From positions 1 through 33,204 of IMG/VR virus record IMGVR_UViG_3300030102_000641: a stretch of 33,204 nt of DNA. One strand, given 5' to 3'. The position numbers were made by a program, and so were the translations under genes. Shown piece after piece: positions 1-33,204 of this stretch. A model generated the notes under the pieces. The model was not told the DNA's origin. It saw only the letters and a list, made by a program, of their open reading frames with translations, and made no database searches. This DNA comes from a virus. The number at the start of each line of letters is the position of its first letter. The first letter of the stretch is position 1.

Positions 1-2
1 CA

Positions 3-35
3 TACTTGGTTAGTTACGAACTTCTAGTAGACTAA
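3..35 (+). CDS. Possible 3' end of an upstream gene (partial)
   Basis: One plus-strand frame is open from the window edge and ends with TAA at 33-35, giving ten C-terminal residues. The stop runs straight into the AAAGG ribosome site of the next gene, the same compact junction seen throughout the window. That is the only support; the fragment is too short to identify. Confidence 0.25.
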   Translation, partial: YLVSYELLVD

Positions 36-47
36 AGGTAATTAATA

Positions 48-1262
48 ATGCCCAGATACAACGGTGGTTTTATAGGCACTGATGGATTAGATGCACCTGA
101 TCCACCCACAGATGTTACACCTACTGCAGGTGACGAACAACTTAGTATAGCATTTACTGCCCCTAGTGATACAGGCACATCTGCTATTACAGGGTTTGTT
201 GCACAGGTTGCTTCAAGTGGTGATAACTATAGTGCAGGTTCTAACACAGGATCATCTTCTCCTATTGTTGTAAGCAGCCTTAGTAATGGTACATCTTATA
301 CAGCTAAAGTGTGGGCTATTAATGCTTATGGTACATCTGCTCCTAGTGTTGCTAGTTCTGCTGTTGCCCCTGTACCTGCTCCAATAGGTCTAGTTGCAGG
401 AGGGGAAATAACTTCTGCAGTAGATACTATAAATTTTAAAGACATAAGTAGTCTTGGTAATTTTTCAGACTTTGGTGATTTAACTTCTAATCTTTACAAA
501 GGCGGTGCAGTATCTAGCGCAACTCGTGCTGTATTTGCTCATGGTAATAGTACAAATGTAATGTCCTATGTAGCACCTGCAACCACAGGTGACTCTACAG
601 ATTTTGGTGACTTATCAGAAAACAAAACAGAGTTTGGCTCACTAGGAAACGCCACAAGAGGGTTGATTCAAATAGGCGGTGGACAGACAGGTGATGATGA
701 GGTAGAATACATAACTATAGCTTCTACTGGCAACTCTACAAACTTTGGAGATATGACTGAAGAAAGAGCGCAGTGTGCAGGTTTTGCTTCACCAACAAGG
801 GGTGTAGCTGCGGTTGGTGCTAATAAGAAAAGTGGTGGTGATGATCTTAGGATTGATTATTGTACCATAGCTTCCACAGGTAATTTTACAGATTTTGGTA
901 ATGGGATTGTACTTAGAAACTCAGACCCAAATGGATGCTCTAGTGAAACAAGAGGTGTATGGGGTGGTGGTTCAGCAGGAACTGGGGGAGATAAATTAGA
1001 GTATCTTACTATAGCCTCTACTGGTAATGCAACTTCTTTTGGAGATCTCAACTCAACAGTAGTTTATTATGGTCCTGCATCTTGTAGTAGTAATACAAGA
1101 GGTCTATGGATGGGAGGAACTGGTTGGCCTGGTGGTGCTTACAACACTGTTGTTTATGTTACCATAGCTTCTACTGGTAACGCACAGGATTTTGGAGATC
1201 TTGCGTATGCTCCTAGATATCACATGACTGCATGTTCTACTGGTCACGGAGGGCTTCAGTAA
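48..1262 (+). CDS. Tail fibre / receptor-binding protein: FN3 domain plus six-bladed propeller
   Basis: 404 aa. Residues about 18-108 look like a fibronectin type III domain (PDPPTDVTPTAGD start, SYTAKVWAINAYG near the end). From about residue 111 the chain consists of six repeats of roughly 48 aa, each with a T-R-G/A-hydrophobic-GG strand followed by an ITIASTGN-x-x-DFGDL strand. The DFGDL-type element occurs exactly six times, so I infer a six-bladed kelch-like beta-propeller. The protein ends in a short HGGLQ strand that could close the ring. Repeats of this type are common in marine phage tail proteins; receptor binding is inferred. The start ATG has AAAGG upstream. It is the first of three tandem paralogues, and its stop shares one base with the next ATG. 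Confidence 0.8.
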   Translation: MPRYNGGFIGTDGLDAPDPPTDVTPTAGDEQLSIAFTAPSDTGTSAITGFVAQVASSGDNYSAGSNTGSSSPIVVSSLSNGTSYTAKVWAINAYGTSAPSVASSAVAPVPAPIGLVAGGEITSAVDTINFKDISSLGNFSDFGDLTSNLYKGGAVSSATRAVFAHGNSTNVMSYVAPATTGDSTDFGDLSENKTEFGSLGNATRGLIQIGGGQTGDDEVEYITIASTGNSTNFGDMTEERAQCAGFASPTRGVAAVGANKKSGGDDLRIDYCTIASTGNFTDFGNGIVLRNSDPNGCSSETRGVWGGGSAGTGGDKLEYLTIASTGNATSFGDLNSTVVYYGPASCSSNTRGLWMGGTGWPGGAYNTVVYVTIASTGNAQDFGDLAYAPRYHMTACSTGHGGLQ

Positions 1263-2236
1263 TGCCTAACTATAATGGCGTGTGGTCACTCACAACACAG
1301 TATCAATATGCTTCAGATTGGCAAGCAGATAACAGAGCACCTTTGTCTGGTGATATTGGATTAACTTTTGCGTCAGTTAGTCATGGTACATTCACTAACT
1401 ATCAAGGTATTGAGGCTACTATTATAACTACTACTGGAAGCACTGTTGACTATGGCACACTAGATGTTACTAGAGAAGGTGGAGGTGCTTTTTCAAGTTC
1501 AACAAGGTATGTTATCGGAGGTGATTCTAGAGATCCATCAAGTGCAGCTTTTGGTAACTATGTTGATTTTGGAACCTCTGTTGAGTTCGGAAATTTAACA
1601 GAGAGAAAGTATGGGGCAGTAACTGGAGCAAGTAATAGCACTAGAGGGGTTATAGCAGGTGGTAACGTAGGTGATGGACACACTAATGTAATTGAATATT
1701 GCACCATTGATACAACTGGTGATTTTACAGATTTTGGTAACTTATCTGCAGCACGTGCTACTCTTGCAGGACTTGCAAATACAACTAGGGCTGTTTTTGG
1801 TGGAGGAGATCCTACTGGAGCATCCACTTCTAATGTCATTGATTATATAACTATAGGTTCTACAGGTAACGCATCTGACTTTGGTGACTTGTCTGTAGCA
1901 AAACAATGTCGAGGTGGGGCAGCAAGTTCTACACGAGGTTTGTTTATGGGGGGATTTTCAAACAGTTCTCCATATAACCTAGATGACATAGAGTATATAA
2001 CTATAGGTTCTACAGGTAACGCATCTGACTTTGGTGATCTAACTGTTGCTAGGCGAGGCGGTAACGCTTTTGGCAATGGCACTCGTGCAATCGGTAATGG
2101 TGGTAGTGCAGATGGTCAAGGCATGGATTTTGTTACGATAGCAAGCACAGGTAACGCCTCAGATTTTGGAGACTCAACAGGCTACTATGGAGATAGCACT
2201 TGTGCTACATCTAACTCACACGGAGGGTTAAGTTAG
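1262..2236 (+). CDS. Tail fibre propeller paralogue 2
   Basis: 324 aa. I place the start at the ATG at 1262, not at an in-frame ATG at 1232, because 1262 has GGAGGG eight bases upstream and gives MPNYNG, matching the MPRYNG start of the gene before. The N-terminus carries a GVWSLTTQ motif shared with the third paralogue (GVWDLTEQ), probably an attachment segment. Six DFGDL-type blades follow and the protein ends SHGGLS. It lacks the FN3 domain of the first paralogue. Two of its blades are encoded by nearly identical DNA 150 bp apart. Its TAG stop overlaps the GTG start of the next gene by one base, so translation is likely coupled. Function is inferred as host recognition. Confidence 0.78.
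   Translation: MPNYNGVWSLTTQYQYASDWQADNRAPLSGDIGLTFASVSHGTFTNYQGIEATIITTTGSTVDYGTLDVTREGGGAFSSSTRYVIGGDSRDPSSAAFGNYVDFGTSVEFGNLTERKYGAVTGASNSTRGVIAGGNVGDGHTNVIEYCTIDTTGDFTDFGNLSAARATLAGLANTTRAVFGGGDPTGASTSNVIDYITIGSTGNASDFGDLSVAKQCRGGAASSTRGLFMGGFSNSSPYNLDDIEYITIGSTGNASDFGDLTVARRGGNAFGNGTRAIGNGGSADGQGMDFVTIASTGNASDFGDSTGYYGDSTCATSNSHGGLS
1844..2037 (+). repeat. 44-bp direct repeat, 150-bp spacing, inside tail fibre gene 2
   Basis: Bases 1844-1887 and 1994-2037 are identical over 44 bp. The spacing of 150 bp equals one 50-residue propeller blade, so recombination between copies would add or remove a whole blade in frame. Confidence 0.9.
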
Positions 2237-3246
2237 TGTCAATCAGAGACTTCACAGCTAACGTTATATCTGCTAGTAAAGTAGTACCTGATGGTAATTT
2301 TACAAATAGTGCAGCGTCAGGTGTATGGGATCTTACAGAGCAGTTTGATCTTGTTAAAGGATCTAATTGGCCTAGTCAATCAAATGGACCTTCGCCAAGA
2401 GGTTTTCAGTTTGGTGGTTTTGATGGAAGTAGTAGTTTAGATAGAATAGATGTTTATGATTTAACTACAGATGGTAACGCCTCAGATTTTGGTAACATGG
2501 CAGAGGGTATTAGGTTTGGATCTGCTTCAGGTAGTTCGACTAGGATTGTGCGTTTTGGTGGTACAGCAGGTGTCTCAAATAGAAATCATATTAAATATAT
2601 TACTACAGCCACTAGTGGTAACGAACAAGATTTTGGCTCTCTAAGTGCTCAACACGAACAAGGCGCAGCTTTGTCTAATGATACTCGTGGTTTAGCAGGT
2701 GGTGGTAACTGGGGTGGTTCTAACAACGGTACTATTGAGTACGTCACTATAGCTAGCACAGGAAATAGTACAGACTTTGGTGATTTAAGTGCAAACAGAA
2801 CATCTCTAACTGGATGTGCTTCTACGACAAGAGGTATTTTTGCAGGTGGTACTAACGTAATAGACTATGTTACTATTGGTTCTACAGGTGATGCTACAGA
2901 CTTTGGAGATATAGACAATGCAAAATCCTCTCTTGCTTCAGTAGCAAGTAGCACAAGAGGTGTTTTTGCAGGTGGTAACACTGATGCTATTAGTATTGAA
3001 TACATTACAATATCTTCAACTGGTAACACAACAGACTTTGGAGATTTAGACTCAGCTAGAAACCATCCTTTTGGTTCGTGTAGTAAAACTAAAGGTGTGT
3101 TTTCTGGTGGACTTTTATCTGGTAGTGGGTTAAACACTGGTCAACAAATTACTATAGCGTCTACAGGAAACTCTACTAGTTTTGGTACTCTAACACTAGC
3201 TAGATATTATGGTGATGGTGCATCTAATGCACATGGCGGCATATAA
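2236..3246 (+). CDS. Tail fibre propeller paralogue 3 (GTG start)
   Basis: 336 aa. It starts with GTG at 2236, preceded by GGAGGG at 2222-2227. About 70 N-terminal residues precede the propeller and include the GVWDLTEQ motif seen in paralogue 2. Six blades follow, each with a TRG-x-x-x-GG strand and a DFGDL-type strand, and the end is AHGGI. The three paralogues differ mainly at the N-terminus and in the loops between strands. In this family such loops are where receptor specificity would lie (inference). The next gene follows after 17 bases with an AAGGA ribosome site. Confidence 0.78.
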   Translation: MSIRDFTANVISASKVVPDGNFTNSAASGVWDLTEQFDLVKGSNWPSQSNGPSPRGFQFGGFDGSSSLDRIDVYDLTTDGNASDFGNMAEGIRFGSASGSSTRIVRFGGTAGVSNRNHIKYITTATSGNEQDFGSLSAQHEQGAALSNDTRGLAGGGNWGGSNNGTIEYVTIASTGNSTDFGDLSANRTSLTGCASTTRGIFAGGTNVIDYVTIGSTGDATDFGDIDNAKSSLASVASSTRGVFAGGNTDAISIEYITISSTGNTTDFGDLDSARNHPFGSCSKTKGVFSGGLLSGSGLNTGQQITIASTGNSTSFGTLTLARYYGDGASNAHGGI

Positions 3247-3263
3247 TAAGGAAAAGTAAAAAT

Positions 3264-4127
3264 ATGTTAAAAGACTTATCAAAAACTTATAACGAGGATC
3301 AGACACAACTGGTCACACAAGACATAGACATTCAGCTTCCACAAGCAAAGCCTGAATACAAATCTATGTTGGCTAATATTAAAGAACATGCTCCTGCTAT
3401 ACGACAAGCATCAAGCAACTTCTATAAGTCTCACTCACAGATGATGAGTGTAACACTAGACGTTACAGCTATCACACCTATACGTTCTATCAAACACAGT
3501 CTAGCTGAGATAGAAAAAACTAAAGCTGCACTACAAGAGTCTTACTTTAAGATGAAGAAGGAAGAAGTAAAACTAAAAAAACTAGAACGTAAGCTACTAG
3601 AAGAAACTGACCCACTAGAACAAGAGATGCTAGAAATAAAGATAAACGAAAAGCAAGCACAAGCTGCAAGTTCTCGTAACTATGTTGAAGGAGCAGTACG
3701 TAAGCTAAACTTCTTTACGAATCAGTATGACAACCTAATGGAAAAGATAGGTAAAGAGGAACTAACAGAAGAAGACTACGAGCTAGAAGAAATCAAGTAT
3801 CACATTATGACCTGTATGAAGCAAGCACTCAACAGTGCAAGACCACGTAACGGTGTCATTGATGAGGGTAACATGATTTACTTGTTTGACTTAGGTATCA
3901 ACGCAGCACAAGCACAAGCTGAAGTATTTGCTTACCTAGAGTGGGAAAACAAGACAATACAGGAAGGTAAAGCACCAGAGCATCACCACACAGTGAAGTG
4001 GTTAGAGGCTTGTGCAGATAAGTGGGCGCACTGTCCAGGTGACTTTGCTAACAGTCGTGGATTTAATATATTAGATAAAACATCTTTAACTAATACACCA
4101 CAGCTAGAGGACAAGACAGATGACTGA
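3264..4127 (+). CDS. Coiled-coil virion-block protein, unknown function
   Basis: 287 aa, not recognised as a named family. Residues about 78-165 are a long, highly charged Lys/Glu helix, probably a coiled coil. The C-terminal third is mixed, with an HHH cluster near 240, several Trp, and a polar tail. There is no signal peptide or membrane segment. AAGGA precedes the ATG. The gene lies between the tail fibres and small membrane-anchored proteins and overlaps the next gene by 8 bases. A structural or assembly role is suggested by position only. Confidence 0.7.
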   Translation: MLKDLSKTYNEDQTQLVTQDIDIQLPQAKPEYKSMLANIKEHAPAIRQASSNFYKSHSQMMSVTLDVTAITPIRSIKHSLAEIEKTKAALQESYFKMKKEEVKLKKLERKLLEETDPLEQEMLEIKINEKQAQAASSRNYVEGAVRKLNFFTNQYDNLMEKIGKEELTEEDYELEEIKYHIMTCMKQALNSARPRNGVIDEGNMIYLFDLGINAAQAQAEVFAYLEWENKTIQEGKAPEHHHTVKWLEACADKWAHCPGDFANSRGFNILDKTSLTNTPQLEDKTDD

Positions 4128-4365
4128 CATTACACCAGAGCAACTAGAGGACATGCTAGATCGTGCCGCTAAGAAGGGTGCGAGTGAAGCTCTGCGTGAA
4201 CTTGGTCTACAAGATGAAGATGCAGCCAACGACATCAGAGATATGCGTGGTTTGTTAGAAGCATGGAGATACACTAAGAAAAGCATATGGGCTACAACAG
4301 TAAAGATGGGAACTGTAGCCGTATTAACATTCTTAGCTACAGCAGTTTGGATGACGTTTAAATAA
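4120..4365 (+). CDS. Small single-pass membrane protein (DUF6127-like)
   Basis: 81 aa. Residues 1-55 are acidic and helical (starts MTDITPEQLEDML). Residues about 58-79 form one hydrophobic segment ending in a lone Lys, so the bulk should face the cytoplasm. The layout resembles small phage proteins annotated DUF6127, named from memory. The ATG lies inside the end of the preceding gene (8-base overlap), with AGAGGA about nine bases upstream. Its function is unknown. With the next gene it makes a pair of C-terminally anchored proteins in the virion block. Confidence 0.65.
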   Translation: MTDITPEQLEDMLDRAAKKGASEALRELGLQDEDAANDIRDMRGLLEAWRYTKKSIWATTVKMGTVAVLTFLATAVWMTFK

Positions 4366-4392
4366 TACATACCAAGAGTAGGGAGAGGACTC

Positions 4393-4851
4393 GTGGACCC
4401 AGTTACCATTATCGGTGGTGCGACTGTTGCGTTTAATGCGCTAAAGAAAGGCTTTCAAGTAGGTAAAGATCTACAAGATATGTCAGGACAGTTGACCCAA
4501 TGGGCAGGTGCTATGAGTGATCTGTCCTACGCAGAACAAAAAAATAAGAACCCTCCGTGGTGGAAAGCACTTAACGGACAATCTGTTGAAGCAGAAGCTC
4601 TAGAGATATTTACGGCTAAGAAGAAAGCCGAAGCAATGCGAAAAGAGCTAAAGGATTGGATTAGTTTCAGCATGGGGCCATCTGCATGGGATGAGCTTGT
4701 AGCTACTGAGGGAAAGATACGTAAACAAAAAAAAGATCAAGAGTATCGTAAAGCAGAAATACAAGAGGCAATAGTTACTTGGACGCTTTCAATACTTATA
4801 ATACTAACTGGGGCAGCAATGCTAGGTTTCATAATATACATGGTGACATAA
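4393..4851 (+). CDS. Conserved marine-phage membrane-anchored protein (GTG start)
   Basis: 152 aa from a GTG at 4393 preceded by GGGAGAGGA. The N-terminus (MDPVTIIGGATVAFNALKKG) and the central NPPWWKAL and ISFSMGP motifs match a protein I recognise as widespread in marine myo- and podophages, without known function. Residues about 127-151 form a transmembrane helix at the extreme C-terminus, preceded by a basic, charged helix. The gene ends exactly at the next start (TAA then ATG). Confidence 0.75.
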   Translation: MDPVTIIGGATVAFNALKKGFQVGKDLQDMSGQLTQWAGAMSDLSYAEQKNKNPPWWKALNGQSVEAEALEIFTAKKKAEAMRKELKDWISFSMGPSAWDELVATEGKIRKQKKDQEYRKAEIQEAIVTWTLSILIILTGAAMLGFIIYMVT

Positions 4852-5115
4852 ATGGCTAAGTTTAAAGGTTTTACAGATCAACAAACACATCAACTGCTGA
4901 GTGAGCTTGGCTATGATGGTCCTGTAGATAAAAAGATGATGGATGCTTTTGTAGCAGCTACACCATCTGCTGCGTCTATGCTAGGCCGTTATAATGAAAT
5001 GGCTAGGGATCGTATTGAAGGTAGACCAATGTCTATTGGTTTTCAGGCTGGTGGTATTATTTCTGGTGGCATTGGCGTGGCTGCTATGAAAAAAGACAGA
5101 ATGGCTAGAGGATAA
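4852..5115 (+). CDS. Small conserved virion-block protein
   Basis: 87 aa. It starts MAKFKGFTDQQTHQLLSELG, resembling short proteins found beside the preceding gene family in marine phages. The first 55 residues look helical. Residues 62-80 are Gly/Ile-rich (QAGGIISGGIGVAA), perhaps membrane-active or flexible. The ATG follows the previous stop with no gap and has no strong ribosome site, so translation is probably coupled. Confidence 0.65.
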   Translation: MAKFKGFTDQQTHQLLSELGYDGPVDKKMMDAFVAATPSAASMLGRYNEMARDRIEGRPMSIGFQAGGIISGGIGVAAMKKDRMARG

Positions 5116-5120
5116 GATAA

Positions 5121-8100
5121 ATGAACGTTGGAGATGATATCAATATATACGGTGATGCTGGCGATGATGTTAGAATCACTGACAGATTTGGTAAAGTGGT
5201 TGAGTTTACAATACCTGATTGGGTTACGCAAAGAGGAGCGTATATCAACAGTGTAAGAGCAGGAAACGCACCTACAGATTATAAACCTGTATTGTCTGAT
5301 CTAATTGCACAAGGTATAGATACAAGTCAAGGAGTTGAGTTGCTTTCTGGTGTTGTTGGTTCTAACACTGACACTCGTGATTGGAGTAAAATCATGGAAT
5401 CTGGAGACGTTCTTGCGTCAGCTAGAGCAGCCACAGGTCAGATGTATTCAAACTCAGCAGCCACTGCAAATAATCTACTAAACTCAACTAATGAGTTTGA
5501 TGTGTCTCAAGCATCAGATGATGGTCCAAATTTAACAATAGGTGGTGGATATGATGGTCCATCAATTGTTAAACACAATATAGGTGGTAAAGAATATTTT
5601 GCTATTGTTTCTGCTGATGGTCTTGTATTAAGAGGAGCATATTCTACATTAGAATCAGCACAAGAGGCAGGTGTTAACTTTGGTGTTGATCAAGGTAAAG
5701 GAGATAACTTTTTAAAAACAGGTGTGAGAACTACTACTACTACAGATGATGTTGCATCAGCAGGTACAGATACAGACACTACAGATACCACTACTACTAC
5801 AGGTACAACAGGTACGACAGGTACAACAACTACAACAGGTACAACAGGTACGACAACTACAACAGGTACAACAGGTACAACAACTACAACAGGTATAACA
5901 GGTACGACAGGTACAGGTGTTACATTTATGGCTGGTCAAGGTCAGACACAATTAGATCAGGCACAGCAAGCATACGCTGATGCACAGAAAGCACTAACAG
6001 ATGCACAGCAAGCGTTTAACAATCTTACAGATCCATCTAACTTATACACTAACGTAGAGGAAGTTAAGCAAGGAGTTTTAAACAGCGACTATAATGCTGG
6101 CACAGACGGTGTTCAACAATCAGGTAAACAAACTACTGATATGAATAAAGTTCTGCAGTATATGTTTGATTACCCTGCTGTAAAATCGGATACTCCACTA
6201 GAGTTTAAAAAAATAGGTAGCTATTGGCACATCCTAGCGCCTTCGTTAGGTCCAGATTACAAATTTAACACAGGTCATAGAAATGAGAGTTATGCATTAA
6301 ATCAATTTAATATGTATAAAGCTATGATTAAAGGTGCTGAATCTGTAATTAGTACAACAGAAAAAGAGAGACTAACAAACGAGTATAATGCAGCACAACA
6401 AAATTTAACTAATGCACAAAACTTAATAACGCAGACCTACGGAGACTTACAAGCTGCAGAAGAGCGTATGAAGGTTACTGATATACCTAGCGTAGCAGAA
6501 TCTCTAGCACAAACAATAAGTTCACCTCAGACACTTGTGACTAAACAAGATGTATCTTTACTTCAAGTAGAAAATGGTCAGCTTATAGACAAAGGCACAG
6601 GTAAAGTAGCAAGTATAGATGACATCATTGCAGCACAAGCAACACTTGCAGATGCATTAAACTCACCATCAGTCAAAGCAGTTAGAGGTTATCTAGCTCG
6701 AATGACTCCAGAGGAAATAAACGCAAAGTATCCACCTGCTCCTGCAGGAACTAGTGAAGCAGATCTATTAGAGTATGTAGCTAGACAACAAGCACAAGTA
6801 TCACAGGATGCTACAGATGCAGCAGCAGCTATATACACTTCTTACATGTCTCAAGCAAAAGTTAAAACTGCACTAGAAGAGTTTGAAGCTAGAACAGGAA
6901 CACTATCCGAAGACGCTATAGCTAAAGCAGCCACTATGCCTCCAGAGGAGTTGGCACAGCTAGGTCTAGATGCAGCTAACTTAGAGACTATCAGAGAAGT
7001 ACAAGAGCTAACTAGAAACCTACAGGAAGGTGAACAGCCTGATCCTGCTAAGTTTGAGCAGATTGTAGAGGCTGAAGCAGAGCAGATTACAGAACCTGTA
7101 GAGGAAGTTGAGGCTGCTAAGTTTGCAACAGACACACCTATAGCCACACCTCAAGTTGATTACACATTACCACCTACACAGTCAGCTACTGCAGAGGCTA
7201 CACGAGTAGAGAATGCTGCAGAGTTTTCTGAGATAGCAAATGCACAACAAAAACAAACAGAGTTTGTACCTGACATAACAGCAGAACAAGCTACAGTTGT
7301 AGATGCAAATGAAATAGTAGATGTAAACAACATATTGAACACAGAGGAGATTGTCGTAACTGGACAAACACTCAGTGGACTAAACGAAGCAGCCACACTA
7401 AAAGCACAGACTGCTACATTTACACAACAGTTAGAGGCACAGTATACTAAGGGTGAAGTTAGCCCACAGTCTACAGTGTCTTTCCAACTAGAAAAACTTA
7501 TGGACTCTTTCAACGATGGCACACCTGCATGGGCTGCAGGAGCACTACGTAAAGTAAACGAAGTTATGAATGCTAGAGGTTTAGGTGCTAGTTCTATGGC
7601 AGGGGCAGCTATGATACAGGCTGCTATGGAGAGTGCCATACCAATAGCACAGGCTGATGCGTCTATCTTTCAAGCTATGGACATGGAGAATGTTCGTAAC
7701 AAACAAGCTGTAGCTTTAGCTAACGCTGCTGCTGCACAAAGGTTTGAGCTAGAAAACTTAAACAACCAACAAGCGGCTGCTATACAGAATAGCACTAACA
7801 ATGCTAATCTGCAGTTAACTAACTTGAGCAATACCCAAGAGGCTGTGTTAGCACAGGCACAACTAAGGGCAGGTCTAAGAAACCAAAACCTCAGTGTATC
7901 ACAAAACGTTGCTTTAGCAAATGCAGCTAGGTTTGCAGAAGTAAACAATCTAAACTTGACTAACAGACAACAGGCATCTATACTAGAGTCTACACAGGCA
8001 CTAGAAGTAGATCTTACAAACTTATCAAATGCCCAACAAACTGCGCTATCTAATTTACAAGTAAAAGCATCTATGATGGGTCAGGTACTGAGTAATGAGC

Positions 8101-9290
8101 AGCAGGTAGCTATACTTACAAGCACACAAGCATTTGAGACAGAGATGCAAAACGCTACAAACAAGCAACAGGCATTTATACAAGATGCTGTAGCTGCTGC
8201 TGCTATGCAAGGTAGAGTGCTAGATAACAGACAACAAACATCTTTGTTTAATGTGTCTAACCAAATCCAAGAGCGTGAAGCAGAACTAAACAATGAACAA
8301 CAGGTTCGATTGTTTAATATGACTAATAAGTTAAACATTGATGTAGAAAACTTATCTAACCGTCAACAGACTGCACTAGCTAATGCACAAATAGAAGCGG
8401 CTATGCGTGGACAAGAACTTACTAACGAACAGCAAGTGAATGTAATACGTGCAGATCGTATATCTGAGATAGCTAACTTACAGTTTACTGCAGATCAAAC
8501 TCGTGTGTTACGTAATGCAGAGTTAGCACAAACTGTGGACTTAACAAACTTAACCAACGATCAAGCTAAACTGTTAGCAGACGCAGCAGCACTAACACAA
8601 GTTGATGTAACTAATCTGTCTAATGAACAACAGGTAGCGCAACAGAAAGCCAATGCGTTTCTATCACTAGACTTATCTAACATTGACAAGCTACAACAGA
8701 TGGAGTTGTTTAAGGCACAAGAGTCCATACAAAGTATTTTTAGTGATCAAGGTGCAGCTAATGCAGCATCACAGTTTAATGCGTCTAGTCTAAACCAAAC
8801 TAGGCAGTTTATGATGAATCAAGATTCACAAATAGATATGTTTAACAATGCACAGATGAATGCTATGAATCAGTTTAACACAGGTGAGCTTAACTCTATT
8901 TCTAAGTTCAATCAAGAGCTACAAAATCAAAGAGACATGTTTAACGCACAGAACCAGTTAGTCGTAGCACAAGCTAACGCACAGTGGAGACAACAGATAG
9001 CCACCATAAACAATCAAAATATAAACGATGCTAACATGAGGGCTGCTGCTGTAGCTAACAACTTAACTGCACAAGGTATTGCAGAGTTGTGGCAACAAGA
9101 GCGTGATCTAATGAACTATGCTTGGACTACATCAGAGAAACAAGCAGACAGAGACTTTGAGTTAGTTAAAGCAAAAATAAATAACGATGCTGCTAGTGAC
9201 GCTGCATTTTCAGCAGCTACAGGTACGTTCTTATCTGCTGTAGTTGGCGCTGTTGGTGAAGCAGGTAGCATAGGTACTTTCTTTTCATAA
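5121..9290 (+). CDS. Large fibrous virion protein with Thr/Gly linker and 11/22-residue repeats
   Basis: 1389 aa. An N-terminal globular part (1-220) leads to a Thr/Gly-only linker (about 222-268) and a helical QQAY/DAQKAL segment. A mixed acidic middle follows, with NTEEIVVTG near 739. A conserved segment (GLGASSMAG to PIAQADA, about 815-845) precedes sixteen exact 22-residue repeats (857-1208, consensus NLSNxQQxALxNA) and further 11-residue units to about 1296. The last 30 residues are Gly/Ala/Phe-rich and hydrophobic. The NLSNxQQ type is familiar from structural proteins of marine phages. I infer a long helical rod in the virion; tail, fibre or ejection role is undecided. There is no catalytic motif. 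Confidence 0.8.
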   Translation: MNVGDDINIYGDAGDDVRITDRFGKVVEFTIPDWVTQRGAYINSVRAGNAPTDYKPVLSDLIAQGIDTSQGVELLSGVVGSNTDTRDWSKIMESGDVLASARAATGQMYSNSAATANNLLNSTNEFDVSQASDDGPNLTIGGGYDGPSIVKHNIGGKEYFAIVSADGLVLRGAYSTLESAQEAGVNFGVDQGKGDNFLKTGVRTTTTTDDVASAGTDTDTTDTTTTTGTTGTTGTTTTTGTTGTTTTTGTTGTTTTTGITGTTGTGVTFMAGQGQTQLDQAQQAYADAQKALTDAQQAFNNLTDPSNLYTNVEEVKQGVLNSDYNAGTDGVQQSGKQTTDMNKVLQYMFDYPAVKSDTPLEFKKIGSYWHILAPSLGPDYKFNTGHRNESYALNQFNMYKAMIKGAESVISTTEKERLTNEYNAAQQNLTNAQNLITQTYGDLQAAEERMKVTDIPSVAESLAQTISSPQTLVTKQDVSLLQVENGQLIDKGTGKVASIDDIIAAQATLADALNSPSVKAVRGYLARMTPEEINAKYPPAPAGTSEADLLEYVARQQAQVSQDATDAAAAIYTSYMSQAKVKTALEEFEARTGTLSEDAIAKAATMPPEELAQLGLDAANLETIREVQELTRNLQEGEQPDPAKFEQIVEAEAEQITEPVEEVEAAKFATDTPIATPQVDYTLPPTQSATAEATRVENAAEFSEIANAQQKQTEFVPDITAEQATVVDANEIVDVNNILNTEEIVVTGQTLSGLNEAATLKAQTATFTQQLEAQYTKGEVSPQSTVSFQLEKLMDSFNDGTPAWAAGALRKVNEVMNARGLGASSMAGAAMIQAAMESAIPIAQADASIFQAMDMENVRNKQAVALANAAAAQRFELENLNNQQAAAIQNSTNNANLQLTNLSNTQEAVLAQAQLRAGLRNQNLSVSQNVALANAARFAEVNNLNLTNRQQASILESTQALEVDLTNLSNAQQTALSNLQVKASMMGQVLSNEQQVAILTSTQAFETEMQNATNKQQAFIQDAVAAAAMQGRVLDNRQQTSLFNVSNQIQEREAELNNEQQVRLFNMTNKLNIDVENLSNRQQTALANAQIEAAMRGQELTNEQQVNVIRADRISEIANLQFTADQTRVLRNAELAQTVDLTNLTNDQAKLLADAAALTQVDVTNLSNEQQVAQQKANAFLSLDLSNIDKLQQMELFKAQESIQSIFSDQGAANAASQFNASSLNQTRQFMMNQDSQIDMFNNAQMNAMNQFNTGELNSISKFNQELQNQRDMFNAQNQLVVAQANAQWRQQIATINNQNINDANMRAAAVANNLTAQGIAELWQQERDLMNYAWTTSEKQADRDFELVKAKINNDAASDAAFSAATGTFLSAVVGAVGEAGSIGTFFS
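5826..5906 (+). repeat. 27-bp minisatellite encoding a Thr/Gly linker
   Basis: Three consecutive 27-bp units at 5826-5852, 5853-5879 and 5880-5906 differ by one to three bases. They are flanked by degenerate 9-bp subunits (ACAGGTACR-type) from about 5787 to 5923. All units are multiples of three, so copy-number change keeps the frame. Confidence 0.85.
7689..9008 (+). repeat. Coding repeat: 16 x 66 bp, then 33-bp units (hendecad array)
   Basis: Translated residues 857-1208 divide without gaps into sixteen 22-residue units with N or a similar residue at position 1 and Q at position 6. The register continues as 11-residue units, many with N at position 1 and F at position 11, to about residue 1296. 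The DNA copies have diverged, so the repeat is clear mainly at protein level. Confidence 0.85.
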
Positions 9291-9301
9291 GGTAAAATAA
9301 A

Positions 9302-10753
9302 ATGGCTGAACAATTAGGATTAGGTGAAATAATCAAAAACTTCTTGGGTATTGGGCAAGAGGATAAGGAACCATCAGGTGCTGTAACTTCAAGTCTACGT
9401 CCTAAAGCTAGACCTGAGGGGTTGATGGCAAGCACTGTCAAACCTAAGATCAGACCTGAAGATGATGACGATGATGACAAACCAACTGACCCGATATCAG
9501 CTACTACAAATACTATTACCATGATGAATAACTATGACGATAGTGAGGATGAGGATCAAGGTGTTGAGTTAGACAGTGCTAGTCTGCAAGAGCTACTAAT
9601 AAACCCAAACTCTCTGTATGATAAACACAGCACTACTGTAAGAAGACTTTCTAGATTTGGTAATGAAGTGCCGAAAGTCATGCAACAAAAGTTAAAATCT
9701 CCAGTAGTAAATGATTTACTAGTTGACGTAACAGCTATGTTAGCTAAAGAACAGTCGGCAAGTAAACCACCAGAACCTGAGATGTTTGTAGATCCTATTC
9801 CTGAAGAGCCTGTAGAGTTAAACAATAAACAAATACAACAGAAGCTAGTTGATGCAGGTTACAATATTAAGGTAGACGGTATCATAGGTCCACAAACAAA
9901 GAAAGCCATAAAAGCTTTTCAAAAAGAAAAAGGTTTAAAAGTTGATGGTATAGTAGGTAAAAACACAACAGCAGCGTTAGTAGGTGTACCAGAGATTACT
10001 TCAGAGTCAATAGGTAAAGCTCCAGAAGTAGAACAGAAAACTCAAATGGAGTTACTGTCTGAACGTTCAGGTTTAATGTCTCCTGTGATCACAGACAAGC
10101 CAGTAGAAATAGTTGAGGCTGGTTTTTTAAGTGGTATTAAAAATACTTTTAGAGATTTGTTTAATTATTATGCTTCTGCTGAAGGGCAAGCAAAAACACT
10201 TATAGCTGCAGCACCTTTAGCAGAAAAAATATTACCTATAAATGCAGCTAAATTTGCAGAGTTTTTAGGTAATAATGGTCAAATAACTTTAACATCTGAA
10301 GATTTAACTAAAAAAGATTATAACTATCTAAGAAAAAAAGCTATAGAAGTTATTGAAAGAGGAGATGACAAGTTTGATTATCCAGATTGGGGCTTTGAAG
10401 AAAAAAGTGTTTTAGTTCAGGATTTAACAAAAACTGCTTGGGGTTCTTTAAAAGATCCTGCGTTTAGAATGGCTACTCTTATAGGGCAAACAGCGCCAGG
10501 AAATGTAAGAATAGAAAACGGAAGAGTGGTAGTAGAAGACGTGTACGATTTTAATACAGGTCCACTAGGGCGTAAATTACAAAAAGCATTTGAGTTAAAA
10601 GACAAAGGAGACGAAGAAGGTTATGAAAAACTGTCTTCAGAAGCTTTGAAAAACAGAGGACACTTAGAACAACTAAGAATATGGGCTGCAGCTTTGGGAG
10701 TGCCTCAAGGTGAGGGAACTAGATTTATACTTGATTTAGGAGAAGCGCCATGA
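9302..10753 (+). CDS. Virion protein with peptidoglycan-binding domain
   Basis: 483 aa. The N-terminal 160 residues are disordered and low-complexity, with an RPKARPEGLM motif near 33-42 and a run of six Asp near 54. Residues about 174-228 form a PG_binding_1 (PF01471) domain, with the usual IQQKLVDAGY, VDGIIGPQT and AFQKEKGLKVDGIVG features. A second GLMS motif lies at 257-260. The C-terminal 210 residues are a globular domain I do not recognise. No lytic catalytic domain is present, so this likely anchors a virion part to the cell wall, while the muramidase is encoded separately at 13421. The stop overlaps the next ATG (ATGA). Confidence 0.8.
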   Translation: MAEQLGLGEIIKNFLGIGQEDKEPSGAVTSSLRPKARPEGLMASTVKPKIRPEDDDDDDKPTDPISATTNTITMMNNYDDSEDEDQGVELDSASLQELLINPNSLYDKHSTTVRRLSRFGNEVPKVMQQKLKSPVVNDLLVDVTAMLAKEQSASKPPEPEMFVDPIPEEPVELNNKQIQQKLVDAGYNIKVDGIIGPQTKKAIKAFQKEKGLKVDGIVGKNTTAALVGVPEITSESIGKAPEVEQKTQMELLSERSGLMSPVITDKPVEIVEAGFLSGIKNTFRDLFNYYASAEGQAKTLIAAAPLAEKILPINAAKFAEFLGNNGQITLTSEDLTKKDYNYLRKKAIEVIERGDDKFDYPDWGFEEKSVLVQDLTKTAWGSLKDPAFRMATLIGQTAPGNVRIENGRVVVEDVYDFNTGPLGRKLQKAFELKDKGDEEGYEKLSSEALKNRGHLEQLRIWAAALGVPQGEGTRFILDLGEAP

Positions 10754-11193
10754 TGGGATTACCACTAGAACTAATTACTATGCTTTTTTCTACCGTGTTA
10801 GGTGGGGTCATGTCTATATGGGGTCAGTCCATAAAGGCTAGAGAAGCTAATAACAAGATGCTTTTACAACGTGCTAACTTTAGAAAAGAAGCCGTGGCTG
10901 AAGCACGTAACGCTGGCAAAGATGACAAACACTTTGCTTGGACTAGAAGATTAATAGCATTAGGTGCAGTATTTAGTATTATTGTCTTGCCAAAGCTAGT
11001 CGCAGTGTGGTATCCTGATGTCAGCGTTTATGTAGGATATACAGAAGCAACTGGTGGTATTATGAACTGGTTGTTTGGGCCAGATGAAGCTATACAGTGG
11101 AAAGTGGCTAAAGGTTTTGTAATCACACCATTAGATACACACATCGTATCAGCCATAGTAGGATTATACTTTGGCGCTGGGTTTACTAAATAG
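10750..11193 (+). CDS. Three-helix membrane protein, holin-like
   Basis: 147 aa. Hydrophobic helices lie at about 4-22, 66-86 and 128-145, with a basic helix (about 27-60) between the first two. Size and topology resemble the 3TM holin family described for gene-transfer agents (PF11351). Similar proteins starting MGLPLELITM occur in marine phages. Holin function is inferred; a virion membrane protein is the alternative, given its position among structural genes. Two adjacent in-frame ATGs (10750, 10753) are possible starts; the first overlaps the preceding stop as ATGA. Confidence 0.7.
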   Translation: MMGLPLELITMLFSTVLGGVMSIWGQSIKAREANNKMLLQRANFRKEAVAEARNAGKDDKHFAWTRRLIALGAVFSIIVLPKLVAVWYPDVSVYVGYTEATGGIMNWLFGPDEAIQWKVAKGFVITPLDTHIVSAIVGLYFGAGFTK

Positions 11194-11202
11194 GAAAAGA
11201 AA

Positions 11203-11808
11203 ATGGCAGTATCAGATTTTGGAGCACCAATACCAGGAAACTCTTTGTTTACACATGCGCCAGGTGAGCGTCCGTGGGAGCGTCCTGTAGACATAGATAA
11301 GGTAGAGGATGCTATAAGTTATTACATGACAAGTCTATCTCAAGAGGATATCATGGATGATCTGATGGTAGCCATAGAAGCTGGCGTAGCTATCAATCCA
11401 ATATCTGAGGCTATAACTTTGTCACAGGTTATGAGAGGTAAACACAACCTAGACGTAGCCTTATTAGTAAAACCTGTAGTCATGGAGTTTTTAGCTGCTG
11501 TTGCTGAGAGCAATGATATTGATTATAAGTTTAGTAATAAAGATCCACAAGCAGAACTAGATGCAAGAGAGAGAAGCAGAGTGCAGATGATTCTACAGGG
11601 TGCTTTGACTAAAGCAAAAGAAGAAGGTGGTGAGGATGCAGGTACAGCACTATTAGGTGAGATATCAGAGTTCCTTGAAAGAGATGTAAGTCGAGATGAA
11701 GTGATGGAAGCGCAAGATATGCCAGCGCCAGAACCAGAAGACATACAACAAGTTAACGAGCCACCAGCAGAGGCTCCACAAGAAATGGGCCTGATGGCTA
11801 GAAGGTAG
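11203..11808 (+). CDS. Conserved marine-phage structural protein
   Basis: 201 aa. The start MAVSDFGAPIPGNSL is one I recognise from a protein conserved in marine myophages and related phages and annotated there as virion structural. The middle is helical. The C-terminal 45 residues are acidic and Pro/Glu-rich and end EMGLMARR, a GLM motif also found in two neighbouring virion proteins. An AGGAAAAG site precedes the ATG. No enzymatic motif was found. Confidence 0.75.
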   Translation: MAVSDFGAPIPGNSLFTHAPGERPWERPVDIDKVEDAISYYMTSLSQEDIMDDLMVAIEAGVAINPISEAITLSQVMRGKHNLDVALLVKPVVMEFLAAVAESNDIDYKFSNKDPQAELDARERSRVQMILQGALTKAKEEGGEDAGTALLGEISEFLERDVSRDEVMEAQDMPAPEPEDIQQVNEPPAEAPQEMGLMARR

Positions 11809-11814
11809 GTTACT

Positions 11815-13407
11815 ATGGGATTTGATCCAAAGGCATTCGCTGCAGCGTTTATGGAAGATCAGGCAAGGCAGATTAACACAAGAGTTGCCGAAGCCAGAGA
11901 GTATAAACGAGAGCTAAAAGAAGAAGCAGATGCAGGTAAGTCTAAGATAGCTCAACTTAGGCAGCTAGGTAACTTAGCTAAGTCTGAGATAGCAAGACTG
12001 AGGGCGCTAGGCTTTGAAGATAAACACATCAATGCAGCTATTGCGTCTGGACCTAAAGGTTTGTTTGACTTGTCTGTGTCTGCTCAAGAAGAAGCGGCAA
12101 GACGTAACTTTACATCAGGACAAAAGTTTGATGAATATGAGATAGAATCTTTGATAGACTTCTCAGAGAACTTTGCGTATGGGGATGTAGATTCGGAGGA
12201 GTTCTACCAGATGAACACTGCTCTTACTGATCCATCACTAGGTAGTACCAAAGACCCACAAAGAGGTCTAATGAAAACTATATTCGGTATTGACTTAGAT
12301 GATGCAGTAAGAGCAAAACTAGACAAAGATGCTTTCTATGATGGTTACTCTGTTATGGATATAAACGAAATATCTAAACAGGAGACTTACGATAGCGTTG
12401 CACCTGGCACATACTTCTCATTTACACCTACACGAGACTTTGATCCAACAAGTGCAGCATCTGCTTTCAACAGAATGATTAACACGATAGACTCACAGGT
12501 TCAAGATAACAGAGATAGCGGTAAGTATTTAAGACAAGCAGAACTAGCTGCACGAGGAGATCCAGATGCAGATATCCAAGCATTAGCTATGGAGTTTGCT
12601 ACAAAAGATAAACAACAAATGCTTTTTAATCAGATATCAATTACATCACAGGGTGATCCCACTTATGTAAATAGGATGCGTCCTTTACTAGAAGATGCTG
12701 GTCTTAGTCAAGATCAGATAGGAGAGCTAGAGTACGGTAGTTTAGATGATGAGGCGTTAGAAAGAAAAGTAGTTAGTGACATACTAAAAAACAAACCATC
12801 TATATCTACCGACATTGAAAATAAATTTAGTGTGATGAGTAACGGTGTCAGACATGAAATAATTATAGGCACAGATAAAAAAGTAAAAAGTTTAATAATA
12901 GGTGGACAAACTGTTCCTGAAGAACAAGTAGATGATTTGTTAAAAGATATGGCTGTAAAAGGTTTGATACCAAGTGTGCAATTAACAGGTGATGAGGTTT
13001 CTGCGCCAGAGTCAATAGAATCAGATCAAGACTTTTCACCACCAGCAATTGATAAAATTAAAGTGCCACCTAGACCAAATGCTTTTACTAGTAGATTTAC
13101 TGGCGTTTCACTAGATTATGAAACAAGACAGCAGATACTAAATCAAGAGATAGATGTGCCTGATAATTTAAGAGTTGATGAGTGGGATGAACTATTTGGT
13201 GACACACATGACCCTGAAACAGGAAGACCTCTTTCTTCTTCACAAGAGATAGATGAAACAGAAACAGTGCGACAGACAGGTACAGAAGATAATCCAGTGG
13301 ATTTAAAAAGTATGAGTAGAGAAGAGGCAGAGGAGGCGTATGCTAAACTTAAAGTTGGTGAGTATTTTATTAATCCTGCTGATGGTAGGGTACTTCCTAA
13401 ACGGTAA
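11815..13407 (+). CDS. Virion structural protein, conserved in marine phages
   Basis: 530 aa. The N-terminal 75 residues are a charged, coiled-coil-like helix, followed by a largely helical body with segments such as RGLMKTIFGIDLDDAV. The last 130 residues are Asp/Glu/Pro-rich and probably extended. It resembles large helical structural proteins encoded beside the MAVSDFG protein in other marine phages, but I cannot give it a precise function. The stop lies 14 bases before the muramidase ATG. The next frame is also open from 13340 but lacks ribosome-site support there. Confidence 0.75.
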   Translation: MGFDPKAFAAAFMEDQARQINTRVAEAREYKRELKEEADAGKSKIAQLRQLGNLAKSEIARLRALGFEDKHINAAIASGPKGLFDLSVSAQEEAARRNFTSGQKFDEYEIESLIDFSENFAYGDVDSEEFYQMNTALTDPSLGSTKDPQRGLMKTIFGIDLDDAVRAKLDKDAFYDGYSVMDINEISKQETYDSVAPGTYFSFTPTRDFDPTSAASAFNRMINTIDSQVQDNRDSGKYLRQAELAARGDPDADIQALAMEFATKDKQQMLFNQISITSQGDPTYVNRMRPLLEDAGLSQDQIGELEYGSLDDEALERKVVSDILKNKPSISTDIENKFSVMSNGVRHEIIIGTDKKVKSLIIGGQTVPEEQVDDLLKDMAVKGLIPSVQLTGDEVSAPESIESDQDFSPPAIDKIKVPPRPNAFTSRFTGVSLDYETRQQILNQEIDVPDNLRVDEWDELFGDTHDPETGRPLSSSQEIDETETVRQTGTEDNPVDLKSMSREEAEEAYAKLKVGEYFINPADGRVLPKR

Positions 13408-13420
13408 GGATTTTAAAACT

Positions 13421-14020
13421 ATGGTTAATGATATAGACTTTTCTGGTAGAGTTACAGCTAAGAATGACATAGACTTCTCTGCTAGAGTTACAGATACACC
13501 GGTTGGTTTGATGTCTCCAAAGAAAAAACCTACATGGCAAAATACTGTATATGATCTTGTGTCTGATAAAATTGGCGTAAACAAAAACACATGGGATATA
13601 TACAGAGAAGAACTAGCTAAGATAGAATCAAGAGGATCTGGCAACTATCACGCAAAGGGTGGGGCTAACGATCACTATGATGGTAGGTATCAGCTAGGTA
13701 AAGATGCTAAAATAGATGCTGCTAGATTGCTAGGACTAGAGCTACCGCACGATGCTAAATCTCGTGAAAAATTTAGAGGCAATGTAGACTTACAAGAAAA
13801 AGCGTTTGCTGCTTATACTGCTCAAAATCATAGATACATGATGGTGTCACCTGAGTACAGAAAGTTATCAAAGGAAGGTAAACTAGCAGCACTAGCATAT
13901 GCACACAATCAAGGACACGGTAAAGCTAAATCGTGGTTGAAGACAGGTAAAGTTACTAAGGATGGCTTTGGAACTCCTGGCACTAAGTTCTCTGACGCAT
14001 TAAAGGCAGCACTAAAATGA
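13421..14020 (+). CDS. SLT-type transglycosylase / muramidase
   Basis: 199 aa. I choose ATG 13421 because AAGGA lies ten bases upstream; the frame is open from 13340 inside the previous gene. A lytic transglycosylase-like domain spans about 58-175. E69 in KIESRGSGNY is the expected catalytic acid, followed by GGANDHYDGRYQLG and the late AYAHNQGHGKA motif typical of SLT folds. The first 25 residues contain a tandem NDIDFSxRVT repeat, then VGLMSPKKKP. There is no signal peptide. Lying between structural genes, it is more likely a virion-borne wall-opening enzyme than the final endolysin, though it could serve as both. ATGA overlap with the next gene. Confidence 0.85.
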   Translation: MVNDIDFSGRVTAKNDIDFSARVTDTPVGLMSPKKKPTWQNTVYDLVSDKIGVNKNTWDIYREELAKIESRGSGNYHAKGGANDHYDGRYQLGKDAKIDAARLLGLELPHDAKSREKFRGNVDLQEKAFAAYTAQNHRYMMVSPEYRKLSKEGKLAALAYAHNQGHGKAKSWLKTGKVTKDGFGTPGTKFSDALKAALK

Positions 14021-17000
14021 CAACACTAAATGATTTTTATAAAGAGTATGGTATAGAAACGGATGCGTCTAAAGACATAGATAGTAGTGTGCCTGAGTAC
14101 AGAGATAACACACAGTTTGATGACATGTTTGAGTCTGATACTCGTGAGGGAGAAAAATTAAAGAAGCAAGACTTGTACAGAAGAGACAGGCTAAACAAAA
14201 TACGTAACTATATGATAGGCAAGAAGGGTGCTGCATACAGGACAGCCAAAGCTGAGACTGTAGTAGAGGACTTTGTAGATAGTATGCGTAGGTTTAACAC
14301 TAACATAGTCGCAACTGCAGGTGAAGCTAGATATATTTCCAAAGCTGATGATGAAACTAAAAGAGCAGCAAAAGAAGCATACGAGTTGTATGACAGTTTA
14401 GGCAATGTCTTTGTAAATGATGGTGTGTTTGGGGCTGTGGATGGTGTCAAGGATTACATCCTAGCCGTAGCAACTGATCCTACAAACTACTTAGGCTTAG
14501 TGACAGGCTTTGCAGGTAAAGCTGGTGCGTTGGGTGTGAGTGAGGCTAGTAAAGCAGCAATAAAAAATGCAGTAGCAGCAGCAGCTAGGAGAGCAGCACA
14601 GTCTGGTGCAACTAAAGAAGCAGCTAAGAAAGCTGGAGATGAAGCAGCAGAGGCTATGATCAAGAAACTTACTGGCAGTGGCTACACAAAAGCATCCATG
14701 ACTAGGGCTGCTGAGAGTGCGGCAAAAGCAGCCAGAGCAAAGGTAAGATTTGAGGCTGGACGTAGGGCAGCTAGAAGAGCAACGATTGAGGGCGGTGAGG
14801 TAACTCTTACAGAGGGTAGACTAAAACCACGTACTATAAAGTTTGGTATGCAACAAGCTGGTAAGAAAGCAGTGCTACAGACTACGGCAATTGACTCACT
14901 ACTTGCTGGCTATCAAGATGTAGCCATACAGGATCTGTATTTAGATGTAGGTGCTCAAGAAAAGTACAGCGCACTACAAACTGGTTTATCTCTAGCTTTG
15001 GGTGGTGTTGCTGGTGGGTTACACTACACATTCGGTAAAGCAGATGGTTTGTCTGGATTTGCAGAAGCAGCAGACATGGCTAGAGCAGGAACAAGAGGTG
15101 AAGAGTTCCCTCTTAAAAAATTTAAAGCTGCAAAAGAAGAACTAAAAAAGTTAAAACAAAGCGGTGCAGACAAGGCTACAATAAAAAAACAACAACGGCT
15201 AGTTAACAAACTGCAAAGTGAAGCAATAGGTAAACCACTACTAGCTAAAAAATCTATAGACAAAGCAGCTAGTGAGATGAAAGATGCTATCAAGTCGTGG
15301 GGAGAAAAGGTAAGATCTGGTAAAGAAGAGTTAGCCAAAGGTGAGGGAAACCAGATAATGCCTGAGAGTTTGCTTAGTCAGATAATGTTGGGCTACACAA
15401 CTGCAGACAAAGCAGCATCAAAAGGTCCAATGCCGATTGGTGGTTTAGCAAAGATATTTAATGAGAATGGTATTAAGTTTTCAAAGAAAACAAAAGTCTC
15501 TGATGTTATGACAAACTTGCTTCAGTACATGCCAGAGGAAGAACTCAAAGAAATATCAAAGTTATTTAAAAAAGAAACAAGTATAGACTTGGGAACCACT
15601 GCTACTCTTGCAGTAGATTTAGGTGACATAATAGCAGCCACTACAAGTGGAGCAGGTAGCACTCTTAGCGTGATGGCGGCTGTCAGAAGAGCCACAGATG
15701 CAGGTGTTGTGTCAGGAAATGAGATACTCGCAACAGCACTTGAGCAAAAAGAAGTGAGAGACACTTTAGAAAAAGAAGGTATACTTGGCGTAACTAAAAG
15801 AGCCAAAGGATTAGGCTACGCACAAAACGTATGGAAAAGATTACTTGTGTCATCCCCTGCTACAACTGCAGCTAACGTGGCTGGTTTCGCACAGTTCTAT
15901 GGTGGACAAGGTGTAGCTGATATATTTGCATCAGGTCAGTTGTATATAGCTGGAATAGGTGCAGCTAGTGTGGGTAACAAAGAACTAAGCCAAGAGCTAT
16001 TCAGAAAGTCTCGTGTGTATCGAAGCATACAGACACAAAAAATGAAAAACTTTCTTGATCCTCTATCTACCTACGAAACTTTTGTAAGTTTAATGGATGA
16101 CATAGGTGATAACAAAGAGTTTAAAGGATTGTTGTTTGAGACTATTGGTGGTGGGGTAGAGAGAACTGCTAAAAGATATAACGTTGATGTAAACAATCCT
16201 GTGATTAAAAACGCAGAGATATTTGCTGACGCTTCTATGACAATAACTGGTGTTCGCATACAAGATACGTTTACTAAATCTCAAATGTTTATGACTGAAC
16301 TAGATAAGTATGTCAGACTAAAGCATGACAAAAATTTAATTGATGTGTTAAAGTCTGGTGATCTTGCAATGTTAGACGATGATGTGATAGGTGGCGCAGT
16401 AGATACCACACTACGATCTGTGTTTTCAAAAGATTATACAACAGATGATCAGTATTTAGGTGCTGTGGCTAGGGCTGTGGAACAAGCCTCTAACACACCT
16501 GTGTTGGGTACTGTTATACCTTTTGGTAGATTTATGAACAACGTTGTGGCAACAGCTTATCAGTGGAGTCCGTTAAGCTTTGCTGGAGTTGCTTCACGTA
16601 TTTATAAAAAAGAACCTGGTATAAAAACAAATGAAGCTTTTGCTCGTTCACTAGTAGGTACAACTGGTTTGGTTTTAGCTATGCAATTGGATGATGAGAG
16701 ACAGAAAAAAGGTTTAGGGGTAAACGAAATAGAAATGAGTGGAACTGTGATGGATGTCAGAAACGTGTTTCCATTCTCGTTGTTCTTAGTTGCTGGAAGA
16801 GTTGGTAATCTTACTGCAAAAGGAGAGACTGTTCCTCCTGAACTAATAGAAGAACTAGGTAATCAGTTAGCCATTGGACAAGTTGCAAGAGACTTACAGT
16901 TTGGTAATGACGTGTTTAACGCAATAGATTTCTTTTCTAGTGGGGGAAGAGGGGCAGATCTGGATGCATTGTATAAGTCATTAGGTAACGTGGCTGCTGG

Positions 17001-17703
17001 TGCAACACGTCCTCTTGACGCTCTCAACAGATCTATAGGTTTCTTAGCAGACAATGATGTAGCAAAAGATGTTAGACAGGCTGACGGTTTTTTACCAGTG
17101 TTTACACAATCATCTACTAAATACTTTGATAATATATTGGAGGCTTTGATAGGAGAATCAGAAACTCTTACAGGTGAAAACTTACGTGTAAGTAGCAGAG
17201 AGGGTGACATATATGACGCCAACCCACTAGCTCGTATACTAGGTCTAAACATTAAAAGAGGTAAGACAGCTACAGAACAAGCATATACTCTAGCAAATCT
17301 ACAGTCATGGAAGCAAGATCAAAGATCTAACATACCTACCTATGATAGATTGTTTAATGCAGGGCTTGCACCCATGTTAGAAAAACGTATGCAGGTGTTG
17401 TTGTCTAGTAAAAGATTTCAAGATGGTGATTTGGAGTACAAACGAGGCAGGGTAAAGTATGAACTTAAAAAAGCTAGGGATCAGCTACGAGACTACTTTG
17501 ATATTCCTGGCAGTTCAGCTTATTTAGATCAACAAAGATATAGAGCGTCCACCAAAGGAACTAAAGCACAGCAGAAAAAAGCTATGCGTTACATGGAAAG
17601 TTTGGGTGTAGATGCAGAACTGAAAGACTTTAACTTTAGAGAGTTAAAAACTTACGAGTCTTACATAGATCATCTTAATTTGAAAATCAAAACTGGAATG
17701 TAG
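14017..17703 (+). CDS. Giant internal virion / DNA-ejection protein
   Basis: 1228 aa, last gene of the plus block. A polar N-terminus precedes an Ala/Lys/Arg-rich helical region (about 175-270) and a long helical body. Several Gly/Ala-rich hydrophobic patches lie near 610-660, 830-865 and 880-895 and could insert into a membrane. Size, position after the muramidase and composition parallel the large ejection proteins of T7-like phages (gp15/gp16), but I see no direct sequence match, so the role is inferred. The ATG overlaps the muramidase stop. A terminator-like hairpin follows the TAG stop. Confidence 0.75.
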   Translation: MTTLNDFYKEYGIETDASKDIDSSVPEYRDNTQFDDMFESDTREGEKLKKQDLYRRDRLNKIRNYMIGKKGAAYRTAKAETVVEDFVDSMRRFNTNIVATAGEARYISKADDETKRAAKEAYELYDSLGNVFVNDGVFGAVDGVKDYILAVATDPTNYLGLVTGFAGKAGALGVSEASKAAIKNAVAAAARRAAQSGATKEAAKKAGDEAAEAMIKKLTGSGYTKASMTRAAESAAKAARAKVRFEAGRRAARRATIEGGEVTLTEGRLKPRTIKFGMQQAGKKAVLQTTAIDSLLAGYQDVAIQDLYLDVGAQEKYSALQTGLSLALGGVAGGLHYTFGKADGLSGFAEAADMARAGTRGEEFPLKKFKAAKEELKKLKQSGADKATIKKQQRLVNKLQSEAIGKPLLAKKSIDKAASEMKDAIKSWGEKVRSGKEELAKGEGNQIMPESLLSQIMLGYTTADKAASKGPMPIGGLAKIFNENGIKFSKKTKVSDVMTNLLQYMPEEELKEISKLFKKETSIDLGTTATLAVDLGDIIAATTSGAGSTLSVMAAVRRATDAGVVSGNEILATALEQKEVRDTLEKEGILGVTKRAKGLGYAQNVWKRLLVSSPATTAANVAGFAQFYGGQGVADIFASGQLYIAGIGAASVGNKELSQELFRKSRVYRSIQTQKMKNFLDPLSTYETFVSLMDDIGDNKEFKGLLFETIGGGVERTAKRYNVDVNNPVIKNAEIFADASMTITGVRIQDTFTKSQMFMTELDKYVRLKHDKNLIDVLKSGDLAMLDDDVIGGAVDTTLRSVFSKDYTTDDQYLGAVARAVEQASNTPVLGTVIPFGRFMNNVVATAYQWSPLSFAGVASRIYKKEPGIKTNEAFARSLVGTTGLVLAMQLDDERQKKGLGVNEIEMSGTVMDVRNVFPFSLFLVAGRVGNLTAKGETVPPELIEELGNQLAIGQVARDLQFGNDVFNAIDFFSSGGRGADLDALYKSLGNVAAGATRPLDALNRSIGFLADNDVAKDVRQADGFLPVFTQSSTKYFDNILEALIGESETLTGENLRVSSREGDIYDANPLARILGLNIKRGKTATEQAYTLANLQSWKQDQRSNIPTYDRLFNAGLAPMLEKRMQVLLSSKRFQDGDLEYKRGRVKYELKKARDQLRDYFDIPGSSAYLDQQRYRASTKGTKAQQKKAMRYMESLGVDAELKDFNFRELKTYESYIDHLNLKIKTGM

Positions 17704-17745
17704 AATAGCCGCCAACGTTAAGTCAACGGCTACCCTTTTATTTTA
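17704..17745. terminator. Convergent terminator hairpin between plus and minus blocks
   Basis: TAGCCG at 17706-17711 pairs with CGGCTA at 17727-17732 around a 15-base loop, followed on the plus strand by CCCTTTTATTTT. It occupies the 34-base gap between the stops of the two convergent blocks. The U-rich tract is better on the plus side; termination of the minus transcript here is plausible but weaker. Confidence 0.6.
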
Positions 17746-17941
17746 AACCATACTTTTCTGCAGCGTGTTTAGCTATCATAAGTATGTCATCTATGTCCTG
17801 TAAAGCTCTAGCTTTGTATAGACCATCACATAAGTTTTCTTCTATGTGTTTTCTTACAGGCCATAGCTTTACCTCTAGCTCCTCAAAGAAAAGCTTTAGT
17901 TTTTTCTCCATGTGTATCTGTGCTTCACGCTCTAGATTCAT
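17738..17941 (-). CDS. Small helical protein, last gene of minus block
   Basis: 67 aa, charged and helical (starts MNLEREAQIHMEKK), with no motif I know. The ATG shares one base with the stop of the gene upstream (TAATG) and has no strong ribosome site of its own, so it probably depends on re-initiation. An internal Met at position 11 is an alternative start. Confidence 0.55.
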   Translation of the reverse strand: MNLEREAQIHMEKKLKLFFEELEVKLWPVRKHIEENLCDGLYKARALQDIDDILMIAKHAAEKYGLK

Positions 17942-18132
17942 TATACTTTTGTTGGTATCTCAGTACAATAAGCAGACACGGTGGATTCAGAAGAGGGCTT
18001 ATTACTCATAAGCTCACTAGTTATATAAGCTGCACCATTTCTACACATCTCCATAGTGGGATATACATGATCAATTGCTTGGACTCTAATAAATCCTGGT
18101 GCAACAGACATTATGATCACTAGTACATACAC
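17941..18132 (-). CDS. Small exported or membrane protein (GTG start)
   Basis: 63 aa from a GTG at 18132, whose G is the last base of the preceding TAG stop. The first 20 residues (MYVLVIIMSVAPGF...) are hydrophobic and signal-like. The rest contains two Cys (in MEMCRNG and AYCTEIP) that could form a disulphide after export. Alternative starts are GTG 18120 and ATG 18111. It has no known family and is coupled at both ends. Confidence 0.6.
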   Translation of the reverse strand: MYVLVIIMSVAPGFIRVQAIDHVYPTMEMCRNGAAYITSELMSNKPSSESTVSAYCTEIPTKV

Positions 18133-18251
18133 TACTCAACGCTCTCGACTACTTCATGCTGCTTAATCTCTGCTGACACTGATACCTTTGGTATATAAGT
18201 TACTGTTTGTAACGCTATAAACACAGCCGCAATTAATCCAATTATTTCCAT
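18132..18251 (-). CDS. 39-aa membrane microprotein
   Basis: The peptide starts MEIIGLIAAVFIALQTVTYI and continues with a polar tail ending VVESVE. Residues about 3-20 form one membrane helix. AAGGAAAA lies eight bases before the ATG and overlaps the TAA of the RNR gene. The TAG stop shares one base with the next GTG. Ribosome site and both junctions support a real gene; function unknown. Confidence 0.6.
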   Translation of the reverse strand: MEIIGLIAAVFIALQTVTYIPKVSVSAEIKQHEVVESVE

Positions 18252-18262
18252 TTTATTTTCCT

Positions 18263-20212
18263 TTATGTTAAGTCAACTAGCTCACACGTATCGCCACTAC
18301 AGGCGAGTGTTTGCATAGCTGCAGTGTTATCTTCCTTTTCATAATCACACAAAGCTGACCACTCTATGTTACGAGGCATAGCTTTGAGGAGCACGTTGTA
18401 CTCTTCTTTGCTACACTCCTGATAGGGTGCTTGTTGGTATGTGTGATCTGAGTGGGGTAGGAAGGATATACCACTCATTTCGTCAAAGTGTTTGTACACA
18501 AACGCACCTACATCTAGCCATTCGTCTTCACGGACAGTGCAGGTAATACTAGGTTTGTGCTCACACCAATGTCTTTGATACATTAGCCATGTCTCCAGTT
18601 GTTCAATAGCTGTTAGATCATTTCGAGTAACTGCTTTGTTAGGAGACTTTATAGGAAAACTAAACACTACAGTGGTGTCAGGTTTCATAACGCATGGCTC
18701 GTTTGGTATGCCTTGATCTTTCATAAACTGTGTAAGTGGATCATTTACGTCAGCGCGAACAGTACGGATATAGTATGCACTATGGCGAGAATGTATGCCA
18801 CTGGCACTGTCAACCAATTGTGATACGGTTCCCGATGGCTTATTGCAGCTAATCGAAACAGAGCAGGGTATGTTAAAAAGACTAGCATATTCAGTATTAG
18901 TAGATACAGATACATTTCTTAAAAACTCCAATGTTTTATCAAGACCTTTGTTCTTTGTTGTCATCAAAGGATTATCCATTATCCCTGTGAGTGACACACC
19001 CAACAGTCGTTCTTCTTCGGTATTTCGCTGCCACACCTTTCGCAGATATGGGAACTTAGTATATGTGGACTGAACTGTTCCAAGAATCGTTGCAAGCCTG
19101 ACTTTTCTCGCAATAGAATCCACGTCATCTCCAGCCCTGACAACAACTTCCGTAAGATTGCAGAACTGATACGGCCTGAGTATGATTTCACTACAGGGAT
19201 TAGTTCCAAACTCGTGTTCTGGATCACGCCTGTCATACTTTGCAGCCTGTTTCTTAGATGCTTCACGATTAAATATTCCCCTTTCACCAGATTTACTTTC
19301 AACGAGTGATGACCACTCACGCAAGAAGGACTCCATGTCGGGCTTCTCTGTGTAAGATACAGAGTTGTTTGCTAGAGCACGATGTCCTGCGTTTTCCCAC
19401 CACTGTCCTGACTTAGCGTGACGCATACGATCATCACTCAGGTTCGACAATGATATCATAGCACTACGTCTAACGCCACCAGAAACTACTATCTGCCCTA
19501 CAAAACACATAATGTCGTGACATTCTAGTGCATTTAGTTTACGTCCTTGTGCGTTCTTAAATGTCTGCACAGTAAAGTTAAACAGATCAACTAAAGGCGC
19601 TGGGCCTGATGCTCTACCACCAAATGTTTGTAGTCTAGCACCTGCTGGTCTAATCTTAGACATGTTCCACTTAGGTATCTCACCAGCCCACAGTAAAGCA
19701 AGTAGCTGTCTGAAAGATTTAGCCCAACCCTCTTTGCTGTCTTGTACTACAATAGTAGTCTCGCTATCGTACAACTCAGGCACTTCAGCTAACTTGTTTA
19801 TGTATTGTCTCTCAACACTGAAGCCAACGCCTGTACCACACAATAGGATAAACATAGCCTCATCAAAAGACTTAGGATCATCCACAGGTAAATAGCTGCA
19901 GTTGTAGATACATGTGTTGTCTCTATCTGCTGCTGCTCCTGCAGTCATCATGGCTCTCATGGATGGCATAACCTCTAGGTTAAGTATAGCTTGTCTTATC
20001 TCAGCATAGTCTTTCTTGCCTAGCATATCACCGACAATGTTCTTCATGTAACGGTCAACTGTCTCTGCCCAACTCTCACGTCTTAGTTCGTTAGGTAGCC
20101 ACTTAGAATATCTAGATTTATGTATAAACGTTTGATAATCTGTGGGAAGTATGTTACCTGACTCCAGTTCATTGTAATATTCAAATGCTTCGATGTCACT
20201 AGCGTTGATCAT
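18263..20212 (-). CDS. nrdJ: Class II (B12-dependent) ribonucleoside-triphosphate reductase
   Basis: 649 aa, full length for a monomeric class II enzyme of the Lactobacillus RTPR type. It would reduce ribonucleotides to deoxyribonucleotides with adenosylcobalamin as radical source. Visible residues: NPCSEI with C340 and E342, C351 in QFCNLTEV, the partner Cys in the NTCIYNC segment (C101 or C105, probably C105), and a C-terminal redox pair C638/C643 (CSGDTC). These fit RTPR C408/E410, C419, C119 and C731/C736. No small subunit or glycyl-radical motif is present. GGGAGA precedes the ATG, which overlaps the stop of a 58-aa gene (ATGA). It supplies dNTPs for phage replication and implies a host with cobalamin. 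Confidence 0.95.
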   Translation of the reverse strand: MINASDIEAFEYYNELESGNILPTDYQTFIHKSRYSKWLPNELRRESWAETVDRYMKNIVGDMLGKKDYAEIRQAILNLEVMPSMRAMMTAGAAADRDNTCIYNCSYLPVDDPKSFDEAMFILLCGTGVGFSVERQYINKLAEVPELYDSETTIVVQDSKEGWAKSFRQLLALLWAGEIPKWNMSKIRPAGARLQTFGGRASGPAPLVDLFNFTVQTFKNAQGRKLNALECHDIMCFVGQIVVSGGVRRSAMISLSNLSDDRMRHAKSGQWWENAGHRALANNSVSYTEKPDMESFLREWSSLVESKSGERGIFNREASKKQAAKYDRRDPEHEFGTNPCSEIILRPYQFCNLTEVVVRAGDDVDSIARKVRLATILGTVQSTYTKFPYLRKVWQRNTEEERLLGVSLTGIMDNPLMTTKNKGLDKTLEFLRNVSVSTNTEYASLFNIPCSVSISCNKPSGTVSQLVDSASGIHSRHSAYYIRTVRADVNDPLTQFMKDQGIPNEPCVMKPDTTVVFSFPIKSPNKAVTRNDLTAIEQLETWLMYQRHWCEHKPSITCTVREDEWLDVGAFVYKHFDEMSGISFLPHSDHTYQQAPYQECSKEEYNVLLKAMPRNIEWSALCDYEKEDNTAAMQTLACSGDTCELVDLT

Positions 20213-20385
20213 AATCTCTCCCTTATATTTAAATTTTCTATGTTCACATCGTCTATGTCGTGAAACGTATTGTGTATCAGATCGTGTACATCTTCCACAT
20301 GTGCGTCCTCTACAGTTGACAGAACGTTACACGGCTCATCTACCTCTAGTAGAAATGTAACGCTAAACTTTTTCTTTCCTATCAC
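20209..20385 (-). CDS. 58-aa acidic protein upstream of RNR (GTG start)
   Basis: It starts at GTG 20385, which overlaps the TGA of the DUF3310 gene (GTGA), with AAGGGAA eight bases upstream. The peptide starts MIGKKKFSVTFLLEVDEP and continues with an Asp/His/Val-rich stretch ending NIRERL. Its TGA overlaps the RNR ATG. The reading frame fills the otherwise empty 169-bp gap exactly. The function is unknown; a beta-strand-rich small regulator is one guess. Confidence 0.6.
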   Translation of the reverse strand: MIGKKKFSVTFLLEVDEPCNVLSTVEDAHVEDVHDLIHNTFHDIDDVNIENLNIRERL

Positions 20386-20678
20386 TTGTGTATTTCCCTT
20401 AATGTTTCGTTAGCCCAAGTCAGATACTGCTGTGCTTTCTTTAAATCCTCTACAGGTGTAGCATTTTTATACATAGCCCTGTGGTTGTACTTCATAACGT
20501 TACCTCTACAGTATGCAACAAAACCCTCTTTACCTAAGACTTGTTTAATATAATCTATACACTCAACCCCATCATTTAAATTATAGTGTGCAGGTTTATC
20601 TACTGGATCAAAACTAATTATATCTGTGTCATCAAACAATGTTTGTCCGTTCATAGTAAGTGTATCAATAGTATCCAT
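20382..20678 (-). CDS. DUF3310 protein (T7 gp1.7-like)
   Basis: 98 aa. The core from about residue 26 has the DUF3310 pattern: VDKPAHYN, GVECIDYIKQVLG, FVAYCRGNVMKYNHRA and a C-terminal LKKAQQYLTWA helix. In T7 the homologous gp1.7 was reported as a nucleotide kinase acting on dTMP and dGMP; that this copy does the same is inference. It sits two genes upstream of RNR, which fits nucleotide metabolism. It starts with a TAATG overlap and ends with a GTGA overlap. Confidence 0.85.
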   Translation of the reverse strand: MDTIDTLTMNGQTLFDDTDIISFDPVDKPAHYNLNDGVECIDYIKQVLGKEGFVAYCRGNVMKYNHRAMYKNATPVEDLKKAQQYLTWANETLREIHK

Positions 20679-21028
20679 TATGCGCTTCCTTGTGTTTTTG
20701 TATATCTAGTAAGTTTTAGAACTTTACCGTCAGTACCCTCTACCTTTTCGTACAGTGGTGCATCTTCTTCGTTCTCGTAACCTACTAGTTCATTTCTGTG
20801 TTCTTCTACTAAATTATATAGGTCTTGATCGTATTGTGCAAGCTCTAAAAATGCACCCATCAACGTAGCTAAATGCACTAAGTATGATGTGTCTTCTGGA
20901 GTTAACATATTAAGTTCGCCTACAACTAGACCAGTGTTTAACTCTCCTGTCCATCTACCCTTGCCATCAAAAGAACAAGGCTTCAAGACTAGAGCTACTT
21001 CGTCTTTTCCTATTGCATATTTTGTCAT
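20678..21028 (-). CDS. Conserved phage protein, unknown function
   Basis: 116 aa, acidic. It starts MTKYAIGKDEVALVLKPCSF. A central hydrophobic helix (YLVHLATLMGAFLELA, about 49-64) is too polar at its ends for a clear membrane span. I recognise no family with confidence; similar proteins occur beside replication genes in marine phages. The ATG overlaps the endonuclease I stop (ATGA) and its TAA overlaps the next ATG. Confidence 0.7.
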   Translation of the reverse strand: MTKYAIGKDEVALVLKPCSFDGKGRWTGELNTGLVVGELNMLTPEDTSYLVHLATLMGAFLELAQYDQDLYNLVEEHRNELVGYENEEDAPLYEKVEGTDGKVLKLTRYTKTQGSA

Positions 21029-21507
21029 GTTATTTTTTTCTCTCCCTTAAAAGGTATAAGTTTAACTCTAATAGGTTTGCCTTTTTCTTTTAGCCATGCT
21101 TCAGGTATGATACGATGTTCCCATTTGAACTCGTGTTTGTCACACCATTCACAGTATCTAGACTTTGCACCTTTGTACAACTTTGCTTTGCTGTTACTGA
21201 AGACAAACCGTATGTCTAGCTCTGGATGTTGTTCTCGTATGGCTAGATGCTTACGTCTGTCTTCAGTATCAAAGATACCCTTTGTCTCTATTATGATACC
21301 ATTGTCTAAAATAAAATCAGGCGTGTACGTTCTATAGCGTAAGTCTTCCCACTCTATTTTTAAACGTTCATACCTGACTTTTTCTTGGTGATCTTTTAGG
21401 TACTCAGCGATTTCATTTTCTAATCCACTGCGATACCTTCTAGAGCTACTCCTTCTTCTCTTTGGGTTTCTCAACCCACGCTTCGTTTTCTGGGGTGTTT
21501 GGGTCAT
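21025..21507 (-). CDS. T7-type endonuclease I (Holliday junction resolvase)
   Basis: 160 aa. It closely follows T7 gp3: RSGLE (E30), YTPDFIL (D64), IIETKG (E74, K76) correspond to T7 E20, D55, E65, K67 with near-identical spacing. REQHPELDIRFVFS and KLYKGAKSRY are also conserved. It resolves branched DNA and in T7 helps degrade host DNA. A 26-residue basic N-terminal extension (KRRRSSSRRYR) precedes the domain. Its first 62 bases overlap the end of the upstream gene in another frame. No strong ribosome site precedes the ATG, so a later non-ATG start is possible. Confidence 0.93.
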   Translation of the reverse strand: MTQTPQKTKRGLRNPKRRRSSSRRYRSGLENEIAEYLKDHQEKVRYERLKIEWEDLRYRTYTPDFILDNGIIIETKGIFDTEDRRKHLAIREQHPELDIRFVFSNSKAKLYKGAKSRYCEWCDKHEFKWEHRIIPEAWLKEKGKPIRVKLIPFKGEKKIT

Positions 21508-21739
21508 CTGCTATAAAGTGTCCTTTTTCGTTACGAGCACGAACCATCTCTGTCTCTACATTTAAAGACTTCTCTAGTTCTCGTGTCTTCATCTCCCCAA
21601 CAAACTTAACACACTGTAGCCAGTGCTCTAGCATATTAACAGATACTAGGTTCTGCTGCAACAGTTGTACAATCTCTTTTTCTTTATCAGACATATCGTC
21701 TGTTGCATAGTCTTTGTCGTTGATTGTTATTGTAGTCAT
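21446..21739 (-). CDS. Small acidic protein (DUF6447-like)
   Basis: 97 aa. It starts MTTITINDKDYATDDMSDKE, similar to short phage proteins called DUF6447 (from memory, moderate certainty). A helical middle is followed by a charged tail. The ATG shares one base with the nuclease stop (TAATG), and its last 62 bases overlap endonuclease I. Its function is unknown. Confidence 0.7.
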   Translation of the reverse strand: MTTITINDKDYATDDMSDKEKEIVQLLQQNLVSVNMLEHWLQCVKFVGEMKTRELEKSLNVETEMVRARNEKGHFIADDPNTPENEAWVEKPKEKKE

Positions 21740-22602
21740 TAATATTCACCTCTTAGTTTTGTGTAATGTACGGTTGGTGGTTCTTTCTTACCACTGTATA
21801 CCTTTGATGGTAAACTCTTTAGATTAGGCCAGCATTTAATCTTGTGGTTACAGAATGTACAGGACTTGGGTAGCTTATAGTTACCACTAGCCTTACCTCT
21901 GTATACCTCTGGCTCGTCTGTAAAGCATCTCTCAAATGGTGCATTGCTTTCAAGGTAGGTGTGTACATCCTTTATCTTTTGTAGCACTTTGTCCTTGTCT
22001 ACGTCTGCTGCTGAGACATACTTGAAACTACCGTTGTTTTTATTTACAACCCACCAACCACCAACTTTTTTGTTAGCTGCTGTGGCGTAGCCTACAAGCT
22101 GTGGCACGTAACCAAAAGTATCGCCACTCTCTAACGTGTAGAAGTCAACAAACTTGTTTTCGTATGACCAAGTACTAGCTGACTTAACATCATCTATCTT
22201 GCCATCCAGTAGCATGTCATACTCACCTGACAGTTCGTCTTTATCGTTGAGTTGCATTGACACCTTTTCGTTATCACCAAACTGTACGCCAGATGCTCTG
22301 AGCAAACCTTTTAGTAGAGCCTCTACCATATCACCAAATATCATGTTGACTTTAAATGACGTAGGCAGAGGCTCCTGATGATCGGGATCATTCTTCTCGA
22401 ACCATAGCTGACACTTCGGACGCCCAACGTTGGACATCCTAAGTTTAAACTCTTGTTTACCCTCTGCAGTATTAAACTGCTTGTCAAGAGCAGCACCAAT
22501 ATCTTCCTTAATTTTATCAATGATATCCTGAGACATCTCAGACTTACCATCAATAGCGTTTCTAAGATACTGATGCAATGCTAGTTCAGCAGGGTGGTTC
22601 AC
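21739..22602 (-). CDS. Cas4/RecB-like PD-(D/E)XK nuclease with Fe-S cysteines
   Basis: 287 aa from a GTG at 22602 that overlaps the upstream TGA. Core motifs are GEYD (D129), DDVKSAS (D138 and K140) and PQLVGYA (Q168, Y172), the pattern of RecB/Cas4 exonucleases. C64 (GRPKCQLWF) together with C248, C251 and C257 (CTFC...C) matches the four-cysteine Fe-S site of Cas4 and AddB. In the T7-like order it occupies the position of a recombination exonuclease (T7 gp6 role), next to the SSB-like protein. 5'-3' exonuclease activity is inferred. There is no CRISPR locus nearby, so an adaptation role is unlikely. Confidence 0.85.
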   Translation of the reverse strand: MNHPAELALHQYLRNAIDGKSEMSQDIIDKIKEDIGAALDKQFNTAEGKQEFKLRMSNVGRPKCQLWFEKNDPDHQEPLPTSFKVNMIFGDMVEALLKGLLRASGVQFGDNEKVSMQLNDKDELSGEYDMLLDGKIDDVKSASTWSYENKFVDFYTLESGDTFGYVPQLVGYATAANKKVGGWWVVNKNNGSFKYVSAADVDKDKVLQKIKDVHTYLESNAPFERCFTDEPEVYRGKASGNYKLPKSCTFCNHKIKCWPNLKSLPSKVYSGKKEPPTVHYTKLRGEY

Positions 22603-23438
22603 TGGTCAAAGTCCTCCACATCGACTATGTTGGCAACTATATCCTGGTCAGATGGGGATAGTGTTTCCACATTATTCTCTTCCCACTTACCAATAACGTA
22701 CTCGTTACTAGAATCAATGTAGTCTAAGAAGTTCTGCAGTGTTTCATTATCACCGTCAGCCAAGCCAACAAACTCACTGAGTGAGGCGTTAGTTACCATG
22801 TATGGATTGCCGTTAGGCAAGCTACGTGTTTCACCAAGTAGAGCTATGGTGTGCTCTGCAGGTGAGATCTTCTTCTTCATTAGTTTACCTACTACGGCAT
22901 CAATGTACTTGAGACTGTCTCTGTTCTTAACATCCATCACAAAGTCAAACTCATCATCGTAACCTGTGGCAGGTTCACCACCTTCGTAGAAAGCGCCAAC
23001 TAGTTTAGCTTTACCCATCATAACTTTGACACGGCTAACACTGCGTATCAAGTCCTGTTGATCTTTAGGTAGAGCTTGGAAGTCCTTGATGTAACCTGAC
23101 GGTCTACCAAGATTGAACGTACCAAGTGTGTCTTTCAAGTCAACGTTAAGTGAGTTGGACATGACAGACTTCTGCATAGTCTTGTTCTCACTATCCCAAC
23201 GCTGCCACTTCTGACGCTCTGCAAATAGTCTGACTTCTACTTCTCTGGCGTATACTACATCATCTTCAGATGTAATCTTGAACACAGGTGAAGAGGCTAC
23301 CTTGCCATCAACAACTTCTTGTATAACTGTACCTGTAATCCTACGTAGACTAGACTGTGACTGTGTTGTAGGACTTGAGAATCCCATAGCATCAGACAAG
23401 TTCATGTTGTCTACTTTAAGTGCGACTGCATTTTCCAT
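22599..23438 (-). CDS. Putative single-stranded DNA-binding protein with acidic tail
   Basis: 279 aa. I choose ATG 23438 (MENAVALKV), which has AAAGG eight bases upstream; the frame opens five codons earlier. The body is mixed alpha/beta. The last 30 residues are strongly acidic and end VDVEDFDQ. An acidic tail with an aromatic near the end is characteristic of SSBs such as T7 gp2.5, which bind polymerase and helicase through it. I see no clear OB-fold signature, so the call rests on tail, length and position between polymerase and exonuclease. It lies just downstream of its own promoter. Confidence 0.6.
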   Translation of the reverse strand: MENAVALKVDNMNLSDAMGFSSPTTQSQSSLRRITGTVIQEVVDGKVASSPVFKITSEDDVVYAREVEVRLFAERQKWQRWDSENKTMQKSVMSNSLNVDLKDTLGTFNLGRPSGYIKDFQALPKDQQDLIRSVSRVKVMMGKAKLVGAFYEGGEPATGYDDEFDFVMDVKNRDSLKYIDAVVGKLMKKKISPAEHTIALLGETRSLPNGNPYMVTNASLSEFVGLADGDNETLQNFLDYIDSSNEYVIGKWEENNVETLSPSDQDIVANIVDVEDFDQ

Positions 23439-23476
23439 AATTTTACCTTTCATATGTAAAAAGTTTCAGAGTTAGA

Positions 23477-23505
23477 GTTATATCATTAAACGTCCTTTGT
23501 GTCAA
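23477..23505 (-). promoter_or_regulatory. Strong sigma70-type promoter upstream of the SSB-like gene
   Basis: On the minus strand, TTGACA (23505-23500), a 17-base spacer and TATAAC (23482-23477). The -35 lies in the last polymerase codons (Leu-Asp-Thr). Expected transcription start is near 23470, about 30 bases before the ATG at 23438. Confidence 0.75.
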
Positions 23506-25528
23506 GCCAGTTGTCTCCTATTTTTGATTCTAATAACAAAGGTACGTTAACTTTTATATTGTATTCTTTTTGAATCATATCATTTAGATTAGTGTTAATC
23601 AAACTAATTATGCCTAGCACATCATCTATTTCATCAGGGTGTGTGTCAATTACCATACTATCGTGGACACTATTGACTAAACATGAGTGCATAGGCTGTA
23701 ACAAACGGTCAAGTTCTATCAGTACAACTGGCACGACATCTCCTGTAGCGAAGCCTTGCACAGGATAGTTCTTGATCATAGTAAAGTGCGACACAGTGCC
23801 GTTCTCTCTACGTATGACATCAGGGAATGCGTACTGTCTACCACTGACGTTGGTTATCTTACCCTCATTGACAGCCTCGTTACCTAGTCTACTGTGCCAA
23901 CTAGCTATGCCTTTGTACTTCTCAACGAACTGCTTGTAGTACGCAGCCTCTGCTTTAGATCTACCATATCCAGTAGCACCGAAGAGAGGGGCGAAGGTAT
24001 GTGCCTTTGCTTCCTGTCTAGTTGTAGGCTGTCCTGCATCACTAATAACCTTTGCAGTGTAGGAGTGTACATCAAACCCTGTATCTATCTCGTGCATGGC
24101 TGTCTTATCCTGTGCTAGAAACGCAGCCGTTCTGAACTCAAGTTGGGCAAAGTCGGACTCAATAATTTTGCCACCCTCCCATCTTGAGATGAACACACGT
24201 TTTATTGGGAAGGTTCCTCCTCTGGGCATGTTTTGCATGTTGGGGTTTCGTCCAGAGAATCTACCTGTACTGGTGATATGTTGGGTAAGGTTGATGTGTA
24301 GTTTGTCACTTCCTTTACAGTTGGTGATAATACCATCCACAAAACTACTAAGATAACTGCTAATAGCACTAAGCCTTTTAAGGTCTTGAAGGAAATCATT
24401 TGCTTTCTCCATGTTGTTGTTTTTAGCTGTGGCTATCAGTGCGTCTAGGTTTGTTTTACCTACACCGAAGCCATTGGCACTGACCCACTTCTTACTTGGT
24501 GGAAAGAACCCAAGCCCTGCCATTTCGTTTGTTGCTGTGAGTAGGAAGCCCCTACTGTCACAGTCTTTACATTTGTTTGGTAACTTATAGTATGTACCAT
24601 CCTTTCTTTTCTTGTGTACTAAACCACGCCCATTACAGTTGGGGCAAGTAGATGCCTTAGTTTTAAATAACATCTTACTATTCTTTTTTACTGCATCCTT
24701 AAAACCTTTGTCATCCACATAGTCAAAGATGTCTACCCACTCTTTCTTATCGTTGGGCTTACGGCTAAAGATTACCCATGACATCTGCTCTGGTGAGTTG
24801 AGATTAATAGGTGTGCCACCCATCAACTCTCGTGTGGTGGCTTGCAGTCTATCAAGTATTTCTTTTCGCTCTCGCTCGAATGTATCACGGACGTGTTCGA
24901 GGGCATGTCTATCCACCCTGATTCCTGCCATTGACATTCTTGTGAGGACTTTGCAGGTTCTAAAGGTAACGTCTTTGACTGCTCGAAGGGAAGCGGAGGC
25001 TGGTGTTGAAAAGTCAGCTTCGGTAGCTTTGTACAACTCCCCAGTAGTAAGCAAGTCATACTCAAGATAATGGCTGAGTTCGTCAAGTGGTATTTCATTT
25101 GTGTTGTATCCTTTCTTGTAGTACGCCTTGAGTGTATCGTCCTTTTGGTATTGTAGGTTACGTCTGATAGCGCATTGTTCCAAACTTAGTGGTTGCTTCT
25201 GTCCACGTAAAAGTAAATATTCTGCAAGCATTGTGTCGTAGATGTCACCATCATATTTAAAACCGTTAGCCCAAAGCCAGGCTAAATCATACTGTAGGTT
25301 ATGTCCTATTAGTAGCGTTGTATTGTCTAGCATCCTCTGTAAAACACAGTCATTCTTTTTGTGTTTGTCTGTGGCTTCTTTGTGGTCAAACGGTAGCAGT
25401 CTTTTCTCTCCTGTATCCAAACACAGTACACCCACCTCAGTAAGTGTGTTGCTTGGCTCGTAAGGATCGTTAAATATCTTACCATCTCGTAGAGTTATTG
25501 AGTTCTCTACATCTACTACTCTTCTCAT
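23486..25528 (-). CDS. polA: Family A DNA polymerase with 3'-5' exonuclease and DnaJ-type zinc finger
   Basis: 680 aa from ATG 25528, which overlaps the helicase stop as ATGA; a longer open frame to 25582 runs into helicase. Exonuclease motifs are complete: D6/E8 (VVDVEN), N77/D81 (GHNLQYDL), Y154/D158. Residues 295-323 carry CPNCNGRG and CKDCDSRG, a DnaJ central-domain zinc finger inserted ahead of the palm, as described for HMO-2011. Polymerase motifs: A at D459 (SDFAQLEFR), B with R504, K508 and F512 (E. coli F762 equivalent), C at H622/D623 followed by Ser instead of Glu. It is the replicative polymerase, acting with the helicase directly upstream. Confidence 0.96.
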   Translation of the reverse strand: MRRVVDVENSITLRDGKIFNDPYEPSNTLTEVGVLCLDTGEKRLLPFDHKEATDKHKKNDCVLQRMLDNTTLLIGHNLQYDLAWLWANGFKYDGDIYDTMLAEYLLLRGQKQPLSLEQCAIRRNLQYQKDDTLKAYYKKGYNTNEIPLDELSHYLEYDLLTTGELYKATEADFSTPASASLRAVKDVTFRTCKVLTRMSMAGIRVDRHALEHVRDTFERERKEILDRLQATTRELMGGTPINLNSPEQMSWVIFSRKPNDKKEWVDIFDYVDDKGFKDAVKKNSKMLFKTKASTCPNCNGRGLVHKKRKDGTYYKLPNKCKDCDSRGFLLTATNEMAGLGFFPPSKKWVSANGFGVGKTNLDALIATAKNNNMEKANDFLQDLKRLSAISSYLSSFVDGIITNCKGSDKLHINLTQHITSTGRFSGRNPNMQNMPRGGTFPIKRVFISRWEGGKIIESDFAQLEFRTAAFLAQDKTAMHEIDTGFDVHSYTAKVISDAGQPTTRQEAKAHTFAPLFGATGYGRSKAEAAYYKQFVEKYKGIASWHSRLGNEAVNEGKITNVSGRQYAFPDVIRRENGTVSHFTMIKNYPVQGFATGDVVPVVLIELDRLLQPMHSCLVNSVHDSMVIDTHPDEIDDVLGIISLINTNLNDMIQKEYNIKVNVPLLLESKIGDNWLDTKDV

Positions 25529-26754
25529 GCTGAGTACCTTGCTCTCTCTCCATCTAACTGACAGTGGACAACCCCATGCCATCCACCCTTTAGTTTATTC
25601 TTTGCTACGTTCAAGTGTCGCTGTGTGTCGGACTCATACTCACCCTCTACCTGTGGGTTCTTAGATATCAAAACCATCAGGTCACACTCAGCAGCCTTAC
25701 CTGTCTTACTGCCCTCAAGCATAGACTGATCCACATATATCTTACCCTCTGCCTCTGCTGATAGCTGAGACATCCAGATAACTGCACATTCGTATTGCTT
25801 GGCTATGTTTCTGGCGTGTATGGCTGCATCCTTGAGGTACACGTGGGAGTCTGCACCTGTCTTGTTAGCAAACTTGTCACCCATATCTAGCACTACGATG
25901 TCAGGCTTGTGATGCTTTACTACAGCCTCAACCCACACCATGTCCTTGCCTGTGCTATCTACTATCCGTATGTTGTCGTACACTGGCTTGTACCTTGTGG
26001 ACGCAAGAGCGTAGTTATCCTTAATCTCTTCCATAGGCATGTTAGATGCAGCACTGAGATACCTAGCACCGACACGAGTGTAGTCCTCTTCGTTACACAG
26101 GACGATACACTTAGCTCCTTGTCTAGCAAAGCCACGCTCAGAGGCAATCAGAGAAGCGTGGAAGGATGTCTTACCTGTGTTAGGTCTAGCACCCACTAAA
26201 ACTAAATGTCCACCTGATATGCCCTCTACCTTGCGTTGCAGTGACGGTATGTTAAACTGCCACTTAGACTGTATCTCATTAGCCACCAACAGATTGTCAA
26301 TAGATATGTCACCCCACTCTACTTTTAAGTTAGGCAGGAAGTTATCTTGATAGTCTGTGATTATGTTACGCAGTGGCTCCAGTGTATTCTTCTCACCATT
26401 CACATAGTCAAAGCCTAAGTTAGCTACCTCTTCACCTACTACCTGTTGGAATAGGTTAGACATAACTTCTTGAGCTACCTCTTGGTTCATAGGCTTTTCT
26501 TGCCGTAGCTTATCAAACAATCTTTTGTAAGACTCTTTGTTAGCTGTAGTCAGTGTCTCTCGTGTAAAAAACAACCCCTCTAACTCTGAGAAGTTTAGAT
26601 CTTTATCGAACTGACTCATAGCGTAGTCTATAGTTCTCTTGACCTTACGAACATCTTTAGTAAACAGTTTGTCTGGCGTGTGTATGCCTTTGTTACTGTC
26701 GTAGAACTCCTTGTCCATAAGTGTCCTAAGTAAGGCTAACTCTCCATTTTCCAT
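25525..26754 (-). CDS. DnaB/gp4-type replicative helicase
   Basis: 409 aa. Walker A is at 188-197 (GARPNTGKTS, K195) and Walker B at 286-290 (IVVLD), with VIWMSQLS (Q330) as the following RecA-fold motif. The C-terminus has a GERARYS segment where an arginine finger may lie. The first 150 residues are helical and lack primase motifs; a separate primase gene lies at 27830. It would unwind DNA as a hexameric ring. AAGGAGAG precedes the ATG. The stop overlaps the polymerase start, so helicase and polymerase are probably made in a fixed ratio. Confidence 0.93.
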   Translation of the reverse strand: MENGELALLRTLMDKEFYDSNKGIHTPDKLFTKDVRKVKRTIDYAMSQFDKDLNFSELEGLFFTRETLTTANKESYKRLFDKLRQEKPMNQEVAQEVMSNLFQQVVGEEVANLGFDYVNGEKNTLEPLRNIITDYQDNFLPNLKVEWGDISIDNLLVANEIQSKWQFNIPSLQRKVEGISGGHLVLVGARPNTGKTSFHASLIASERGFARQGAKCIVLCNEEDYTRVGARYLSAASNMPMEEIKDNYALASTRYKPVYDNIRIVDSTGKDMVWVEAVVKHHKPDIVVLDMGDKFANKTGADSHVYLKDAAIHARNIAKQYECAVIWMSQLSAEAEGKIYVDQSMLEGSKTGKAAECDLMVLISKNPQVEGEYESDTQRHLNVAKNKLKGGWHGVVHCQLDGERARYSA

Positions 26755-26764
26755 TCTACTCTCC

Positions 26765-26911
26765 TTAAATGGGATTCATCATTTTAAATATCTCATACCA
26801 ATCTGATCCTTCTACAGCCAACCACATCAGTATAGGTACGCCTATTATAAAAAACGCACAGATTAAAAATGCCCAGCCTAAACCTTTAGTTGTACAATAT
26901 TGTTCGCTCAC
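26765..26911 (-). CDS. 48-aa single-pass membrane protein (GTG start)
   Basis: It starts at GTG 26911, overlapping the preceding TGA, with AGGGGA eight bases upstream. The peptide starts MSEQYCTTKGLGW. A hydrophobic span at about 13-32 (AFLICAFFIIGVPILMWLAV) is followed by a short acidic tail. Its stop overlaps the helicase ribosome site. Function unknown; junctions and ribosome site support it. Confidence 0.6.
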   Translation of the reverse strand: MSEQYCTTKGLGWAFLICAFFIIGVPILMWLAVEGSDWYEIFKMMNPI

Positions 26912-27069
26912 CTGTTAAATCCCCTGCTTGTTTGTTGTATTTGTGTTGACGTTTCATCTTCCCAACCATCCTGAACTGACTTACAGGATTCTTTTGGGCA
27001 TGATGTGTGTTTAGTTGTGTCGAAGTACTCTTCACATATATCACATTTTACTTCTTTATATCTTCTCAT
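26908..27069 (-). CDS. 53-aa zinc-ribbon-like protein
   Basis: Starts MRRYKEVKCDICEEYF; cysteines at C9, C12, C24 and C29 (CDIC and CPKESC) could hold one zinc. The tail is polar. It overlaps the upstream gene by 14 bases and the next GTG by two. Its ribosome site is weak. Possible DNA- or protein-binding accessory factor next to the replication genes (inference). Confidence 0.55.
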   Translation of the reverse strand: MRRYKEVKCDICEEYFDTTKHTSCPKESCKSVQDGWEDETSTQIQQTSRGFNR

Positions 27070-27286
27070 TGCTATTAGCTTTTCTTTTTTCTGCTGCAGC
27101 TTTACGTTCCATGTTGTTCATAGGGCGTATGAAAGTCTTTACGCCCATATGATCCTGTAGTTTCTTTTGCTTGTACGCTACGTCCTCCTCAATACTTCTG
27201 CGTTGAGTTTCAGATAGCGTTTTTGCGCTGAGAGTTCTTATCATACGATAGATATCTTTAGTTAGTTGACTCTCTTTTTTGTTCAT
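27056..27286 (-). CDS. Small basic helical protein
   Basis: 76 aa, highly charged, starting MNKKESQLTKDIYRMIRTLS and predicted helical throughout, ending in a Lys/Arg/Ala-rich stretch. AAAGGAAA lies eight bases upstream of the ATG, inside the end of the GIY-YIG gene (29-base overlap). No family recognised. Confidence 0.6.
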   Translation of the reverse strand: MNKKESQLTKDIYRMIRTLSAKTLSETQRRSIEEDVAYKQKKLQDHMGVKTFIRPMNNMERKAAAEKRKANSNEKI

Positions 27287-27782
27287 CTTCAGTTTCCTTT
27301 ATGTGTTGCAATATTGTCACAGCTTCTTCGTTTGCTATCTTAAACCACTCACCTTGTCTTTCGCCACACAGGGCAGCAGCTTTGTGAGCTACACGTTCTG
27401 CTCTGGCTCTGTCAGGTGTCGCTATAGCGTGGACTAACTGGTAGTCACGCATGGGTGAACTTGTCTGATAACCATTAAGTCTATCCTCTGCATCTATAGC
27501 CATACCTATCTTAACCCACTCAGGCCAAGCTGGGTTAGTAATAACGTAAACATAACCTTCTTTCACCTGTTTATCTTTTTGTAAAGCAGTAAACGCAGCG
27601 TCACCAAATGATGTATACTTGCCAGGTTTATGTAGAGGATGTGAATCTTTAATATATTTACCATCGACATACATACGATTAGGATTACTCTTTTTGTTTC
27701 TCTCCCTTTGTATCTCTGCGCTGTTACCTTCTTGATAGTAGTATGGCTTACCTGTTCTTGGGTTAATCTCCTGAGACATCAT
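27258..27782 (-). CDS. GIY-YIG nuclease (T5orf172/MUG113-like)
   Basis: 174 aa. Residues about 76-160 form the domain: YVYVITNP, VKIG (K91, G93), R101, a YQTSSP motif, E129 (RAER) as likely metal-binding Glu, and GEWF at 144-147. The N-terminal half has a conserved marine-phage segment, KDSHPLHKPGKY. Such stand-alone GIY-YIG proteins are often mobile homing-type endonucleases, and this one lies between primase and helicase, which are fused in T7. It could also be a repair or host-DNA nuclease. AAGGAG precedes two adjacent ATGs (27782, 27779). Confidence 0.85.
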   Translation of the reverse strand: MMSQEINPRTGKPYYYQEGNSAEIQRERNKKSNPNRMYVDGKYIKDSHPLHKPGKYTSFGDAAFTALQKDKQVKEGYVYVITNPAWPEWVKIGMAIDAEDRLNGYQTSSPMRDYQLVHAIATPDRARAERVAHKAAALCGERQGEWFKIANEEAVTILQHIKETEDEQKRESTN

Positions 27783-27882
27783 GTCTTGCTCCTTTATGTT
27801 TGTCTTTACGTTGGGGTCTAGGTTTCTTCTTATCGGGTACTACTTGTTGTCTGTACTTTGATTGTCTTACCTCCTTCGCCAT
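27763..27882 (-). CDS. Possible 39-aa basic peptide overlapping primase and GIY-YIG genes
   Basis: ATG 27882 opens a frame starting MAKEVRQSKYRQQVV, rich in Lys/Arg/Pro and ending HDVSGD. It bridges the 47-base gap between the two flanking genes and overlaps both (53 and 20 bases). No clear ribosome site is seen. It resembles tiny basic peptides in marine phages, but this is weakly supported. Confidence 0.35.
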   Translation of the reverse strand: MAKEVRQSKYRQQVVPDKKKPRPQRKDKHKGARHDVSGD

Positions 27883-28723
27883 TGGATTTTGTTTGTTTGT
27901 GTGACTTTTTTGCAACATGTATCCATTCTCCTATCTGTTCTATATCTTCTGGGTCTTGATACTTTACATCATCACGTAATCTTATTGCTCTTGTAGGTAT
28001 ATCACACCACGCTTCTATCTCCTTACGCATGACCAAAGTTTTCCTTAGTGCGTCTGGATCAAGTGCAACCATAACATAGTTAGCGTTATCGCTCAAGCAT
28101 TCTTTGTGTGCATCTGTCAGGCTTGTACCTAATAAAGCAAAACCTGTGACATCTGGGTATACCTTTGCGACAGTTACTGCACTGATTACGTCCTCTACTA
28201 CAATGTAGATACCGTTAGGCTCACCGTAGCAATACTTAGCGTACTCTGCTGCACCACCGTAGCGTAACCACTTGGGCTGCTTACCGTCCAGTGCTCTTCC
28301 TATTGCATCTACTATAAGTCCATCATTGTAGATAGGAAACACTGCACGTTTATCTTTAAGATCGTACAGTAACTCTATGTTTTCTAAGGGATTTGCGTAC
28401 TCGCCTACCCAGCGCATACGAAATCTGTTTACATATTTGTTACTTACGTCAGTTGTTACATGTTCTGGATAAACAAAGTGCTCTAACCTCTTGTTTATAT
28501 TACCTGTTTCGATCAGAGGTGTTACTAGATAGTGCTCTAGTTCATCCTTTGCTATGCCTGTATTAGTGTATCCACTCACGTCACACGATACCTTATAGCA
28601 GTTGTAAGCAATGCAACCATTACGTTTGGTAGCAGTGAAAGTATTCTTACCTTTACATCTAGGGCAGTCCTGTCTGATAGTTTGACCCTCAGATATGTCT
28701 AAGCTATTGATATCTATAAACAT
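27830..28723 (-). CDS. DNA primase, T7 gp4 primase-like, not fused to helicase
   Basis: 297 aa. An N-terminal zinc finger (C20, C23, C42, C47) recognises the priming site in this family. A TOPRIM core follows, with E177 (VVEDVISA) and D222/D224 (LDPDA) as expected metal-binding residues. A basic C-terminal tail (after about 270) replaces the helicase domain found in T7 gp4. AAGGAT precedes the ATG, which shares one base with the recombinase stop. It should make RNA primers and must contact the helicase (25525) as a separate protein. Confidence 0.92.
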   Translation of the reverse strand: MFIDINSLDISEGQTIRQDCPRCKGKNTFTATKRNGCIAYNCYKVSCDVSGYTNTGIAKDELEHYLVTPLIETGNINKRLEHFVYPEHVTTDVSNKYVNRFRMRWVGEYANPLENIELLYDLKDKRAVFPIYNDGLIVDAIGRALDGKQPKWLRYGGAAEYAKYCYGEPNGIYIVVEDVISAVTVAKVYPDVTGFALLGTSLTDAHKECLSDNANYVMVALDPDALRKTLVMRKEIEAWCDIPTRAIRLRDDVKYQDPEDIEQIGEWIHVAKKSHKQTKSNGEGGKTIKVQTTSSTR

Positions 28724-29643
28724 TATTTCTTATCCTTGAATGCCTGGCGTTGGGCTAGTGCTTCTGATGCACCAGTGTATGTGTGTTTGATATAAGGAGT
28801 CAAGCTATTTATGTTAGTGTGTCCACTTACTTGTTTGATCTGTGTTATATCTACACCAGCTTCTACCATCTCAGTAATAGCTGTACGCCTCATGTCCATA
28901 GCTGTAAGATGTCGAGGTAGCCCAGCAGCTTCTAGTATTGCATTGACATAAACGTGTAGCATCTCTTTACTGTAGGGCTTGTATGCACCGTCACTAGGGT
29001 AAACCTGTGGTGTCACTAAAACTTGGAAGCCAAACGTTTCGTGCTGTTGCTTGAGCACATGCATCAATGGATCACTGATAGGTAGGTGTACCTCTGCTCC
29101 ACGCTTGCTCTGCTCTAAGTCACAACGCTTCTTGTCAAAGTTGATAGCTGCCCACGTAAGCATACGCATATCACCTACACGTTGCCCCCACTCGTAAGCC
29201 ATCTGTACAATCAAGCCAATGCTACGCCACTTCCACTCGCTGTATGCTGTGTGTAAGAACTGGTTTACTTGCTCTGGCTCCCACATTACTTTACGTGGTG
29301 GATTGGGTGTCTTCTCTAACAAAGGCATAGGGTTTTCCATACTGATGCCATTCTTCTTAGACCAGTTGATAAGTATCGACATGATTGCAGCTATCTTGTT
29401 TGCTCTGTATGTACCTCTCTTTAGCCACAGATTGTAGCACTGTTGCATTAAAGACACACTTAGTCTCTTCATGCTTGTAGCACCTATGTCATCATTTATA
29501 ACCATGAGACAGTCGTAGTAATCCTTTTGAGATGCAGAGCCTAGCTTGCAAAATGTATCTGACTTTATGTAGTAACCTATGACCTCCTCTACTCTGTAGC
29601 CTTTACCTTGTTTGAATATTGTCTTTTCTTTTGTCATTAGCAT
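28723..29643 (-). CDS. int: Tyrosine recombinase / integrase with altered active site
   Basis: 306 aa. A SAM-like N-terminal domain (to about 110) is followed by the catalytic domain: R155 (WGQRVGD), K180 (QSKRGAE), R252 (MDMRRT), H275 (SGHTN) and nucleophile Y284 (TPYIKHT). The usual first histidine of the HxxR box is Met249 here. Likely role: site-specific integration, or resolution of genome multimers. AAAGG precedes ATG 29643; ATG 29637 is also possible. The N-terminus overlaps a 41-aa gene by 41 bases. No repressor or excisionase is visible in the window and no attachment site could be identified. Confidence 0.9.
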   Translation of the reverse strand: MLMTKEKTIFKQGKGYRVEEVIGYYIKSDTFCKLGSASQKDYYDCLMVINDDIGATSMKRLSVSLMQQCYNLWLKRGTYRANKIAAIMSILINWSKKNGISMENPMPLLEKTPNPPRKVMWEPEQVNQFLHTAYSEWKWRSIGLIVQMAYEWGQRVGDMRMLTWAAINFDKKRCDLEQSKRGAEVHLPISDPLMHVLKQQHETFGFQVLVTPQVYPSDGAYKPYSKEMLHVYVNAILEAAGLPRHLTAMDMRRTAITEMVEAGVDITQIKQVSGHTNINSLTPYIKHTYTGASEALAQRQAFKDKK

Positions 29644-29728
29644 TACGATAGCCTTTTACTAAAAAATATATGAAGCCTCCAATGTAGGCTAGGACGAATG
29701 GTATAATAATCTGAGTTCCTGGTTGCAT
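29603..29728 (-). CDS. 41-aa single-pass membrane protein
   Basis: Starts MQPGTQIIIPFVLAYIGGF; membrane helix at about 6-24, then a basic tail (GYRNANDKRK), so N-out/C-in is predicted. TAATG overlap with the gene upstream and GAGGAG about eleven bases before the ATG. It overlaps the start of the recombinase by 41 bases in another frame. Function unknown. Confidence 0.55.
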   Translation of the reverse strand: MQPGTQIIIPFVLAYIGGFIYFLVKGYRNANDKRKDNIQTR

Positions 29729-29823
29729 TAAAATGGTGGCTCCTCTTCTTCATTGCTTGGTGTCCATACTATGTCGTAGTGATGCATGAACCATATGTAT
29801 TCTCTAAGTGTTGTTGGTATCAT
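29728..29823 (-). CDS. 31-aa peptide with acidic C-terminus
   Basis: MIPTTLREYIWFMHHYDIVW followed by a Glu-rich end (EEEEPPF). It overlaps the previous gene by 20 bases and shares one base with the next start. Aromatic-rich; no family recognised. Supported mainly by its tight junctions. Confidence 0.45.
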   Translation of the reverse strand: MIPTTLREYIWFMHHYDIVWTPSNEEEEPPF

Positions 29824-30007
29824 CTCTCAATACTTTCCATATTTTATTCCAGTCTCCCTTGTATGCTTTACGGTGTAACAATGCTTCTACTGTATCATCA
29901 TTTAGCCTAGAATGATCCAAATCAGTAGGTAGAACCGTAATCTTTCCTTCGTGTAAGTACACTTGTATTGCCGCTGCACCTTGTTCTATTTCTGTTTTGT
30001 TATTCAT
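29804..30007 (-). CDS. Small unknown protein
   Basis: 67 aa, starts MNNKTEIEQGAAAIQVYLHE, mixed strands and helix, ends RDDTNNT. The ATG overlaps the upstream TAA by one base; a GGAG site lies about 12 bases upstream. No motif recognised. Confidence 0.55.
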   Translation of the reverse strand: MNNKTEIEQGAAAIQVYLHEGKITVLPTDLDHSRLNDDTVEALLHRKAYKGDWNKIWKVLRDDTNNT

Positions 30008-30117
30008 TATTTTTTATTCTCCAACTTTAGTCTTAGCTCTTCTATGTGTCTTTCTAATCTATCTATTCTATCTTCTGCTGCTTGTACTCTCCTCAATAAA
30101 CTGTCTACTTCTGACAT
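30007..30117 (-). CDS. 36-aa coiled-coil peptide
   Basis: Preceded by a perfect AGGAGG. Residues from about 7 on form heptads with Leu/Val/Ile at core positions (LLRRVQAAEDRIDRLERHIE), a short leucine-zipper-like helix. TAATG overlap with the next gene. Could dimerise; function unknown. Confidence 0.6.
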   Translation of the reverse strand: MSEVDSLLRRVQAAEDRIDRLERHIEELRLKLENKK

Positions 30118-30128
30118 TGTTAGTCCTC

Positions 30129-30299
30129 CTATACGTAGCTATAGTTATATTCTGCGTCCAGTGAGTGCCATGCCTGTTCGTATTCATAATCCCAGTTAGT
30201 AGCACCATCTTCTATCTCACCGTCAGCTATAATCTTAGCCCAATGATCTAGACTAGGCTCATGGTTAAGTGGTAACTCTTCTTGAAAGAACAACTCCAT
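30129..30299 (-). CDS. 56-aa acidic protein rich in Trp and Tyr
   Basis: Starts MELFFQEELPLNHEP; contains many Asp/Glu and an aromatic C-terminus (WDYEYEQAWHSL then YNYSYV). Preceded by GGAGAG; its TAG stop overlaps the AGGAGG of the next gene. Strong negative charge with aromatics could suggest a DNA-mimic or inhibitor (speculative). No family recognised. Confidence 0.6.
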   Translation of the reverse strand: MELFFQEELPLNHEPSLDHWAKIIADGEIEDGATNWDYEYEQAWHSLDAEYNYSYV

Positions 30300-30301
30300 T
30301 A

Positions 30302-30502
30302 TTACTCTCCCATGTTACGTGGTGCGTACACTGCACCGTTGTACTGGCTACCTGTTTCCTTGTCTGTGCCAAAGTCGCAGCTTGCCAGCAGTAGCAGAGT
30401 AGCAATGATAACATACACTGTGCGTTTACTCCACAGTATAAACAGATCATATGCTTGCTCTGCTTGGGCTTGTGCCTCCTGTCTTACACTATTCTTCTGC
30501 AT
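30302..30502 (-). CDS. Small lipoprotein-like protein
   Basis: 66 aa from ATG 30502; the frame opens further upstream inside the previous gene. A charged N-terminal 27 residues precedes a hydrophobic run ending in LLLLASC, a lipobox-like site, then a 25-residue polar tail. It may be a lipoprotein or simply a membrane-anchored peptide; the long N-terminal region is unusual for a lipoprotein signal. Its stop overlaps the next GGAGAG. Confidence 0.5.
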   Translation of the reverse strand: MQKNSVRQEAQAQAEQAYDLFILWSKRTVYVIIATLLLLASCDFGTDKETGSQYNGAVYAPRNMGE

Positions 30503-30785
30503 CGTCAGGATCTTTGTAGTTGTAGTAACTACTGTTATCAAGTAAGAACTCATTGCCTATGTCGTAAAAACAACTGGTCAACTCTCTGATGTCAGACAAG
30601 TACAAGTCGTTCATCTCTTCTATCTCCATTATAATCTTGCGTAGATTGTTATGACTTCTTTTTAACACCTTTAGTTGTGCTGCTGTCAGAGACTTCATCC
30701 CCTTTTTTCTTTTTGTTTCTCTTTCTTTTCGTTCCCTCTCGTACTTCAGACTTCTCTCCTCTGGTGTCATCTGCCAATCTTCCAT
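30489..30785 (-). CDS. Charged helical protein
   Basis: 98 aa, starts MEDWQMTPEERSLKYERERK; strongly basic first third, then amphipathic helices and an acidic end (DPDDAEE). AGAGGATT lies seven bases upstream of the ATG. Its first 137 bases lie inside the upstream gene in another frame. No known family. Confidence 0.55.
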   Translation of the reverse strand: MEDWQMTPEERSLKYERERKERETKRKKGMKSLTAAQLKVLKRSHNNLRKIIMEIEEMNDLYLSDIRELTSCFYDIGNEFLLDNSSYYNYKDPDDAEE

Positions 30786-30897
30786 CTTTAATCCTCTCTG
30801 CTGTTTTTCTAATAATATTTTTGTCTCTAGTTGATATTATAACACGCCCCATATCATCGTACAGGATGTATTTAGTTTTGTAGTGTGTGAAGTACAT
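30649..30897 (-). CDS. Small protein with long basic tail
   Basis: 82 aa from ATG 30897, which shares one base with the upstream stop; GGAG lies about 12 bases before. Residues 1-40 look folded (MYFTHYKTKYILYDDMGRVI). The rest is Lys/Arg/Asp-rich and probably disordered. The last 137 bases overlap the next gene. Confidence 0.55.
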   Translation of the reverse strand: MYFTHYKTKYILYDDMGRVIISTRDKNIIRKTAERIKDGRLADDTRGEKSEVREGTKRKRNKKKKGDEVSDSSTTKGVKKKS

Positions 30898-31070
30898 TAC
30901 TTTTGTATCTCCACCTCCAGACAAGCTACAGTCTCAGCCTTGTGTGTCACCATCTTGGCTGCTGTACTCATCTCGATTTGGCACTCCTCTAGTGTAGCGT
31001 AAGTGCCTAACTGATAATGCTCTACACTCTGTCCTGAGAATAGCTGCATCCATATTAATATGTAAACCAT
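30897..31070 (-). CDS. 57-aa exported-type small protein with two cysteines
   Basis: Starts MVYILIWMQLFSGQSVEHYQ: a short hydrophobic signal-like start, then a helical part with Cys at 30 and 50 that could form a disulphide. Similar short proteins occur in marine phages (from memory). AAGGATGG precedes the ATG within a 15-base sequence also present at the next gene boundary upstream. Confidence 0.6.
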   Translation of the reverse strand: MVYILIWMQLFSGQSVEHYQLGTYATLEECQIEMSTAAKMVTHKAETVACLEVEIQK

Positions 31071-31083
31071 TAGTCCATCCTTT

Positions 31084-31209
31084 CTAATCTGTTTGATCTA
31101 TTGCAACTATATTGTAGTTTAGAAAAATATCACTTACTTGCTGTTCATTATAAGCCATTACATATAGACCCATACTAAGCTCTTCAAACTCTACAAAATA
31201 TCTTTTCAT
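31084..31209 (-). CDS. 41-aa small protein
   Basis: MKRYFVEFEELSMGLYVMAY followed by a polar tail ending DQTD; pattern suggests a small beta/alpha fold. ATG overlaps the upstream TAA (TAATG) and is preceded by AAGGATGGAC. Function unknown. Confidence 0.5.
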   Translation of the reverse strand: MKRYFVEFEELSMGLYVMAYNEQQVSDIFLNYNIVAIDQTD

Positions 31210-31556
31210 TAGTCCATCCTTGTTATAAAGTGTTTACCGTCTGGCTGTGGTAATGCAATGATAGCATGAGTATAGAAGTATGCATAGCCATGCTTAGTAA
31301 TCATTTTACCGATGTATGGCAAATCTGCATCATCATCGTAGTCAGATATGTAGTCACCGTTTTCGTTTATCTTACCGCCAAACTCGTACAGTCTGCCAAA
31401 GCCGTAGCGATCTTCCATGAACTGCACCAAGTCTGTGCCATCGTCATTGCCTACGTGTTCAGCTACCCATAGTGGAAGTAGTCCTAGCATCTGGTTAAGT
31501 TCGTGCTTGTCATACTCAGGGTATGCGTTGGTGTTAATCGTTAGTGTTAGTTGCAT
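31209..31556 (-). CDS. Conserved phage protein, unknown function
   Basis: 115 aa, starts MQLTLTINTNAYPEYDKHEL; acidic middle (YISDYDDDADLPYIG) and a hydrophobic YAYFYTHAIIALP strand near the end. No motif identified. GAGGAAA lies about nine bases before the ATG. Confidence 0.65.
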   Translation of the reverse strand: MQLTLTINTNAYPEYDKHELNQMLGLLPLWVAEHVGNDDGTDLVQFMEDRYGFGRLYEFGGKINENGDYISDYDDDADLPYIGKMITKHGYAYFYTHAIIALPQPDGKHFITRMD

Positions 31557-31558
31557 AT

Positions 31559-31744
31559 TTATATTTCCTCTTCTATTGTCTCACCGTATTCAATGTCAAA
31601 TAATATTTCATCGTCAGACATTGATGCAACTTTATTTATAATTGATTGTCTTATTACACCTACATTGTCAGAACAGTTAGGTTCTTTTGTTTTATGTATA
31701 AATGTAAAGCCTAAGTATGCAACGGTATCGTATTGAATATCCAT
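31559..31744 (-). CDS. Small acidic protein
   Basis: 61 aa, starts MDIQYDTVAYLGFTFIHKTK; the C-terminal third is acidic (DDEILFDIEYGETIEEEI). The ATG shares one base with the methyltransferase stop, and the AAGGAG site lies in the last methyltransferase codons. No family recognised. Confidence 0.6.
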   Translation of the reverse strand: MDIQYDTVAYLGFTFIHKTKEPNCSDNVGVIRQSIINKVASMSDDEILFDIEYGETIEEEI

Positions 31745-32715
31745 TATGCTGTCTCCTTTAGTCCTTCAAAGATATGTTTGATTACATCTACTGTCCATCC
31801 GTTGCCTAGCATCTTGTAGCGTTGTGTGTTACTTACGCCACAGGTATACCCATCAGGTACAGTTTGTAATCTCTCACATTCTGTCACAGTAAGCTTACGA
31901 ATATGGTTTGTGTCTACACTATCCCATTCGTGTCTGTCGTAACTACCTCTGCCACCTGATCTGACACACTTAGACTTGTCTCTGACATCATCAAAGTAAT
32001 TGTATGGTACACCCTTGTGAAAGTTAGCTGTGATAGTAAAGGCTTTCTTGGTATCAGGTGTCTGAGTGTACCCATCTGCTCGTCTAGATCCTGCTTGTTG
32101 CCACTTCTCGTTACCTCGCTCCATGTAAGCAATGGACTTGTCACTGTAGTAGTAGACATCATCTATCTGCTCCACTGGTTCTAGTATATCTTTGAGCATG
32201 ATACCTTTGTCCTTTGGTAATCCGTTCATAGGTATGTTTGTCCAATATAATCTCTTACGGTTCTGCGCTGAGACTAGATTACTGTTTATCTCAACAGGTT
32301 CTACACCTAGATAATCAGTAATGACTTGCTCACTCTCCTTCTTCATCTTGACATTCTCTAGCAAGAAATACTTTGGCTTGAGTGCTTTGAGTAGTCGCAC
32401 GTATTCAAAGAATAGCTGTGATCGTGGATCATCAAAGTTGAGTTGCTTCCCTGCAAAGCTAAAGCCTTGACATGGTGAGCCACCGATAAGTAAATCAATC
32501 TTGTGTCCACAGTCAAACTCGTCCATCAAATGAGTGTCAATAGTCTTGATGTTCTTGACATCACCTAAGTGTATCATATCAGGATAGTTAGCCTGGGCTA
32601 CCTTGATAGCATACTTATCAATCTCCGCTGCGAAATAATTTTTTACTGGTATGCCCAGCTTTTCTAGTGCGATCTGCCCACAAGACATACCATCAAATAG
32701 ACTTAATACGTTCAT
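31744..32715 (-). CDS. C5 cytosine-specific DNA methyltransferase
   Basis: 323 aa, complete. Motif I LSLFDGMSCGQIAL (SAM binding), motif IV GGSPCQGFSFAGK with catalytic C82, motif VI ENV (120-122), motif VIII QNRKRLYW, motif IX RKLTVTECERLQ and motif X YKMLGNGWTVDVI are all present in standard order. The target-recognition region is about residues 165-265, so sequence specificity cannot be read. No restriction enzyme gene is nearby, so it is an orphan enzyme. As an early gene it probably protects phage DNA from host restriction or alters host methylation. Confidence 0.95.
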   Translation of the reverse strand: MNVLSLFDGMSCGQIALEKLGIPVKNYFAAEIDKYAIKVAQANYPDMIHLGDVKNIKTIDTHLMDEFDCGHKIDLLIGGSPCQGFSFAGKQLNFDDPRSQLFFEYVRLLKALKPKYFLLENVKMKKESEQVITDYLGVEPVEINSNLVSAQNRKRLYWTNIPMNGLPKDKGIMLKDILEPVEQIDDVYYYSDKSIAYMERGNEKWQQAGSRRADGYTQTPDTKKAFTITANFHKGVPYNYFDDVRDKSKCVRSGGRGSYDRHEWDSVDTNHIRKLTVTECERLQTVPDGYTCGVSNTQRYKMLGNGWTVDVIKHIFEGLKETA

Positions 32716-32717
32716 CG

Positions 32718-32864
32718 TTAGTGTATCTCCTCTTCTATAGTTACTCTGTATCCTTCATTGACGTACTGTATCATAACATCAGTCAAGTCATCAATATTTG
32801 TTAGCCATCGTTGGTTAGCGTGGCGTCCATCACTGGACACCGTTGCTATGTAATATCTAGTCAT
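32718..32864 (-). CDS. 48-aa small protein upstream of the methyltransferase
   Basis: Starts MTRYYIATVSSDGRHANQRW and ends VTIEEEIH; a strand-helix-strand pattern. AGGGT lies about ten bases upstream, and its last codons hold the GAGGAG site of the methyltransferase. Fills the gap between its neighbours. No family recognised. Confidence 0.6.
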   Translation of the reverse strand: MTRYYIATVSSDGRHANQRWLTNIDDLTDVMIQYVNEGYRVTIEEEIH

Positions 32865-32870
32865 GCGCTG

Positions 32871-33089
32871 CTACCCTGCAAAGTGTCGTAGCTTGCGTGG
32901 CGTTGTGCTATGCTCTAAGTACACGGTGCGCTTACCTAAGTGTATGGCTGTCATGCAACCACCAGTGTTGATCTTGTAGCCTCTGCTGTCATGCTTACGC
33001 TTACGTGTCAGACCTTTGTAGCCTAAGAAGTTAAAGCGAAAACCTTTAGTACCATCGTTAAGTGGCTTAGTGGCGAATATTACAAACAT
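32871..33089 (-). CDS. Small basic protein, first gene of the minus operon in this window
   Basis: 72 aa, starts MFVIFATKPLNDGTKGFRFN; basic (KRKHDSRGYK), ends RKLRHFAG. AAGGAG lies six to seven bases before the ATG, and a sigma70-like promoter lies about 30 bases further up. First position suggests very early expression; function unknown. Confidence 0.65.
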   Translation of the reverse strand: MFVIFATKPLNDGTKGFRFNFLGYKGLTRKRKHDSRGYKINTGGCMTAIHLGKRTVYLEHSTTPRKLRHFAG

Positions 33090-33117
33090 GTGTGTCTCCT
33101 TTTCTGTTTGTAGTTTA

Positions 33118-33146
33118 GTTAAATCATAATTTTATTTGGTTGTCAA
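33118..33146 (-). promoter_or_regulatory. Sigma70-like promoter for the minus block
   Basis: On the minus strand, TTGACA (33146-33141), 17-base spacer, TTTAAC (33123-33118; four of six -10 bases). The surroundings are very AT-rich and non-coding (33090-33154). Same spacing and -10 ending as the promoter at 23477-23505. Confidence 0.6.
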
Positions 33147-33154
33147 ACTTTATT

Positions 33155-33204
33155 TTATACATTGTGTATTCTTTTCCATGCTAACCATGTAGCAGCTTGC
33201 ATTT
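33155..33204 (-). CDS. Possible 3' end of a further minus-strand gene (partial)
   Basis: One minus frame runs from the window edge to TAA at 33157-33155, giving a Trp-rich tail (AATWLAWKRIHNV). It stops nine bases before the promoter. Too short to identify; an ATG at 33202 is within it but unlikely to be the true start. Confidence 0.25.
   Translation of the reverse strand, partial: MQAATWLAWKRIHNV

What the first reader, a model, noticed from the sequence alone, without database searches (positions are those of the whole stretch)
7689..9008. Unbroken 11/22-residue repeat predicts a long hendecad rod in a virion protein
Residues 857-1208 split without any insertion or deletion into sixteen 22-residue units. 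The same register continues as 11-residue units (many N...F) to about 1296, some 440 residues or 40 hendecads. Hendecad periodicity is known from right-handed or straight coiled coils. At 0.15 nm per residue one helix would be about 65 nm long. The strict phase, with diverged sequence, implies structural selection; the likely product is a rod, ruler or ejection conduit rather than a globular protein.
Basis: partly seen in the sequence, partly recalled or inferred. Interest (0 to 1): 0.62.

Follow-up and report, generated by a model that had tools for sequence, protein, structure and literature searches.

The report
Phase-locked hendecad helix in marine podophages
A family of proteins in abundant marine viruses of bacteria carries a proline-free helical stretch that evolution lengthens and shortens almost only in whole steps of 11 amino acids (from about 154 to 792 residues in the copies seen), as if building a rod or DNA-delivery tube of adjustable length; its actual role in the virus is still untested.

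Summary
ORF 5121-9290 (1389 aa) holds sixteen 22-residue units (857-1208), then ten 11-residue units (to about 1318): 42 hendecads. The window is a fragment of an HMO-2011-type podophage. In 260 homologous ORFs the repeat has 17 lengths (anchor to anchor 175-813 aa); 259 share one remainder modulo 11, while the N-terminal part and C-tail of the same proteins show no phase. A tree needs at least 28 length changes; one single-residue insertion in one contig is the only off-phase case. In the window's branch the first zone steps by whole 110-aa cassettes (12 to 62 hendecads). The repeat has no proline in 71,930 residues (6% elsewhere) and 30% Asn+Gln. This argues for a continuous 11/3 helix under structural selection. 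AlphaFold2 (monomer) gave helix at low confidence, so neither a single rod nor an oligomer is shown. Best reading: an internal, ejected virion protein forming an amide-rich helical conduit or rod, physically like the phiX174 H tube but without sequence homology. Virion location is inferred from synteny only. A tail-length ruler is disfavoured (a relative's tail is about 9 nm).

The parts
5121..9290 (+). Repeat protein P0001, 1389 aa, homologue of HMO-2011 gp25, CRP-1 gp35, HTVC103P gp59, phiM6_25, MQM1_018, CHOED_013
   Evidence: ORF; tblastn and loci
5733..5930 (+). Thr/Gly low-complexity linker in the variable N-terminal part (residues 205-270)
   Evidence: sequence
7344..7364 (+). TonB-box-like EEIVVTG (residues 742-748), conserved in the window's own clade only
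7443..7676 (+). Conserved N-terminal anchor, residues 775-852 (...PAWAAGA...ARGLGASSMA...PIAQADA...)
   Evidence: profile found in the 260 homologous ORFs used
7689..8744 (+). Zone A: sixteen 22-residue units = 32 hendecads (residues 857-1208)
8019..8348 (+). 110-residue cassette, units 6-10 (residues 967-1076): absent in the 22-hendecad class, present in four copies in the 62-hendecad class
8745..9074 (+). Zone B: ten 11-residue units, Phe at the 11th place of the first six (residues 1209-1318)
9075..9287 (+). C-terminal helix with anchor (W1324...D1329) and weakly hydrophobic tail (residues 1361-1379)
9302..10753 (+). 483-aa protein with peptidoglycan-binding domain (endolysin-like)
   Evidence: PF01471 1e-17, phrog_2649
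11203..11808 (+). 201-aa conserved 'APIPG...GLMAR' protein, downstream of the repeat gene in the relatives examined
   Evidence: 234 blastp hits among ORFs of the fetched loci
11815..13407 (+). 530-aa protein, position and size of a gp15-like gene
   Evidence: synteny only
14017..17703 (+). 1228-aa largely helical protein, position and size of a gp16-like gene
   Evidence: synteny; low-confidence helical model

Best explanation
Residues 857 to about 1318 form one continuous alpha helix with an 11/3 (hendecad) repeat, about 69 nm if straight. Several copies of the protein are carried in the virion and, during or after ejection, pack side by side through two hydrophobic seams into a long Asn/Gln-rich rod or tube that extends the very short tail toward or through the host envelope, for the genome to follow. 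SHOWN here: the repeat, its 11-residue phase across at least 28 length changes with one off-phase exception, the complete lack of proline, the amide-rich composition, the 110-aa cassette steps, and the conserved gene block. INFERRED: continuity of the helix, oligomerisation, virion location, and the conduit role.
For: Phase: 259 of 260 homologues have one remainder mod 11 over 17 lengths of 175-813 aa; zone A is a multiple of 11 in all 260 and of 22 in 258; zone B is in phase in 259; at least 28 changes on a tree. Controls: 164 distinct N-terminal and 48 distinct C-tail lengths in the same proteins are spread over all remainders mod 11. No proline in 71,930 repeat residues of 231 distinct homologues, against 6.0% in the rest; Asn+Gln 30%. 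Hydropathy period 3.71 residues per turn; the phiX174 H tube region 151-271, computed the same way, gives 3.74, Asn+Gln 26%, no proline. The H tube is a decameric helical tube lined by amide and guanidinium side chains, with three hendecads at its start (PMC7354561). Two hydrophobic seams, positions 2/10 and 8, lie on roughly opposite sides of the wheel, which suits a helix between two neighbours. Gene order: repeat protein, about 165-200 aa, about 370-650 aa, then a very large protein, after the coat and tail genes; ejection genes are described as gp14-like, gp15-like, then a larger gp16-like gene (PMC8954989). The N terminus varies and the C terminus is conserved, the reverse of usual tail fibres (the fibre rule is general knowledge). 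One homologue (CRP-3) matches phrog_6121, 'virion structural protein', E 3.6e-13.
Against: AlphaFold2 of 775-1389 has low confidence (mean pLDDT 51.4, pTM 0.19) and puts short breaks at some 22-residue boundaries. No sequence similarity to phiX174 H, T7 gp14 or any solved chain. No proteomics seen for any relative. A hydrophobic C-tail is present in only part of the family, so a membrane anchor is not general. The longest class (72 hendecads, about 119 nm) exceeds a periplasm and a 70-nm head, so at least there the helix cannot be straight inside the head. Which face would line a lumen cannot be decided from the wheel (seams about 164/196 degrees apart).
Confidence: 0.5

Rival explanations
1. 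External fibre or tail appendage: the hendecads form a dimeric or trimeric coiled-coil shaft with polar Gln layers in its core (position 6 of alternate hendecads).
For: The 3-4-4 core at positions 10, 2, 6 fits a hendecad coiled coil; Gln at position 6 of the first hendecad of each 22-mer is nearly invariant in zone A. The gene lies just after tail-fibre genes in HMO-2011. Shaft length varying by cassettes is plausible for fibres.
Against: No C-terminal receptor-binding domain in the window protein: it ends about 65 aa after W1324. The conserved end is the C terminus and the variable end the N terminus. A second hydrophobic seam at position 8 is not needed for a simple coiled coil.
Confidence: 0.2
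2. Internal head protein that stays in or near the capsid: core scaffold, portal-associated rod, or genome-organising protein, not ejected.
For: Isolated HMO-2011-type relatives have genomes of about 53-57 kb whatever the repeat length, so the protein could fill or organise space. Low charge and an amide-rich surface could suit contact with packed DNA.
Confidence: 0.2
3. The 22-mer is a helix-turn unit (about 16-residue helix plus a turn at 'NLSN'), stacked as a solenoid or bundle, not a continuous rod.
For: AlphaFold2 breaks helices at several 22-residue boundaries; positions 2-7 read L-[S/T/N/D]-N-x-Q-Q, like a helix N-cap box; zone A is a multiple of 22 in 258 of 260.
Against: No proline and 1.4% glycine in the repeats, whereas turns should use both; two homologues have an odd number of hendecads in zone A, and zone B steps by 11; AlphaFold2 confidence around the breaks is about 40-50.
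Confidence: 0.15
4. The phase is a by-product of mutation: repeats change length only by unequal recombination, without structural selection.
For: Units 6 and 11 are 71% identical in DNA at a spacing of five units, which could explain the 110-aa cassettes; the 62-hendecad class holds near-identical tandem cassettes.
Against: Ordinary small indels abound in the flanks of the same genes (164 and 48 distinct lengths) but only one off-phase case in 260 is seen in the repeat; mean unit identity in the window is only 0.42 in DNA and 0.28 in protein.
Confidence: 0.1

Closest known systems
phiX174 DNA pilot protein H (tube, PDB 4JPP)
   Same: Long helix of about 3.7 residues per turn with hendecads, Asn/Gln-rich, proline-free; in H it makes a DNA-conducting tube.
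   Different: H has 3 hendecads followed by heptads over 121 residues; here 42 hendecads (14-72 in the family). No sequence similarity. Different virus realm.
T7 internal core / ejection proteins gp14, gp15, gp16
   Same: Short-tailed phage; block of genes after the tail genes with increasing sizes ending in a very large one.
   Different: No detectable similarity of the repeat protein or the 201-aa family to gp14, or of the 1228-aa family to gp16. T7 gp14 is 196 aa and makes a helical hairpin after ejection (PMC11784390).
DEV gp72/gp73 (Schitoviridae ejection channel)
   Same: Ejected helical proteins forming a tube about 30 nm long (PMC10925440).
   Different: No 11-residue repeat array is described in the passages read; the profile search of solved chains gave no match.
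HMO-2011 gp25 and relatives (annotated hypothetical; 'huntingtin' in ctYwJ313)
   Same: Same protein family with both anchors, the repeat and the gene order.
   Different: HMO-2011 has 12 hendecads in zone A, the window 32.

Membership tests
HMO-2011 gp25-like repeat proteins | N-terminal anchor (PAWAAGA..RGL..SS....PIAQ.DA) and C-terminal W anchor on both sides of the repeat | tested here: met
   profiles match window and homologues
HMO-2011 gp25-like repeat proteins | Position before the APIPG, ~500-aa and very large genes, then RNR on the other strand | tested here: met
Hendecad (11/3) coiled-coil proteins | 11-residue sequence period over many turns | tested here: met
Hendecad (11/3) coiled-coil proteins | Solved or confidently predicted coiled coil of two or more helices | tested here: inconclusive
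phiX174 H-type DNA pilot tube | Sequence homology to H | tested here: not met
   hhalign probability 0.2%
phiX174 H-type DNA pilot tube | Oligomeric tube conducting DNA | not testable with these tools
   needs an experimental structure
T7 gp14/gp15/gp16 ejection proteins | Sequence homology | tested here: not met
   (single T7 sequences against profiles; gp15 not compared)
T7 gp14/gp15/gp16 ejection proteins | Gene order small, medium, very large after tail genes | tested here: met
T7 gp14/gp15/gp16 ejection proteins | Present in virion and ejected into the envelope | not tested
   no proteomics found in the passages read
Tape-measure (tail-length ruler) proteins | Repeat length matching a long tail | tested here: not met
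   MQM1 tail 9.2 nm although its anchor-to-anchor repeat distance is 219 aa

The most novel reading that the evidence does not exclude
A tube or rod built wholly of hendecads whose length is quantised: phages of one large marine group set it from about 23 to about 119 nm by adding or removing whole 11-, 22- or 110-residue cassettes without breaking the helical phase, perhaps to match host envelope or surface layers.
Probability: 0.35. Interest if true: 0.8.

Novelty: new variant of a known kind. Interest (0 to 1): 0.6.

Why it matters
[quoted passage not shown] If the reading holds, it is a natural series of hendecad helices of graded length, useful for learning how short-tailed phages cross the envelope and for coiled-coil design, and it gives a clean test of whether repeat length follows host.

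Tried and rejected
Pfam, PHROGs and NCBIfam give no family for the repeat protein itself. The solved-structure search gave one chance hit (E 1.9). AlphaFold2 of the repeat and of the 1228-aa neighbour were both of low confidence, so no fold search was run on them. A membrane-anchor argument from the C-tail was dropped as not general. The lumen face was not assigned: the wheel is nearly symmetric. A lipid-binding 11-mer (apolipoprotein-like) was considered and set aside, since charge is low (29 K/R and 41 D/E in 462 residues) and hydrophobic residues lie on two sides. The first regular-expression anchor test gave two false off-phase cases and four failures, corrected by profile anchors. The single off-phase contig L142 has one extra residue in zone B; its tblastn match spans 2107 bases, not a multiple of three, so an assembly error is possible but not proven. 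A scan of bacterial genomes found no relative of P0001.

Full report
The window is a fragment of an HMO-2011-type podophage. Structural genes run on the + strand and end with a 1228-aa gene; class II ribonucleotide reductase, Cas4-like exonuclease, DNA polymerase, helicase, integrase and methyltransferase follow on the minus strand. The same order is seen in Puniceispirillum phage HMO-2011, Roseobacter phage CRP-1, Sinorhizobium phage phiM6 and, for the structural block, Pelagibacter phage HTVC103P.

Check of the observation. The ORF at 5121-9290 encodes 1389 aa. Residues 857-1208 split into sixteen 22-mers and the register goes on as 11-mers to about 1318. Identity at lag 22 is 0.256 against a maximum of 0.174 in 2000 shuffles over all lags. 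The two halves of the 22-mer differ, so lag 11 is weaker.

Homologues. tblastn found 21 phage records with the window protein and up to 27 with more distant members. Six scans of viral contigs plus the phage records gave 260 ORFs with both anchors. The distance from the Pro of 'PIAQ' to the Trp of the C-terminal anchor, taken from profile columns and not from the repeats, has 17 values: 175, 186, 197, 208, 219, 252, 263, 318, 351, 352, 373, 395, 461, 483, 593, 703 and 813. All but 352 (one contig, L142) leave the same remainder mod 11.

Splitting at the junction 'SDQAAENAA.QFNA': zone A is 2, 4, 6, 8, 11, 12, 18, 22, 28, 32, 42, 52 or 62 hendecads (whole 22-mers in 258 of 260 cases); zone B is 8, 9, 10, 12, 13, 14 or 21 hendecads plus five residues. 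A tree from the non-repeat parts needs at least 23 changes in zone A and 7 in zone B, 28 jointly. Control: N-terminal and C-tail lengths of the same proteins, and the neighbour's, are not tied to any remainder.

Cassettes. In the large branch that holds the window, zone A is nearly always 2+10n hendecads. Unit profiles show that the 22-hendecad class equals units 1-5 plus 11-16 of the 32-hendecad class, and that the 62-hendecad class is the 32-hendecad class with units 6-10 present four times. Units 6 and 11 of the window are the most alike in DNA, 71%. Recombination between them would add or remove exactly five units; this is inference.

Helix character. There is no proline in 71,930 repeat residues of 231 distinct homologues, against 6.0% elsewhere; glycine is 1.4%, Asn+Gln 30%. 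Hydropathy has a period of 3.71 residues per turn across the family. The wheel has hydrophobic positions 2 and 10 (with a conserved Gln at 6 between them) and, on the other side, 8. The phiX174 H tube region measured the same way gives 3.74, 26% Asn+Gln and no proline. H is a decameric DNA-conducting tube lined by amide and guanidinium groups, with three hendecads and then heptads (PMC7354561).

Structure prediction. AlphaFold2 on 775-1389 with 56 sequences gives only helix, with mean pLDDT 51 and pTM 0.19: unbroken at 825-919 and 1259-1380, with short breaks at some 'NLSN' sites between. This neither confirms nor refutes a single rod. The large neighbour is also of low confidence.

Function. 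No relative has proteomics in the passages read. Position and sizes of the following genes resemble the gp14/gp15/gp16 order described for podophages (PMC8954989), without sequence similarity where tested. Heads of about 70 nm and very short tails are reported for relatives, so a tail ruler is unlikely. At 0.15 nm per residue the window's 42 hendecads would be about 69 nm, the family range about 23-119 nm. The longest cannot lie straight in a 70-nm head, which fits assembly after release better than a straight internal rod. The conduit reading is given 0.5; a fibre, an internal core protein and a helix-turn solenoid are the main rivals.

Noticed in passing
window 7344-7364 (residues 742-748): EEIVVTG, like the TonB box of outer-membrane receptors, lies upstream of the repeat and is conserved as EEIVVTG/A or close variants in the window's clade, absent from the other length classes tested; could be chance or mimicry.
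   Followed up: partly
window 28723-29643: Integrase gene (phrog_1); DNA similarity to integrase genes of Roseobacter phages CRP-1, -2, -207, -345 and -603.
   Followed up: partly
window 13340-14020: 226-aa endolysin-like protein (phrog_5867, 5.7e-44) with an N-terminal hydrophobic segment, overlapping the end of the 530-aa gene; a 147-aa protein with three hydrophobic segments at 10750-11193 could be a holin.
   Followed up: no
L106, L080, L077 and other 263-class relatives: Extra C-terminal domain 'CWVAREVYG...WL...P.W...Y..HGE' after the repeat protein's tail, absent in the window.
   Followed up: no
L173: Zone B expanded to 21 hendecads with strict N....N....F 11-mers, while zone A stays at 6.
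   Followed up: no
window 11203-11808: 'APIPG...GLMAR' protein family, 234 blastp hits among ORFs of the fetched loci, near the repeat gene where checked; no family or solved structure matches.
   Followed up: partly
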